From NCBI GenBank assembly GCA_013140755.1, contig JABFSF010000026.1, positions 41,971 to 105,970 on the forward strand: 64,000 nt of DNA. The letters are read 5' to 3'. A model generated the notes under the pieces. The model saw only the letters and a list, made by a program, of their open reading frames with translations, was not told where the DNA came from and did not search any database. The DNA is from Methylotenera sp. (GTDB lineage: Bacteria; Pseudomonadota; Gammaproteobacteria; Burkholderiales; Methylophilaceae). Positions 1 to 64,000 of this stretch are shown in pieces; the first letter of the stretch is position 1; the number at the start of each line of letters is the position of its first letter. The translations under genes and the position numbers were made by a program.

Positions 1-1341
1 TGAGTCAATCATCACTGGCACCCGCGCAATATCTGGCTCAGAGGCTACCAAATTCAAAAAGTGCGTCATAGCTTTGATGGCATCCAACATGCCTTCATCC
101 ATGTTAATGTCAATAATCTGTGCGCCGTTTTCCACCTGCTGACGTGCCACGCTCAAGGCTTCTTCATATTGTTCGTTGATAATCATGCGGGCAAAGGCTT
201 TAGAGCCCGTTACATTGGTGCGCTCACCCACGTTTACAAATAGAGAATCATCGTTGATGATAAACGGCTCTAGCCCTGAAAGCCGCGTAAATGCTGGCAC
301 TTGGGGCAATTGGCGTGGTGGAATATCTTTAATCGCGTTATAAATCGCGTTGATGTGCGCAGGGGTTGTGCCGCAGCAACCGCCCGCAATGTTCACAAAG
401 CCACTTTGTGCAAATTCTTTCACCAAGCTTGCCGTAATATCTGGCGTTTCATCAAAGCCTGTATCGCTCATGGGGTTAGGCAAGCCAGCATTGGGGTAAA
501 CGCAGATAAACGTATCAGCGATTTTTGAGATTTCCTCGGCATAAGGGCGCATCAACGTTGCCCCCAATGCGCAGTTTAAGCCAATGGTGAGCGGCTTGGC
601 GTGGCGCACAGAATGCCAAAATGCCGTCACCGTTTGCCCAGATAAAATGCGCCCAGAAGCGTCTGTTACCGTGCCAGAAATCATAATCGGCATGGTGTAA
701 CCGACTTCTTCAAAGAACGTATCAATCGCAAACAACGCCGCCTTGCAATTGAGCGTATCAAAGATGGTTTCCACCATCAAAACATCCGCGCCGCCATTCA
801 CCAAACCACGCGCTTGCTCAAGGTACGAAGCCACTAGCTGGTCAAAACTCACGTTACGTGCGGCGGGGTCGTTTACGTCTGGCGAAATCGAAGCCGTTTT
901 AGGCGTAGGCCCAAGCGTGCCCGCCACAAAGCGCGGTTTATCTGGGGTGCTGTATTTTTGGCAAGCGGCTTTAGCGAGTTTGGCGGCTTCCACGTTCATT
1001 TCATAAACGAGATGTGCCATGTGGTAATCATCCTGTGCCACGCTGGTTGCACCAAAAGTATTGGTTTCAATAATATCCGCACCCGCCGCGAGATATTTTT
1101 CGTGAATCTCTTGAATAATGTGCGGCTGAGTTAAGGTCAATAACTCATTGTTGCCTTTTACAAATAGCTCGCGCTCACCTGCTGGTGCTTTGAAATCCGC
1201 AAAACGCACACCGCGATAATCCGCTTCTGTCAGCTTATATTGCTGAATCATCGTGCCCATTGCGCCATCTAAAATTAAGATGCGTTGGCTAAGCGTTGCG
1301 CGTAGTTGTTTTTCTAAGGGTGAGATAGGCAGTGAAGACAT
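1..1341 (-). CDS. metH: Methionine synthase MetH, N-terminal 447 residues (partial)
   Basis: Cobalamin-dependent 5-methyltetrahydrofolate--homocysteine methyltransferase, last step of methionine synthesis in the cytosol. Reading from the ATG at 1341 the translation starts [20 protein letters not shown] and includes [11 protein letters not shown], the zinc/homocysteine-domain cysteines in GLNCALG and GGCCGTTP, then [11 protein letters not shown], which opens the pterin (methyltetrahydrofolate) domain. The reading frame is open to the window edge, so the rest of the pterin domain and the cobalamin, SAM and activation domains lie outside to the left. It is the first gene of a minus-strand reading direction shared with recG. 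Identity is very secure; only completeness is unknown. Confidence 0.96.
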
Positions 1342-1419
1342 AAAAAAAGCTTGTTTAATATAATGTGCAATTGTATCACTTGAGCGATAAAATGCTGAGC
1401 AAGGCCTAGTTAGTCAAAC

Positions 1420-3480
1420 TTAAACCTTCACCAACTCTTCAGCATGGCTCATCCAGCGTGCTAAATGTTGCTCAACTTCTGCTGGGTGTTGCTTGAGTAA
1501 ATCATCAGCCAGAGCTTTGGCCGTTTCAAGTAAATCAACATCGCGTGATAAATCGGCAATTTTGAGCATAGGCACACCGCTCTGGCGTACACCAAGTAGC
1601 TCGCCTGGCCCACGAATGTGCAAATCGGCTTGCGCAATGGCAAAGCCGTCGTTACTTTCATAGATGACTTTTAATCTAGCGCGCGCTGTTTCAGAAAGTT
1701 TATTTTGGTAAAGCAAAATACACGTGCTTTTTACTGCGCCCCGCCCAACGCGGCCGCGCAATTGATGCAATTGTGATAATCCCATACGCTCAGCATGTTC
1801 AATGACCATTAAGCTGGCATTCGGCACATCAACACCTACTTCAATCACCGTGGTGGCGACCAGTAATTGCAGCTCCCCCGCGCTAAATGCGGCCATCACT
1901 GCTTGTTTTTCTACAGGTTTCATGCGCCCATGCACCAAACCAATGTGTAACTCGGGGAACTCACTTTGTAGCAATGCATAGGTATCATTGGCAGTTACTA
2001 GCTGCAAGGCTTCAGACTCTTCAATCAGCGGGCATACCCAATACGCTTGATTGCCCTGCAAACAGGCCTCTCGTACGCGCTGTAAAATTTCATCGCGCCT
2101 GCTATCAGCAACCAACTTGGTGACGATAGGTGTGCGCCCAGGAGGCAATGCATCAATCACCGAAATATCCAAATCTGCGTAATAACTCATGGAAAGCGTG
2201 CGTGGAATGGGCGTGGCACTCATCATGAGTTGATGCGGATCAGGTTGCCCTTTTTGCCGCAAGGCTAAGCGCTGATGTACACCGAAGCGATGTTGCTCAT
2301 CAATAATGGCTAACCCTAAATTTTTAAACTGCACTGCTTCTTGAAACAAAGCATGTGTGCCCACTACCAATTGTGCAGAACCATCAAGAATGATAGCAAG
2401 TGCTAACTCACGTTCTTTTTTGCTTTGGCTACCCGTGAGCCAAGCAATGCGAATATTGAGCGGAGTGAGCCAAGTGAGCATTTTGCGATAATGCTGCTCA
2501 GCCAAGATTTCTGTGGGTGCCATGAGTGCCACTTGCCAGCCGTTTTCAATACTTTGCAACGCCGCCATGCACGCCACAATGGTTTTGCCACTACCCACAT
2601 CGCCTTGTAATAAGCGCTGCATGGGATGCGGCTGCGTTAAATCGCGCTCAATTTCTAACGCTACCTTTTGCTGTGCGGCGGTGAGTGCAAACGGCAAACT
2701 TTTGAGCAACGCCGTGACGAAATGTTGAGAAGGCGCAAACTGCGGCGCACTCACGCTACGCCGCCTTGCGTAATGTTTGCGCATTGAGAGCTGCTGTGCC
2801 AGTAACTCATCAAATGCCAGCCTGCGCCAATGCGGCGTAGTTTTTTGTTCTAAAGCTTGCAAATTGACCTCAGGTGGCGGGTTGTGTAAGCTTTGCAAGC
2901 TTTGCGCAAAACTTGGCAAATGCAAGGGCGCATACACACTGGCTGGTAAAGTTTCTGCCAAATCGCCTTGCGCTAGTGCAATACGAATCGCTTTGCGCAG
3001 GCTGGGTTGTGAAAGCCCCGCTACGGCAGGGTAAACAGGCGTGAGCGTTTCAGTCACTTGCGTTTTTTCGCCAACCACCTTACACGTTGGATGCACCATT
3101 TCATAGCCGAAAAAACCGTGGCGCACTTCTCCATAAACACGCAGCTTAGTGCCTACTTTCAGCACCGCAATTTGGCTAGGGTAGAAATGCAAAAAGCGCA
3201 GCATGAGCTGCCCACTAGCATCTTCTAGCTTTGCGATAAGTGCTTTACGCGGCTTATAGCTGACTTCTGCATGGGTAATTTCACCCTCAACTTGGGCAGA
3301 TTCGCCTAAACGCAAATCGCGGATGGTCGTGATGTGCGTTTCATCAATATAGCGTAGTGGTAGATGTAAAAGTAAAGCTTGCAGATTAGCAATACCAAGC
3401 TTGGTTAAGTTGGTGATTAGCGGCTTAGTAAAGGTTTTGATGTTTGAAAGTGGAATCACATTGATGACATTAAGGAGCAA
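1420..3480 (-). CDS. recG: ATP-dependent DNA helicase RecG
   Basis: Branch-migrating helicase that reverses stalled replication forks and processes Holliday junctions. The 686-aa protein has the wedge/OB domain in its first ~200 residues, Walker A GDVGSGKT near residue 295, the RecG-type DEQH box near 397, motif III SATPIPRTL, and the QLRGRVGRG motif near 578, followed by the RecG C-terminal LHIRGPGELLG segment. Length matches the family (about 690 aa). It lies 78 bp upstream (in coordinates) of metH and reads the same way. No damage is visible. Confidence 0.97.
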   Translation of the reverse strand: MLLNVINVIPLSNIKTFTKPLITNLTKLGIANLQALLLHLPLRYIDETHITTIRDLRLGESAQVEGEITHAEVSYKPRKALIAKLEDASGQLMLRFLHFYPSQIAVLKVGTKLRVYGEVRHGFFGYEMVHPTCKVVGEKTQVTETLTPVYPAVAGLSQPSLRKAIRIALAQGDLAETLPASVYAPLHLPSFAQSLQSLHNPPPEVNLQALEQKTTPHWRRLAFDELLAQQLSMRKHYARRRSVSAPQFAPSQHFVTALLKSLPFALTAAQQKVALEIERDLTQPHPMQRLLQGDVGSGKTIVACMAALQSIENGWQVALMAPTEILAEQHYRKMLTWLTPLNIRIAWLTGSQSKKERELALAIILDGSAQLVVGTHALFQEAVQFKNLGLAIIDEQHRFGVHQRLALRQKGQPDPHQLMMSATPIPRTLSMSYYADLDISVIDALPPGRTPIVTKLVADSRRDEILQRVREACLQGNQAYWVCPLIEESEALQLVTANDTYALLQSEFPELHIGLVHGRMKPVEKQAVMAAFSAGELQLLVATTVIEVGVDVPNASLMVIEHAERMGLSQLHQLRGRVGRGAVKSTCILLYQNKLSETARARLKVIYESNDGFAIAQADLHIRGPGELLGVRQSGVPMLKIADLSRDVDLLETAKALADDLLKQHPAEVEQHLARWMSHAEELVKV

Positions 3481-3493
3481 TCATTGCGGTAAA

Positions 3494-4144
3494 TTAACGC
3501 GCATTTTGCGATATATTTTCTATAAGCGAGGCCATTTTTGACGCTTCCAAATCGTCTAATCGCTTTAAGCCTTTGACTACGCCTGTCTGATTTGCTGTGG
3601 GTTGATTTTGACTCACTTTCCATTTGCCTACCAGTTTAGTGACTGAAATTTCAATGCCAATAATCGCGTTAATCATTTGATTGGTAAACTCAGCAGGTGC
3701 GTCTGAAACTGCCCATGGCTTATCAAATGAGGCTTCATATTGCGTTGTTAGTGACTCAAGCTGATTTTTAATCCAAACGGCGTCATCTATAATGCGCAAG
3801 GTACCATAAGCATGAACAACCACATAGTTCCAAGTGGGCACTACTTTGCCATGTTCGTGTTTTGTTGGGTACCATGATGGGGTGATGTAGTGATTGGTGC
3901 CATGAAATATCACCAATGCTTCAACATTGCTTAGTAAATCAGTCCATATTGGGTTTGCACGTGCAACATGCCCACGTAGCGTTCCGTATTGCCCCAACTC
4001 TTGAATCAGCAGCAAAGGCACATGATTCGCGTTAATACCATCAGAAGACATGGTAATCAGCGTTGCAAGTGGGTGCGTACGCATCAGGTCATGTAGAACC
4101 TCGATTCTTGATTCCTCAAAATGCGCTGGAATATACATGGGCAT
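3494..4144 (-). CDS. FMN-binding PaiB-family protein
   Basis: A 216-aa protein of the PaiB family (FMN-binding negative transcriptional regulator fold, split-barrel flavin binding). It opens MPMYIPAHFEESRIEVLHDL and contains the family features LATLITMSSDGINANHVPLL, GHVARANPIW and PSWYPTKHEHGKVVPTWNY. In Bacillus the homologue regulates sporulation and degradative enzymes; in Proteobacteria its role is poorly known and it may simply be a flavin-dependent enzyme. The gene sits between recG and ridA on the same strand, with only 13 bp to the recG start codon. Family assignment is strong, function uncertain. Confidence 0.85.
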   Translation of the reverse strand: MPMYIPAHFEESRIEVLHDLMRTHPLATLITMSSDGINANHVPLLLIQELGQYGTLRGHVARANPIWTDLLSNVEALVIFHGTNHYITPSWYPTKHEHGKVVPTWNYVVVHAYGTLRIIDDAVWIKNQLESLTTQYEASFDKPWAVSDAPAEFTNQMINAIIGIEISVTKLVGKWKVSQNQPTANQTGVVKGLKRLDDLEASKMASLIENISQNAR

Positions 4145-4161
4145 TGTTACGCAATATGACT

Positions 4162-4548
4162 TTAAATCACCATCACACCATCCGCTTCAACCAAAGCACC
4201 ACGTGGTAATGAAGCTACCCCCACTGCTGCGCGGGCTGGATAAGGCTGGCTAAAGTATTCCGCCATAATGGTGTTCACTAAGGTAAAGTGGCTCAAATCG
4301 GTTAAGAAAATATTGAGTTTAACGACATCAGCCAAGCTACCACCTGCGGCTTCAGCCACAGCTTTTAAGTTGCTAAACACACGATGTACTTGCGCTTCAA
4401 TACCTTCTACCATTTCCATGGTAGCTGGGTCTAGGCCAATTTGGCCTGATAAATATACGGTGTTGCCGACTTTTACCGCTTGTGAATACGTGCCAATGGC
4501 TGCGGGTGCACCTTGCGTTTGGATGATTTGTTTGGATTGTGTCGTCAT
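4162..4548 (-). CDS. ridA: RidA family reactive-intermediate deaminase
   Basis: A 128-aa YjgF/YER057c/UK114 protein. RidA hydrolyses reactive enamine/imine intermediates released by PLP enzymes such as threonine dehydratase and so protects other PLP enzymes. Diagnostic segments are [20 protein letters not shown] near the N-terminus, the substrate-carboxylate-binding Arg in [20 protein letters not shown] and the C-terminal VEADGVMVI. Length is normal for the family. It is located just downstream of spoT in the same direction, an arrangement also seen in other Proteobacteria (spoT-ridA). Confidence 0.95.
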
Positions 4549-4582
4549 GTTGTCGTTACCTAGTGAATAAAAATATATGCCT

Positions 4583-6808
4583 TTACTTTTCTGTGCCTCT
4601 TCTGTGCAAATTGCCTTTGGTGCGGTTAATCCGCACTACATCTGGTATTTTACGCAAACCGCGCATAAGGTCTGCCAAATGTACGCGGTTTTTCACTTGT
4701 ACGGTAAAGTATAAATTAGCGTATGCGCTGCCATCAGATTCTTCCACACTCACGTTATCAATATTTGAATCTGCATCGGCAATACCTGCGGCAATTTTAG
4801 CTAGCATACCAGGCTGGTTAGCTACTGTTAAATTGAGGTTGGTTTTAAATAGGTGCGTGCTTTCTGGCTCCCACTCTACATCTAGCCATTTGTCTGGATC
4901 GAGCTTAAATTTACGCACACTTGGGCAATCATGGGTATGAATCACTAAACCTTTATCTTTGTTGATGAAACCTAAAATGGGGTCACCTGGAATGGGCCTG
5001 CAACATGGCGCAAACTGTACAGCCATGCCCTCAGTACCTCTAATGGTAATGGTGTCGAGCGAGGCAGTAGGAAGCTTAGTATGCTTTTCTAGGTGGTTAT
5101 CCGTCATGGCCACTAGTTGGTGTGCAACCATTACATTTTGCCGCTTACCTAAGCCAATATCAGATAAAATTTCCGCCTTTGTTTTAATACCATAATCGCG
5201 TATCAGTTTTTGCCAGTGCGCCTCGGTAATCTGCTTAGGCTCAATATGCAAAGCCCGCAAGGCTTGATTCAGCATACGCTCGCCCAAATGGGCTGATTCT
5301 GTCGATTGTTGCGATTTTAAAAAGTGGCGAATATGTGCTCTGGCACGACCTGTGATGACATAATTTAGCCACGCAGGGTTAGGTTTTGCCATTGAGCCTG
5401 TAATAATTTCTACATGATCACCATTGCGTAACTCTGTGCGTAATGGAGCTAACTCTTGGTTAATGCGCACCGCTACACAGCAATTGCCAATGTCTGAATG
5501 CACGGCATAAGCAAAATCTACCGCAGTGGCACGGCGTGGCAAGGCCATAATTTTACCTTTAGGCGTAAATACATACACCTCATCAGGGAATAAATCAATT
5601 TTGAGATGCTCAAGAAAATCCAGTGAATCGGCACTTTCACTTTGAATGTCTAATAAACGTTGTAACCACTGATGTGTTTGCTGTTGTAATGCGGTAAGCT
5701 GTGCATCGCTGGCTTTATATAACCAGTGTGCCGCCACACCTGCATCTGCAATATTGTGCATATCGGCACTACGAATTTGCACCTCAATGGGGGTGCCAAA
5801 AGGACCAAATAACGTGGTATGTAGTGATTGGTAACCATTGGCTTTAGGGATCGCAATGTAATCTTTAAACTTACTTGGAATCGGCTTGTAAAGCCCGTGT
5901 AGCGCACCAAGTGCTAGGTAGCAGTTGGCCATATCTTTCACTACCACCCTAAAACCATAAATGTCATACACTTGCGAAAAAGGTGTCGCTTTGCTCGTCA
6001 TCTTTTTATAAATGCTGTAAAGATTTTTTTCGCGTCCTGAAATATCCGCCTCAATATTAAAAGCTTTAAGTTGCTGTTTGATGGATTCTAGTATTTTGCT
6101 GATGACTTCTTTACGGTTGCCACGCGCGACCATGATGGCTTTAGAAATGGCGTTATAGCGCATGGGGTAGAGGTATTTAAAGCTTAAATCCTCTAAACTT
6201 TGGTAGATTTCATTGAGCCCCAAGCGGTTAGCAATGGGTGCATAGATATCTAAGGTTTCTTTGGCAATAAGCTTTTGTTTTTCTGGGCGCATGGCTTCTA
6301 GCGTTTGCATATTATGCAAGCGATCAGCTAGTTTAACCAAAATCACGCGTACATCTTGGCTCATCGCCAAGAGCATTTTGCGAAAATTCTCTGCCTGTGC
6401 TTGGCTAGCACTTTGAAATTCAATTTTATCGAGCTTGGTTACGCCATCAACTAAATCCGCTACTTGTGACCCAAATTTTTCTTTAATATCTAGCGTGGTG
6501 ATGTCAGTATCTTCTACCACATCGTGCAACAAAGCCGCTAAAATGGTGGGGACATCCAAATGCAAATCAGCCAAAATGCACGCGACTGAAACAGGGTGTG
6601 TAATGTAGGGTTCGCCTGTTTTGCGCACAATGCCATCATGCGCGGCAAAAGCGTAGCGATAAGCCCCCCATACTTGAGCAATATCTTGAGGTTTAAGGTA
6701 TTGTTTAAGGCGAACGGTTAGTGCAGACTCCTCCCTGTCAGCAGGCAACAAGGGGTCGGGGCTAGATTTTGATAACCCCGCTTTAAGATTAGATGCGGCT
6801 TTAGGCAT
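4583..6808 (-). CDS. spoT: Bifunctional (p)ppGpp synthetase/hydrolase (SpoT/Rel)
   Basis: Makes and degrades the alarmone (p)ppGpp in the stringent response. The 741-aa protein carries an N-terminal HD hydrolase domain with an intact HDVVED motif (H95, D96, E99, D100), which argues for a bifunctional enzyme rather than a hydrolase-dead RelA. The synthetase domain follows (YSIYKKM near 266, YGFRVVV near 284, GYQSLHTT near 325), then a TGS domain ([20 protein letters not shown]), and a C-terminal ACT domain ([20 protein letters not shown]). It is followed downstream by ridA and preceded by rpoZ and gmk on the same strand: the classic gmk-rpoZ-spoT order. Confidence 0.97.
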
Positions 6809-6837
6809 GGGATTTGCACAACTTTAATACTGAATAA

Positions 6838-7050
6838 TTAAATATGCCCGCGTAATAAAATTTCTGTGCCAATTTTACCTGCCGCTATTTCACGTAATGC
6901 AATCACGGTAGATTTATCACGTGTGTTTTGCACATTGACTTGTGGCTCTGCACCATTGTGCAGCTGGCGCGCACGACGTGCTGCCACTAAAGTTAATTCA
7001 AAGCGGTTAGGGATTTTTTCTAAACAATCATCAACGGTAATGCGTGCCAT
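6838..7050 (-). CDS. rpoZ: RNA polymerase omega subunit
   Basis: Omega subunit, 70 aa, assists RNA polymerase assembly through beta-prime and forms part of a ppGpp site. The sequence [20 protein letters not shown] ... [11 protein letters not shown] is typical. A longer reading frame begins at a TTG at 7062, but that TTG lies within the GGAG ribosome-binding site six bases upstream of the ATG at 7050, so the ATG is chosen. It sits between gmk and spoT in a standard operon order. Confidence 0.95.
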
Positions 7051-7071
7051 TTTATACTCCAAATTTAAGGG

Positions 7072-7683
7072 TTAAGTGAGTGCTTGAATAAGCGTCTGAT
7101 AGCGGCTGAGCTGAGTGCTTGCTTTTAGACCTTGCGCGCGAATAATCGCCAATAAGTCTTCAAGTGCCACATCAAAATAATCGTTAATTGTAACATAATC
7201 AAACTCTACTACATGACGCATTTCATCACGCGCTGCTGCTAGACGCTTGGCAATCACGGCAGGGCTATCTTGACCACGGTCGTTTAGCCTTTGGGCTAAA
7301 GCTTCTATAGAAGGCGGTAGAATAAAAATGCTAATGGCATCAGGATATTGCTGGCGTACTTGCTGTGCGCCTTGCCAATCTATTTCCAGTAGCACATCTA
7401 CACCTGCTTGCAGAGATTGCAGCACTTGCGCTTGCGATGTGCCATAGCGTGCATCATGCACGTGCGCAGACTCTAAAAACTCGCCACGTCCTAACATTGC
7501 AACAAATTGCGCATCGCTTAAAAAATGATAATGCACACCATTTTCTTCGTTTGGTCGTGCTGGGCGCGTGGTATGAGAAACTGAGAGCTTTAACTCAGGT
7601 TTTTTTGCTAATAATGCTTTAACCAAGCTGGTTTTGCCCGTACCTGAAGCCGCAGAAATAATAAATAAATGTCCGTATGCCAT
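7072..7683 (-). CDS. gmk: Guanylate kinase
   Basis: Phosphorylates GMP/dGMP to GDP/dGDP with ATP. The 203-aa protein starts MAYGHLFIISAASGTGKTSL, giving the P-loop at residues 10-19, then HTTRPARPNEENGVHYHFLS (GMP-binding region) and EIDWQGAQQVRQQYPDAISIF. Length is normal. The gene is immediately upstream of rpoZ and 3 bp from the end of the Anbu protease gene, so gmk-rpoZ-spoT may be partly co-transcribed with it. Confidence 0.97.
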   Translation of the reverse strand: MAYGHLFIISAASGTGKTSLVKALLAKKPELKLSVSHTTRPARPNEENGVHYHFLSDAQFVAMLGRGEFLESAHVHDARYGTSQAQVLQSLQAGVDVLLEIDWQGAQQVRQQYPDAISIFILPPSIEALAQRLNDRGQDSPAVIAKRLAAARDEMRHVVEFDYVTINDYFDVALEDLLAIIRAQGLKASTQLSRYQTLIQALT

Positions 7684-7686
7684 GCA

Positions 7687-8421
7687 TTAACACCAGTCTG
7701 GGCTTGGCAGTGCTGAGAATACTTTTTTCAAACCATCGCCCCAGCCTTTTCTAATTTCCGCAAAATAGGGGTCGTTTTCAGTAATACGCTCTTTGCAATC
7801 TGCATGTAAGCTATCGGTGCGATACAGTAGCATATCAATCGGTGCAGCCACCGAAACATTGCTACGAATCGTTGAATCAAACGAAATAAGTAAACACTTT
7901 ACCGCATCCATCATGTCTGTGTGATATTTGACTACGCGGTCAATAATTGGTTTGCCATACTTGGTTTCACCAATTTGAAAGTACGGGGTTTCTGCGCAGG
8001 TTTCGATAAAATTACCTGCCGCATACACATTAAATAAGCGCGGTGCTTCCCCTTTAATTTGTCCGCCTAGCAAAATGCTCGCATTAAAATCAATACTGTG
8101 GTTTTTAAGGGCTTTTGCATCACGCTCAAATGCTGCGCGTAGTTCTGCCCCCACTAAGCCTGCTGCTTCAAATAAGCTATCCACATTATGTAAATGCTTA
8201 CTTTCGCTGTCTGCCTTAGTAATTGCGGCTCTCAAGTGGCTGACCACAGACTGTGTAATGGCTAAATTGCCAGCGGTCATTAGCACAATCACGCGATCAT
8301 CTTTAATTTCAAAAATATGCATTTTGGGTGAAATCGCAACTTGATCTACCCCAGCGTTGGTGCGGGTGTCTGAGGCGAATACCAAACCTTGTTCTAGCAA
8401 TAAACCTACGCAATACGTCAT
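7687..8421 (-). CDS. Anbu proteasome-type protease
   Basis: A self-processing-type Ntn hydrolase of the Anbu (ancestral beta subunit; T1 peptidase) family. The ATG at 8421 gives MTYCVGLLLEQGLVFASDTR with Thr2 as the expected catalytic residue; an upstream in-frame TTG at 8454 would bury that Thr and is rejected. Further family features are TNAGVDQVAISPKMHIFE, MTAGNLAITQSVV and LLGGQIKGEAPRLFNVYAAG. In many genomes Anbu is encoded with alpha-E, transglutaminase-like and circularly permuted ATP-grasp proteins; here that partner operon lies at 16142-19449. The physiological substrate is not established. Confidence 0.9.
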   Translation of the reverse strand: MTYCVGLLLEQGLVFASDTRTNAGVDQVAISPKMHIFEIKDDRVIVLMTAGNLAITQSVVSHLRAAITKADSESKHLHNVDSLFEAAGLVGAELRAAFERDAKALKNHSIDFNASILLGGQIKGEAPRLFNVYAAGNFIETCAETPYFQIGETKYGKPIIDRVVKYHTDMMDAVKCLLISFDSTIRSNVSVAAPIDMLLYRTDSLHADCKERITENDPYFAEIRKGWGDGLKKVFSALPSPDWC

Positions 8422-8524
8422 AGCAAGCTCTATAAATATGAGTGAAGCAATCAAAGGTAAATCATATCATTAGCGGGTGATTATCTGACATAAAAATGCG
8501 GGGTAGTTGTTCAAATTTCTATCT

Positions 8525-9433
8525 TTAGCGGCCAGAGAATAAAGTTCGTTGTGCCGCCTCACTTATTGCCTTGACGGCAGGGTGGCTAAGTCGGCGCTCT
8601 ACGGTAATAGCATAATAATAATCTACCACTTCATCAGCCTGCCCCAATGAGACTACGCCGAATTGCCTTTCAATTTCAGTGGCAATGACCGAAGGTCCAG
8701 TAAAAATACCCGCACCTGCTTGCCCAAATGCTTTTTTTAATGCGCTATCATCAAATTCGCCAACAATTCGGGGCGTTAATTTATGTGAAGCCAGCCAGCG
8801 CATGAGTCGTCCGCGTATCGCAGTTTCTGCACTGGGGAGCAATAATGGCGCGTTGTTAAGATTAGCAGGGAAATTTTTTCCATAACGTTCAGCAAGGGCT
8901 ACGGTGGCAAAAAAACTCACACCACATTCGCCTAGTTTAGTGCTATAGCCTTTTACATCCATTTCAGGCGGCATGGGTTTGTCTGACAACACCAAATCTA
9001 GGCGATGTGTGGCCAGTTCACCAAGCAAACGCGTTAATTTATCTTCACGGCAAATAATCTTAATCGGCTCAGCTAACGACATCGCAGGGGCTAACAAATT
9101 ATAAACAATTGATTTTGCCATGACATCTGCAATCCCAACGCGAAATTGCATGGTGCGCTGGATGACTCCGCCACTTAACACTTGCTCTAGCTCCGCACCA
9201 ATTTCAAAAATCTCATCCGCGTATGAGAGCGCAAGTCGCCCAGCTTCTGTGAGCTCTAGTCCACGTCCAACGCGTCTAAATAAAGTTGCCTCTAATGCAG
9301 ATTCTAACAAGCCTATTTGTCCGCTTAAGGTTTGTGGTGTGAGATCAAGTTGCTTACTGGCGCGCGCAATACTCCCTGCGCGTGCAACCTGCCAAAAATA
9401 ATGCAGTTGTTTGTAGTTAATCATCATAACCAT
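8525..9433 (-). CDS. LysR-family regulator, NhaR-type
   Basis: A 302-aa LysR-type transcriptional regulator. The N-terminal winged HTH (MINYKQLHYFWQVARAGSIA ... LDLTPQTLSGQIGLLE) and the substrate-binding half (RVGIADVMAKSIVYNLLAPA) match the NhaR subgroup, which in enterics activates the Na+/H+ antiporter gene nhaA. The start is one of three Met codons within four residues (9433, 9427 or 9424). It is divergent from a 58-aa small gene at 9531 and may control it, with about 100 bp between them. No nhaA is present in the window, though an unrelated CPA2 antiporter lies at 13379. Confidence 0.88.
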   Translation of the reverse strand: MVMMINYKQLHYFWQVARAGSIARASKQLDLTPQTLSGQIGLLESALEATLFRRVGRGLELTEAGRLALSYADEIFEIGAELEQVLSGGVIQRTMQFRVGIADVMAKSIVYNLLAPAMSLAEPIKIICREDKLTRLLGELATHRLDLVLSDKPMPPEMDVKGYSTKLGECGVSFFATVALAERYGKNFPANLNNAPLLLPSAETAIRGRLMRWLASHKLTPRIVGEFDDSALKKAFGQAGAGIFTGPSVIATEIERQFGVVSLGQADEVVDYYYAITVERRLSHPAVKAISEAAQRTLFSGR

Positions 9434-9530
9434 CAGTTTTTTACGAATATTTAATCAGTATATTCTATATTTTTACGATATGTTAAATCATTTATGATGC
9501 GCACATACATAATACAAGAGGAAGTAAATA

Positions 9531-9707
9531 ATGCATCCTACAGTGAAAAATAAAGTGCTACTTGAAACATTGCGCGTTTACTCAGCAAGACAGTTGCAAT
9601 TTGCGATTAGGTTGCGAATGCTACCAACACCAGACAAATTAAAAAACATTTTGAAAAGAAAGTCTGGCTCAGAAAACGATGTGCAGTTGTTGATTAAAAG
9701 TTTATAA
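9531..9707 (+). CDS. Unrecognised 58-aa small protein
   Basis: An open frame of 58 codons starting MHPTVKNKVLLETLRVYSAR and ending LLIKSL. I do not recognise it. Support for real translation is the strong Shine-Dalgarno AGAGGAAG about six bases before the ATG, an intergenic position (divergent from the LysR gene, upstream of hpf) and a -10-like TATGAT at 9493. The protein is basic with Lys/Arg-rich amphipathic stretches and no signal peptide. It could be a small regulatory or ribosome-associated protein given its neighbour, but that is a guess. Confidence 0.6.
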   Translation: MHPTVKNKVLLETLRVYSARQLQFAIRLRMLPTPDKLKNILKRKSGSENDVQLLIKSL

Positions 9708-9777
9708 GACATGAAGTGTTAAAAAACGATTCACCTTTGGATACTTCATATTTTCACTTACCTTTTTGGAGAACACG

Positions 9778-10125
9778 ATGCAATTGGATATTCAAACAAA
9801 TGGTTTTTCGCTCACAGAAGGCATAAGAGATTACACAATACGGCGTTTGCAATTTGCCTTGGATAGAAACGATCAGCAGATTACTCGGGTGCAAGTGCGG
9901 CTAGCCGATATTAATGGTCCTCGTGGTGGTGTAGATAAGCGTTGCCAAATTGATTTAACGCTGGCTGGGCAAGGCGATATTGTGATTGAGGATGTTGAAA
10001 CGAATCTTTATGTAGCAATAGACCGCGCCAGCGACCGTTGCGCACGCACGCTAACAAGGCGGTTAGAGCGGTCACGTGAATTTTCACATGAAAAGGTGCC
10101 TTTTTTTATTAAAGAATCGCCATAA
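9778..10125 (+). CDS. hpf: Short ribosome hibernation factor (HPF/RaiA, S30AE family)
   Basis: A 115-aa S30AE-fold protein (formerly sigma-54 modulation protein). It binds the 30S decoding region to store inactive ribosomes in stationary phase. The chosen ATG at 9778 has GGAG seven bases upstream and gives MQLDIQTNGFSLTEGIRDYT; an in-frame TTG at 9766 overlaps that RBS and is rejected. The core RVQVRLADINGPRGGVDKRC and DIVIEDVETNLYVAIDRASD are visible. There is no long C-terminal dimerisation domain, so it is a short form. It stands alone rather than beside rpoN. Confidence 0.85.
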   Translation: MQLDIQTNGFSLTEGIRDYTIRRLQFALDRNDQQITRVQVRLADINGPRGGVDKRCQIDLTLAGQGDIVIEDVETNLYVAIDRASDRCARTLTRRLERSREFSHEKVPFFIKESP

Positions 10126-10216
10126 AAATCGTTGAATGTTTTTGGCATGAGCCAGCCAAAATGCACATAAGATTGGCTCAAAACAACTTAAATTATCAAT
10201 TATTTTAAAGGATTAA

Positions 10217-10777
10217 ATGATGAGGTCTCTCTATTTATCTCTCACAGGTCTTGCATTAGCAGGCTTCACAATGACAGCCTCAGCGACCACTGTGGTTAAT
10301 CAAGCTATCACTGAATCTGAAGTTGCTGGTGCGCAAAAAGCGTGGTGCCAAGCTTTGGTTGATATTAGCAGCACTTACGCTAAAGACGGCCAACCTGCAG
10401 CCAAAGCACTCGCTGAAAAAGTGATTGATAGTGCTTACGGCTATCAGATGGGTGCAGTGCTGTTCAAACCTACGCTTACTGTTGCCCCACAAACTTTCCG
10501 CACTACTCGTGCTGGAGCACTCGCCTATTTTGTTGGTGGTGACCCTGCTTATCCGCAAGATAAAGGCTTTGCACTCAAAGGTTGGACGAATTGTGAAGCG
10601 CAAAACGCTGGTGTTTTTATTACGGGTGACTCAGCAACCAGTATGGGTAATGTAATGGTGACGAATAAAGATGGTAAAGTCACTACCGTTGACAAGACTT
10701 GGACTTACGTCAAAGACGATACTGGCAACTTACGCATTGTGGTACACCACTCTTCACTGCCATACACTGGCAAATAA
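10217..10777 (+). CDS. Secreted SnoaL/NTF2-like protein
   Basis: A 186-aa protein with a Sec signal peptide (MMRSLYLSLTGLALAGFTMTASA, cleavage probably after ASA). The mature part ends in DKTWTYVKDDTGNLRIVVHH-type sequence, resembling the final strands of NTF2/SnoaL-fold domains, and has two cysteines (in AWCQAL and TNCEAQ) that might pair in the periplasm. A good RBS (AAAGGA) precedes the tandem ATGs. Its function is unknown; similar proteins are sometimes mislabelled as phosphoribosyl-AMP cyclohydrolase, for which no motif is seen. Confidence 0.75.
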   Translation: MMRSLYLSLTGLALAGFTMTASATTVVNQAITESEVAGAQKAWCQALVDISSTYAKDGQPAAKALAEKVIDSAYGYQMGAVLFKPTLTVAPQTFRTTRAGALAYFVGGDPAYPQDKGFALKGWTNCEAQNAGVFITGDSATSMGNVMVTNKDGKVTTVDKTWTYVKDDTGNLRIVVHHSSLPYTGK

Positions 10778-10802
10778 TTGGTAAACTGTCAAAATGACTT
10801 AA

Positions 10803-10830
10803 CTAGCCACCCCATGCAGGGGGCGGCTAG
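10803..10830 (+). terminator. Stem-loop after the SnoaL-like gene
   Basis: CTAGCCaCCCC - ATGC - AGGGGgcGGCTAG forms a GC-rich hairpin 25 bp after the stop codon, followed only by ATTTTA rather than a long T-run. Probably a factor-independent terminator separating the secreted protein from htpX, of moderate strength. Confidence 0.55.
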
Positions 10831-10848
10831 ATTTTACTGGGGATTTTA

Positions 10849-11724
10849 ATGAAACGTATTTTCTATTTTTTAGCGACTAACCTTGCCATTATGTTGGTGC
10901 TTTCAGTCACCATGCGCCTATTGGGCGTTGAGCCTTATCTCAATGCTAATGGCTTAGATTTGAAAAACCTACTCGCTTTCGCCGCCATTATGGGCTTTGG
11001 CGGTGCGTTTATTTCATTGGCAATGTCTAAATGGTCTGCCAAACGCATGTCTGGCGCGGTAGTGATTGAAGAAGCCAAAACGCCCACTGAAATTTGGCTG
11101 CTTAAAACAGTGCGATCCCAAGCCGATATGGTCGGCATTAAAATGCCTGAAGTGGCGATATTTGATTCCCCTGAAGTGAATGCCTTCGCCACGGGTATGA
11201 CTAAAAATAGCTCATTAGTCGCGGTATCAACTGGCTTACTCAATAAAATGAGTAAAGATGAAGCCGAAGCAGTGCTGGCGCATGAGGTATCACATATTGC
11301 CAATGGTGATATGGTGACGCTCACGCTAATTCAAGGTGTAGTGAATACCTTTGTTATGTTCCTGTCACGTGTGATTGGTTATGCGGTAGATAAAATTATT
11401 TTCAAAACCGAAAAAGGCACAGGTCCTGCTTTCTTTGTTACGATGATTATTGCAGAGCTAGTATTGGGGGTTTTAGCTTCTATTGTTGTGATGTGGTTTT
11501 CACGTCAACGTGAATTTCGCGCAGATGCAGGTGCCGCTAAATTATCAAGCAGTAAAAAGATGATTGCGGCATTAGAGCGATTGCAAGCAGAGCATGAGCC
11601 CTCAGCTTTACCTAAACAAATGGCGGCTTCTGGCATTTCTGGGGGCGGAGCGAGCGGCTTGAAAAAATTGTTTATGACGCACCCGAGCTTAGATGAGCGT
11701 ATTGCTGCGCTTAAAGCGCAGTAA
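10849..11724 (+). CDS. htpX: Membrane zinc metalloprotease HtpX
   Basis: Heat-shock-related inner-membrane M48 peptidase that degrades misfolded membrane proteins together with FtsH. The 291-aa protein has two N-terminal membrane helices, the zinc motif HEVSH (H145, E146, H149), two further helices (residues about 160-225) and [17 protein letters not shown] carrying the third zinc ligand. The C-terminal [12 protein letters not shown] is characteristic. RBS-like GGGGA lies upstream of the ATG. Complete and typical. Confidence 0.96.
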
Positions 11725-11760
11725 GGTCTCTAAACCTAATATTTGAAAGTACTGAAAAAA

Positions 11761-12300
11761 ATGAAAATGAAACGCGTTGAGCTATTTTTAGAGCACTTTA
11801 TGTTTGGCAGTCGTTGGTTATTAGTACCGTTTTATATTGGCTTAATTGCGTCAATTGCTCTATTACTCGTTAAATTTGCTAAAGCATTTATGGCTTTGCT
11901 ACCTGTGATATTCAACGGTGATGGTGGCGCAGCTTTGTTGGGAATTCTCACATTAGTTGATATTACTTTAGTGGCCAACTTACTACTGATTATCATTTTT
12001 GCTGGGTATGAAAACTTTGTATCAAAAATCGATACGGGTGATAATGAAGACCGCCCAGATTGGATGGGACATGTTGGTTTTTCTGATCTAAAACTCAAGT
12101 TAATTGGCTCTATCGTTGCTATTTCTGGCATTGAGTTACTTAAGTATTTTATTAACGTAAAAGAAGTATTGGCTGAACCTAACGGCAATTACCAACTCGC
12201 TTGGCTGGTTGGCATACATTTCACACTGGTTGTTTCTGGCGTGATGTTTGCCTTGATGGACAAAATTGCGGCTAGCAGTCATACCAGCAAAGCAAAGTAA
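11761..12300 (+). CDS. YqhA/TIGR00645-family membrane protein
   Basis: About 179-aa inner-membrane protein of the UPF0114 (YqhA) family. Features: VELFLEHFMFGSRWLLVPFY at the N-terminus, three to four hydrophobic segments, the loop NEDRPDWMGHVGFSDLKLKL and a final helix ending DKIAASSHTSKAK. Function unknown in the whole family. The ATG at 11761 (or 11767) is preferred to an upstream in-frame TTG at 11743. Its stop codon overlaps the next start (TAATG), so it is co-translated with the AI-2E-family gene. Confidence 0.85.
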   Translation: MKMKRVELFLEHFMFGSRWLLVPFYIGLIASIALLLVKFAKAFMALLPVIFNGDGGAALLGILTLVDITLVANLLLIIIFAGYENFVSKIDTGDNEDRPDWMGHVGFSDLKLKLIGSIVAISGIELLKYFINVKEVLAEPNGNYQLAWLVGIHFTLVVSGVMFALMDKIAASSHTSKAK

Positions 12301-13373
12301 TGATGCTTACGAATAGCCCAGTGAGCAGACGCATCGTGCCATGGCTTGCCTTAGTAGGCTTGATGCTGTTAGTTTTTATGGTGGTGACGCCATTTTTGGT
12401 ACCTATCGCTTGGGCAGGCATATTAGCTTATGCTTCTTGGCCAGTGGCGATGCGAATTCGTCGCTGGTGCAAAAATCGTGACACTCTAGCGGCAAGCCTC
12501 ACCACACTGCTCGCGGCTTTAACGTTATTGATGCCGCTACTTTGGTTAATCTGGTTGGCGCAGCAAGAGTTAAGGCAAGTTTATCCTGCTCTGCAATCGT
12601 TGTTAGCCAATCCGCCACCTTTACCAGAGCCTTTAAAAACGTTGCCTTGGTTGGGCGAGTGGCTTACACAACAGCACGCGCAATTGATAGCGCATCCACA
12701 AGAGCTAGGTGCAGCACTCAAAACATGGATTTCTACAAATGGTCATGATTTAGCCTCCATCGCTGGTGATGTTGGCAAAAATCTAATCAAACTAATTTTT
12801 GTGATTGTGATTTTGTTTTTCTTTTATCGCGATGGCACTCGCATTGTGGCTGAACTACGTCAGGTATTAGCGCGCTTCATCGGTGTACAAGTGCATGATT
12901 ATTTACATGCGGCTGGTACCACCACACGTGCAGTTGTTTATGGGGTTTTGCTTACAGCCTTTGTTCAAGGCATAGTGGCAGGTTTAGGCTATTGGGTTGC
13001 AGGCTTAAACTCCCCCGTACTATTTGGGGTACTCACCATGATATTAGCCCTTATTCCATTTTGCACACCTTTGGCATGGGGCTCTGCTGGTTTATGGCTA
13101 TTATTACAAGGCGAAACTGGCGCGGCGATTGGTGTGTGGCTATGGGGAGCATTGGTAGTGAGTCAGTTAGATAACTTTTTGCGCCCCTTATTTATCAGTA
13201 GCGTTAGCCCTGTGCCTTTTTTATTAGTATTATTTGGCGTATTAGGTGGGTTGTTAGCTTTTGGTTTGGTTGGGCTTTTTATTGGTCCGATTGTACTCAC
13301 TGTGGCATGGGCGGTTTGGCGTGAGTGGACGGTGCATTTAGATGATGATCGCACGCAAGTTTTAGGTGATTAA
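12300..13373 (+). CDS. AI-2E/PerM-family transporter
   Basis: A 357-aa AI-2 exporter superfamily (YdiK/PerM/TqsA) membrane protein. Two hydrophobic segments near the N-terminus (WLALVGLMLLVFMVVTPFLV), a soluble central part (residues ~90-160), and a C-terminal membrane block with GLVGLFIGPIVLTVAWAVWR, the family signature. Substrates vary or are unknown (quorum signals, peptides, cations). Starts on the ATG overlapping the upstream stop; a second ATG follows directly. It lies 5 bp upstream of the CPA2 antiporter, so the genes form one operon. Confidence 0.88.
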   Translation: MMLTNSPVSRRIVPWLALVGLMLLVFMVVTPFLVPIAWAGILAYASWPVAMRIRRWCKNRDTLAASLTTLLAALTLLMPLLWLIWLAQQELRQVYPALQSLLANPPPLPEPLKTLPWLGEWLTQQHAQLIAHPQELGAALKTWISTNGHDLASIAGDVGKNLIKLIFVIVILFFFYRDGTRIVAELRQVLARFIGVQVHDYLHAAGTTTRAVVYGVLLTAFVQGIVAGLGYWVAGLNSPVLFGVLTMILALIPFCTPLAWGSAGLWLLLQGETGAAIGVWLWGALVVSQLDNFLRPLFISSVSPVPFLLVLFGVLGGLLAFGLVGLFIGPIVLTVAWAVWREWTVHLDDDRTQVLGD

Positions 13374-13378
13374 ACAAT

Positions 13379-14626
13379 ATGGCAGTTGATCAATTTTTTC
13401 TTTTTTTAGCGGTTATCTTGATTGCAGCACGACTTTTTTCTGAAGTCGCTGTGCGCCATGGCATTCCGCCTGTGATTGGAGAATTATTGGCTGGTTTAAT
13501 GGTGGGACCATCCTTGCTGGGCTGGGTTACACCAGATGAAACCATGAAGTTACTGGCAGAAATTGGCATCATTCTATTATTGTTTGAAGTAGGCATGGAC
13601 ACCGATCTCTATCGTCTTGCGCGTTCAGGTACCAAGCCAATTGTCGTTGCAATGGTTGGTTTTGTTGCGCCTTTTGTCTTGGGGTATTTGGTTTGTTATT
13701 ATCTTTTTGATTTATCCAATATTGTATCTTTATTTATTGGTGGCACGCTCACTGCCACTAGCATTGGGATTACCGTTAGGGTGCTGGATGACCTCAAGCG
13801 TCGCCAAAGTGATGAAGCCCAAATTGTCATAGGTGCGGCAGTATTAGATGATATTTTGGGCGTTTTAACCTTGGCATTTCTCTATCAATTTGCAGAGCAA
13901 AAGCAAGTTTCACTTGCCGCTACTGGCGAAGTGGCTATCTACATTATCTTATTCATGGTGCTATCGCCATTTGCTGCAAAGCTAGTGGGGCGAGTGATTG
14001 AAAGGTTTAGCCACACAGCGAGTACGCCAGGCTTGCTACTCACGATGGCACTGTCACTTATTTTGCTGTTTTCATGGTTAGCCCATGCTGTAGGTGCGCC
14101 TGTGATTATGGGTGGATTTGCAGCAGGTGTGGCATTGTCTCAACACTTTCACCTCACCTTTAAAGCGAGTAAATCAGTATTTACTGCGCGTGTTCAACAT
14201 AAACTCACCGAGTGGTTTGCGCCAAGTTCAGAATTGCACCATGCATTAGAAACACAGATGCGCCCATTGATTCACACCTTTGCACCCTTGTTTTTTGTCA
14301 TGGTAGGGGTGTCGCTTAATTTTAACACTGTGGATTGGAGTTCAGGCTTTGTGTGGCAACTAGGTGGTTTGCTTTTACTCGTGGCCTTTATTGGCAAGTT
14401 AGCAGCTGGCTTTTTTATTAAAGAACCACGTGCGAACCAAATAGCGATTGGCTTAGCAATGATTCCGCGCGGTGAGGTTGGATTGATTTTTGCTCAATTA
14501 GGTCTAGCACAAGGCATTTTAGATATCAGCTTATATGCTGCATTGTTGCTAGTGATTGCGCTCACTACACTCGCACCACCCTTTTTAATGAAGGTATTTT
14601 ATGTGCGTTATCTGCCTGAGGCATAA
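13379..14626 (+). CDS. CPA2 cation:proton antiporter (Kef/YbaL type)
   Basis: A 415-aa monovalent cation/H+ antiporter, membrane domain only. About 12 hydrophobic segments; family features are VRHGIPPVIGELLAGLMVGP, LLFEVGMDTDL, IGAAVLDDILGVLTLAFLYQ (the conserved Asp pair of the transport site) and IPRGEVGLIFAQLGLAQGI. No RCK/TrkA-N nucleotide-binding domain is attached. Probably exchanges K+ or Na+ for H+ in the inner membrane. Spaced 5 bp after the AI-2E-family gene. Confidence 0.9.
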   Translation: MAVDQFFLFLAVILIAARLFSEVAVRHGIPPVIGELLAGLMVGPSLLGWVTPDETMKLLAEIGIILLLFEVGMDTDLYRLARSGTKPIVVAMVGFVAPFVLGYLVCYYLFDLSNIVSLFIGGTLTATSIGITVRVLDDLKRRQSDEAQIVIGAAVLDDILGVLTLAFLYQFAEQKQVSLAATGEVAIYIILFMVLSPFAAKLVGRVIERFSHTASTPGLLLTMALSLILLFSWLAHAVGAPVIMGGFAAGVALSQHFHLTFKASKSVFTARVQHKLTEWFAPSSELHHALETQMRPLIHTFAPLFFVMVGVSLNFNTVDWSSGFVWQLGGLLLLVAFIGKLAAGFFIKEPRANQIAIGLAMIPRGEVGLIFAQLGLAQGILDISLYAALLLVIALTTLAPPFLMKVFYVRYLPEA

Positions 14627-14692
14627 CATTTTTTAACCTAATAGCAAAATCGCTATTGCAACATCAAAGTGAATAAAAAAGTGAAATAAAAT

Positions 14693-15646
14693 ATGAACGA
14701 ATTACAAACAATAGGTACTTGGTGGATGTGGGCTGGCTTTGGTTTATTTGTCATCGCTATGTTAGGCGTTGATATGTTTGCGCTTGGGCGTAAAGGAGCA
14801 CATAAGGTGGGTGCTAAGGAGGCACTGGTATGGTCTGCCATTTGGTTTAGTTTGGCGATATTGTTCAGTGCAGTGTTATGGAACTGGCTTGACTATACCT
14901 CAGGGCGTGCAATTGCTGATGCCAGAACGATGGAGTTTCTGACAGGCTATCTCCTAGAAAAAACCTTGGCGATGGATAACATTTTTGTGTTTGTAATGAT
15001 TTTCAGCTACTTTGCCGTGCCAATTGAGTATCAAAAACGCGTATTGCTTTATGGCGTGCTCGGCGCGATTATTTTACGCGTATTGATGATTTTGCTAGGT
15101 GCTTGGCTTATCGCAAAGTTTCACTGGGTATTGTATTTATTTGGCGCATTTTTGCTCATTACGGGCGTAAAAATGTTTATTTTTGCCGATAAAGAGCCGA
15201 ATTTGGCCGAAAACCCTATTCTAAAATGGCTTAAAAAACATGTACGTATTACCGATGATTACCACGGTGACAAGTTTTGGATTATCAAGAACGGCGTACG
15301 CTGGTTTACGCCTATGTTTTTAGTGCTCGTGCTGATTGAATTTTCAGATGTGATTTTTGCAATGGATAGCATCCCTGCGATTTTTGCCGTCACTAGCGAC
15401 CCATTTATTGTATTTACCTCTAACATCTTCGCCATTTTGGGTTTACGCGCTTTGTACTTTTTGCTGGCAGATATGGCAGACCGTTTTCATTTACTTAAAT
15501 ATGGCTTGGCTGTGGTACTAATATTTGTAGGCACAAAAATGCTCATTGTGGATTGGTTTAAAATCCCCGTGGCAGTATCGCTTGCGGTGGTAATTGCGGT
15601 GCTAGGCATCAGTATATTATTGAGCTTAAAGGCTAGCCGTAAGTAA
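14693..15646 (+). CDS. TerC-family membrane protein (Alx/MntY type)
   Basis: A 317-aa integral membrane protein of the TerC family; relatives export Mn2+ (Alx, MeeF/MeeY) and help metallate secreted proteins. Family motifs visible: LEKTLAMDNIFVFVMIFSYF and LVLIEFSDVIFAMDSIPAIF, both carrying acidic residues in membrane helices, and FAILGLRALYFLLADMADRF. The 66-bp upstream gap is too short for a yybP-ykoY manganese riboswitch, and none was seen. A short AT-rich leader carries the start ATG. Confidence 0.9.
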   Translation: MNELQTIGTWWMWAGFGLFVIAMLGVDMFALGRKGAHKVGAKEALVWSAIWFSLAILFSAVLWNWLDYTSGRAIADARTMEFLTGYLLEKTLAMDNIFVFVMIFSYFAVPIEYQKRVLLYGVLGAIILRVLMILLGAWLIAKFHWVLYLFGAFLLITGVKMFIFADKEPNLAENPILKWLKKHVRITDDYHGDKFWIIKNGVRWFTPMFLVLVLIEFSDVIFAMDSIPAIFAVTSDPFIVFTSNIFAILGLRALYFLLADMADRFHLLKYGLAVVLIFVGTKMLIVDWFKIPVAVSLAVVIAVLGISILLSLKASRK

Positions 15647-15673
15647 GCTTAGCCTAACTGACAGAAGTGATTG

Positions 15674-16129
15674 CTAATTTCTATCGCTTAAATCTTGCCG
15701 ATGGCGGGTAATCACTTCTTGTGAGGCTAAAATGATTTCTCGTAAAAAGCAAAGTAAGCCAAAAATTAGAGAAAACATGGCGGTAATAAAGGTAATTAAC
15801 ACAAAGCCTGATAAATGAACACTAATTGCCACGCCAATAAAAATTGAGGCAATCGCCAACGCTACACATAGGCCTGCAAAAATAAATAAGCCAACTGACC
15901 AGCGCATCCAAGTAGTTCTCGCTGCAATAATGTCCAATTCCTCTAAAAACTCTTTTCGTTTGTCAACATTTAAAGTATTTAAATTGCGTGCGCGATCAAT
16001 TGCACGCCCTAGCCGATTGACCAATACACCCAAGATTGAGCCGATGCCTGTGAGTAAAAATACAGGTGCTACGGCATCGTGAATTGCAGTAGAAATATCG
16101 CGAATATCTGAAGGAGAATTAAATATCAT
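15674..16129 (-). CDS. DUF2721-family membrane protein
   Basis: A 151-aa protein with three hydrophobic helices (AVAPVFLLTGIGSILGVLVN; the segment around VGLFIFAGLCVALAIASIFI; FVLITFITAMFSLIFGLLCF) and the conserved polar loop NRLGRAIDRARNL between helix 1 and 2. This matches DUF2721; function unknown. It is the last minus-strand gene of the ATP-grasp / alpha-E / transglutaminase run (12 bp after the transglutaminase gene) and is probably co-transcribed. Confidence 0.82.
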   Translation of the reverse strand: MIFNSPSDIRDISTAIHDAVAPVFLLTGIGSILGVLVNRLGRAIDRARNLNTLNVDKRKEFLEELDIIAARTTWMRWSVGLFIFAGLCVALAIASIFIGVAISVHLSGFVLITFITAMFSLIFGLLCFLREIILASQEVITRHRQDLSDRN

Positions 16130-16141
16130 GCAGTGATTTTT

Positions 16142-17017
16142 TTATTGTTGCGCTTGCTGTGATTGCCGCATCAGCTCAGCATTTTCCACTAAAGCCGAAG
16201 CATCAATGCGCCGTTGCTGATGCTGAGGAGTCCCTGATTGATTCACAATCACGCTGCTGGCCATGCCTTCCACGCCACCCCCTGAGCGCATTCCAGCCAC
16301 TGGGCTAGCACTGTTATAATCTAAACCCGTGGCCAAACGCACATGTGTTTCACTTGCACGGCAGCCGTTAGAGACATCAAAACTTTGCCAACCACCATGA
16401 TTTAAATGCACATCTGCCCACGCATGGGTTTGCATCAGGCTGCCATCTTCAGTAAATAAGTAACCACTTACATACCGCGCTGGTAGGCCGATTGCGCGAC
16501 AACATGCAATAAAGACATGTGCATGGTCTTGGCAAACGCCTTGACCTAGGACAAACGCCTCAATGGCAGAGGTGGTGACTTGGGTTGCGCCTTTAATGTA
16601 TTGCACACGCTGCAATAAGGCGTGCATCATGTTTTCTAATGCGGCAGATTGTGCATAAGCATCGGTTTTATAAGGAACTGCAAATTGACGAATGGCCTCA
16701 TCACTCATGGTGAGAGGCGTATCACGTAGGTAAATGAATAAGGGAAGTGTTTGATGTTGGGTGACTACTTCAACCCCTGTTTCCACCTCACCCGACGCGA
16801 TGATTAAGATGTCTTGATGTGGAGTATCAACCACTAAGGTGTGTGTGGTGTTGCCGTACGCATCTTCTGTGGCATGAAGCTCGCCATTGACTTTAATATC
16901 CCAGCGTTTTACGTGTTGCCCGAAGCCATTTTGCGGGGTGAGGCGTAGTTGCTGTATAGTGTAATTCACATCATCGCTGTAGGCGTAGCGTGTGTGATGT
17001 TCAATATTGAGTAACAT
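16142..17017 (-). CDS. Transglutaminase-like cysteine peptidase of the alpha-E cluster
   Basis: A 291-aa protein with an N-terminal beta-rich domain (LLNIEHHTRYAYSDDVNYTI) and a transglutaminase core with the catalytic triad: Cys in GQGVCQDHAHVF (about residue 161), His in QTHAWADVHL (about 197) and Asp in WQSFDVSNGC (about 213). Encoded 3 bp after the alpha-E gene. Known comparative work links this family with ATP-grasp amidoligases and Anbu, suggesting it removes or trims a peptide tag that the ligase makes; that role is inferred, not shown. Confidence 0.9.
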   Translation of the reverse strand: MLLNIEHHTRYAYSDDVNYTIQQLRLTPQNGFGQHVKRWDIKVNGELHATEDAYGNTTHTLVVDTPHQDILIIASGEVETGVEVVTQHQTLPLFIYLRDTPLTMSDEAIRQFAVPYKTDAYAQSAALENMMHALLQRVQYIKGATQVTTSAIEAFVLGQGVCQDHAHVFIACCRAIGLPARYVSGYLFTEDGSLMQTHAWADVHLNHGGWQSFDVSNGCRASETHVRLATGLDYNSASPVAGMRSGGGVEGMASSVIVNQSGTPQHQQRRIDASALVENAELMRQSQQAQQ

Positions 17018-17020
17018 GGA

Positions 17021-17965
17021 TTAAGTCGCAATGCTAAAAAAAGTCTTATGTATTTCTACACCAAGTTTATTATTGGATTGCACAAAATCACTTAAAAACT
17101 CATGTAAGCCATGTTGAAAAATATCTTTCATTTTTCCATAACGCAATTTGGAATGCAGTTCACCTGCTAAGCGTTTGCATTCGGTGTGGCGCGTACCAGA
17201 AAGCAACTCTAAAATAGGGGTGATTTCATCAAAGCACGCATGTAATGAGCGCGGCATATCGCGTCTTAATACCAATAATTCTGCCACGCGCCATGGTTCT
17301 ATCGTGTCGCTATAAATTTTTTGATACGCTTGGAAGGAAGAAACAGATCGTAATACAGCACTCCATTCGTAGTAATCTACTGCGCCACCAATCTCCTCTT
17401 GCTTGGGTAGTAATAGATGATATTTCACATCTAATAGCCGCGCTGTGTTATCGGCACGTTCAATAAATGTACCTAAACGCACAAAGCTAAAGGCATCATC
17501 ACGTAACATGGTGCCATAACACACACCTCTAAATAAATGTGAACGCGCCTTCACCCAATCACAAAATTCGCGTAAGCCACTTTTAGCTAAGTCTTGCCCA
17601 ACAAACTGCCCAAACTCTAACCACAAGGCGTTAATATTTTCCCATGTTTCAGTGGTCATTGCTACGCGCACGGCATGGGCATTTTCACGCGCACTGCGCA
17701 AAGTGCTGTAAATACTAGAAGGGTTATTCATATCTAACGCTAAGTAGTGAATTACGTTACTTGCGGTATAGGCATCATACGTATCTGCGTATGCTTCTAC
17801 ATTACCTGAAATTTCTAAGGCAGGTAACCATAAAGCGGCCTCAGATTCTGCCGCATTTGGGACGAGTGACATGTTATAAGTCACATCCAACACACGCGCC
17901 ATGTTTTCTGCACGCTCAATATAGCGCGCCATCCAGTAGAGATGATCTGCGGTTCTGCTTAACAT
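17021..17965 (-). CDS. Alpha-E domain protein
   Basis: A 314-aa all-alpha protein (alpha-E, DUF403). It opens MLSRTADHLYWMARYIERAE and repeats the fold signature further on (FVRLGTFIERADNTARLLDV), the two halves being recognisable as related helical blocks. Biochemical activity is unknown; it always accompanies circularly permuted ATP-grasp ligases. Its start overlaps the end of the ATP-grasp gene by 7 bp, indicating translational coupling. Confidence 0.9.
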   Translation of the reverse strand: MLSRTADHLYWMARYIERAENMARVLDVTYNMSLVPNAAESEAALWLPALEISGNVEAYADTYDAYTASNVIHYLALDMNNPSSIYSTLRSARENAHAVRVAMTTETWENINALWLEFGQFVGQDLAKSGLREFCDWVKARSHLFRGVCYGTMLRDDAFSFVRLGTFIERADNTARLLDVKYHLLLPKQEEIGGAVDYYEWSAVLRSVSSFQAYQKIYSDTIEPWRVAELLVLRRDMPRSLHACFDEITPILELLSGTRHTECKRLAGELHSKLRYGKMKDIFQHGLHEFLSDFVQSNNKLGVEIHKTFFSIAT

Positions 17966-19449
17966 GAGAGCTCCTCAACTTTTTCTGCTTGCTGTGTTGT
18001 TGGGGTTTCAATGGCTTCTTCTAGCACCCATGTGTCTTTTGTGCCACCACCTTGCGATGAATTCACCACGAGCGAACCTTCTTTCATGGCAACACGACAC
18101 AATGCGCCTGGCACTAGGGTGACCGTTTTACCTGATAATACAAAGGGTCGTAAATCCACATGGCGAGGTGCAATGCCTGCCTCTACCAAGGTTGGGCAAG
18201 TTGAAAGAGCCAAGGTGGGCTGGGCGATATAATTAGCTGGTTTTGAGAGAATGCGAATACGAAACTCCTCGAGCTCTTGCTTGCTTGCCGCAGGTCCTAC
18301 CAACATGCCATAGCCACCTGAGCCTTGTACTTCTTTTACCACTAACTCATCTAGGTGCGCCAAGGTATAGGCCAAATCATCCGATTTGCTTAACTCATAA
18401 GTAGGCACATTTTCTAAAATAGGCTCCTCATCTAAATAAAACTTAATCATGGCGGGCACATGAATATACGTCGCTTTATCATCAGCTACCCCTGTTCCTA
18501 CGGCATTGGCTAACGTCACGCCACCATTGCGATACACCGAGAGTAAACCTGGCACACCTAACATAGAGTTTGCATTAAAAACAAGCGGGTCTAGGTAATC
18601 ATCATCAATTCTTCGGTAAATGACATCGATGCGCTGTGGGCCTTGTGTTGTGCGCATATACACAGCATTATTGCGCACAAATAAGTCCTGCCCTTCAACC
18701 AACTCAACACCCATTTGTTGCGCCAAAAAGGCATGCTCAAAATACGCGCTGTTATAGGCTCCTGGTGATAACACTACCACCGTAGGTTCATGCACGCCTG
18801 ATTGTGCAACTGCACGTAAGTTTTTGAGTAACACTTGTGGGTAATGATCCACTGGAGCTACCGAATAGCGACGGAATAACTCAGGGAAAAGCCGCATCAT
18901 CATTTTGCGGTCTTCCAACATATAAGACACACCTGAGGGTGTGCGAAGATTATCTTCTAGCACATAAAACTGCGATTCACTGGTGCGTACTAAATCAATG
19001 CCTGCAATATGGGCATAAATTTGTTGCGGCACATTTACACCAAACATTTCAGGGCGATACTGCGCGTTGGTTAGCACACTTGCAGGGACTACTCCCGCCT
19101 TTATAATGTGCTGCTCATGGTAAATATCATGCAAAAACATGTTCAATGCACGCACGCGTTGAATTGCGCCCGCTGACAAATGCGCCCACTCTTTTGCATC
19201 TAAGATACGCGGTACCACGTCAAACGGAATTAAGCGCTCCGCACCATCGTCATTGCCATACACATTGAAGGTAATGCCAACTCGCCTAAATAGTACTTCA
19301 GCTTCTTGGCGTTTGCTATCTAATAAATCCTTTGGAATACTTTTTAACCAATGTTGATATGCATTATAGATTTCACGCACATTCAAAGTATCCGTATTTG
19401 CAATATTGATTTGCATTTCGTCAAAAAAAGTTGGGAGTGAGTTCGTCAT
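17959..19449 (-). CDS. Circularly permuted ATP-grasp protein (type 2)
   Basis: A 496-aa putative amidoligase. Family features: EWAHLSAGAIQRVRALNMFL, DLVRTSESQFYVLEDNLRTP, SGVSYMLEDRKMMMRLFPEL, DVIYRRIDDDYLDPLVFN and the ATP-grasp KEVQGSGGYGMLVGP. ATP-grasp ligases of this group are predicted to form a peptide-like bond on a small molecule or peptide. It leads the operon ATP-grasp - alpha-E - transglutaminase - DUF2721. The 272-bp region upstream separates it from a divergent Crp/Fnr gene. Confidence 0.92.
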   Translation of the reverse strand: MTNSLPTFFDEMQINIANTDTLNVREIYNAYQHWLKSIPKDLLDSKRQEAEVLFRRVGITFNVYGNDDGAERLIPFDVVPRILDAKEWAHLSAGAIQRVRALNMFLHDIYHEQHIIKAGVVPASVLTNAQYRPEMFGVNVPQQIYAHIAGIDLVRTSESQFYVLEDNLRTPSGVSYMLEDRKMMMRLFPELFRRYSVAPVDHYPQVLLKNLRAVAQSGVHEPTVVVLSPGAYNSAYFEHAFLAQQMGVELVEGQDLFVRNNAVYMRTTQGPQRIDVIYRRIDDDYLDPLVFNANSMLGVPGLLSVYRNGGVTLANAVGTGVADDKATYIHVPAMIKFYLDEEPILENVPTYELSKSDDLAYTLAHLDELVVKEVQGSGGYGMLVGPAASKQELEEFRIRILSKPANYIAQPTLALSTCPTLVEAGIAPRHVDLRPFVLSGKTVTLVPGALCRVAMKEGSLVVNSSQGGGTKDTWVLEEAIETPTTQQAEKVEELSC

Positions 19450-19721
19450 GATTAAGGCTTTCTTTTATATCAAAAGCTTAAGCAAATAGTGTGCCAATTT
19501 ATTTTTATATAAAAATCAATAGGTTGAGAAATTTTTTATAAAGCGCACATCAATAATGCACTTTTTTTGTGCGTAAAAAAACAAGTTAAGATTTAATGTG
19601 CGAATGGAGTGCATGCTGTAAGCACTCTCTCCAAATATACAAAGCAGTGTGTACACCAGTTTAAAGTGTGTTCCAAAGATATGGCGTAGAATGAGTCTAT
19701 GGTTAAGAAGGGAGAAATAAG

Positions 19722-20447
19722 ATGTCTGTTTTGCATGATCCACACTTAAATCATTTGTTAGATGCGCTACTAGTCGCAGATTATGATCGCTTATTTCCAA
19801 ATCTTGAGTTAATCGAATTACCTCTTGGTAAAGTGCTGTGTGAATCTGGCGAAAAACTAAAGCATGTTTATTTTCCAACAACCTCTATCATCTCGTTACT
19901 TTATGTGATGGAAGACGGCGCATCCGCAGAAATTGCAGTGGTTGGCAATGAAGGCATGTTGGGGGTGCCGATTTTATTGGGTGGCGATACTACTCCCAGC
20001 CGCGCCGTGGTACAAAGTGCGGGTCATGGCTATCGTATGAAAGCGCATGTATTAAAAAATGAGTTTAATCAGGCTGGACCATTCCAACGCTTATTATTAC
20101 GTTACACCCAAGCGTTAATCACACAGATGTCGCAAACCGCCGTATGTAATCGACACCACTCGGTAGAGCAACAACTGTGTCGCTGGCTTTTATTGAGTAT
20201 AGACCGTTTATCTGGCGATGAGCTCAATATGACGCAAGAACTCATTGCTAATATGTTAGGCGTACGGCGTGAAGGGGTGACCGAAGCGGCGGGCAAGTTG
20301 CAATATGCAGGTCTAATCCATTATAGCCGAGGGCATATTAAGGTCATTGATAGAAAAGGCTTGGAAGCTAAATGCTGCGAATGTTATCAAGTGGTAAAAG
20401 ATGAGTTTGATCGGCTGTTGCCTGCTTTTCATGGTATTGCGCAATAA
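19722..20447 (+). CDS. Crp/Fnr-family regulator (paralogue 1)
   Basis: A 241-aa regulator with an N-terminal cupin-like effector domain (YFPTTSIISLLYVMEDGASA, VGNEGMLGVPILLG) and a C-terminal winged HTH (MTQELIANMLGVRREGVTEA). It lacks the standard cAMP-binding RTA cassette and FNR iron-sulfur cysteines, so the signal is unknown. The C-terminus holds a Cys cluster CCECY, shared as CSCY in the paralogue at 22651. RBS-like GGGAG precedes the ATG. Divergent from the ATP-grasp operon and convergent with pldA; probably governs envelope or stress genes nearby (inference). Confidence 0.87.
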   Translation: MSVLHDPHLNHLLDALLVADYDRLFPNLELIELPLGKVLCESGEKLKHVYFPTTSIISLLYVMEDGASAEIAVVGNEGMLGVPILLGGDTTPSRAVVQSAGHGYRMKAHVLKNEFNQAGPFQRLLLRYTQALITQMSQTAVCNRHHSVEQQLCRWLLLSIDRLSGDELNMTQELIANMLGVRREGVTEAAGKLQYAGLIHYSRGHIKVIDRKGLEAKCCECYQVVKDEFDRLLPAFHGIAQ

Positions 20448-20518
20448 TGCGTATCTAGGTAGCACATAAAAAAGTAACTTGTATCACAATAACTGGCAAC
20501 AAGTAAGCACTCACTTAA

Positions 20519-21709
20519 TCAGCGTGCAATGGAAAGCCCCAAGCGAATTTGTGTGTCACTACTTTTGTTGTAATCCAACAGTGTTTCACCATAACCCGAA
20601 AGCAATTGCAGGTGTATAAAAGCACCAGTGCGTGCAAAAATACGGTCACTTAACGGGTACGAAATATCCAGCTGATTAGTGCTGTAACCACCTGTACCTA
20701 AACGATAAAGATTGCTTAATATAAGACCATCTTCACGTCCATACCGCAGCTGCCAATCTATATAACCACGATAGCGCGCAATATCTGCATTGTCATTTTT
20801 GTTTAAGTATTGCTGAAATTTAGGAGAAAAGATGAGTTGTCGACCATTGGCTAAATCAAAGTTCCAGCTTGGGCGTACATAAAAAGTATTTAATGAGCGA
20901 GAGTTAGTGCCTGCCTGACCATTAGATTCATGTTCAGCACCAGCACGCCATGTATCGGGTAATAGACCTCTACCACTGCCCGCCCAGCGATAAAAAACAC
21001 TTGGACGGTAACTGGTATCACGAAAAGGGCTAGAATTATCGCCAAAATCCCATAATGTGGTTTGTGTATAGGCAAAGTAGAGGTTACTAAAAAATGGTGC
21101 AAAGTTAGAAACAGAACCTGCTGGATCAAATGGGCGGTACTTAAAACTGAGCTGAAATCTTGAATCGGATCCATGTTTAGCGTCTTTACCCACCACAAAA
21201 TACATGGGTTCGTTAGCGGAAAGCGTAGGTTCATCGCTGGGGCTTGCAATGACCACTACTGTGGCAGTACTTTTAGTAGCAAGGAGGTTGTGACTATGGT
21301 CGTCTAAATTTGTTGGATTAGGTGTTTCATCTATTTGTGTAGAACCCGCGTATTCATTTAAGGCGAGCAATATCAAGCGATTAGAAGATTCCCCCATAAG
21401 CTCAGCGCGAACTACACCAACATATTTCTTGCTAGCAACGCCAATATACGTGCGTCGAAGTGTACTGGAGCTAAAATACTTAGTAGGAGAAAGTAATACT
21501 GCTTCGCTCACCCCATTACCAAATAGCTTCATTGTGAAAGTTTTTGGCCAATTACTTAGCGGTTCTGCTTTGGCAATATCAATGCTAATGGTTTGCCCTA
21601 AGTTAATTGATTCGCTTTGACTTGCAATGAGCCACGTATCCGCTGCCCAGCCATTCATGGATAGCAGACTCACAGCCAGTGCTATGCAATATAGTTTAGT
21701 TTGATTCAT
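20519..21709 (-). CDS. pldA: Outer-membrane phospholipase A (PldA/OMPLA)
   Basis: A 396-aa outer-membrane beta-barrel phospholipase A1. A signal peptide (MNQTKLYCIALAVSLLSMNG WAA) is followed by an N-terminal extension (~130 aa), then the barrel. The catalytic His-Ser appears in AEHESNGQAGTNSRSLN near residue 258, with the following Asn/Ser region expected at the calcium site; DNSSPFRDTSYRPSVFYRW is another family hallmark. The C-terminal residue pattern (RLGLSIAR) fits a barrel strand. It acts on misplaced phospholipids in the outer leaflet. Confidence 0.92.
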   Translation of the reverse strand: MNQTKLYCIALAVSLLSMNGWAADTWLIASQSESINLGQTISIDIAKAEPLSNWPKTFTMKLFGNGVSEAVLLSPTKYFSSSTLRRTYIGVASKKYVGVVRAELMGESSNRLILLALNEYAGSTQIDETPNPTNLDDHSHNLLATKSTATVVVIASPSDEPTLSANEPMYFVVGKDAKHGSDSRFQLSFKYRPFDPAGSVSNFAPFFSNLYFAYTQTTLWDFGDNSSPFRDTSYRPSVFYRWAGSGRGLLPDTWRAGAEHESNGQAGTNSRSLNTFYVRPSWNFDLANGRQLIFSPKFQQYLNKNDNADIARYRGYIDWQLRYGREDGLILSNLYRLGTGGYSTNQLDISYPLSDRIFARTGAFIHLQLLSGYGETLLDYNKSSDTQIRLGLSIAR

Positions 21710-21759
21710 TTACTTTTAACTTGGTTTTTTTAATGCATCTTCTTCTGTTTAATTAGTCC

Positions 21760-22038
21760 TTATATTTTCGTCTTAAATACACTTGAATGTTTCATTGTTG
21801 GTTTAGACTTACGATTAAGTGCATCTCTAGACTTGTTTCTATTGGCTCTTGCGGTTGCAATGCAAGCATTGTTATCACCTGAAAGTGCATCACACCGTTC
21901 AACGGCGGCATCATATTCTTTCATAATGTTATCTTCAAAAAATTTATACTCATATTGAGTCATGGGGTCAGCCATTGCGCTAACGCTTATGGTGAGCCCA
22001 AACACGAGGGCAATGCAGTAAATGTTTGTTTTTTTCAT
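21760..22038 (-). CDS. Small secreted envelope-stress-type protein
   Basis: A 92-aa protein with a signal peptide (MKKTNIYCIALVFGLTISVS AMA) and a short mature helix-rich part, YKFFEDNIMKEYDAAVERCD ... DNNACIATARANRNKSRDAL, resembling small periplasmic proteins of the YKAAKAKCD ... CxAEAK type found near BON and CsbD genes in Betaproteobacteria. Two cysteines could form a disulfide. The first ten residues resemble those of the neighbouring PldA signal peptide. No known function. Confidence 0.65.
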   Translation of the reverse strand: MKKTNIYCIALVFGLTISVSAMADPMTQYEYKFFEDNIMKEYDAAVERCDALSGDNNACIATARANRNKSRDALNRKSKPTMKHSSVFKTKI

Positions 22039-22123
22039 GATGATTCCTTAATTTTTAAGTTGTTGAGGCATTGTGTTTAGTGGCAGGACACTTCAGTGAT
22101 AAAGTGGTCTGCCTTAGGGGTGA

Positions 22124-22363
22124 CTAAATTGCTTTAGCGGGTTCATCTTTAAAGCAATTAGCTTCTTTTTGCGTTTTTTGCCAATCCAAAATTTGTTTTT
22201 CAACATCTTCTTTGGTGTGACCATAAACTTCTTGTATCTTGCCAGCGAGTTGCTCGCGCTTACCTGCTATCACATCCAGTTGGTCGTCCGTGAGTTTTCC
22301 CCACTGTTTTTTAATATTGCCTGTGAGTTGTTTCCAATTTCCTTCAATTTGATCCCAGTTCAT
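22124..22363 (-). CDS. CsbD-family stress protein
   Basis: A 79-aa CsbD-like protein (MNWDQIEGNWKQLTGNIKKQ; WGKLTDDQLDVIAGKREQLA; KIQEVYGHTKEDVEKQILDW). Members are small, highly soluble helical proteins induced by general stress; mechanism unknown. A strong RBS (AAGGAACACATC before ATG) is present. Part of the 20-24 kb stress cluster with Crp/Fnr paralogues, DUF883 and BON genes. Confidence 0.93.
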   Translation of the reverse strand: MNWDQIEGNWKQLTGNIKKQWGKLTDDQLDVIAGKREQLAGKIQEVYGHTKEDVEKQILDWQKTQKEANCFKDEPAKAI

Positions 22364-22650
22364 GATGTGTTCCTTTTGGGTTTAACGATGTGGGCGATTC
22401 ATACAGCCACAACGAAGGACAAACATCAGTAAACCGATTAGTTTATGAAGTGCTTGTCTCATGGTGCTAGATTATGATGATTTGATTTTGCAGTCTGTCT
22501 GTTAGCGCACATAGTTATGGTTTACAGCGTTTGCAAAGGTATAAGTTAGACAACGCACAGACAAAGCCGCTCTTAACCAGTAATTTCGTTAGCTGCACGG
22601 ATACTATTTTTTGTTATTAAGCATGCCGTTAAATCTTGAGGAGAGGTGCT

Positions 22651-23358
22651 GTGCCGCAAAGCAATTTAGTTTCACATCGTAATCTACTGCTAGCAGCACT
22701 TCCTGAAGATGATTTACGACATTTCTTGTTATCTTGTCATCCAGTGCATTTAACGATAGAAAGTATTATCAATGAGCCCAGCGAGGTGATTCGCAATGTT
22801 TATTTCCCGACACAAAGTTTTATTTCGTTGGTAAAGCCGCTTGATGGCGGTGGGTTAGAAGTTGGGTTAATTGGTAATGAAGGCATGTACGGTATGCCAA
22901 TTTATCTTGGTGTTGAGATTGCGCCATTTCGTGCGATTGTCCAAGGTGCAGGTACTGCGTTATGTCTTTCATCACAGGCATTTGCACTGGAGCTACAACA
23001 TAGCATTGCCTTACAAATTCAAATGAAACGCTACCTATATGTATCAATGAGCCAATTGGCACAAACAGCGGCTTGCAATCGTTTTCATGTTGTTGAAGAA
23101 CGCTTAGCACGCTGGTTACTGATGACCCGAGATCGCTCACATGCGATGCAATTTCATATCACACATGCATTTTTAGCGCAGATGTTAGGGGTGCGCCGTG
23201 TTGGCGTCACTAAAGCGGCTGGTTCGCTACAACAAAAAAAGCTAATCAGCTATCGTAGAGGCAATATTTCAATTCTTGATAATGCTGGTTTAGAACGGGT
23301 TTCTTGTAGTTGTTATCAATCAGATAAAAATATATATAAGCAAATTTTGCATCGGTAA
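22651..23358 (+). CDS. Crp/Fnr-family regulator (paralogue 2)
   Basis: About 235 aa. The frame extends up to a TTG at 22636, but the GTG at 22651 has GAGGAG seven bases upstream and gives MPQSNLVSHRNLLLAALPED, so it is chosen. The protein parallels the regulator at 19722: YFPTQSFISLVKPLDGGGLE, IGNEGMYGMPIYLG, HTH MLGVRRVGVTKAAGSLQ and C-terminal CSCYQS. Neither cAMP-contact residues nor FNR cysteines are seen. Sits beside CsbD and DUF883 genes, its plausible targets. Confidence 0.86.
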   Translation: MPQSNLVSHRNLLLAALPEDDLRHFLLSCHPVHLTIESIINEPSEVIRNVYFPTQSFISLVKPLDGGGLEVGLIGNEGMYGMPIYLGVEIAPFRAIVQGAGTALCLSSQAFALELQHSIALQIQMKRYLYVSMSQLAQTAACNRFHVVEERLARWLLMTRDRSHAMQFHITHAFLAQMLGVRRVGVTKAAGSLQQKKLISYRRGNISILDNAGLERVSCSCYQSDKNIYKQILHR

Positions 23359-23417
23359 CATATTGATTATTATTGAATAGTCGCCACACAACAGATGCAT
23401 CATTTGTTAGCTGTCAA

Positions 23418-23732
23418 TTAACGGCGGCTCATTAACAAGCCAATCACTACACCTACGCTGGCGGCAAAGCCGATGGCTTTCCAAGGGTTTTCATGCACAT
23501 ACACATCCGTCATTTTGGCGGTGGCTTTGGTTTTTGCTACCAAGGCTTCTTGCGCATTGACCATTCTATTTTTTGCAATCTTTAGCGATTCTTCGGCACG
23601 GCTACGAATCTCTGCGACTTTCTCACCACCGACGTTTGCCGTGGCTAACAGCAAGGCTTCAGCATCTGTTACTGCAACTTTAAAGTCGTTGATAAGTTGA
23701 TCTTTATTAAAATGATTTGATAATAATTCCAT
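23418..23732 (-). CDS. DUF883 (ElaB/YqjD-like) membrane-anchored protein
   Basis: A 104-aa protein, helical and charged, ending in a C-terminal membrane segment (NPWKAIGFAASVGVVIGLLM SRR). ElaB/YqjD homologues associate with ribosomes at the inner membrane in stationary phase. The ATG at 23732 has GGAG seven bases upstream; a longer frame from the ATG at 23744 overlaps that RBS and is less likely. Confidence 0.88.
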   Translation of the reverse strand: MELLSNHFNKDQLINDFKVAVTDAEALLLATANVGGEKVAEIRSRAEESLKIAKNRMVNAQEALVAKTKATAKMTDVYVHENPWKAIGFAASVGVVIGLLMSRR

Positions 23733-23837
23733 GTCTTTCTCCATTCAATTAAATAAACGCTAATGCGTAATGCCCATATTCAAGCTGTTAAAGAGACCTT
23801 TACAAATCAATGCATTTGCAAAAGTCTCGTCATATTG

Positions 23838-23984
23838 CTACAAGCGCTTACCTTGAATCACGCGTACCAATACCACCACAATGGCAAGTATCAATAGCAA
23901 ATGAATAAACCCGCCCATCGTGTATGCAGTGACTAAACCAAGCAACCATAAAACAATTAAAATAACCGCAATCGTTTCAAGCAT
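23838..23984 (-). CDS. 48-aa lmo0937-like membrane protein
   Basis: A 48-codon gene encoding MLETIAVILIVLWLLGLVTA followed by a second hydrophobic stretch and ending VRVIQGKRL. Two short membrane helices joined by YTMGGFIH; this matches the lmo0937 family (DUF5670) of tiny stress-cluster membrane proteins. RBS AAGGAG lies six bases before the ATG. Located between DUF883 and BON genes, in the same orientation. Confidence 0.85.
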   Translation of the reverse strand: MLETIAVILIVLWLLGLVTAYTMGGFIHLLLILAIVVVLVRVIQGKRL

Positions 23985-24020
23985 TTTTTTCTCCTTAACC
24001 CAACAAAACCAGTGGGTACA

Positions 24021-24335
24021 TTATTTTTTAACACGCATATCATTTTTAACGGACGTTACACCTTTCACTTGGCGCGCAACGGTGGCCGCTTTTGCAATAT
24101 CCGCTTCAGAATTCACAAAGCCGCTAAGCTGCACCACACCTTTAAAAGTTTCGACATTAATTTCTGAAGATTTTAATGTGGGTTCATTTAACACAGCAGC
24201 TTTTACTTTTGTGGTGATGATACTGTCATCAAAATATTCGCCCGTACCTTCATGTTTGGCAGTTGAGGCGCAGCCAAGCATTGCTGCAAAAGCCAAGGCA
24301 AAAATTGTTGCGTAAATATATTTAAGTTGTTTCAT
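24021..24335 (-). CDS. BON-domain lipoprotein
   Basis: A 104-aa periplasmic lipoprotein. The ATG at 24335 (GGAG eight bases upstream) gives MKQLKYIYATIFALAFAAML with lipobox LGCAS; an upstream TTG start at 24374 is rejected. The BON domain spans about residues 35-104 (DDSIITTKVKAAVLNEPTLK ... VKGVTSVKNDMRVKK), as in OsmY and Kbp. BON proteins bind membranes or carbohydrate and appear in osmotic/envelope stress. Confidence 0.93.
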   Translation of the reverse strand: MKQLKYIYATIFALAFAAMLGCASTAKHEGTGEYFDDSIITTKVKAAVLNEPTLKSSEINVETFKGVVQLSGFVNSEADIAKAATVARQVKGVTSVKNDMRVKK

Positions 24336-24563
24336 ACGGTATTCTCCATCTTTGTTTAAACCAATGACTAGCAACGCATGTTGCCATTTGGTATGCCATC
24401 TTGCCTTATTAAATTAGGAGTTTCTGTTCGCTAGCGCACTTATGGAGAACGCTTGTTGCAAGTTTATTACTAAGGGCACTTCTAAAAATTAAGTGCTTGG
24501 GTCAAAAAATGTCAAAGTGGTTTATACTTTCGGCATTGACTGAAACAATAAATTGAACAGTAA

Positions 24564-25934
24564 ATGAATAAACTTAACATTGTGATTTTAGCGGCAGGCA
24601 AAGGCACGCGTATGCACTCTAACCTGCCAAAAGTGTTGCATGTCATAGGTGCAAAGCCCATTTTGGCGCATGTGATTGATTGTGCAAAAAAATTGAATCC
24701 ACAAAAAATGATTGTGGTGTACGGCTTTGGTGGCGAAACAGTCAAACAAGCCTTTGCGCATGAAGATATTATTTGGGTGCATCAAGCGGTACAATTAGGC
24801 ACAGGCCATGCTGTGCAGCAAGCGGTTCCACATTTAGATAGCGATGCACAAACACTTATTTTGTTGGGTGATGTGCCGCTAGTGGATTCAGAAGCTTGTG
24901 TGCAATTGCTTACGCAAGCGCATGATAAGCTCGCGATTTTATCGTTCAATAAAGCTGACCCCACTGGCTATGGTCGCATCGTGCGTGGAGCGGCTGACAA
25001 TGTTAGTGCGATTGTTGAGCATAAAGATGCTACAGAAGCGCAACGTACTATCAATGAAGTCAATACAGGCATCATGGCCATGCCGAATCAGCATTTAACA
25101 AAATGGCTATCACAACTGACAAATAAGAATGCACAAGGCGAATATTACTTGACCGACATTGTGGCACTTGCGGTGACAGACAATGTGAACGTGGTGGCAC
25201 AAATCACGCAAGATGAGTGGTCTGTCACAGGAATCAATAGCAAGGCGGATTTAGCCCAAATTGAACGGGTGCATCAAAGCCGAATCGCCAATCAATTATT
25301 ACAACAAGGAGTGACACTCAAAGACTCCGCGCGCTTAGATGTGCGCGGTGAATTAAGCTGTGGTCAAGATGTTGAAATTGACATCAACTGCGTATTTGAA
25401 GGCCATGTGACTTTAGGTGATAACGTAAAAATTGCCGCCAATTGCGTGATTAAAAATGCAATGATTGCTGCAGGTGCGCAGATTGCACCTTTCACGCATA
25501 TTGACGACACTAAAATTGGTGAAAATAGCCGCATTGGTCCCTATGCGCGTTTGCGCCCTGGCACTACCTTGGCTGCTGATACGCATATTGGTAACTTTGT
25601 AGAACTCAAAAATGCGCAAGTCGATATCGGTAGTAAAATCAACCATCTCAGCTATGTGGGCGATAGTACTGTTGGCAAACATGTGAATATTGGTGCTGGC
25701 ACAATTACTTGCAACTACGATGGTGCCAATAAATTTAGAACGGTGATTGAAGATCATGCCTTTATTGGCTCCGACACACAATTGGTCGCACCTGTGACCA
25801 TTGGGCGCGGTGCCACGATTGCAGCTGGCTCTACCATTACCAGAAATGCACCCGCTGACCAACTTACCTTATGCCGAGCCAAAGAGCAAAAGTCGATAGT
25901 TGGTTGGAAGCGACCAGTAAAAGTTAAAAAATAA
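24564..25934 (+). CDS. glmU: Bifunctional GlmU (UDP-GlcNAc synthesis)
   Basis: Glucosamine-1-phosphate acetyltransferase / N-acetylglucosamine-1-phosphate uridyltransferase, the last two steps to UDP-GlcNAc. The 456-aa protein has the pyrophosphorylase motif [18 protein letters not shown] at residues 9-26, GYGRIVR, then the left-handed beta-helix of hexapeptide repeats (from about 250) with the acetyl-CoA-site residues in NFVELKNAQ and [12 protein letters not shown]. It is 88 bp before glmS, forming the usual glmUS pair. Confidence 0.97.
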
Positions 25935-25991
25935 AATTGCGGGAACCCAATTTATTGGGCGAATTTTGCGTTATCGCGCAACGCGTTGCGC
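25933..25991. repeat. Palindromic sequences between glmU and glmS
   Basis: Two inverted repeats occupy the short intergenic gap. First, AAAATT ... CCCAA-TTTA-TTGGG ... AATTTT (25933-25967), a hairpin with weak terminator character. Second, a perfect 16-bp palindrome GCGCAACGCGTTGCGC at 25976-25991, followed by CCCTAC, which resembles a REP-like intergenic element. They could attenuate or stabilise mRNA between glmU and glmS. No glmS ribozyme is recognisable. Confidence 0.5.
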
Positions 25992-26022
25992 CCCTACCTT
26001 AATGAAGAAAGACACAAAGAAT

Positions 26023-27852
26023 ATGTGTGGCATCGTCGGTGCAGTAGCTAATAGAAATGTCGTTTCAACTTTGATAGAAGGCTTAAGCCGCCTTGAATAT
26101 CGTGGGTATGACTCTGCGGGCGTGGCTGTACTCAATGCGCAAGGTATTGAGCGTGTGCGTGCTGTGGGGCGCGTTTCAAATATGACTGAGAAAGCCAATG
26201 CAGTCGGCTTGAGTGGTCAAGTGGGTATTGGCCATACGCGCTGGGCAACGCATGGCGGTGTCACTGAAAGTAACGCACATCCGCATGTATCAAAAGGTGA
26301 GCTTGCTGTGGTGCATAATGGCATTATTGAAAATCACGATGAGCAACGTACCCGCTTGAAAGCACTAGGCTACGAATTTGTGTCACAAACCGATACTGAA
26401 GTCATCGCGCATTTAATTCATTACTATCATCAAAATTTGCGGCTCTTGGCTGCCACGCAAAAAGCGGTGAGCGAGCTCACGGGTGCTTTTGCGATTAGTG
26501 TGATTTCAGTTAAAGAGCCTGAGCACATGGTTACAGCACGCCTAGGCTGCCCATTGCTCATTGGCTTGGGCGAAAATGAAAATTTTATTGCGTCTGATGT
26601 CTCTGCCGTATTGTCGGTCACCCGCAAGGTGATTTACCTTGAAGATGGTGATGTTGCAGATGTTCGCCGTGATGGCGTCACCATTTTTGGCCGTGACGGT
26701 AACACTGTCACACGTAAAATCCACATGAGCGATGTGTCGCTTGCTAGCATGGAGCTTGGCCCTTACAGCCACTTTATGCAAAAAGAAATACACGAACAAC
26801 CACGCGCGCTAACGGATACGATTGAAGCGCTGATTGATGATAACCGATTCTCCCCCGCCCTGTTTGGTGATAGTGCCGAGGCAGTATTTAAACAAGTCGA
26901 TAGCATTTTAATTTTAGCCGCAGGCACCAGCTACTACGCCGCCTTGACCGCTAAATACTGGCTGGAAAGCATCGCCAAATTACCCACCAGTGTAGAAATT
27001 GCCAGTGAATACCGCTACCGCGAATCAGTGCCCAATCCTAAGCAATTGATTGTGACCATTTCACAATCGGGCGAAACACTCGATACGATGGAAGCGCTTA
27101 AACATGCTAAATCACTCGGGCAGCACCTTACATTGGCGATTTGCAATGTGCAAGAGAGCGCCATTCCACGCGCTTCACAGCTGGTATTTTATACTCGCGC
27201 TGGGGCTGAAATCGGCGTAGCTTCTACCAAAGCGTTTACCACGCAATTAGTGGCACTATTTACCTTAGCAGCTACTTTAGCCAAGCAGCGTGGCTTGCTT
27301 GATGCAGAAGCCGAGCAATCCCACCTAAGCGCATTGCGCCAATTGGCGGGCAGCGTGCAACATGCGCTTAATTTAGAGCCGCAAATTCGTGAGTGGGCTA
27401 AATCCTTTGCCAACAAACAACATGCGTTATTTTTAGGGCGTGGCATACACTATCCCATTGCGCTCGAGGGTGCATTAAAACTAAAAGAAATTTCCTACAT
27501 TCACGCAGAAGCTTACCCCGCAGGCGAACTCAAACACGGCCCATTGGCGCTAGTGGATAGCGATATGCCAGTAGTGGTGATTGCGCCTAATGATGCGTTA
27601 CTGGAAAAAGTAAAATCCAATATGCAAGAAGTGAAAGCCCGTGGCGGCGAGCTATTTGTATTTGCTGATGCCGATAGTCACTTCACGGAATCAGAAGGTG
27701 TGCATGTGATTCGCACACCACGTCATGTGGGCGTGCTCTCCCCAATTTTACATACCATTCCCGTGCAAATATTGGCCTATCATGCGGCCTTATTAAAAGG
27801 CACGGATGTGGATAAACCCAGGAATTTAGCGAAGAGTGTGACAGTAGAGTAA
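26023..27852 (+). CDS. glmS: Glutamine--fructose-6-phosphate aminotransferase
   Basis: Makes glucosamine-6-phosphate, the first committed step to UDP-GlcNAc. The reading frame extends upstream to 25966, but the ATG at 26023 places Cys directly after Met ([20 protein letters not shown]), as required for the N-terminal nucleophile of the class II glutaminase. Glutaminase domain about 1-240 ([19 protein letters not shown]), then two SIS sugar-isomerase domains with [17 protein letters not shown] and the C-terminal [13 protein letters not shown]. 609 aa, full length. Confidence 0.97.
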
Positions 27853-27891
27853 GTCTGCTAAAAACATCACTATCTCTTTATTCACATTGTG

Positions 27892-27920
27892 TTGATAAAT
27901 CATAAAGTTATCTATATAAT
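27892..27920 (+). promoter_or_regulatory. Sigma70-type promoter upstream of rpsO
   Basis: TTGATA at 27892-27897 and a perfect TATAAT at 27915-27920 are separated by 17 bp, the ideal spacing. The transcript would start about 80 bp before the rpsO ATG and read into rpsO and perhaps pnp. Confidence 0.8.
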
Positions 27921-28009
27921 GCGCCCTTCATGTAAATGAATGCATTTAAGCGGTTGGTTTTTTGGCTGCTTTTGCATTGACGCTAACTATTCAATTTAGG
28001 AAAATAAAG

Positions 28010-28279
28010 ATGGCAACTACAGCGCAAGACACCGCAAAAATCATTGCAGAATACCAACGTGCTCCAAACGATACTGCTAGCCCAGAAGTGCAAGTAGCAC
28101 TTTTAACTAACCGTATTAGCTATTTGACAGAGCATTTTAAATCTAACAAAAAAGACAATCACTCACGCCGTGGTTTGTTGGCTTTAGTGAGTCAACGCCG
28201 GAGCTTGTTAGATTATTTAAAACGTAAAGACGCAAGCCGTTATCAAACTTTGATTCAACGCTTGAACTTGCGTAAATAA
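28010..28279 (+). CDS. rpsO: 30S ribosomal protein S15
   Basis: An 89-aa primary 16S rRNA-binding protein of the small subunit platform. Start ATG at 28010 (AGGA upstream) gives [20 protein letters not shown]; the longer frame from 27962 is an artefact. Typical segments: [40 protein letters not shown] and [12 protein letters not shown]. Followed by a hairpin terminator and pnp, the common rpsO-pnp order. Confidence 0.97.
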
Positions 28280-28332
28280 TTACCGTAAGTGTTTTAGGTC
28301 TCTTTGGACTCACATTTATTGTAGTAGTAGAA

Positions 28333-28367
28333 AGCCGATTGCATTTGAAGTGCATCGGCTTTTTTTA
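28333..28367 (+). terminator. Terminator between rpsO and pnp
   Basis: AGCCGATTGCA - TTTGAAG - TGCATCGGCT followed by TTTTTTT: a GC-rich hairpin with one bulged base and a T-run, a clear factor-independent terminator. Partial read-through into pnp is possible as in other bacteria. Confidence 0.85.
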
Positions 28368-28419
28368 TTGTTAGCTTGTTATTGGGTAGTGAATAACAAG
28401 CATTGAAAAAGGAAACATT

Positions 28420-30549
28420 ATGTTTAATAAGGTAACAAAAAGTATTCAGTACGGCGCACATACGCTTACGCTTGAAACAGGCGAAATCTCACGTCAAGCC
28501 GATGCGGCGGTGATGGTGAGCTATGGCGATACTGTGGTTTTAGTGGCGGTGACTAGCAAAAGAGAAGTTAAAGAAGGTCAAGATTTTTTCCCGCTTACTG
28601 TAGATTACATGGAAAAAACTTACGCTGCAGGTAAAATCCCAGGTGGATTTTTCAAACGCGAAGGTCGTCCTTCAGAAAAAGAAACACTCACAAGCCGTTT
28701 AATCGACCGCCCGTTGCGTCCACTCTTCCCTGAAGCGTTCTATAATGAAGTGCAAGTGGTGGCAACAGTGTTGTCATCTGACCCAGAAATTGATGCGGAT
28801 ATTCCCGCCATTATCGGCGCATCTGCTGCAATGTCATTGTCAGGCATTCCATTTTTTGGTCCATTAGGTGCAGCGCGTGTAGGCTACATCAATGACGCGT
28901 ATGTGCTTAATCCAAGTGCCACACAAATGGCTGAAACTGAGATGGATTTAGTGGTAGCTGCTACTGAAACGGCTGTGATGATGGTGGAGTCTGAAGCCAA
29001 AGAATTATCTGAAGAAGTAATGTTAGGCGCGGTAGTGTATGGTCACGAGCAAATGCAAGCGGTCATTAAAATGATTAACGAAATGGCAAGTGAGGCAGGT
29101 AAAGACGCTTGGGATTGGGTAGCCCCTGAGCCAGATACCGCTTTGATTGAGAAAGTCGCAAGCTTGGCTTCGGCGGATGTGAATGCAGCTTTTCAAATTA
29201 AAGCCAAAGGTGCACGCTCAAGCAAGCTAGATGAAATCAAAAACCGCGTCATGAGTGAGCTGATTAACGAAAACACCTCAACGCTAGAGGCGAACAAAAT
29301 TAAAGATGAATTCTTTAAATTAGAAGCAAAAACTGTGCGCAGCCAAATTTTAAATGGTGAGCCACGTATTGATGGCCGTGATACACGCACAGTTCGTCCA
29401 ATTAGCATCCGCACGGGCGTGTTACCACGTACACACGGCTCAGCCTTGTTTACGCGTGGTGAAACGCAAGCTTTGGTAGTGGCTACACTTGGTACAGGTC
29501 GTGATGAGCAAGTGATTGACGATTTGCAAGGCGAGTACAAAGACCGCTTTATGTTGCACTACAACATGCCACCGTATGCCACGGGCGAAACGGGTCGCGT
29601 AGGTACACCAAAACGCCGCGAAATCGGCCATGGTCGCTTGGCCAAACGCGCATTAGTTGCAGCATTGCCAGCCAAAGAAGATTTTGATTACACCATGCGC
29701 GTGGTGTCTGAAATTACAGAATCAAACGGATCAAGCTCAATGGCCTCAGTTTGTGGTGGTTGTTTAGCTTTGATGGACGCAGGTGTACCAATGAAGAACC
29801 ACGTGGCAGGTATTGCGATGGGTTTGATTAAAGAAGGTAACCGCGTTGCGGTGCTGACTGACATTCTTGGCGATGAAGATCACTTGGGCGATATGGACTT
29901 TAAAGTAGCGGGTACAGAAGATGGCATTACCGCGCTACAAATGGACATCAAAATTACAGGCATTACCGCACAAATTATGCAAGTGGCTTTAGCGCAAGCT
30001 AAAGAAGGTCGTGCACATATTTTGGGTATTATGAAAAACGCAGTGAGCGGTGCTAATACTGAAATGTCAGCGTTTGCGCCACGCATTATTACCATGAAAA
30101 TCAACCCCGATAAAATTCGTGATGTGATTGGTAAAGGCGGCGCTGTGATTCAAGCCTTGACTAAAGAAACCAATACCAGCATTGATATTGAAGAAGACGG
30201 CACAGTGAAAATTGCATGCACCAATGCCGATGAAGGCGCAGAAGCACAACGCCGCATTGCTGCTATTACGGCTGAAATTGAAGTTGGCCAAGTGTATGAA
30301 GGTGCTGTTATTAAGTTGCTTGATTTTGGTGCTGTGGTTTCATTATTGCCAGGCAAAGATGGCTTAGTGCATATTTCACAAATCGCCCACGAGCGCGTTA
30401 AAGCCGTGAGTGACTTCTTAAAAGAAGGCGATATTGTTAAAGTAAAAGTGGTTGAAGCGGACGAAAAAGGCCGAGTGCGTTTAAGCATGAAAGCCTTGAT
30501 TGACCCGCCAGCCGCAGAACCAAAAGCACAAACAGAGGCTGACGAGTAA
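28420..30549 (+). CDS. pnp: Polynucleotide phosphorylase
   Basis: 3'-to-5' phosphorolytic exoribonuclease of the degradosome, 709 aa. Two RNase PH domains ([20 protein letters not shown] in the second), an alpha-helical linker, a KH domain with [15 protein letters not shown] and an S1 domain ([35 protein letters not shown]). RBS AAAGGAA upstream of the ATG. Complete and typical. Confidence 0.97.
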
Positions 30550-30582
30550 AATAGCCCCAAGTCAGTAGTTGGTTTAAAGACA

Positions 30583-30611
30583 AGCCCCGCCAAAATGGTG
30601 GGGCTTTTTTA
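30583..30611 (+). terminator. Terminator after pnp
   Basis: AGCCCCgCC - AAAAT - GGtGGGGCT followed by TTTTT: strong hairpin with T-run 33 bp after the pnp stop codon. Confidence 0.9.
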
Positions 30612-30860
30612 TTGGCGCGAAGTCTGTTTGAAACTTTAAAAAGCAGTACAAGCCACAGAGCGCACAGAAGACACCGAGACAATATAAGGATTAAACACCA
30701 TTCTATTTTCAGCGAATAGATGATTGGCTAACGCTTTGTTGCTCCTCTGAGCACTCTGTGACCAACATCTTTTTCTGGGGTGAAACACTTGACTTAATCA
30801 GGGATAAGCCCAAGTCTGCTAAAATAACCACTTTATTTTTCCTCGTATTGATTGCTTATC
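30612..30860. other. Non-coding gap between pnp and hemL
   Basis: The 311 bp between pnp and hemL contains the pnp terminator and about 250 bp without a convincing gene. An imperfect inverted pair, CCACAGAGCGCACAGAAGAC (30653) and GCTCCTCTGAGCACTCTGTG (30741), looks like a degraded intergenic repeat. The hemL promoter must lie here but no close consensus was found. Confidence 0.5.
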
Positions 30861-32147
30861 ATGATTTCAAACAACCAAACTCTTTTTGAAAAATCTCAAC
30901 AACTCATCCCTGGTGGCGTAAACTCCCCTGTACGTGCTTTTCGTAGCGTAGGCGGCACGCCCGTGTTCTTTAAAAAAGGTTTAGGCTCAAGGCTTTGGGA
31001 TGTGGATGGCAAAGAGTACATTGATTACATCAACTCATGGGGACCGATGATTGTTGGCCATGCGCATCCAGACGTAATTGCGGCGGTGCAAGCAGCAGCA
31101 GCAAATAGCTTGTCATTTGGTGCGCCTACAGGCTTGGAGCTTGAAATTGCTGAACTTATTTACAAGCTCGTACCTAGCATGGAGCAAGTGCGTTTAGTGA
31201 GTAGTGGCACAGAAGCCACGATGAGTGCAATTCGTGTTGCGCGTGGGTTTACAGGGCGCGATAAAATTGTAAAATTTGAAGGCTGCTACCACGGACACTC
31301 TGATGGTTTATTGGTGAAAGCGGGTTCTGGTTTGCTCACTTTTGGTGAACCTGACTCAGGTGGTGTGCCAGCAAGTATAGCGGCGCATACGCTCACTTTA
31401 GAGTATAACAATATCCAGCAATTGCACGATTTATTTAAGCAATCGGGTGATGAAATTGCCTGCGTGATTATTGAGCCAGTCGTTGGCAATATGAATTTAA
31501 TTGTGCCGCACATGGAATTCTTACAAACCCTGCGCGAACTTTGCACTAAGCACGGCACCGTGTTGATTTTTGATGAGGTGATGACAGGCTTTCGCGTTGC
31601 CTTGGGTGGCGCGCAAGCACTTTACAACATCAAACCAGATATGACCACGCTAGGTAAAGTTATTGGTGGCGGCTTGCCAGTCGGCGCATTTGGTGGGCGT
31701 AAAGACATTATGCAATGCTTAGCACCTGTGGGTAAGGTTTATCAAGCAGGCACGTTGTCGGGCAACCCTGTTGCGGTGACGGCTGGCTTAAAAACTTTGG
31801 AGTTAATTCAAGCACCAGATTTTCATGCAAAATTAACTGCGCAAACGGCCAAATTGATTGATGGTCTTAAAGCCGCCGCATTCGATGCGGGAGTAATATT
31901 TAATGCGCAAAGTGTAGGCGGTATGTTTGGTTTATATTTCTGCGAAAAGTGCCCAACTACATATCATGAGATGATGCAGTCGAACAAACAACACTTTAAT
32001 CAGTTCTTCCATAGTATGTTAGATCAAGGCATTTATCTTGGACCATCCGCTTTTGAGGCAGGCTTTGTTTCTGCGGCGCATAGTGATGAAGATATCGCGT
32101 TAACTTTGGTAGCAGCAGAAAAAGCATTTCGGGCGATTGTAGGGTAA
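30861..32147 (+). CDS. hemL: Glutamate-1-semialdehyde 2,1-aminomutase
   Basis: PLP enzyme producing 5-aminolevulinate in the C5 heme pathway. The ATG at 30861 gives [20 protein letters not shown]; an upstream TTG frame start is rejected. Family features: [57 protein letters not shown] and the PLP-lysine in [18 protein letters not shown] near residue 265. 428 aa, normal length. Monocistronic by spacing. Confidence 0.97.
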
Positions 32148-32262
32148 TTGGTTGTTTGAATGATGCTTCATATTTTTTAATATTTGGCATCTAAATTATT
32201 GAACTTATAGGCATTTGGCGGTAAACTTGAAGGTTCCGCTAAATGTTTTGTGATTAGATAAT

Positions 32263-35200
32263 ATGGCAACAGATTTAAGTACTGCAACTGGTTTAAAAAA
32301 TATTTCAGAGGCATCACCTCAGCATTATTCAGGTCAGCCTGCGCAGCAGGGGTTATATACGCCTTCCAACGAGCGCGATGCTTGTGGTGTGGGCTTTGTG
32401 GCGCATATTAAAGGTGCAAAAAGCCACAAAATTGTGCAGCAAGGCTTGGAGTTGCTCACTAATTTAACGCACCGTGGTGCTACTGGGTATGACCCTAAAT
32501 TGGGTGATGGTGCAGGCCTGCTCATGCAGATGCCAGATGCGTTCATGCGTAAAGAGGCGGCAAAGCTTAATATCAATCTGCCCGCCGCTGGGCAATATGC
32601 AGTAGGTAATGTTTTTCTGCCGCAAGATGTGAAAAATCGCGCTGCATGTGAAGCTTTATTTACAAAAATCATCGCGGAAGAAAATCAAACATTATTGGGC
32701 TGGCGTGATGTGCCAGTTGATAACAGCAACATCGCTCAAGCTGCGCGTGATGTTGAGCCGACCATGCGTCAGGTATTTATTGCGTCAACTAGCACAGACC
32801 AAAATGTATTCGAGCGCAAATTATTTGTGATTCGCAAACGTATTGAGCACGCAGTACGCGCACTTGAATTAAAAGACAGCGCAGCGTTCTATATGCCCTC
32901 ATTGTCATCACGCACGATTGTTTACAAAGGCATGTTGCTTGCCAATGAAGTAGGTGTGTATTACAAAGACTTAAACGACGAGAGCGTGGTTTCAGCACTT
33001 GCGCTAGTACATCAGCGATTTTCAACCAATACATTCCCCGCTTGGGATTTAGCACATCCATTTCGCATGATTGCGCACAACGGTGAAATCAATACCGTTC
33101 AAGGTAATGTGAACTGGATGGCGGCGCGTCATGAAGCGATGCGCTCTAGCGTGATTGGTGAAGATTTAGAAAAGCTGTGGCCTTTGATTGCCGAAGGTCA
33201 ATCTGATTCAGCTTGTTTTGATAACTGTTTAGAGTTGTTAGTTGCGGGTGGTTACAGCTTACCTCACGCAATGATGATGTTGATTCCAGAAGCTTGGGGC
33301 AACAATCCGCTGATGGATGAAAACCGCCGTGCATTCTACGAATACCACGCGGCATTGATGGAGCCATGGGATGGTCCAGCAGCGGTGGCATTTACTGATG
33401 GTCGCATGATTGGCGCAACTTTAGACCGTAACGGTTTGCGTCCAGCGCGTTATTTGGTGACTGATGACGACCTCGTGATGATGGCGTCTGAAATGGGCGT
33501 GTTGACGTTCCCGCAAGAGAAAATCGTTAAAAAATGGCGTTTGCAACCAGGTAAGATGTTGCTGATTGACATGGAGCAGGGGCGTATTATTGATGATGAA
33601 GAAGTCAAAAATGAGCTTGCTACAGCAAAACCCTATAAACAATGGTTGACCGACTCTCGTCACACTTTGAGCATATTGCCTAAAGTAGAAGGTGGCTTGC
33701 AGATGGCAGTGGATGTGTTAGACGCACAGCAAGCCTTTGGTTATACGCAAGAAGATATTAAATTTGTGTTGCAACCCATGGTGCAGAATGGCGAAGAAGG
33801 TTCGGGTTCAATGGGTAATGACGCTGCATTGCCAGTGTTGTCGGCCAAACCAAAAGTGTTATACAACTACTTTAAACAGTTGTTTGCACAAGTGACTAAC
33901 CCGCCAATCGATCCGATTCGTGAAGAATTGGTGATGTCGCTGGTGACGTTTATTGGTCCTAAACCAAACTTGTTAGGCGTAGATGAAACAACCCCGCCAA
34001 TGCGTTTAGAAGCAAGTCAGCCAGTGTTGCTATTGGAGGAGTTGGAACAACTAAAAGCGATTGCGACACTGACTCAAAACCAATATAAATCATTGGTGTT
34101 AGATATTACCTACCCAGCTTTGCTGGGCAAGGCTGGTATGGCAGATGCACTGCAAGCTTTAACTGATGCGGCTTCTAAGGCTGTGCATGATGGTTATAAC
34201 ATCTTAATTTTATCTGACCGTAGCGTGAGTCAAGATTGTGTGGCGATTCCAGCGTTATTAGCTTGTTCAGCTACGCATGAGCATTTGGTTAAAGCAGGTT
34301 TGCGCACCAGCACAGGCTTGGTGGTAGATACAGGCTCAGCACGTGAAGTGCATCATTTTGCCTTATTGGCAGGCTACGGTGCAGAGGCCGTGTGTCCGTG
34401 GCTCACGTTTGAGACGATCAAAGGCATGACGGTGGATACTTACACCGCAAATAAGAACTTTGTGAAAGCCATCAGCAAGGGCTTGTATAAAGTCATGTCA
34501 AAAATGGGCATTTCTACCTATCAATCTTACTGTGGTGCACAGATTTTTGAAGCAATCGGCTTGAATAGCCAATTTGTTGCGCAGTATTTCACAGGTACGG
34601 TTTCACAAATTGAAGGCATTGGGTTGGCACAAGTGGCTGAAGAATCAGTACGTTTGCACACTGCGGCCTTTGGTGCAGACCCCGTATTAGCGAATAGTTT
34701 AGATGCAGGTGGCGAGTACGCCTTCCGCGTACGTGGTGAAGAGCATACTTGGACACCAGATTCGATTGCAAAACTGCAAAATGCAACGCGCACAGGCAAG
34801 TATGAAACTTACAAAGAATACGCTAAGCTGATTAACGACCAAACACGCCGTCACATGACATTACGTGGTTTGTTTGAAATAAAATCAGCAGGTGCTGCAA
34901 TTCCGTTAGACCAAGTGGAGCCTGCTTCAGCAATCGTGAAACGCTTTGCTACAGGGGCGATGTCTTTAGGTTCCATTTCTACTGAAGCACACGCAACACT
35001 CGCGATTGCCATGAACCGTATTGGTGGTAAATCCAACACGGGTGAAGGTGGCGAAGACGCAAAACGCTTTATTCCAGTGGCAAATGCCACCACCATGGCC
35101 GCAGTGTTGGGTGGCAATTTGATTGAAAAAGACATTCCGTTAAAAGCGGGTGACTCCATGCGTTCAAGCATCAAGCAAGTGGCATCAGGTCGCTTTGGTG

Positions 35201-36930
35201 TCACGGCTGAATACTTGGCCAATGCCGATCAAATTCAAATCAAAATGGCGCAAGGTGCAAAACCTGGTGAAGGTGGTCAATTACCAGGTCATAAAGTGTC
35301 TGAGTACATCGCTAAATTGCGTTTCTCAGTACCAGGTGTGGGTTTGATTTCACCCCCGCCACACCACGATATTTACTCAATTGAAGATTTAGCCCAGTTA
35401 ATCCATGACCTAAAAAATGCAAACCCTAAAGCTTCTATTTCAGTGAAACTCGTATCTGAAACAGGCGTGGGCACCGTGGCTGCGGGTGTGGCAAAAGCAA
35501 AATCTGACCACATTGTAATTGCAGGGCATGACGGCGGTACTGGTGCATCACCAATCTCGTCAATCAAACATGCTGGTACACCATGGGAATTAGGCTTATC
35601 AGAAACACAGCAAACTTTAGTGTTAAATCAATTGCGTGGTCGCGTGATTGTGCAGGTTGATGGGCAGATCAAAACAGGCCGCGATGTAGTCATCGGTGCC
35701 CTTTTAGGGGCGGATGAATTCGGTTTTGCAACCGCGCCGCTAGTGGTTGAAGGCTGTATCATGATGCGTAAGTGTCATTTGAACACCTGCCCAGTAGGTG
35801 TTGCGACACAAGACCCTGAATTGCGTAAACGCTTTACAGGTCAGCCAGAGCATGTGGTGAATTACTTCTTCTTTGTGGCTGAAGAAGTCCGCGAGCTGAT
35901 GGCTTCAATGGGTATCGCGAAATTCGAGGATTTAATCGGCCGTCCAGATTTGCTGGATATGCAGGCAGGTATAGAACATTGGAAGATCAACGGTCTGGAT
36001 TTCAGCAAGGTATTCCATCAACCAGATATGCCAGCGAGCGTTTCACGTAAAAACAACGACGTGCAAGACCATGGCTTAATCAATGCACTGGATAATAAGC
36101 TGGTAGCACTAGCAAAACCAGCGTTGGAAAAAGGTGAAAAAGTGGTGTTAGATATTCCCATCACCAATACCAATCGTACTGTGGGTACGATGCTTTCTAA
36201 CCAAGTGGCGACGCGTTACGGTAACGTTGGCTTACCAAACGATACCATCTGCGTGAATTTCACAGGTACGTCAGGGCAAAGTTTTGCCGCATTCTTGGCT
36301 AAAGGTATTACTTTTAATCTCACGGGCGAAGGCAACGACTACGTGGGTAAAGGCTTGTGTGGTGGTCGCATTGTAATTAAGCCTCCCAAAACATTCCGTG
36401 GCATTGCGCATGAGAATATCATTGTAGGTAACACCGTGATGTTTGGCGCAACCACGGGTGAAAGTTACTTTAGCGGTGTGGCGGGGGAGCGTTTCTGTGT
36501 GCGTAACTCAGGTGCAACTGCCGTAGTTGAAGGCACAGGTAATCACGGTTGTGAGTACATGACTGGCGGCACTGTCGTGGTGCTAGGGGTCACAGGCTTA
36601 AACTTTGCCGCAGGCATGAGTGGTGGCGTGGCGTATGTGTATGATGAAGACGGCATGTTTGCTAAGCGTTGCAATATGGGCATGGTAACCTTAGAGAAAG
36701 TAGAGGCGGCAGAAGCTTCAGTGGGTAAAGTGCAGCATCTAAACCAGCCTGATGAAGTCACCCTTAGAACCTTGATTGAAAATCATGCAAACTTGACTGA
36801 TAGCACACGCGCCAAAGCACTGCTCGCCAATTGGGAAGCTTCACGTGCGAAATTTGTAAAAGTCATGCCAAATGAATATAAACGCGCCTTAACAGAATTG
36901 GCCGCAGTAGCAAGTAAGGAAGCAGCATAA
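32263..36930 (+). CDS. gltB: Glutamate synthase large (alpha) subunit
   Basis: Transfers the glutamine amide to 2-oxoglutarate to give two glutamates, in the GS-GOGAT ammonia-assimilation route. The 1555-aa protein has a 40-residue propeptide before the catalytic Cys41 ([16 protein letters not shown]), the glutamine amidotransferase domain (~41-440), a central domain, the FMN domain ([40 protein letters not shown]), the iron-sulfur motif [14 protein letters not shown] and the GXGXG beta-helix ([17 protein letters not shown]). Its stop overlaps the gltD start by one base. Confidence 0.97.
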
Positions 36931-38357
36931 TGGGAAAAGCAACGGGATTTATGGAATTTGAGCGTCTCTCAGAGGCAAACTTGCCAGTCGCAGAGCGCGT
37001 AAAAAATTATAAAGAGTTTGTGTTACATCTCACCGATGACCAAGCCAAGCAACAAGGCGCACGTTGTATGGATTGTGGCATTCCATTTTGTACTTCAGGC
37101 TGCCCAATTAACAATATTATTCCTGATTTTAACGACTTGGTTTACAACCAAGACTGGAAAACAGCGATTGATGTGCTGCACTCAACCAATAACTTTCCTG
37201 AATTTACTGGTCGTATTTGCCCTGCCCCATGCGAAGCTGCTTGTACGCTCAATATCAATGCGGATGCTGTAGGCATTAAATCGATTGAACATGCAATTAT
37301 TGATAAAGCTTGGGAAAATGATTGGGTGCAACCGCAAATCAACCCCAATAAAACAGGTAAAAAAATTGCGATTGTAGGCTCAGGCCCTGCTGGGTTGGCA
37401 GCAGCACAGCAATTGGCGCGTGCAGGTCACAGCGTGGTGGTGTTGGAAAAAAATAGCCGTATCGGTGGTTTGCTACGCTACGGCATCCCAGATTTTAAAA
37501 TGGAAAAGTCGCACATTGACCGCCGTATGGCGCAAATGGCAGCCGAAGGCGTGGAGTTCCGCGTGAGTCAACACGTGGGTGAAAACGTGAGTGCGGATGC
37601 GTTAGTGGCTGAATTCGACGCAGTATTGTTAGCCGCAGGCGCAGAGCAGCCACGTGATTTGCCTGTTACAGGTCGTGAGCTGGATGGCGTGCATTTTGCG
37701 ATGGATTTTTTAACGCCGCAGAATAAAGTGAATGCAGGCGATGAAATCCCTAATCAAATCAGAGCAACAGGTAAACATGTTGTGGTGATTGGCGGCGGTG
37801 ACACAGGTTCTGATTGCGTAGGTACATCAAACCGTCATGGTGCAGTGAGCGTTACACAATTTGAATTGATGCCGCAACCGCCTGAAAAAGAGAACAAAGA
37901 GCTGGTATGGCCAAATTGGCCACTCAAACTGCGTACTTCAAGCTCACATGAAGAAGGTGCGAACCGCGACTGGTCAGTTACCACCAAAGAGCTTATTGGT
38001 GAAAATGGCAAAGTAGTGGCACTGAAGGGCGCACGTGTGGAGTGGAAAGACGGAAAAATGACTGAAATTGCGGGTTCAGAATTTACCATTCCAGCTGATT
38101 TGGTGTTTTTAGCCATGGGCTTTGTTTCACCAGTACAAAAACTGTTAGAGGCTTTTGGGGTAGAAAAAGATCAGCGCGGCAATGCAAATGCCACTACTGA
38201 AGGTGCAAAAAGCTACCAAACCAGCAAAGCAAAAGTATTTGCTGCAGGCGATGTGCGCCGTGGACAATCTTTAGTGGTTTGGGCGATTCGCGAAGGTCGT
38301 CAAGCTGCGTGCGCTGTGGATACATTTTTAATGGGCTCATCTGACCTACCACGCTAA
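36930..38357 (+). CDS. gltD: Glutamate synthase small (beta) subunit
   Basis: NADPH-oxidising partner of GltB, 475 aa. N-terminal iron-sulfur cysteines ([37 protein letters not shown]), FAD-binding [25 protein letters not shown]-binding [12 protein letters not shown] and the C-terminal [20 protein letters not shown]. Start ATG is shared with the gltB TAA (TAATG), so translation is coupled. Confidence 0.97.
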
Positions 38358-38359
38358 TG

Positions 38360-38426
38360 GTGCGGCTTAAGCCGCACTGCTCGGTAAAAATACGGCGGAT
38401 CGCGTAAAGGCATCCGCTGTATTTTT
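38360..38426. terminator. Perfect palindrome plus bidirectional terminator after gltD
   Basis: GTGCGGCTTAAGCCGCAC (38360-38377) is a perfect 18-bp palindrome directly after the gltD stop. It is followed by AAAAATACGGCGGAT ... ATCCGCTGTATTTTT (38386-38426), a 15-bp stem with one G-T pair and A/T flanks on both sides, so it can terminate both gltD and the convergent restriction-modification gene. Confidence 0.85.
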
Positions 38427-38440
38427 ATTAACCGTCCATA

Positions 38441-41400
38441 CTACCAATCAACTTGGTCAATCTCCAACATTAAGCGATGCGTATTGATTAACGCCGCGAT
38501 TATCTTTTGATAATGCACAATATCTTCATGGTTTAAGGCACCACCTTTGCGGTCTTTTAACCATTTTTGCGCGGGCTGGTAGCCGCCAATGTAAAAGCTC
38601 CAAGCTAGTTCTGGCACGTTTTCAAAATACTGTGTGGCGTTAATGTAAACCTTGCCCGCTTCAAAACTTGGTTTATCCACCACATTACTACCACCAATCG
38701 GGTAATTAATAGCTATGCTTTGCGAACCAATATTCATGTGAGTCGCAGGGTAATCCTCTAAAAGATGTGTTTGGCGTAACTCGCCACCCAAAGCCACTAA
38801 TTGCCAAAACGTAGCGGCATCTTTAGGGTAAGGCACACGCGGAAAATCTATTTTTAAAAACTCTTTATAGGTTTCGCGGTAAGTTGGGCTGTGCAACACG
38901 GCGTAAATGTAATCTAGCAGGTCAATGGGCGCAAATGCAACTACCCCGTCGCTACGCGCCACCCCTTCATTTTGAAGGGGAATAAACTCAGCGGATAATT
39001 CCCCTTCTTTAGAAGGGGTGGATGAGCGAAGCTCAGACGGGGTAGTTGAGGTGGCACGAAGTGACGGAGTAGTTATATTTTGTCTCACAAGCTCAATCAC
39101 ACCACTCAAATTCTTTTTAACTTCAATATCCTGCACATGCAAAACATTCAAACCTAGCCCTTTTAAAAACGTATCGCGTGTTGCATCATATTCTTGTTTA
39201 TCATCGTGCGAGCTACCGTCAATCTCAACAACCAGCGCACACTCATGACAATAAAAATCAACAATATAGTTTCCAATAACACGCTGTCTGTCAAAATCTA
39301 AGCTGTTAAGTTGCTTGTTTTTAACTGCGTTCCAAAATAATACTTCGCTTAAATTGCCTGCTTTGCGTAGCTCACGCGCCTTTTCTTTTAGGGCGGGGTT
39401 ATAGGGTAGTTCGTTTAACTTCGCAACTACCCCGTCGCTACGCGCCACCCCTTCAACTACCCCGTCTGAGCTTCGCTCATCCACCCCTTCTAAAGAAGGG
39501 GAATTAAAACCATTTGCTTCTATTCCCCTTCGGTACGAAGGGGTGGCGCGTAGCGACGGGGTAGTTGCTTTTTCAGCAGTAAATGTAAGCCCCAAACCCT
39601 CCGCGATGACGCCCACGATTTGCATATTGAGGTTGGGCTTCTTACGGGTGGTTTCGGCGAGTAAGTCAGTGGAATCGGGGTAGGTGTAGAGTGGGAATAA
39701 AAGCCCTGCACCATACTGACCAGCTTGTCCTGTGAAATTTCTATCACATAAATTGCTTGAAATAAAAATTCCATAAAGCTCAGTAATTGCTTGTCTTGGT
39801 AACAACAGTGCTAAATTTTCTGACAACATATGTCGCATGACGGAAAATCTATGGCGCACAACTTTTTTTAAGTCATAGCATATATTTCTAGTGTCAAAAG
39901 GACGGTAATTGTATATCTCATTGTCACTATCAAAGCGATTGAAACTTACTAAAGCTTCATCGTCATGAGTTGAAATTCCACTTGAATTTATAATGAAAAG
40001 TTCATTCAAATTGATAAATTTTTTGTATTGAACTTCTACTTCAAAATCTTTCACCGCAAAGAAATAATCAGGTGCTTTCACTTCCAACTCTTGCCAAGGC
40101 ATACTCATAATTGCGCCCGCATTCAAAGCGTCATATTTAGCTTCTCGCTTGCCATATAGGCTGTGGTGAAATACTTTGGCTAATTTTTTGCCACCTGCAA
40201 CTACCCCGTCATCACTACGTGATGCCACTCCTTCATTTTGAAGGGGAATAAATTCAGTGGACAATTCCCCTTCTTTAGAAGGGGTGGCACGAAGTGACGG
40301 GGTAGTTGAAGGGGTGGCGCATAGCGACGGGGTAGTTGTTTTACCCGTTTTAACAAACAAGTTAATGCTCACGCCTTGCATAATGTCAAACACGTTTTCA
40401 TCTTTGCTGCCATCGGGCGCGGTTTCTTTCTTTTTGGCGTTGCCATGCAGGTCTAAAATGTAAATTTCATCAAAACTTTCCAACAAACTTTTACGCATTT
40501 GACGATGAATTAAGCCATCTATAAAGCTGTTGTTGCTAATGTAAGCCAACACGCCTTCGCCGTTTTTATCAATAAAATGTTGCCCAAAGCGAATGAATTT
40601 AATGTAATCGTCTGATAGCGGCTGTATATTGCGTTCATTCAAATCTTTTTTGTAATCTTTGAGTAAATCTTGTATCCAATCGCTTTTGTTGCTGCTGCTC
40701 ACGCTATAAGGCGGGTTGCCCATCACCACCATGACAGGCGCATCGCGCTTAATGCGGTTGGCTTCGTTGGCTTCTACGCTTAGATAGTTAAACAGCGGCA
40801 AATCGGGCGCGTCGTCGTTTTCTAAACTATTGGTGAGGTAAATGCGCAGGCGGTCTTGTGACGTTTTAACTACCGTTTCTAAAGGCACTACCCCGTCACT
40901 TCGTGCCACCCCTTCGTTCCGAAGGGGAATAGAGGCCGATGGTTTTAATTCCCCTTCTTCAGAAGGGGTGGCACGAAGTGACGGGGTAGCCGCGTAAGCG
41001 CCAGTTTCTGTCAGCAGCATATCTAGCTTGAGGTGCGCCATGGCGTAGCTGGTCATCAGTAGCTCAAAACCGTTAAGCCGTGGGATTAAATGCTCTTTGA
41101 CATATTGCGGCCATGCGCCTTGCATATTGGCAAACTGTTTGCCATAAATGTGGCGCACTACTTGCGCTAAAAACGTACCCGTGCCCGTGGCGGGGTCTAG
41201 TATTTGTACTTTGTGGATTTCTTTAGTGAGCTTTTCTGTTTTGCCTTTTTTGCCTGCGCCTTGTACTTCTACTGTGATTTGCGTTTTGCTGGTATCGCCC
41301 AAGCCTTGTGGTAGCTTAAACTTGGTTTTTAAAATATCATCCACGGCGCGGACGATGAAATTCACCACTGGTTCTGGCGTGTACCAAACACCACGCGCTT

Positions 41401-42352
41401 TACGCAGTTTTGGGTCGTACTCGGCTAAAAATGTTTCGTAAAAATGTACCACTGGGTCTTGCTGGCGCGTAGCACGGCCAAAGTTTTGCATAATGCTGGC
41501 AACATCGGTTGCCAGAAAAATTTGCACCAATTCTTCTACTATCCAAAGCAGGCGTTTACCATCACTATCGTCTAAATTGTAGCCCGCGACCGTGCGAAAA
41601 AGCTGCCGCAAAAATGGGTTGCTTTGCGGGATTAACCTTGCCGCTTCTTCACGGCTAAAGTTTTGTAGAGTTGGGTCGTGGTAGCGTGCTGCAAACATGC
41701 CGTAGGCAATGGTTTGTGCGTAAATGTCGGCAAAAGCGGCGTTACTGATGTCGTGTATGAGAACGGTTTTAAAAGCTTCATACTGGTTTTTAAGCTCGCT
41801 TTGGCTTTGATTGGCATCATCTTCATCTAGTGCTTTGTGTATCACATCGGCCATCAGTTTGGCTTTAGCCGCCATCATTTGCGCAAGTTTTACAGGCGAT
41901 TTTATGCTTTGTGTGACGGTGAGCGCAAAGTTTTGAATCAGGCTGGCGAATGTATCAAAGTGTTGTGGGTTGGCAAACACTTTGCCGTTGCTCACTGCGC
42001 CAATCGCGCAACTGGCTTTTAATTCACCTTGCTTATAAAAGTGAAATTGCAGGTAATCGGTAATAATGAGGTTGTCGAGCGCGGCTTTGTAGCGGTTAAA
42101 CTGTTCTTGATACGCTTTGCTACCTAGCTCTGCGCCGATGTCTTTCGCCTCAATATAGCCTAGGGGGATGTCTTTGCAGCTTAAAATATAATCAGGCGCA
42201 CCGCAGTCAATGCGTTTGGGTTCATTGGTAATATCCACATTGGGCAAGAGTGCTTGTAGCAAGTTTTGCAAGTCCCCACGATAACTGTGTTCAGTGGCTT
42301 TGCCCGTTTGAAATAACGCGGCAACACGGCGGATATATTCTGCGATGGTCAT
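38441..42352 (-). CDS. Single-chain restriction-modification enzyme (Type IIG/ISP-like) with in-frame palindromic inserts and a DUF559 domain
   Basis: 1303 aa. An N-terminal PD-(D/E)XK-type nuclease region is suggested by GAPDYILSCKDIPLGYIEAK (D54, E68, K70). The N6-adenine methylase follows with SAM motif DPATGTGTFL at about 386 and catalytic NPPY at 546-549. A C-terminal target-recognition region ends LAWSFYIGGYQPAQKWLKDR. There is no helicase, so it is closer to Type IIG than to LlaGI-like ISP enzymes. Palindromic repeats are read in frame at about residues 455-489, 673-718, 930-976 and 1094-1138, and residues about 977-1093 are a DUF559 endonuclease domain. Removing 287 codons of inserts leaves about 1016 aa. 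The enzyme may still work or be impaired. It stands alone between gltD and yicC. Confidence 0.85.
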   Translation of the reverse strand: MTIAEYIRRVAALFQTGKATEHSYRGDLQNLLQALLPNVDITNEPKRIDCGAPDYILSCKDIPLGYIEAKDIGAELGSKAYQEQFNRYKAALDNLIITDYLQFHFYKQGELKASCAIGAVSNGKVFANPQHFDTFASLIQNFALTVTQSIKSPVKLAQMMAAKAKLMADVIHKALDEDDANQSQSELKNQYEAFKTVLIHDISNAAFADIYAQTIAYGMFAARYHDPTLQNFSREEAARLIPQSNPFLRQLFRTVAGYNLDDSDGKRLLWIVEELVQIFLATDVASIMQNFGRATRQQDPVVHFYETFLAEYDPKLRKARGVWYTPEPVVNFIVRAVDDILKTKFKLPQGLGDTSKTQITVEVQGAGKKGKTEKLTKEIHKVQILDPATGTGTFLAQVVRHIYGKQFANMQGAWPQYVKEHLIPRLNGFELLMTSYAMAHLKLDMLLTETGAYAATPSLRATPSEEGELKPSASIPLRNEGVARSDGVVPLETVVKTSQDRLRIYLTNSLENDDAPDLPLFNYLSVEANEANRIKRDAPVMVVMGNPPYSVSSSNKSDWIQDLLKDYKKDLNERNIQPLSDDYIKFIRFGQHFIDKNGEGVLAYISNNSFIDGLIHRQMRKSLLESFDEIYILDLHGNAKKKETAPDGSKDENVFDIMQGVSINLFVKTGKTTTPSLCATPSTTPSLRATPSKEGELSTEFIPLQNEGVASRSDDGVVAGGKKLAKVFHHSLYGKREAKYDALNAGAIMSMPWQELEVKAPDYFFAVKDFEVEVQYKKFINLNELFIINSSGISTHDDEALVSFNRFDSDNEIYNYRPFDTRNICYDLKKVVRHRFSVMRHMLSENLALLLPRQAITELYGIFISSNLCDRNFTGQAGQYGAGLLFPLYTYPDSTDLLAETTRKKPNLNMQIVGVIAEGLGLTFTAEKATTPSLRATPSYRRGIEANGFNSPSLEGVDERSSDGVVEGVARSDGVVAKLNELPYNPALKEKARELRKAGNLSEVLFWNAVKNKQLNSLDFDRQRVIGNYIVDFYCHECALVVEIDGSSHDDKQEYDATRDTFLKGLGLNVLHVQDIEVKKNLSGVIELVRQNITTPSLRATSTTPSELRSSTPSKEGELSAEFIPLQNEGVARSDGVVAFAPIDLLDYIYAVLHSPTYRETYKEFLKIDFPRVPYPKDAATFWQLVALGGELRQTHLLEDYPATHMNIGSQSIAINYPIGGSNVVDKPSFEAGKVYINATQYFENVPELAWSFYIGGYQPAQKWLKDRKGGALNHEDIVHYQKIIAALINTHRLMLEIDQVDW
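38941..39072. repeat. Palindromic coding repeat A
   Basis: 132 bp (44 codons). Starts CTACCCCGTC-GCTACGCG-CCACCCCTTC, then hairpin loop ATTTT and GAAGGGGAAT; the second half has ATTCCCCTTC-TTTA-GAAGGGGTGG, a TGAGCGAAGCTCA mini-hairpin and GACGGGGTAG, followed by an extra half arm GTGGCACGAAGTGACGGaGTAG. Forms the C-terminal-side border of the DUF559 segment. Its left 28 bp are identical to the left arm of repeat B. Confidence 0.92.
39427..39564. repeat. Palindromic coding repeat B
   Basis: 138 bp (46 codons). The outermost 28 bp at each end (39427-39454 and 39537-39564) are perfect inverted copies of each other, with the variable tip CGCGTAGCG. An additional left arm with TGAGCTTCGCTCA is nested inside. 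Inner arms CCCCTTC-TAAA-GAAGGGG and CCCCTTC-GGTAC-GAAGGGG give two side hairpins. Borders the N-terminal side of the DUF559 segment. Confidence 0.92.
40201..40335. repeat. Palindromic coding repeat C
   Basis: 135 bp (45 codons). Left arm CTACCCCGTC-ATCACTACGTGATG-CCACTCCTTC, middle GAAGGGGAAT ... ATTCCCCTTC, right arm GAAGGGGTGG-CACGAAGTG-ACGGGGTAG and an extra right arm with CGCATAGCG. Left and right variable tips differ, suggesting arm replacement or recombination. Lies in the presumed DNA-recognition half of the enzyme. Confidence 0.92.
40888..40989. repeat. Palindromic coding repeat D (simplest copy)
   Basis: 102 bp (34 codons), the minimal unit: perfect 28-bp terminal inverted repeats (40888-40915 and 40962-40989) containing CACGAAGTG tips, enclosing GAAGGGGAAT ... 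ATTCCCCTTC. Read on the minus strand it encodes ATPSLRATPSEEGELK ... RNEGVARSDGVV. Inserted between SAM motif I and the NPPY motif of the methylase. Confidence 0.93.
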
Positions 42353-42394
42353 GGTTAAACTGGCAATTTAATAGGGGTTATAAAAATTTAAGCA

Positions 42395-43261
42395 TTATTC
42401 AATGTTTTGAATTTGCTCACGCATTTGTTCAATCAGCACTTTAAGCTCCATAGAGGTTTGCGTGGTTTGCACCGCGACTGATTTTGAGCCCAAGGTATTG
42501 GCTTCACGGTTGAGTTCTTGCATTAAAAAGTCTAGGCGTTTACCTGCGGGAGCGTTACTACTTAAGATGCGTTTGACTTCTGAAACGTGGGTGCTAAGTC
42601 TGCCGAGTTCTTCATCTACATCAATGCGTTGCGCAAAAAGTACAAGCTCTTGTGCAATGCGTTCTTGGTCTATCGTTTTTAGGGTTTCATGCAGTTTATG
42701 TTCAAGTTTTGCTTGGTATTCTTGGTGCAAAGTAGGGAGCAGGGGTTTCACTTGAGCGACTAAGGTTTCAATGTGTTGAATGCGATCTAAAATAATGGCT
42801 TTTAATTTTTCACCCTCGCGCACGCGTGAGGCATTTAAATCTTGCAAGCCTTGTTGCACCAGTGTTTTTACTTGCTCGGCTAAGGCCTCGTGGTTGGCTT
42901 CTTCATGAATCACTACGCCAGGCCAGCGCAGAATGTCTGCTACACTCAAAGCGCGACTTTGCGGAAATATCGTTTGTGTTTGCGTTTGCAGTTGCGCGAG
43001 ATGTTTAAGTAGTTGGGTATCAAGCTGTGGGGCTTGCTGAGATTGTGTGCGCTGTATTAAGCTAAGTTTGCACTCAATTTTTCCACGGCTTACGTGGGTG
43101 CTAATAAGCTCTCTTATGCTCGGCTCTAGACTTTTTAAGGCATCATCCAGTTTAAAGTTAATATCTAAATAACGGCTATTGACTGCGCGTAGCTCTAATA
43201 TTAGGGTGGCACTTTCAATGGCTTGCTCTACTGCGGCAAATCCCGTCATGCTAAAAGTCAT
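42395..43261 (-). CDS. yicC: YicC-family endoribonuclease-like protein
   Basis: A 288-aa YicC/YloC protein; E. coli YicC is linked to sRNA RyhB turnover and related proteins are endoribonucleases. It begins MTFSMTGFAAVEQAIESATL and contains LELRAVNSRYLDINFKLDDA and the C-terminal GKRLDFLMQELNREANTLGS KS, the family signature. In many bacteria yicC adjoins gmk; here it is divergent from the kinase/phosphatase pair, and gmk is at 7072. Confidence 0.94.
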   Translation of the reverse strand: MTFSMTGFAAVEQAIESATLILELRAVNSRYLDINFKLDDALKSLEPSIRELISTHVSRGKIECKLSLIQRTQSQQAPQLDTQLLKHLAQLQTQTQTIFPQSRALSVADILRWPGVVIHEEANHEALAEQVKTLVQQGLQDLNASRVREGEKLKAIILDRIQHIETLVAQVKPLLPTLHQEYQAKLEHKLHETLKTIDQERIAQELVLFAQRIDVDEELGRLSTHVSEVKRILSSNAPAGKRLDFLMQELNREANTLGSKSVAVQTTQTSMELKVLIEQMREQIQNIE

Positions 43262-43473
43262 GGTGTTGAGCTTTCAAAAAATGAGAAATAAATACAATTT
43301 AAGGCATGGTATCAAAAGTAAGGGGTTTTTTATAAGAAACGCATACTTTTAGTGCCTGAGTTTTGTGAAATGCACTAAAAAACTTTAATTTACATGCATT
43401 ACACGTTATATTGGCATTAGTGATGACATTTAAATAAAAGTAACACTTTGCAGGGGTAGGTTTAAATAAAACA

Positions 43474-44436
43474 ATGGCCAAATCAACCGCTACTAAAAAT
43501 CTTGCGTTGCCAATTGGCTATCAGTTGCATGATTATGAAATTACCAAAGTGTTAAGCTCTGGTGGCTTTAGCTTTGTGTATTTGGCAAGGGATAAAGAAA
43601 AAAATGTGGTGGCGATTAAAGAGTATTTGCCAACTTCTCTTGCGTGTCGCGCTGAAAACTCAACGGTGTTTCCTAATTCAGATGATGTGTTATTGTTTAG
43701 ACATGGGCTGAAATGTTTTTTTGATGAAGGTTTAGCACTGGCTAAAATTGAGCATAAAAACATTGTGCGCGTGGTCAATTTTTTTCGCGCAAATGAAACC
43801 GTGTATATGGTGATGCAATACGAGCGTGGTAAATCGTTACAAGATTATATTTTAGGTCAGCCTGAGCCTGTATCTGAAAAGTTTATCCGCCGTGTATTTG
43901 GTGAGCTTGCCAATGGCTTGCGTGAAGTACACACTCACAAGCTTTTACACTTAGACATTAAACCCGCCAATATTTACATTCGCCTAGATGGCTCGCCTGT
44001 GCTGTTAGATTTTGGCTCATCACGCCAAACCTTAAATGAATTGCCCTCTAAAGTAGCCCCGAGTTTTACGCCAGGATTTGCCTCGCCTGAGCAGTATTAC
44101 GATAGAAAACTACTCGGACCTTGGAGCGATATTTATAGCATTGGGGCGACGATGTACTCATGCTTAACGCGCACCTCACCCATGGCGGCGAACTTGCGCG
44201 TTAAAAAGGACATGCTCACCCCAGCGGTAAATTTGGGTAAAACACAGTATTCGCAAGAGTTGTTATCGCTGATTGATGATTGCTTAAATGTGGATTTTCT
44301 TAAACGCCCCCAAAGTGTTTTTTCGTTACAAAAATCATTGCTAGAATATACGCCAAAACCCTCGCCAAAACCTAGCTTGGTGAATAAAATTGCTAATGTA
44401 TTTAATAAACCTATTTCTATTAAAAAATCATCATGA
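43474..44436 (+). CDS. Serine/threonine protein kinase
   Basis: A 320-aa cytosolic Hanks-type kinase without membrane helix or sensor domain. Kinase core about residues 16-285: glycine-rich LSSGGFSFVYLARDKE, ATP Lys in VVAIKEYLP, catalytic loop HLDIKPANIYIR (HLD in place of HRD), DFGSS, the activation-segment end TPGFASPEQYY, and SDIYSIGATMYSCLT. A Pro/Lys-rich tail follows. Its stop overlaps the next ATG (ATGA), coupling it to the PP2C gene. Targets unknown. Confidence 0.93.
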   Translation: MAKSTATKNLALPIGYQLHDYEITKVLSSGGFSFVYLARDKEKNVVAIKEYLPTSLACRAENSTVFPNSDDVLLFRHGLKCFFDEGLALAKIEHKNIVRVVNFFRANETVYMVMQYERGKSLQDYILGQPEPVSEKFIRRVFGELANGLREVHTHKLLHLDIKPANIYIRLDGSPVLLDFGSSRQTLNELPSKVAPSFTPGFASPEQYYDRKLLGPWSDIYSIGATMYSCLTRTSPMAANLRVKKDMLTPAVNLGKTQYSQELLSLIDDCLNVDFLKRPQSVFSLQKSLLEYTPKPSPKPSLVNKIANVFNKPISIKKSS

Positions 44437-45350
44437 AATTTACAATCTTTCAAAATAGCCTGCAAGGCCCACGCCCTTATAATCAAGACAGATTAGCTTA
44501 TTCATACAGCAAAGATGCATTGTTGCTGGTGGTGGCGGATGGCATGGGCGGTCATCGGCATGGTGAACTTGCGGCACAATTAGCGGTAACCACAATGACT
44601 GAAGCTTTTCAGCGTTTGGCGGTGCCTGCGTTATCAAGCCCTGCAAAATTCTTAATTGATAATATTCAACAAATTCATGACATGATAGACCAGCTTACGC
44701 AAGAGCGTGAGATGCTAGAAGCACCCCGTACCACTATTGTTGCCGCCATTGTGCAGCGGGGCATGTTGTATTGTGCTCATGTGGGAGATTCTCGGCTTTA
44801 TCACTTTCGGGATAATCATTTGTTATTTCGCACTGAAGACCACTCCATTGTGCAGTCTTTGTATAACAAAGGCATGATTAATAAAAATGAGATGTCCACG
44901 CACCCATACCGTCATAAGGTGTTTAGCTGTTTAGGTGGCGATGTACCCCCGAAAATTGACTTGTCAGATAGGCAGGAGTTGATGGAAGGCGATACCATTA
45001 TGCTTTGTACTGATGGTATATGGGGTGCTATTTCAGATGATCAAATTAAGCAGATACTCAGCGGTACTTCAATCTCAGATAATATTTCTCGTTTATTAAC
45101 GCAGGCTGAAACGGTGAGCAAGGAAAATGGCGACAACATGAGTGCCATTGGTTTGCAGTGGGGTGATAAACAAAGTAACCCCTTGGCCGTTTCAACCATC
45201 ACGATGCCCATGGGAACGACCACTACCATTATGAATCCCTCGCAGGCAAGTAATCGTGGTGGTAAGCCCCTTGCCATTACAAATGATGAAATTGAAAAAA
45301 CAATCAATGAAATACAAGATGCTTTACGCAAAACTAAGCGTGTTAAATAA
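44433..45350 (+). CDS. PP2C-family protein phosphatase
   Basis: A 305-aa metal-dependent Ser/Thr phosphatase, antagonist of the kinase with which it overlaps by 4 bp. PP2C motifs: NQDRLAYS (acidic metal ligand), [35 protein letters not shown] and [11 protein letters not shown]. The last ~70 residues form a Thr/Met-rich linker and short helix. No transmembrane segment. The stk-pp2C pair between yicC and rph is seen in related Betaproteobacteria. Confidence 0.94.
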
Positions 45351-45385
45351 GCGAGTATTATTTACTAAAAATTAGAAAGTCAGCC

Positions 45386-46114
45386 ATGCAAGTTTTAGTT
45401 CGTCCTAGCCAGCGCGCTCAAAATCAATTGCGCCAAGTTGAAATTATCCGCCATTACACCAAACATGCGGAAGGTTCAGTGCTCATTAAATTTGGGGATA
45501 CGCATGTGCTTTGTACCGCCAGTATTGATGAAAAAGTCCCTAGCTTTTTAAAAGGCAAGGGTCAAGGTTGGGTGACAGCAGAATATGGCATGTTGCCACG
45601 TTCTACTGGCAGCCGCATGGATAGAGAAGCAGCCAAAGGTAAACAGTCTGGTCGCACGCAAGAAATTCAACGTTTAATTGGACGCTCTTTACGCGCGATT
45701 ATTGATTTAGAAAAACTCGGTGAGCGTAGCATTCAAATTGATTGTGACGTGATTCAAGCGGATGGTGGCACTCGTACCGCCAGCATTACAGGAGCTTACG
45801 TGGCATTGCACGATGCGATTTCTACACTTATTAAAAACGGCAAACTTACACAAAGCCCGCTCAAGCAAGCAGTTGCTGCGATTTCTGTTGGCGTTTATAA
45901 AGGTGCACCAGTACTTGATTTAGACTACATTGAAGATTCTGACTGCGACACTGACATGAATGTCGTGATGACCGCAGATGGCGGTTTTGTGGAAATTCAA
46001 GGCACGGCGGAAGGTGAGCCATTTAGCCGTGATGCCATGAATGCCATGCTAGATCTTGCTGCACAAGGTATTGCACAATTGATTAGCAAGCAACAAGAGG
46101 TGTTAAGTGCTTAA
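45386..46114 (+). CDS. rph: Ribonuclease PH
   Basis: Phosphate-dependent 3' exoribonuclease that trims tRNA precursors. 242 aa with [78 protein letters not shown] and [19 protein letters not shown]. Full length with an intact C-terminus (unlike E. coli K-12 rph). Its end overlaps rdgB by 8 bp. Confidence 0.97.
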
Positions 46115-46721
46115 TCAACTGGTGATTGCCACAGGCAACAAAGGCAAATTACGTGAAATTCAGCATATTTTAGCTCCCTTGCAAATTAAGGTGATTCCTC
46201 AGTCATCATTTAACGTGCCAGAATGCGAAGAGCCATTTTGTACTTTTATTGAAAACGCGCTTGCCAAAGCGCGCCATGCCAGCCAACACACAGGTTTGCC
46301 TGCGCTTGCCGATGATTCTGGCTTGTGTGTTGATGCCCTACAAGGCGCGCCAGGTGTTCTTTCTGCGCGATATGCAGGTAAAAACTCCCCCAATAGCCTG
46401 CTCACGCAAGATGAGCGTAATAACGACAAGCTACTACTTGAAATGAGCAGTATTTCAGCGCGCCAAGCGCATTTTTATTGCGTGATGGTGTTAGTTCGCG
46501 ATGCGCATGATCCAGAGCCCCTTATTGCTGAGGGTAGTTGGCATGGCACGATTTTACGTGAGTATCGTGGCACGGATGGCTTTGGCTACGACCCACTGTT
46601 TTTGGATGATAAGACAGGCAAAACCGTTGCTGAATTACCGCTTGAGATTAAAAGTCGCATCAGCCACCGTGGTCACGCCATGGCAAAACTGCTACAAAAA
46701 TTAGAGCGTTTAAGTACATGA
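46107..46721 (+). CDS. rdgB: dITP/XTP pyrophosphatase (RdgB/HAM1)
   Basis: Removes non-canonical purine nucleoside triphosphates. 204 aa with [76 protein letters not shown] and [11 protein letters not shown]. Overlaps rph at its start and the next small gene at its end. Confidence 0.97.
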
Positions 46722-46942
46722 GTTTAAAAGAAAAACCAGCTTGGCCAAAGTGGCTGCGTGATGATGGTAGCGTTGTGGCCTGTACGGAAAAAGTTAAAGT
46801 CATGACCGAAAATTTTGATGAAATTAAACAAATCGCCCAAGATGCGCTTGAAGACGGGTTACTCATGGAAGTTTCTGAAGCGCAAATGCGCGAGGCTTTG
46901 CACCAGTTGGTGGACTTGTTGGTAAATCCATATCAAAGATAA
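46718..46942 (+). CDS. Unrecognised 74-aa protein between rdgB and hemW
   Basis: A 74-aa soluble, acidic protein: [40 protein letters not shown], then helical DALEDGLLMEVSEAQMREAL and VDLLVNPYQR. Its ATG overlaps the rdgB stop (ATGA), indicating coupled translation, which supports a real gene. I do not recognise a domain; no signal peptide or membrane segment. Confidence 0.75.
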   Translation: MSLKEKPAWPKWLRDDGSVVACTEKVKVMTENFDEIKQIAQDALEDGLLMEVSEAQMREALHQLVDLLVNPYQR

Positions 46943-46977
46943 TTCCCTAAATTCTCTCATCTGCAAGTTGGAGGGAG

Positions 46978-48237
46978 TTGGGCAAGAGGGCTGGTCTTAT
47001 CAAAAAAATTATCAAAATTAAACCTGCGGAAACATTCAAATCCATCAACCAAATCGCGCCATTGGTTGGTAATGCTACATTTTCAGAGTTGACCAACTCA
47101 CCACCACTGTCTTTATACATCCACATTCCATGGTGTGTGCGTAAATGTCCTTATTGTGATTTCAACTCGCATGAAAACCGCAACAGTTTAGGTGAGATTC
47201 CAGAAGCCGCTTATGTGGATGCGTTGATTGCTGATTTAGAACTTGCCACGCCCAAAGTATGGGGAAAAAAAATTAAATCGGTATTTTTTGGTGGTGGTAC
47301 GCCGAGTTTGTTTTCACCTGAGGCGATTGACCGAATTTTGAGCCAAGTGCGTGCGCTGACACCGCTTGAGTATGATGCCGAAATTACGCTTGAAGCCAAC
47401 CCTGGCACGGTGGACATTGCACATTTTGAAGGTTACAAACAAGCGGGGGTGAATCGTTTATCGCTTGGCATACAAAGTTTTAATGCGGATTACCTTAAAG
47501 CATTGGGCAGAATTCACGATGATGAACAAGCCATATTGGCGGCAGAGTTAGCACTGACTACCTTTGAGCGTGTTAATTTTGATGTGATGTATGGCTTGCC
47601 TAAGCAAACACTTGCTCATGCGCTACAAGATGCACAGCAGGCGGTTGCACTCAGCCCTGAGCATTTATCGTTTTACCATTTAACGCTAGAACCCAACACG
47701 CCGTTTTATCGCACGCCGCCGAGTTTGCCTGATGATGACGCAAGTGCTGAAATGCAAATTGCCATTGAAAATTTGCTAGCACAACATGACTATACGCATT
47801 ATGAAACATCAGCTTTTGCCAAGGCTGGCAAGCAAGCGAAGCATAATCTTAATTATTGGACTTTTGGCGATTATTTAGGCATTGGTGCGGGGGCGCATTC
47901 TAAGCTGAGCTATTTTGACAAAATTACCCGCGAAACCCGCCATAAACACCCTAAAGCGTATATGGAGCAGGCGTTGCAAGGCCACGCAATTGAGCGCGAA
48001 TGGCAAATTGGCTCAGAAGACTTGGGCTTTGAATTTATGATGAACGCGCTACGTTTGATCGAGGGTGTACCCTTAGATTTATTTCAGCAACGCACAGGTT
48101 TAAATATTCACACGTTAGAAACTGCCATTAAACAAGCGCAAGCCAAGGGGCTATTGCTGATTGCGCAAAGCACATTAAAACCTACGCCATTGGGGCAGCG
48201 GTTCTTAAATGAGCTGTTGGCGTTGTTTCTAGATTAA
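46978..48237 (+). CDS. hemW: HemW (radical SAM heme chaperone)
   Basis: HemN-like radical SAM protein that delivers heme, formerly called oxygen-independent coproporphyrinogen oxidase. The radical SAM motif is PWCVRKCPYCDF (CX3CX2C), without the extra Cys typical of HemN. Further features: VFFGGGTPSLFSPEAIDRIL, EANPGTVD, NRLSLGIQSFN and YEVSAFA-like YETSAFAKAG. The frame opens at a TTG at 46978 with GGAGGGAG directly abutting it, and there is no ATG before residue ~50 (PPLSLYIHIPW), so the true start is unclear. Confidence 0.92.
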   Translation: MGKRAGLIKKIIKIKPAETFKSINQIAPLVGNATFSELTNSPPLSLYIHIPWCVRKCPYCDFNSHENRNSLGEIPEAAYVDALIADLELATPKVWGKKIKSVFFGGGTPSLFSPEAIDRILSQVRALTPLEYDAEITLEANPGTVDIAHFEGYKQAGVNRLSLGIQSFNADYLKALGRIHDDEQAILAAELALTTFERVNFDVMYGLPKQTLAHALQDAQQAVALSPEHLSFYHLTLEPNTPFYRTPPSLPDDDASAEMQIAIENLLAQHDYTHYETSAFAKAGKQAKHNLNYWTFGDYLGIGAGAHSKLSYFDKITRETRHKHPKAYMEQALQGHAIEREWQIGSEDLGFEFMMNALRLIEGVPLDLFQQRTGLNIHTLETAIKQAQAKGLLLIAQSTLKPTPLGQRFLNELLALFLD

Positions 48238-48249
48238 ATTTTTACGCAC

Positions 48250-49719
48250 TTATTTTTTTGCTATTACTAGTAAATCGTTTTGTACAATTTCAGCTTGAAT
48301 TCGTGCAATCGCCGCTTGTACCTGTGCTGGAGCCGTGCCGCCAATATGATTACGGCTATTGACGGAGCCTTCTAGTGTCAGCACACTATAAACATCTTCA
48401 CCAATTTCAGTTGCAAATTCTTGTAGAGTTGAAAGTGGTAATTCGCTTAAATCTACTTTTTTATCCACAGCGTGACGCACTGCCAACGCAACGGCTTCAT
48501 GCGCATCTCTAAATGGCATCCCTTTTTTCACCAAGTAATCCGCTAAATCAGTGGCAGTAGCGTAGCCTTCAAATGCGGCTTTGCGCATATTTTCTTTATT
48601 CACCATAAAGCCCGCCTTAACTACCTTGCCACCCTCCACTACTGGCAAACGCAACATATCAGCATAAATTTCAAGTGTCACAAGTAGAGTATCTGCCGTA
48701 TCAAATAGCGGTTCTTTGTCTTCTTGATTGTCTTTGTTGTAAGCAAGTGGCTGACCTTTCATCAAGGTGAGCAAGGCGGTTAAATGCCCATATACACGTC
48801 CTGTTTTGCCGCGCACTAACTCTGGCACGTCTGGATTTTTCTTTTGCGGCATGATAGATGAGCCAGTGCAAAAACGATCTGCAATATCCACAAAAGCAAA
48901 GCGTGGTGAGCTCCATAAAATAAGCTCTTCAGATAATCTTGATAAATGCGTCATTACCAATGAAGCGGCAAATGTAAATTCAATCGCAAAATCACGGTCT
49001 GAAACTGCATCAAGTGAATTCTCACATACGCCATCAAAGCCCAAAGTCTTAGCCACCATTTCACGGTCTATAGGGTAGCTGGTGCCAGCCAATGCCGCCG
49101 CGCCTAGCGGTAAGCGATTGATGCGCTTTCTACAATCTGCAAATCGTGCGGCATCGCGTTTAAGCATTTCCACATACGCCATAAGATGATGCCCAAAGGT
49201 CACAGGTTGCGCCACTTGTAAATGCGTAAAGCCTGGTATGATGGTATCAAAATGCGCTTGGGCTAAATCCAGCAGGCTGGCTTGCAGCTTGGTGATGCCT
49301 GCAATCACTTGGTCTGTGGTGGCGCGTAACCACAAACGTACATCCGTTGCCACTTGGTCATTACGGCTTCTGCCAGTATGTAAGCGCTTACCTGCATCTC
49401 CAATTTTGTCCGTCAGGCGTTTTTCAATATTCAAATGCACATCTTCTAAATCTAGCAACCATTCAAATTGACCCGCTTCAATTTCTTGCAAAATTTCAGC
49501 CAAGCCTTGTTCAATGGCTTTTACATCATCTAAGCTAATAATGCCTTGAGCCCCCAGCATTTTCGCGTGTGCTAATGAGCCTTGAATATCATAAGCAGCC
49601 AAGCGATAATCAAAACCAACAGAAGCAGTGTATTTTTTCACCAATTCTGCCACTGGCTCATTAAAGCGACCTGACCAGCTTGTGTCTTTTTTATTGAGGG
49701 AGTTTGTTTTTTCTATCAC
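48250..49719 (-). CDS. argH: Argininosuccinate lyase
   Basis: Last step of arginine synthesis: argininosuccinate to arginine plus fumarate. 489 aa with [75 protein letters not shown] and the fumarase-superfamily signature [20 protein letters not shown]. Convergent with hemW with only 12 bp between them. Confidence 0.97.
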
Positions 49720-49894
49720 TTGAATGACCTGCCTATTTTAAACTTTAAAGTTGAAAGTGCTTTGTTGCATTGTCAAAAATAGAAAATGCTAAATCAGCAA
49801 ATATGAATATGCGTTAGTATAATGCAAATTAAACTCTTTTTTAGGCGTAATCGTACAAGCGCGTTGCCACTGCAAGTGAATGCGATGAGTGAAC

Positions 49895-50893
49895 ATGAAA
49901 AATACTAGCCAGATTCCTAACTTTAGCAATTTGGGCGTTATCTTGCGTACGCTCATTATGGTCAATAGCCTATTGGCCTTGGTAGCATTTGGTTTAAGCC
50001 ATAGTTGGCAAAGTTTTTTTATTAAAATAAGTACACTATCAACATTTGCGCAGCCTATTTTACTTATTTGTCTATTTTTACTGTATGGATGCTACCCGCT
50101 GTCAAAAAAACTTGCTTACCGTCATGCTGTTTTGGGGGTATTGAGTTTGGTGTTGTTTACCACCACGGGCATCTATGCTTTTTTTACGCAGTTTTGGCTT
50201 TTTAATGACTTACCTAGTCTGACGCGCATTTTATTTGGTGTGACTTTAATCAGTGCCGTGGTGCTGTATTACTTTTATTTGCATCAGCGCGCTTATTCGC
50301 CAGCCATTGCTGAGGCGCGCCTACAAGCACTGCAAGCCCGTATTCGCCCGCATTTTTTGTTTAACAGCATCAATGCCGTGCTCTCGCTGATTCGTAGCCA
50401 ACCCAAACAGGCGGAAACCGCGCTTGAAGACATGGCCGATTTATTTCGCGTATTGATGGCGGATAACCGTGAGTTGGTGCCACTAGCGCAAGAAATTGCC
50501 CTGTGCCGCCAGTATTTATCTCTTGAAAAACTACGCTTAGGCGATAGGCTCAACATTGAATGGCACATTGATGCAATGCCCCCAGATGCTTTAATTCCAC
50601 CCTTAATTTTGCAGCCTTTGCTTGAAAACGCGGTGTATCATGGTATTGAGCCTTTGCCCACAGGTGGTAGGGTGCGTATCCATATTTATACCCAGCAAAA
50701 AGAAATTCATTTGGTATTAAAAAACCCATACCAATTACCCAATGGTCATCATCATGGCAATAAAATTGCGTTGAATAATATTAAAGAACGTTTAACGTTG
50801 CACTTTGATCTTGAGGCTTCACTCAAGAGTAAGCAAGCCGATGGCGAATATGAGGTTCATATTACCTTACCGCACCAAAAACAAGCCCTATGA
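49895..50893 (+). CDS. LytS/AlgZ-type sensor histidine kinase
   Basis: About 332 aa. Five or so N-terminal membrane helices form the sensor, then a His_kinase domain with RPHFLFNSINAVLSLIRSQP (phospho-accepting His) and a HATPase with PPLILQPLLENAVYHGIEPL. Start is the ATG at 49895 or a GTG two codons earlier. Overlaps the response regulator by 4 bp. The pair matches AlgZ-AlgR (FimS-AlgR) systems that govern surface structures or virulence-type traits in Pseudomonas; the regulon here is unknown. Confidence 0.9.
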   Translation: MKNTSQIPNFSNLGVILRTLIMVNSLLALVAFGLSHSWQSFFIKISTLSTFAQPILLICLFLLYGCYPLSKKLAYRHAVLGVLSLVLFTTTGIYAFFTQFWLFNDLPSLTRILFGVTLISAVVLYYFYLHQRAYSPAIAEARLQALQARIRPHFLFNSINAVLSLIRSQPKQAETALEDMADLFRVLMADNRELVPLAQEIALCRQYLSLEKLRLGDRLNIEWHIDAMPPDALIPPLILQPLLENAVYHGIEPLPTGGRVRIHIYTQQKEIHLVLKNPYQLPNGHHHGNKIALNNIKERLTLHFDLEASLKSKQADGEYEVHITLPHQKQAL

Positions 50894-51648
50894 ACACGCT
50901 ACTGCACATTCTCATTGCCGATGATGAAACTCCAGCGCGCAACCGCTTGAAAGATTTATTGTCAGATTTTAACAACACGCAGATTGTTGGCGAAGCAAGT
51001 AATGGCAAAGAAGCTCTCAACCTCGCCAGCATGTTGACGCCAGATATTGTATTGCTAGACATTCGTATGCCAGAAATGGACGGCATTGAGGCCGCGCAAC
51101 ACTTGCAAAAACTCGCTAAGCCACCCGCCATTATTTTTACTACCGCTTATGATAGCTATGCGTTACAAGCGTTTGACATGAATGCGGTGGATTATTTATT
51201 AAAGCCCATTCGTTCAGAACGCTTACAAACCGCTTTGCAAAAGGCGCGCGCCTTATTGCCTAGCCAGCTTGCCGCAATAGTGCCACTCACCCCACAAAGA
51301 ACTCACCTCAGCATTCATGAGCGTGGGCGCGTGCTATTAGTGCCAATTGCCGATATTATTTATCTACGGGCAGAGCTGAAATACATTACCGTGCGCACGG
51401 CTGAGCGTGAATACTTAATTGAAGAATCACTCACGCACCTAGAGCAAGAGTTTAGTACTATTTTTATCCGCTTACACCGCAATTGCTTAGTGGCAAGTGC
51501 CGCTATTTTAGGCTATGAAAAACGCGAGTTAAACTTTGATGCACAAGGAAATGTGAATACAGAAAAACAATGGGTGGCTTTGCTTAAGCATATTCCAGAT
51601 GTGGTGGCAGTCAGCCGCCGTCAGCAACATTTAATTCGTCAAAGTTGA
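50890..51648 (+). CDS. LytTR response regulator (AlgR-like)
   Basis: 252 aa with a receiver domain (IADDETPARNRLKDLL; phosphorylated D57 in IVLLDIRMPEMDGIE; Lys in YLLKPI) and a C-terminal LytTR DNA-binding domain (PIADIIYLRAELKYITVRTA; RLHRNCLVASAAI). Start overlaps the kinase stop (ATGA). Cognate partner of the AlgZ-like kinase. Confidence 0.94.
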   Translation: MNTLLHILIADDETPARNRLKDLLSDFNNTQIVGEASNGKEALNLASMLTPDIVLLDIRMPEMDGIEAAQHLQKLAKPPAIIFTTAYDSYALQAFDMNAVDYLLKPIRSERLQTALQKARALLPSQLAAIVPLTPQRTHLSIHERGRVLLVPIADIIYLRAELKYITVRTAEREYLIEESLTHLEQEFSTIFIRLHRNCLVASAAILGYEKRELNFDAQGNVNTEKQWVALLKHIPDVVAVSRRQQHLIRQS

Positions 51649-51663
51649 ATAATTGTTGCCCAT

Positions 51664-52764
51664 TTAAGTTTTGCTACTCAGCCATTGTCTGCGCCAAAAA
51701 ATTAAAACCATCACGAGGGCAATGCTGAGCATGATGCTAATTGCCCACCAAAAGCCATGTTTATCTTCTAACCACGGCATGTAATGAAAGTTCATACCAA
51801 AAATACCTGCAATCAGGGTGGCTGGCATAAAGAGCATGGCTACTACCGTTAAAGCGCGTAGTTCTAAATTAACGCGCTGACTTACGCTTGCCATATAAAT
51901 ATCCATCATGCCACTTAAGCTGTCTCGAATGGATTCTAGCGATTCAATAAAATTAACGGTGTGGTCATATACATCGCGTAAATAGGGCATGGTAGCGGGT
52001 TGAAAAAAGCCTTTTTCATTGCGAGTGAGTGTGTTAATGACTTCACGTAGCGGCCAAACTGCGCGGCGTAGCTCTATGCTCACGTGTTTGAGTTGGTGAA
52101 TACTGTGTAATTCTGCATTTGTGGGTTTTGTGAGTAATTGTTCTTCTAAGGTTTCGCTAGCCTCGCCTACCTCTTCTAGTACGTTAAAGTATTTATCTAC
52201 AATGCTATCTAAAAGTGCGTAGGCTAAATAATCAATGCCCAATGTGCGCATTTGCGCTCGGCTAGCACGCAAACGTTCACGCACTGGCTCAAATGCGCCT
52301 GTTGAGCGTTCTTGAAAGGTGAGCAAAAAGTTGCTTCCTAGCACCATGCTAATTTGTTCAGAGCTGACGGACATACTTTCCTGATGATAGTAAAACAAAC
52401 GAGTTTCTAAAAACACATAGTGGTCAAATTCGTCAATTTTAGGGCGTTGTTCTGTGTTAAGAATATCTTCAATCACTAAAGGATGAAGGTTGAAAGCTTC
52501 GCCAATTTGTTTAACCAGCGCAACATCATGCACGCCATGAAGGTTTAGCCAGTGCTTTTGGTGTGGGTTGGGTTTGAAGTTTGCGAGTGCTTTAGGAGTG
52601 AGTTCGCACTCTGTGATTTCATTTGAATCGTAACTGATTTTGCTGATTTTAGCGGGTTGGTTTTGCTCAGGGGCAACATTACCAATGTAAACTAACGCGC
52701 CTGGGGGTAAGCCTGCTTTCCGTGCGTGATGTTTTTTTCTACGAGATAAGTGAATTTTTTTCAT
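51664..52764 (-). CDS. corA: CorA-family magnesium transporter
   Basis: 366-aa divalent cation channel. Large cytosolic N-terminal domain, long stalk helix and two C-terminal membrane helices; the selectivity motif GMN is in GIFGMNFHYMPW near residue 321, followed by the second helix (WWAISIMLSIALVMVLIFWR) and a basic tail. Also LEDILNTEQRPKIDEFDHYV, typical of CorA. Transports Mg2+ (possibly Co2+/Ni2+). Confidence 0.94.
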   Translation of the reverse strand: MKKIHLSRRKKHHARKAGLPPGALVYIGNVAPEQNQPAKISKISYDSNEITECELTPKALANFKPNPHQKHWLNLHGVHDVALVKQIGEAFNLHPLVIEDILNTEQRPKIDEFDHYVFLETRLFYYHQESMSVSSEQISMVLGSNFLLTFQERSTGAFEPVRERLRASRAQMRTLGIDYLAYALLDSIVDKYFNVLEEVGEASETLEEQLLTKPTNAELHSIHQLKHVSIELRRAVWPLREVINTLTRNEKGFFQPATMPYLRDVYDHTVNFIESLESIRDSLSGMMDIYMASVSQRVNLELRALTVVAMLFMPATLIAGIFGMNFHYMPWLEDKHGFWWAISIMLSIALVMVLIFWRRQWLSSKT

Positions 52765-52806
52765 AACTGCTTGGGGTTTGCATGTTTATGCATACTATAC
52801 CGCTTT

Positions 52807-52857
52807 TAAAGCCCACTGCATAACTACTGCGCTCGCTACGTTATGCAGTGGGCTTTA
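52807..52857 (-). terminator. Strong terminator after the TonB-dependent receptor gene
   Basis: A perfect 18-bp inverted repeat TAAAGCCCACTGCATAAC ... GTTATGCAGTGGGCTTTA with a 15-nt loop and A/T flanks, located between the receptor stop (52914) and the corA start (52764). Confidence 0.9.
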
Positions 52858-52913
52858 TTGTTGAGGCCTCTTCATCCTAAAAGACCTCAACAAACCCAAT
52901 TAGCCAGTGCCGA

Positions 52914-54938
52914 TTAAAAATCAGCGCGTGCGCCCAATAGAATAGAACGTTCCCCTGCGGGTGAAATGTCTTTTAAGAAAGAGGAGTGTTCGCGAATTTC
53001 TTGATTTAACAGGTTTTTAGCTTTAGCAAAGAGTTCAAAGTTAAATTTTGTAATGGGTAGTTTATAGCTCACCATTGCGGTGACATCTGTGTACCCATCG
53101 GTTTTCAGCTCATTTTCAGCAGTTCTATTTTGAGCAAAAGCATGTAGGACATCTAAGCGTGCGCCGATGCGATTGTACTCGTAGCGCAAACCAGTGCCTA
53201 AGCGTAATGGCGTAATGCGCGGTAGTGCATCACCATTGTCGCGGTTGGTGGCACGTACATAGTCGCCACGTACGGTTAAATCTAAATGGTCAATTAAGTT
53301 AAATTTACCTTCTGCTTCTAAGCCTTTAAAAGTGGCGGAGAGTGCCGAAAATTGGGCGATGGGTAAGCCTGAATCTACATCATTCACGCCCGTTTCCAGC
53401 AAGCCTAAAAAGCTACTAAAGCGAGTGTAATACGCCCCAAAGCTAAAAGTGTTTTTGCCTGCCTTCCAACGTAATTGCGCATCTAAGCCGTTTGAGCGTT
53501 CTTTGCTAAAGCTGGCGTTACCGACTTCATATTGCCCTGTGGCTAAGTGTGCGCCATCCGCATAAAGCTCAAAATAACTCGGGGCACGTTCGTTGTGCGA
53601 GAAGTTAGTGGCAACTGACCAATTGGGCGTGAAGGTGTAAACGCCGCCCAAGGCGTAGCTATAAGCATTAAAGCGGTTAGATTGTGCATTGGCAGCTTTT
53701 GCCCAAGCGGCAGCGTCTTGTGAGGTATGCTCAACGCGCCCGCCAAAGCTGAGTTTAAATGCATCTATCGGCAACTCTTCATACACGTATAATGCTTTGC
53801 TAGTGGTGCTTACAGGCGGCACAAAAGCTTCATCGCCTAGAGCCTCAAAATCAGTGTTTTGAAATTGAAAGCCTAGCACCCCTTCTATATTACCAATTTT
53901 TTCATGACCAAGCTCAATGCTACCTTCTACCCCCTCATTCTTAAAGGTTGTGCCCACTGCGCCATCTTCAATTTCTTGATGTTGGTAATCGGTATAAGCC
54001 ATACGTGCTTTAACGCGGTTTACAAGTGTGCCTAGCTCTCTAAATTCGGTAGCTACATCCACGCGGTCACTACGCATATCGGCACGTACGGCTTCTTCAG
54101 CCACTGTGCCGTAGTTATTTCTAAAACCTGAGTACGATGCCCCTAAATAACCGTTCTCAAAAATAAACGAGGCACCAATAGCACCGCCATCACCGCTGGC
54201 ACTGCTATTCACGAGCTTGCCTTTATTTTCACGCAAGCTGCCATCAGCACGCGCTTTACGGCTTGAAACAGCATAGCCATTAAGGTCTAAATCGCTGGTT
54301 TTTCGTGTGTAAGCATCCGCATGAATGGCAATCGCATTGGTGCCTGCGTCCACCACGCCTGCCAAATTATTTTGGCTATCAGCACCGCCAATGCTGCCTT
54401 CTACACGCCCAGTGACTCCATTTAAACTCTCTTTGGGAATGCGATTGTCTGTCGCATTGACTACACCACCCACGGCACTGCCACCATATAGCAAGGCGGC
54501 TGGACCACGCACCACATCAATTTGCTCAATAATCAGCGGGTCAATCGTCACGGCATGATCAAAACTTAAAGAGGATGCATCTAGTATGCCTACGCCATTT
54601 TGCATAATGCGTACACGTTCTGCATCTAGCCCCCGAATCACTGGGCGTGAAGCGTTAGGTCCAAAATGTGTGGCTGCAACCCCAGGAATACTGTTTAACG
54701 TATCGCCTAGCGTGCCTTCTCGGCGAAAAGAGAGTTCGCTTCCATTTAAAGTTGAAACAGGCACAGCGAGCGCATTAGCACTTAAACCAAGCGGATTGCC
54801 TGTGACTGAAATTGCTGAAAGCTCAACTGCATCTGGCTCTGTTGCTAGGGCGTGGTGGGTAAAAAGGCAACTGATTGCCAAAAAAAGTACTTTAGGTGCA
54901 AAGCGCGTACGCACCTGTAATAAAGATGATTTGTTCAT
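52914..54938 (-). CDS. TonB-dependent receptor, ZnuD-like
   Basis: 674-aa outer-membrane receptor. Signal peptide (APKVLFLAISCLFTHHALA), plug domain (LGDTLNSIPGVAATHFGPNA; RPVIRGLDAERVRIMQNGVG; IDPLIIEQIDVVRGPAALLY GGSAVGGVVNATDNRIP) and a C-terminal barrel ending in LLGARADF. The sequence style matches ZnuD zinc receptors rather than siderophore receptors, but the substrate is inferred. RBS GAGGGT precedes the ATG. A DUF2946-like gene lies 62 bp upstream, a pairing typical for metal uptake loci. Confidence 0.9.
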   Translation of the reverse strand: MNKSSLLQVRTRFAPKVLFLAISCLFTHHALATEPDAVELSAISVTGNPLGLSANALAVPVSTLNGSELSFRREGTLGDTLNSIPGVAATHFGPNASRPVIRGLDAERVRIMQNGVGILDASSLSFDHAVTIDPLIIEQIDVVRGPAALLYGGSAVGGVVNATDNRIPKESLNGVTGRVEGSIGGADSQNNLAGVVDAGTNAIAIHADAYTRKTSDLDLNGYAVSSRKARADGSLRENKGKLVNSSASGDGGAIGASFIFENGYLGASYSGFRNNYGTVAEEAVRADMRSDRVDVATEFRELGTLVNRVKARMAYTDYQHQEIEDGAVGTTFKNEGVEGSIELGHEKIGNIEGVLGFQFQNTDFEALGDEAFVPPVSTTSKALYVYEELPIDAFKLSFGGRVEHTSQDAAAWAKAANAQSNRFNAYSYALGGVYTFTPNWSVATNFSHNERAPSYFELYADGAHLATGQYEVGNASFSKERSNGLDAQLRWKAGKNTFSFGAYYTRFSSFLGLLETGVNDVDSGLPIAQFSALSATFKGLEAEGKFNLIDHLDLTVRGDYVRATNRDNGDALPRITPLRLGTGLRYEYNRIGARLDVLHAFAQNRTAENELKTDGYTDVTAMVSYKLPITKFNFELFAKAKNLLNQEIREHSSFLKDISPAGERSILLGARADF

Positions 54939-55000
54939 GATAGAACCCTCAAATAAATAGCAAAACTGTTCGGCGTAAAGGCCGAGCGACTCAATAAAAG

Positions 55001-55309
55001 CTATAAAAGTGAGGGAGGTGCGCGCGCAGCATACGCGGCGTGAGGTGAAGTTAAAGCATTAAAAAAGTAGTGTGATGCAGTTTGAAAGTGGGCATCAAAG
55101 GTTGGCAAAGCAAACGCGTGCGATTGCAAACCACTGCCCACTTGCGTGTAAGCAATACATTGCCCGCATTGCTCTGAAGGCGTATTTTTATCGTGTTGGC
55201 TATGTTTTTCTGCGGTTGAAAAGTGGCTAATTTCATGCGTGGCAACGCCTATTTGCGTTAAAGCAAATACAAAAACAAGTGCAATTTGAATAAAAAAGCG
55301 TTGTAGCAT
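55001..55309 (-). CDS. DUF2946-like small exported protein
   Basis: 102 aa. N-terminal hydrophobic signal (FFIQIALVFVFALTQIGVA), then THEISHF, a His/Asp-rich part (AEKHSQHDKNTPSEQCGQCI AYTQ) and the C-terminal YAARAPPSLL, the hallmark ending of DUF2946 proteins. His and CxxC residues suggest metal binding. It reads in the same direction as ttcA (14 bp before it) and the TonB receptor (after it), probably forming a unit with the receptor. Confidence 0.75.
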   Translation of the reverse strand: MLQRFFIQIALVFVFALTQIGVATHEISHFSTAEKHSQHDKNTPSEQCGQCIAYTQVGSGLQSHAFALPTFDAHFQTASHYFFNALTSPHAAYAARAPPSLL

Positions 55310-55323
55310 GGGTGAATACTAAC

Positions 55324-56172
55324 TTATTTGCGCACAAATTCAATGCGCGTATCAGAAATGTAACTAATGTTAAGCGCATTCTCTTCTTTAGCAGGCTCGC
55401 CAAATTTTGGATGATCAAACATCGGGTCTTCGTCCTCTTCTTTGGCTTGGCTTAAGTTTTTAAAGTCATATAAATCAAAATCAGCCAAGTGTGATGGTTC
55501 TACATTGCCAATGGCGCGAAAAATATTATTGATGCGACCTGGTTGCTCAAGCTCCCAAGTGTTGAGCATTTCTTTCACTTTTTGGCGTTGCAAGTGTTCT
55601 TGTGAGCCGCATAAATCGCACGGAATAATCGGGAATTCCATTTGCCGCGCATAGCTGGCAATGTCTTTTTCAGCACAATAAGCCAGTGGACGAATCACCA
55701 TAAACTCACCTTTATTGGTGGATAATTTGGGCGGCATGGCTTTCATTTTTGCGCCAAAAAACATATTTAAAAACAAGGTTTGCACGATGTCATCGCGGTG
55801 GTGTCCGAGTGCAATTTTATTCGCGCCCAATTGCTTGGCTGTGGTGTAAATAATGCCACGGCGTAAGCGCGAACACAATGAACACGTGGTTTTACCTTCT
55901 GGAATTTTTTCTTTAACAATTGAATAAGTGTCAGCCTCAACAATGCGGTAATCAATGCCTAGTTTTTCAAAATACGCGGGTAAAATATCGGCAGGAAAAC
56001 CTGGCTGTTTTTGATCTAAATTCATTGCAATGAGCTTAAACTTAATCGGTGCACGCTCTTGTAAAGCCAGCAAAATCATCAGCAAAGCATGCGAGTCTTT
56101 GCTTATTAGCACAACTCTGTCCGTTAACTTTGTGTAAAGTTCAATGAATTCATATATAAAATAAAGTATCAT
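55324..56172 (-). pseudogene. ttcA: TtcA (tRNA 2-thiocytidine synthetase) with lost N-terminus and PP-loop
   Basis: From about residue 35 on this is a clear Ttc[38 protein letters not shown] (cluster cysteines near 97-100), [33 protein letters not shown] (third Cys near 184). But the usual GDRVMVCLSGGKDSY segment is replaced by [16 protein letters not shown], three residues short and without SGG of the ATP-pyrophosphatase loop, and the ~50 residues that normally precede it are reduced to 17 unrelated ones ([16 protein letters not shown]). Upstream DNA becomes AT-rich at this point. Probably a non-functional or altered remnant; an intact copy elsewhere cannot be excluded. Confidence 0.75.
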
Positions 56173-56668
56173 GTTTACATAATAATATAAATGTTAACTT
56201 TTTTTGGACTTTAAGTTAAATCTTTACATTTTTTCGCTTTAAATTTTATCGAAATTACTTGGCTAAGCATAATATATTAGCAACATGTAATTCAAATTAA
56301 TTACTCATTACAGTAATGTTCAGAAAAGCAGTTAGTCAAAATGATTAAGTTTAAAGATATGCATATCTTAACTTTGAACTGCTGTCGTTTAAGTTACGAT
56401 ATTAAGTAGCCTCTACTTGATCATTTTAATCCTGAAATAGCATCCAAGAGTATGCTAAACCTGCTTTAGAGACTGGTCAGCGCCTTTGGTTTTACTAATA
56501 CAAGTGGATTTACTAATCAATGAACTACTACTGGATAGTGAAGATGTTTACTTTGAAGTTTTATGGGAATAATTTAAGTCTTCTGAACTGTGATGAGAGA
56601 GGTCATGTTTCGATAGGAAAAGCTAATAACATACCAATAAACGGCTCCTTAATCAGACGTTCATCTAT
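56173..56668. other. AT-rich gap at island border
   Basis: About 500 bp without a convincing gene. It is markedly AT-rich compared with neighbours and begins exactly where ttcA loses homology. A 16-bp perfect palindrome AAGATATGCATATCTT (56354-56369) sits inside a larger imperfect inverted structure with ends GCAGTT (56328) and AACTGC (56382). A + frame from 56520 exists but runs antisense through the XRE gene and is not credited. Confidence 0.55.
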
Positions 56669-56950
56669 CTATGCTTTGACAACTGCTAACTCTCTAACTA
56701 ATCTATTTAATAGTTCTTTTGATTGTATATCCTCGCCGACTTCTGAATATGTCATCAATAAAATGGTTATCGGATGAACTCCTAATACACCGGCTATATC
56801 CTCAAGCTTTTCTAATGTAATTGACTTCATACCTCTTTCAAGCGTGCTCATATAGGTTCTACTTGATACATCAGAAAAATCTTCTTGCGTAAGCCCACGT
56901 TTTTTTCTGATTAACTTTAAAGCCTTGCCAAATGATAAATTTATATCCAT
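56669..56950 (-). CDS. XRE-family HTH regulator
   Basis: 93 aa with a complete Cro/CI-type HTH in the first 65 residues: FGKALKLIRKKRGLTQEDFS, DVSSRTYMSTLERGMKSITL, EKLEDIAGVLGVHPITILLM. A short helical C-terminus follows. RBS AGGAAG before the ATG. Divergent from the unknown gene at 57037; the shared 86-bp gap contains a perfect inverted repeat that is its likely operator. Confidence 0.9.
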   Translation of the reverse strand: MDINLSFGKALKLIRKKRGLTQEDFSDVSSRTYMSTLERGMKSITLEKLEDIAGVLGVHPITILLMTYSEVGEDIQSKELLNRLVRELAVVKA

Positions 56951-56983
56951 AGAGCTTCCTTTTTAATAAGCTCTATATAGCCA

Positions 56984-57022
56984 AAATGAACACTATAGGA
57001 CTACAATCTATAGTGTTCATTT
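56984..57022. promoter_or_regulatory. Perfect 15-bp inverted repeat operator
   Basis: AAATGAACACTATAG (56984-56998), nine-base spacer, CTATAGTGTTCATTT (57008-57022). Lies between the divergent XRE gene and the gene at 57037, ending 14 bp before its ATG, with AAGGA following. Another small palindrome CTATATAG is at 56973. Most simply the autoregulatory binding site of the XRE protein. Confidence 0.75.
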
Positions 57023-57036
57023 AAAGGATTAATTAG

Positions 57037-57465
57037 ATGTTTATTACATCAGAAAAAACGAGAATTAAAAATCCATTTCTTGAAGTGGATCAGTATGGCT
57101 GGTCAAAAGTAGATTTAATGCTTTATGCACCGTTGTATTTTTGTAGATACATCGATTATATGGAAGGCGGAGAATTTACGACTACATCTCTTCTATCAAG
57201 AGTTTTTCAACTTCGTGATTTATCTAACATGTCTCATGTAACTATTAAAGATGTATATTTGATTAGTCCTGGGCACAAAAATAACACCGAGGGCTGGTTG
57301 ATGGGTAAAGTTTCCAAAATATTTGTATCAACAGATCATGAATCTAAGAATGGTCCGCCGGTATATAAGATCATTAAAAATGATGGGGCTGAGATTTTCG
57401 TTGATGAATGTTTCGAAGTTGATGATGAACAGTTAAGTTATGAAATGATTTTAGATGTAGGGTAA
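57037..57465 (+). CDS. Unrecognised 142-aa protein controlled with XRE
   Basis: Soluble, acidic protein (MFITSEKTRIKNPFLEVDQY ... VDLMLYAPLYFCRYIDYMEG; C-terminal IKNDGAEIFVDECFEVDDEQ). No domain recognised, no signal peptide. A good RBS (AAAGGA) and adjacency to the operator suggest regulated expression. AT-rich codon use matches the XRE gene rather than the core genes, pointing to horizontal acquisition. It might be an antitoxin-like, defence or phage-derived protein; no evidence decides. Confidence 0.65.
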   Translation: MFITSEKTRIKNPFLEVDQYGWSKVDLMLYAPLYFCRYIDYMEGGEFTTTSLLSRVFQLRDLSNMSHVTIKDVYLISPGHKNNTEGWLMGKVSKIFVSTDHESKNGPPVYKIIKNDGAEIFVDECFEVDDEQLSYEMILDVG

Positions 57466-57505
57466 GAAGGACTTGATCAAGATGGCTGCAGCAGCTATGT
57501 TGAGT

Positions 57506-57940
57506 TTATGCTTCAGGCTTAGCGTACCATGGTTTAAATCGTTGAGTTAGGCTAATTTGAGCTCTCAGAAGCCAGCCAACCCAACCATCAAAAAATGGAG
57601 GAAACTCATGGGCAGCATCATCAAGGGCTAACCACAACCCATCATATTTTATCAACTTTATCCAAGTTAAGATTTCTTCGTAGCGATAATAATTAGTCTC
57701 TTCATTGATTGGAATAATTGGGCATTTATCAACAACTCTTTGTCGCAAATCCTCACTGAAAATCTCTCTCAAAGCCTCCATTCTCTTTATTTCGCGCCAC
57801 GATGAAGAAATAACCACATCGACTTCCGGATACTCACGAAGCCAATTTTCAAGTAGCGGCAGTTTATTGAAATCGTCCGGATGGCCTGCCGCATTGAGTG
57901 CAGAGTGAAGCACACCGTCGAAATCTAGAAAAAGTATCAT
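57506..57940 (-). CDS. HAD-superfamily protein (HAD_SAK-like)
   Basis: 144 aa. Motif I DFDGVLH with nucleophile D6 and acid D8; VVISSSWREIKR fits motif II; LWLALDDAAHEFPPF carries the late acidic motif. The short capless form matches HAD domains of the Swiss-army-knife RNA-repair type (HAD_SAK family), predicted to act on nucleic-acid phosphates in conflict systems; the biochemical role is inferred only. Overlaps the upstream gene by 4 bp (ATGA), so the two are co-translated. Confidence 0.8.
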   Translation of the reverse strand: MILFLDFDGVLHSALNAAGHPDDFNKLPLLENWLREYPEVDVVISSSWREIKRMEALREIFSEDLRQRVVDKCPIIPINEETNYYRYEEILTWIKLIKYDGLWLALDDAAHEFPPFFDGWVGWLLRAQISLTQRFKPWYAKPEA

Positions 57941-58590
57941 AATGATTGATCTAAATTGGCTTCAGCAGGATATTCTTCAAACCAATTCACCCGACTATAT
58001 CTAAATTGATTAAAAGCTTCATCAATACCAATTTCGTGTTTAAGAATTCGTTTTACTACTACTAGCAATGCCGCGACATCTTCAGCAGAACGAATCTCAG
58101 CTGGCGCGCATAAAGAGACAGATTTACCATCTTTCCACCATCTCACTACAATACTTGGTTTGACAATAATGTCTGTTTCTTTCCGCACATTTTCTTGTGC
58201 GAGCTTTAGTACTGTCGCGAAAGCGTCACTATTTATTTTTGAGGGAAGGGTCAGCCATGCACTTATCTGCTTGCGAGATTTACCTAGTTTTTTATAAATA
58301 GGTACAACTGCACTCGTAAGCGCATTTGGAAGTTCGTCTCCAAAGAGAAGCTTCGCTTGTATACATGCTTGACCAGTGACTGCCTCTTGAAATGCCATGC
58401 GCGGGTGTTTCAAATATACGGTAATGTAACAACCATTTAACAGAAAGCTAAAGTCTGACCACCAGGTTAAATCAGTAGGTGCTATCTCGGTAAACGAGTG
58501 ATGACAGAAGATTTTATTCACGAACTCGGACTTTGTTGGTGTAGCACTTTTGAACGCACGCCTGATGTTTTCATAATAATGATTTTTCAA
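57937..58590 (-). CDS. Unrecognised 217-aa protein coupled to the HAD gene
   Basis: Soluble protein without signal or membrane segments: MKNHYYENIRRAFKSATPTK, LTWWSDFSFLLNGCYITVYL KHPRMAFQEA, then mixed alpha/beta with VRWWKDGKSVSLCAPAEIRS AEDVAALLVVVKRI. No domain recognised. Its TGA overlaps the ATG of the HAD gene, forming a two-gene unit convergent with the XRE-controlled gene. Could be the substrate-recognition partner of the HAD protein. Confidence 0.7.
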   Translation of the reverse strand: MKNHYYENIRRAFKSATPTKSEFVNKIFCHHSFTEIAPTDLTWWSDFSFLLNGCYITVYLKHPRMAFQEAVTGQACIQAKLLFGDELPNALTSAVVPIYKKLGKSRKQISAWLTLPSKINSDAFATVLKLAQENVRKETDIIVKPSIVVRWWKDGKSVSLCAPAEIRSAEDVAALLVVVKRILKHEIGIDEAFNQFRYSRVNWFEEYPAEANLDQSL

Positions 58591-59134
58591 TTAAAACATC
58601 CTCAGATTTGATTGCACGCTTGGCTTAACTCAACAGTATCTTCAAGTTGAGAAATCTCCTCTTTTGAGGAGAGTGATATTGAAGCTTGGTCACGACTCTT
58701 GCCAATAATATCATTCAAACTCTATGGTATTAAATCATTTATAAGTTTTGTTAAGTTATCCATTTCATGAAACTTTATCATGAAAATAACTAATCTAAGT
58801 AATTGATATGTATATACAAATCTATGTTTCTGTATTACTAATGCATGAATTAAAATTGCTACGATGGTAATCGTTCTGCGGGCTAGATACTAATAAATGT
58901 AAGGGATGCTTTATTCTGATAAAAATATGTTTTTCATATCAAAAAATATTTTGGTCGATGTTTCATCTACAAAGATAACTCCTCAGAGATATAACTGAAA
59001 AACAATTGCTGTCAGCTTGGGGTCAGCTTCGCGCTATAAGATGGAATCCATGGTGACAGATAAAGCAACAAATAAATCTCAGCCAGCAATTCTTGATGCA
59101 GTACCTATTATTACTTTATTCTTTGGAGGTTTAA
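58591..59134. other. AT-rich gap, right part of the island
   Basis: About 540 bp with no credible gene. It includes an inverted repeat TTTCATGA-7-TCATGAAA (58763-58785) with outer GTTAT/ATAAC arms, which may be a regulatory site or an old element end. Towards 59000 the composition returns to normal and leads into the Ala/Lys-rich protein gene with RBS GGAGG. Confidence 0.5.
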
Positions 59135-59410
59135 ATGAACAAATTTTTAGCAACATTGTTGGCTGGCGCATTTGCATTAACATTAGGTGCATCAGCATTT
59201 GCCGCTGACGCAGCTAAACCAGCAGAAGCTGTAAAAGCGACAGCAACTAAAGCTGCTGAACCAGTAAAAGTCGAAGCGGCTGCAGTTAAGCCAGCGGCTG
59301 AAGCTAAGGCAGCACCTGCAAAAGCAGCGAAAAAACATCATAAACATGCAAAAAAAGCAGTTAAAACAGCAGCACCATCTGATGCCGCAGCAGCGCTAAC
59401 TGGCAAATAA
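59135..59410 (+). CDS. Exported Ala/Lys-rich low-complexity protein
   Basis: 91 aa. Clean Sec signal peptide (MNKFLATLLAGAFALTLGAS AFA) then a low-complexity mature part built from Ala, Lys, Pro and Val (AAKPAEAVKATATKAAEPVK) with a basic HHKHAKKAVK patch. Similar histone-like periplasmic proteins are common in Betaproteobacteria; function unknown, possibly cell-wall or nucleic-acid/metal binding by the His-Lys patch. RBS GGAGG and a strong terminator downstream support a real, well-expressed gene. Confidence 0.85.
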   Translation: MNKFLATLLAGAFALTLGASAFAADAAKPAEAVKATATKAAEPVKVEAAAVKPAAEAKAAPAKAAKKHHKHAKKAVKTAAPSDAAAALTGK

Positions 59411-59455
59411 GATTTAGAAGCCAGATTTAAGTCTAGTCAAATTAAAGCATGTGAT

Positions 59456-59482
59456 AGGGGTAGAGAAATCTACCCCTTTTTT
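59456..59482 (+). terminator. Terminator after the Ala/Lys-rich gene
   Basis: AGGGGTAGA-GAAA-TCTACCCCT followed by TTTTT: a nine-bp perfect stem closed by a stable GAAA tetraloop plus a T-run. Confidence 0.92.
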
Positions 59483-59679
59483 CATTTAAACTTCGTCTTG
59501 AAATGATGAATATTGCGATACTTCAAAACCACCTTAGTTTTTTTAGTTTGGAAAAGTATGTTGGATAATGCATACGTTACGAACGGCAGCTTTCAGGAAA
59601 GCAAAAATGAGGAGCCAAGGGCAGGTTCGGGCCCATTTGAGACTGTCGCTAATCTTTATCAATCGGCAACTAAGGGGGG

Positions 59680-60068
59680 ACAAAGCTGCCGTTTATCATC
59701 GTGAAGTCACGCGTCAAATGGGTAAAACTAATCTGCATTTCACAACCCCCATGATGCAATTGCAAGACCCTAAGCAAACCAAAATTCTGATCGTCACGCT
59801 TGCAGAGAAAACACCTGTATTGGAAGCGGCAAACCTTCAATCTGACTTACGACGTGCTGGGATTGAGCCTTGGGCATGGGTGATTAACAACAGTGTTGCA
59901 GCAACTGTTACTAACTCGCCTTTGCTACATCAAAGAGCACTTAACGAGCTAGTTGAGATTAATGCAGTGGAGCAAGATTATTCAAAACGATATGCCGTTG
60001 TAGCAATGCTTAAAGATGAGCCAATTGGTGTGGCTCGATTACTAGAGTTAGCTGGAAGCAATAATTAA
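59680..60068 (+). pseudogene. arsA: 3' remnant of arsA (arsenical pump ATPase)
   Basis: The C-terminal ~125 residues of ArsA are recognisable: YHREVTRQMGKTNLHFTTPM, MQLQDPKQTKILIVTLAEKT, PVLEAANLQSDLRRAGIEPW and WVINNSVAATVTNSPLLHQR. Both P-loop ATPase domains are otherwise missing, and the upstream part of the frame (from 59568) has no ArsA similarity. This is a decayed relic of an arsenic-resistance operon, next to the copper/silver-type genes that follow. Confidence 0.85.
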
Positions 60069-60348
60069 AAGAGCTTCTGAAATGGTAGAGTAACATTCCA
60101 TCTTTTAATCATCGCAATAGAATTTTTGGGTATTCGTAAAGTTCTGTGTATTGACAAAATTTAAGGTAATGCTACAAAGTAGTTAAATCTCGTAAAATAA
60201 TGTCGATTTTAGTTTCTAATAGTCCGCTTTATGGCAATCTAATTGATAAGTTATGGGGCAAAAATCGGCCAAAACCTGTCGTTCAAGTCTAGCATATCAA
60301 CTTCAGAGCTTGTGCAATGAAGGCGGATAAAGCTACATAAAAGGTTGA
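60069..60348. other. Non-coding gap between arsA remnant and cusS
   Basis: 280 bp with no open frame of note and no clear hairpin terminator; composition AT-rich. Probably decayed sequence of the former metal-resistance locus. Confidence 0.45.
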
Positions 60349-61752
60349 TTAGCAGTTAGGAAAAGTAATTTTAAAACGAGTAGTACCTTTTGATGAAAAT
60401 ACCTGAATATTTCCTCGGTGGGCTTCAATAATCGATTTTGTTATGGCAAGCCCAAGTCCAGCGCCATCACTGGTTTTATGACGGGAAGGATCAACTCTAT
60501 AAAAGCGATCAAATAACCTAGATAGATGCTCCATCGCTATAGTTTCACCAGAATTTTCAATGGCAAGATTCGTTTCTTCAGGATTGGAATGATCGATGAA
60601 TACATTAATCGATCCGCCGTTTGGGGTGTGTCTAATGGCATTTGAAAGTAAGTTGCTTATAGCCCTGCGAAGCATTAGCCGGTCACCACTAACAGTACCT
60701 TGTCCGGTAAGAATCAGACTTACGCCTTGTTCATCTGCAATCGCTTCGTAGAAACCAAACAGCTCTCGCACTTCTTGAGCTAAGTCTACTATTTCGCTAC
60801 TTGGTATGATTAACCCATTATCAGCTTTTGCCAGAAAAAGCATATCGGCAATCATACGTGCCAGTCGCTCGTATTCTTCCAAGTTTGAATATAGTACCTC
60901 TCGATATTCCTCTGCCGACCTGCCCTTGGATAAAGCCACCTGCGTCTGAGTCATCAAATTGCTGATTGGTGTTCTTAACTCATGAGCTAGGTCAGATGAG
61001 AAATCTGATAAGCGATGGAATGAACCCTCAAGGCGCGTCAGCATTTCATTAAAGGCAATCGCAAGATTAGCTAATTCGGGAGGGACAGAGTTTGATGATA
61101 AACGATCACTCAAGTGACTTGCCGAAATTCCTTTTGCTACATCTGCCATTTGACGCACTGGAGCCAATCCTCGGCGAGCAGCAACCCAACCTAGCACTAT
61201 GGTTAATAGAATACCCGCGGTGATTGCCTTCCACAAATTATTATGAAATGCTTTCATGAAGGTCTGATGATGCTCAATATTAATTGCCAGTGCGACTTTG
61301 GTCGAGGACTGCCCAGTAATTCCAGTTTCTGCAAATGCAGAAATACCGCGATATATTTTTCCTTCTTGTTCCCACATCACGGGACTGGATTCACTTTCAC
61401 CAGATAAATCTTTACTTCTAGGTTTCTCAAGAAGGAAGGTGGCAAATGCTGCGTTTGGCGTAGTGAACAATATACGCTGGTCTGGCCCAAGGATTGCTAC
61501 TGAAAGGTCTGGATGCCCAATTAGCGCGTCAGAAAGAATCTGAGGAACGTTAGTGAGTTCGGATGAAGTTTTGACCTTAGCCAGTGCATGACGGACAAGT
61601 TCTAGCTTACCATGAAGCTCCATAAGGTCTTGTTCCTCAAAGTGTGATTCCACCAGAGAACCAACTAGCAGTCCTACTACAAGCAATATTAAAGTCGATG
61701 CTGTTGAAAAAAATAGCGTTAGACGTGAAGTAATTGATTTAGGATTCATCAT
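60349..61752 (-). CDS. cusS: Heavy-metal sensor histidine kinase (CusS-like)
   Basis: 467-aa inner-membrane kinase: N-terminal helix, periplasmic sensor (~residues 30-165), second helix ([20 protein letters not shown]), HAMP, dimerisation domain with [20 protein letters not shown] (phospho-His near 256) and HATPase ([32 protein letters not shown]). Matches the CusS/CopS/IrlS family sensing Cu+/Ag+ or other metals. Overlaps the response regulator by 4 bp. Confidence 0.9.
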
Positions 61753-62426
61753 GATTCTGGGATTTCCAATACGTATCCCATGCCCCTGATAGTCTGGATG
61801 AGCTTAGGCTCGAATTCATCATCAATTTTTGCACGAAGTCGACGCATTGCAACTTCAATCACATTGGTGTCACTGTCGAAGTTCATGTCCCATACTTGTG
61901 ATGCAATCAGAGAACGAGGTAGTACCTCACCTTGACGCCGAATTAGCAATTCAAGAAGGGTAAATTCCTTGGCACTAAGGTCGATACGTTTACCTGCTCG
62001 TGTGACTCTGCGTCGCAAAATGTCCAATTCCAAGTCAGCAACATGTAGAAGCTCCGGCTCCTTACCTTTACCACGGCGCAACAACGTACGTACTCTTGCA
62101 AGCAGCTCAGAAAATGCAAACGGTTTGACGAGGTAATCATCAGCACCAAGCTCCAATCCCTTTACTCTATCCTCAATCTGGTCACGAGCTGAAAGGAATA
62201 GCACGGGCATGTGCTTACCCCCTTGCCTGACTCGCTGAAGAACTTGCCAGCCATCTAACTTAGGTAGCATGACATCAAGTACTACAAGATCGTAATCTTC
62301 AGTTAATGCTTGATGTACGCCATCGAGTCCATCACGCACTAAATCTACTACAAAGCCTGCTTCGGTTAAACCTTGTTTCAGGTAGTCGCCAGTTTTCTGT
62401 TCATCTTCGACTATTAAGACTTTCAT
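61749..62426 (-). CDS. cusR: Heavy-metal response regulator (CusR-like)
   Basis: 225-aa OmpR-family regulator: receiver [20 protein letters not shown] with phospho-acceptor D51 ([15 protein letters not shown]), then a winged-helix domain ([51 protein letters not shown]). Strongly similar to CusR/CopR. A CusR-type box lies in the divergent upstream region, expected to control this operon and the efflux genes. Confidence 0.93.
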
Positions 62427-62486
62427 CTTTTTCTCTCAGAGATTTATCAACGTGCTAATTGTTGCACGTACCGAGGCAAATTACCC

Positions 62487-62508
62487 AACATTACAAAATT
62501 GTAATGTT
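62487..62508. promoter_or_regulatory. CusR-like operator box
   Basis: Perfect inverted repeat AACATTACAA-AA-TTGTAATGTT. It has the same architecture as the E. coli CusR box (ACAA-N2-TTGT core with AT-rich arms). Located between divergent cusR and the Met/His-rich gene, 60 bp from the cusR start, consistent with control of both sides. Confidence 0.75.
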
Positions 62509-62627
62509 GTTGTAAGCAACCGGTAATACGCCGACCATGATAATGGTATTAGTCAAAAGGGTTCAAGTAGGAATTACCTTTTTGTAGTTATCTGTCTTTT
62601 TTTTAATTTTAGTTAGGAGTTTTTATT

Positions 62628-63023
62628 ATGAGCAAACACAACATTCACAAAATGATCGGCATTATTGCCATTAGTTGCATTGGCTTGATCTCTGCATCAG
62701 CTATCGCTGGTCCGGATAGTTTTCAAAGGGACATGATACAACGTGTTCAGCAAGCTAAGCTTAAACTACAGCAGGCTGAAGCAGCTAAGGGTGCTGAACA
62801 TAAAAAGCTCTTGGCTGAGCATACGCAGATGATGAAGGAAGATATGGATAAATGCCGAACAATGAAACCGAAGGAAGGATTGTCGGAGAAGGAGCGTGAA
62901 GAGTGGTATATCGAGCATAATAAGATCATGCAAGAGATTATGGATCAGATGATGCAAGAGAATCAAATGATGCATAAGATGGACGATATGCCTATGGATT
63001 CAGGTGACGCGCACAAGCATTAA
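62628..63023 (+). CDS. Periplasmic Met/His-rich protein of the metal locus
   Basis: 131 aa. Signal peptide (MIGIIAISCIGLISASAIAG), a coiled-coil-like Gln/Lys/Glu-rich helix (RDMIQRVQQAKLKLQQAEAA) and a C-terminus rich in Met and His (MDQMMQENQMMHKMDDMPMD SGDAHKH). Such Met/His clusters typically bind Cu+/Ag+ in the periplasm. Not a recognised CusF or CopC. RBS TTAGGAG before the ATG. Stands between the CusR-like box and the efflux gene. Confidence 0.75.
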   Translation: MSKHNIHKMIGIIAISCIGLISASAIAGPDSFQRDMIQRVQQAKLKLQQAEAAKGAEHKKLLAEHTQMMKEDMDKCRTMKPKEGLSEKEREEWYIEHNKIMQEIMDQMMQENQMMHKMDDMPMDSGDAHKH

Positions 63024-63030
63024 TTAAGTA

Positions 63031-63054
63031 CTGGGCGGATTAACTTTCGCCCAG
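63031..63054 (+). terminator. Hairpin after the Met/His-rich gene
   Basis: CTGGGCG-GATTAACTTT-CGCCCAG: a seven-bp perfect stem, but without a T-run. May attenuate transcription before the efflux operon rather than end it. Confidence 0.45.
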
Positions 63055-63187
63055 CTTCTAGCTATATTTAACTATGTGGCTAATCATTTACAAACAGTGT
63101 AAATATGACAACTTGTTTAATTATAAGTCGCATATAGTTATGCGAGTCAGTCCCTTAGCGGGTTTTGTATCAAAATATGAGGGTAAT

Positions 63188-64000
63188 ATGTCATTTTTAC
63201 GATTAGTAGCCGTTGCTGTTATGACAACAGTGCTATTTCCAATAGCTTCTGTGCAGGCAGAAACGCTGCACGAGGCATTAGAGTCTGCTTGGAACAGACA
63301 GCCAGCGCAACGTGCAGAAACTGCACGACTGGGTGAGCTTGAAGCCAAACGCCAAGCCACGACCAATTTAACGCCATTACCTAGCTCTATCTCATTGGGG
63401 CAGCGTACCGACCAAATTGGCAGTAATGTAGGTCAACGCCAAACCGACATTGAATTCTCTGCACCATTATGGTTACCAGGTCAGCGCGATAGCCAACGTG
63501 CCTTGGTAGAGGCTGAAACCAGTCGTTTTAGTGCCACACAAACCTTCACCAAATGGCGTCTTGCAGGTGAAGTGCGTTATTTATGGTGGGCAACGCGTCT
63601 CGCACAATCTGAAAAAGACCTCGCCAACCAACGTGTATCAAGTGCTCAAAAATTACTCTCCGATGTCGAGCGAAGGGTAAAAGCCGGTGACTTAGCCAGA
63701 GTAGATGCTAATCGTGTCAATGTAGCGTTACAGACGGCTAACATCGCCTTAAAAGATGCTGAAGCGCAAGCTTTCAGAGCAATGCAACAATTTACAGCGC
63801 TAACAGGTTTAACGGCTATACCGCAAGAAACTGAATCCGTTAATCTGCAGCCATCCGAAAATCATCCGCAAAAACTGGCAGCACAATCTTTATTCCTGGC
63901 ACAGAAGCGTTTGGATTTGATACGTTCAACACCAAGAGATGCACCTGAATTGTCCCTTGGCCTTACTCATCAAAAAGACATTTCAAATGACCCTTATAAC
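63188..64000 (+). CDS. TolC-family outer-membrane efflux protein (partial, N-terminal 271 aa)
   Basis: Outer-membrane factor of a CzcCBA/CusCBA-type heavy-metal RND pump. Signal peptide (MSFLRLVAVAVMTTVLFPIA SVQA), then TLHEALESAWNRQPAQRAET, long helices with ARLGELEAKRQATTNLTPLP, EVRYLWWATRLAQSEKDLAN and RRVKAGDLARVDANRVNVAL, typical of OEP repeats. The frame is open upstream to an ATG at 63140, but the ATG at 63188 (GAGGGT RBS) starts the signal peptide. Continues beyond the window; the membrane-fusion and RND genes are expected to follow. Confidence 0.9.
   Translation, partial: MSFLRLVAVAVMTTVLFPIASVQAETLHEALESAWNRQPAQRAETARLGELEAKRQATTNLTPLPSSISLGQRTDQIGSNVGQRQTDIEFSAPLWLPGQRDSQRALVEAETSRFSATQTFTKWRLAGEVRYLWWATRLAQSEKDLANQRVSSAQKLLSDVERRVKAGDLARVDANRVNVALQTANIALKDAEAQAFRAMQQFTALTGLTAIPQETESVNLQPSENHPQKLAAQSLFLAQKRLDLIRSTPRDAPELSLGLTHQKDISNDPYN

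Follow-up and report, generated by a model that had tools for sequence, protein, structure and literature searches.

What does a 217-aa protein of a Methylotenera species do beside the HAD protein whose gene it overlaps? The two genes lie in a 64,000-nt stretch of contig JABFSF010000026.1, which is called the window hereafter (Table 1). The original prediction had read them as a coupled pair, in which a HAD protein of the type assigned to Swiss-army-knife (SAK) RNA-repair systems is joined by an unrecognised protein, possibly its specificity or effector subunit. Here we trace the family of the 217-aa protein, to which we give the working name FAM, and ask how closely it is tied to the HAD.

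An overlapping gene pair

Both open reading frames were recovered exactly at the minus-strand positions predicted for them, together with the ATGA that they share. Because 4-bp gene overlaps are common in bacteria, the coupling deduced from this ATGA holds for co-translation at most and does not show a complex; among the FAM loci, the window is the only one in which a FAM and a HAD gene overlap by 4 bp. The 217-aa frame is not a chance one, since it has full-length homologues (E down to 2.5e-27). Its TTG start is supported by the GAGG 9 nt upstream and by an MKN..E N terminus common to nearly all relatives; read from the TTG, the window protein begins MKNHYYE.

Table 1 Features of the gene pair and its surroundings, in window coordinates
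Feature	Position	Strand	Basis and remarks
217-aa gene, window member of FAM	57937-58590	-	ORF list; TTG start
144-aa HAD_SAK_2 gene (PF18143)	57506-57940	-	ORF and Pfam profile; ATG start
ATGA overlap (stop TGA of 217-aa gene, start ATG of HAD gene)	57937-57940	-	Sequence
GAGG, likely ribosome-binding site of 217-aa gene	58600-58603	-	Sequence; function inferred
XRE-type regulator	56669-56950	-	Sequence
142-aa protein, no known family, divergent from XRE regulator	57037-57465	+	ORF
Perfect 15-nt inverted repeat AAATGAACACTATAG between XRE regulator and 142-aa gene	56984-56998 / 57008-57022		Sequence
TtcA-like gene	55324-56172		N terminus reads ISKDS, without SGG of the SGGKDS PP-loop motif

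Around the pair we found no integron and no simple repeat boundary; the nearby repeats are short and chance-like, except for an operator-like inverted repeat (56984-57022). Neither an Rfam family nor a tRNA was found at the pair's location. In an attempted empty-site comparison, sister genomes shared only the ttcA-like gene to the left of the pair. The ISKDS variant of this gene is also present in two sister genomes (G010 and G016) and the window genome carries another TtcA homologue on contig C34, so the variant has been inherited and is not an error of sequencing. The layout of an HTH gene with a divergent gene of about 142 aa recurs in eight further loci, including a second copy in the window genome (C119), and several of the eight contain ACTATAG/CTATAGT sites; at L073, a similar HTH and divergent gene lie next to a FAM gene. 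The arrangement has the look of a two-gene module that is conserved and previously undescribed.

A previously undescribed, mobile family

Relatives of FAM were found at about 84 non-redundant loci (81 picked automatically, with L061, L063 and L069 added), mostly in Betaproteobacteria and some in Gammaproteobacteria. They occur in 11 of 199 related genomes, in 12 of 399 genomes of the order and in 3 of 398 across the phylum; GTDB contigs hold 66 loci, and relatives also lie on six plasmids and in viral contigs, with none in the phage records searched. In the genome and viral contig scans only profile-derived queries were productive, single-sequence queries returning nothing. As the original prediction had it, the partner of the HAD resembles nothing catalogued: FAM and its relatives gave chance-level matches only against Pfam, NCBIfam, PHROGs, PADLOC and PDB sequences. 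These chance-level matches include one to PADLOC Cas2a, at E 0.009. The literature searched yielded no description of the family or of this gene. FAM is a real family, previously undescribed and horizontally mobile.

The family is recognised by a near-invariant MKN..E start and by HPR, GxSRK and PxExR motifs. The window protein forms a long divergent branch of the tree, at 21-30% identity to other members. It retains H31, W44, D46, H62-P63-R64, G103, S105-R106-K107, P163, E165, R167, Y198 and W203, and has lost the family-conserved H17, D45, R54, R55, W59 and W60.

Structure prediction, which had been suggested for the 217-aa protein, yielded a confident AlphaFold model (pLDDT 87.6, pTM 0.76), as it did for a mainstream member of the family (pLDDT 92.5, pTM 0.82). 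The two models agree in an N-terminal helix, three units of beta-hairpin plus helix and a helical tail. Foldseek searches with both models gave no fold match in the PDB (best E 0.27 and 0.14) and no counterpart among viral models (best E 0.065), and the TM-scores of the matches were 0.25 at most. Set against the PDB and the viral models, the predicted fold may be new. We also asked with hhalign whether the three hairpin-helix units go back to an internal triplication, and their sequences gave no support for it.

FAM changes operon partners

Within 6 kb of FAM, type I restriction (hsd) genes occur at 10 of the roughly 84 loci, Tn7-like genes at 14, on several tree branches, and HipA at five. 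The order of genes is HsdM-FAM-DUF1016-nucleotidyltransferase-HsdS-HsdR in Azospira, HsdM-89aa-FAM-Fic-HsdS-HsdR at L045 and HsdM-195aa-FAM-HsdS-HsdR at L108. Genes that overlap FAM by 4 bp include those for HsdM, DUF1016, HsdS, RhuM, SLFN_AlbA_2, WYL and TniQ; Bro-N is another direct neighbour, and an ABC-3C gene adjoins FAM at L105. Each context, such as restriction or Tn7-like, falls on separate branches of the FAM tree. FAM thus rides promiscuously in the operons of defence and mobile islands, with partners that change from locus to locus. Around the window copy, between 52 and 64 kb, we found neither hsd nor tni genes.

Two inovirus-like contigs (L042 and L043) encode Zot and secretin, with FAM downstream of the secretin gene.

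The HAD protein and its relatives

The SAK assignment of the 144-aa protein held up, with 81.1 bits against PF18143 (HAD_SAK_2) at a cut-off of 27.5. In the alignment, motifs I (LDFDGVLH), II (SSSW) and IV (ALDD) are all present. Its closest relative (52% identity, in a genome of the same genus) has some six residues (EQLIIC) behind motif IV that the window protein is missing. The profile match covers positions 1-116 of 139; with this C-terminal gap, activity is plausible from the sequence, not assured. It is the only HAD_SAK_2 copy found in the window genome. The family is present in 27 of 200 genomes of the order and is widespread on plasmids (1893 records, mostly conjugative).

In Methylophilaceae, the closest relatives of the window HAD either occupy a conserved chromosomal site by themselves or belong to arrays, and none has FAM as a neighbour, which speaks against the proposal of a dedicated partner. 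The homologue at the conserved chromosomal site reads FLSFDGVLH in four genomes (L172-L175); with the first Asp of motif I replaced by Ser, it is probably no classical phosphatase. The arrays (L170, on G010:C82, L171 and L176), which look like arrays of mobile cargo, hold two or three HAD_SAK_2 genes alongside calcineurin-like phosphoesterases and further small genes of no known kind.

FAM pairs with two kinds of phosphoesterase

HAD_SAK_2 genes lie within about 3 kb of FAM at 10 of about 84 loci (about 12%). FAM relatives thus occur mostly without a HAD, which the original prediction had itself named as evidence against its model, and the 217-aa protein does not appear to be the specificity or effector subunit of the HAD. 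The association is still denser than an even spread would give: among 49 FAM-bearing genomes with 25 HAD copies, 7 copies lie beside FAM against 0.04 expected, under a uniform-chance null that ignores hotspots and shared ancestry and is no proof of function. The HADs linked to FAM come from five separate branches of the HAD tree (the window; L082; L013, L015 and L072; L075, L078, L079 and L080; L076), so the pairing arose repeatedly. HAD and FAM share a strand within about 300 bp at five loci, the window included, and in Acidovorax loci the orientation and distance of the HAD relative to FAM vary. Some of the linked HAD copies are broken, such as that at L013, in which motif I is not intact. 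FAM and HAD may still be functionally linked.

At L082 (6830-7705), HAD_SAK_2 is fused to a part resembling the C-terminal domain of Xre/MbcA/ParS antitoxins (a weak match, below the Pfam cut-off). The fusion gene lies 250 bp upstream of the FAM gene, and a second such protein is encoded in the same genome (L143).

A second phosphoesterase, calcineurin-like and unrelated to the HAD, takes the position of neighbour at five loci (L061-L065), where the end of its gene overlaps FAM by 4 bp or stops 9 nt short of it. In the genome of the same genus, the gene directly upstream of the window HAD's closest relative encodes an enzyme 55% identical to that of L062, and in a sister genome (G019) another calcineurin-like gene overlaps a HAD gene by 4 bp. 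Each of the three, FAM, HAD_SAK_2 and the calcineurin-like enzymes, is therefore found paired with both of the others. No other observation hints as strongly at a shared role, which would probably centre on phosphate carried by nucleic acid or nucleotides. Only about 17 of about 84 FAM loci have any phosphoesterase nearby.

Proposed role of FAM and alternatives

We tentatively favour a role for FAM as an autonomous mobile accessory of defence islands that acts on or binds nucleic acid or nucleotide and whose association with a metal-dependent phosphoesterase is recurrent but not obligatory. FAM travels as a single gene and slots into operons of type I restriction-modification, of Tn7-like transposons, of HipA loci and of inoviruses, where it may work on its own as an accessory in conflicts with foreign DNA. 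A conserved basic and histidine site, with D46, H62, R64, S105-R106-K107, E165 and R167 as candidate residues, could be where it acts on or binds the nucleic acid or nucleotide. The neighbouring phosphoesterase (HAD_SAK_2 here, calcineurin-like elsewhere) would remove phosphate from the substrate or product of FAM. We give a role in conflict, as suggested by the neighbourhoods, about an even chance; that FAM and the phosphoesterase have a substrate in common is doubtful. A bolder version, in which FAM would found a new kind of conflict protein with an unsolved fold, and interchangeable HAD_SAK_2 or calcineurin-like phosphoesterases would undo its effect or act on its product, seems improbable.

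Several observations weigh against the favoured role. FAM has such a variety of partners that an overlap of 4 bp says little about function, and linkage without function can come from clustering in mobile hotspots. In addition, the window FAM has lost several conserved residues, and the window HAD lacks part of its C-terminal core.

Nearly as likely is a coincidence of hotspots, in which FAM and HAD_SAK_2 are unrelated cargo that gathers in the same islands and came to overlap in the window by accident. Such a coincidence would fit the predominance of FAM loci without a HAD, the frequency of HAD_SAK_2 itself on plasmids and in mobile-gene arrays, and the variable layout in Acidovorax. It accounts less readily for five separate HAD branches next to FAM, for the five close same-strand loci and for the pairing of HAD, calcineurin-like enzyme and FAM in every combination.

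A toxin-antitoxin-like pair, in which one protein would be toxic and its partner would protect, is suggested by the small size and the overlap of the two genes and their place in mobile DNA, by HipA, HicB, Xre/MbcA and an HTH gene near several FAM relatives, and by the fusion of one linked HAD (L082) to an Xre/MbcA/ParS-like toxin-binding domain, a match below the Pfam cut-off. Toxin-antitoxin pairs are, however, usually conserved as pairs; FAM has no fixed partner, with a HAD at 10 of about 84 loci, and stands alone at many others, which makes such a pair decidedly unlikely.

The reading from which we started, a dedicated two-subunit RNA-repair enzyme in which FAM confers specificity on the HAD, fares worse and is very unlikely. 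The ATGA overlap and the HAD_SAK_2 assignment are compatible with it, as is the independent re-pairing of FAM with separate HAD branches. However, neither an RNA ligase nor any other SAK module is adjacent to the pair (52-64 kb), a PF09414 RNA ligase was not found anywhere in the window genome, and its single RtcB is encoded on another contig. The closest relatives of the HAD, moreover, are solo or accompanied by phosphoesterases, with no FAM beside them, and most FAM loci have no HAD.

Finally, that FAM originated as a transposition accessory factor of Tn7-like elements and has since spread to other contexts is hardly credible, since the copies at the end of tni operons, next to TniQ, on several tree branches are set against about 70 of about 84 loci without tni genes within 6 kb, and against a window without them in 52-64 kb.

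Were FAM a factor of defence or counter-defence, it would be a widespread one in Betaproteobacteria that has remained uncatalogued, since no model of Pfam, PADLOC, NCBIfam or PHROGs detects it convincingly. Such a factor would also account for an unnamed gene that keeps turning up in type I restriction operons and Tn7-like cargo. It would further provide a set of partners with which to test the substrate of stand-alone, orphan HAD_SAK_2 phosphatases, which owe their present name solely to an analogy with RNA repair.

Comparison with known systems

The window HAD keeps motifs I, II and IV of HAD_SAK_2 and scores above the PF18143 cut-off; unlike the HAD_SAK_2 domains of RNA-repair proteins, it stands alone, neither fused to nor near ligase or kinase modules. 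The arrays of HAD and calcineurin-like genes (G010, L170) are comparable in that they hold the closest relative of the window HAD (52%) beside a phosphoesterase resembling that of L062 (55%), but the array L170 of G010 is devoid of FAM. In Tn7-like transposons, FAM lies directly downstream of or beside TniQ at several loci, as cargo does, whereas most relatives, including the window copy, sit outside such elements. The accessory genes of type I restriction systems (DUF1016/PDDEXK, RhuM, Fic, SLFN_AlbA_2 and Bro-N) adjoin and intermingle with FAM relatives, often with 4-bp overlaps; FAM matches none of these families, however, and around its copy in the window, in 52-64 kb, hsd genes are absent. 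We file FAM as a new family among a known kind, the accessory genes of defence and mobile islands.
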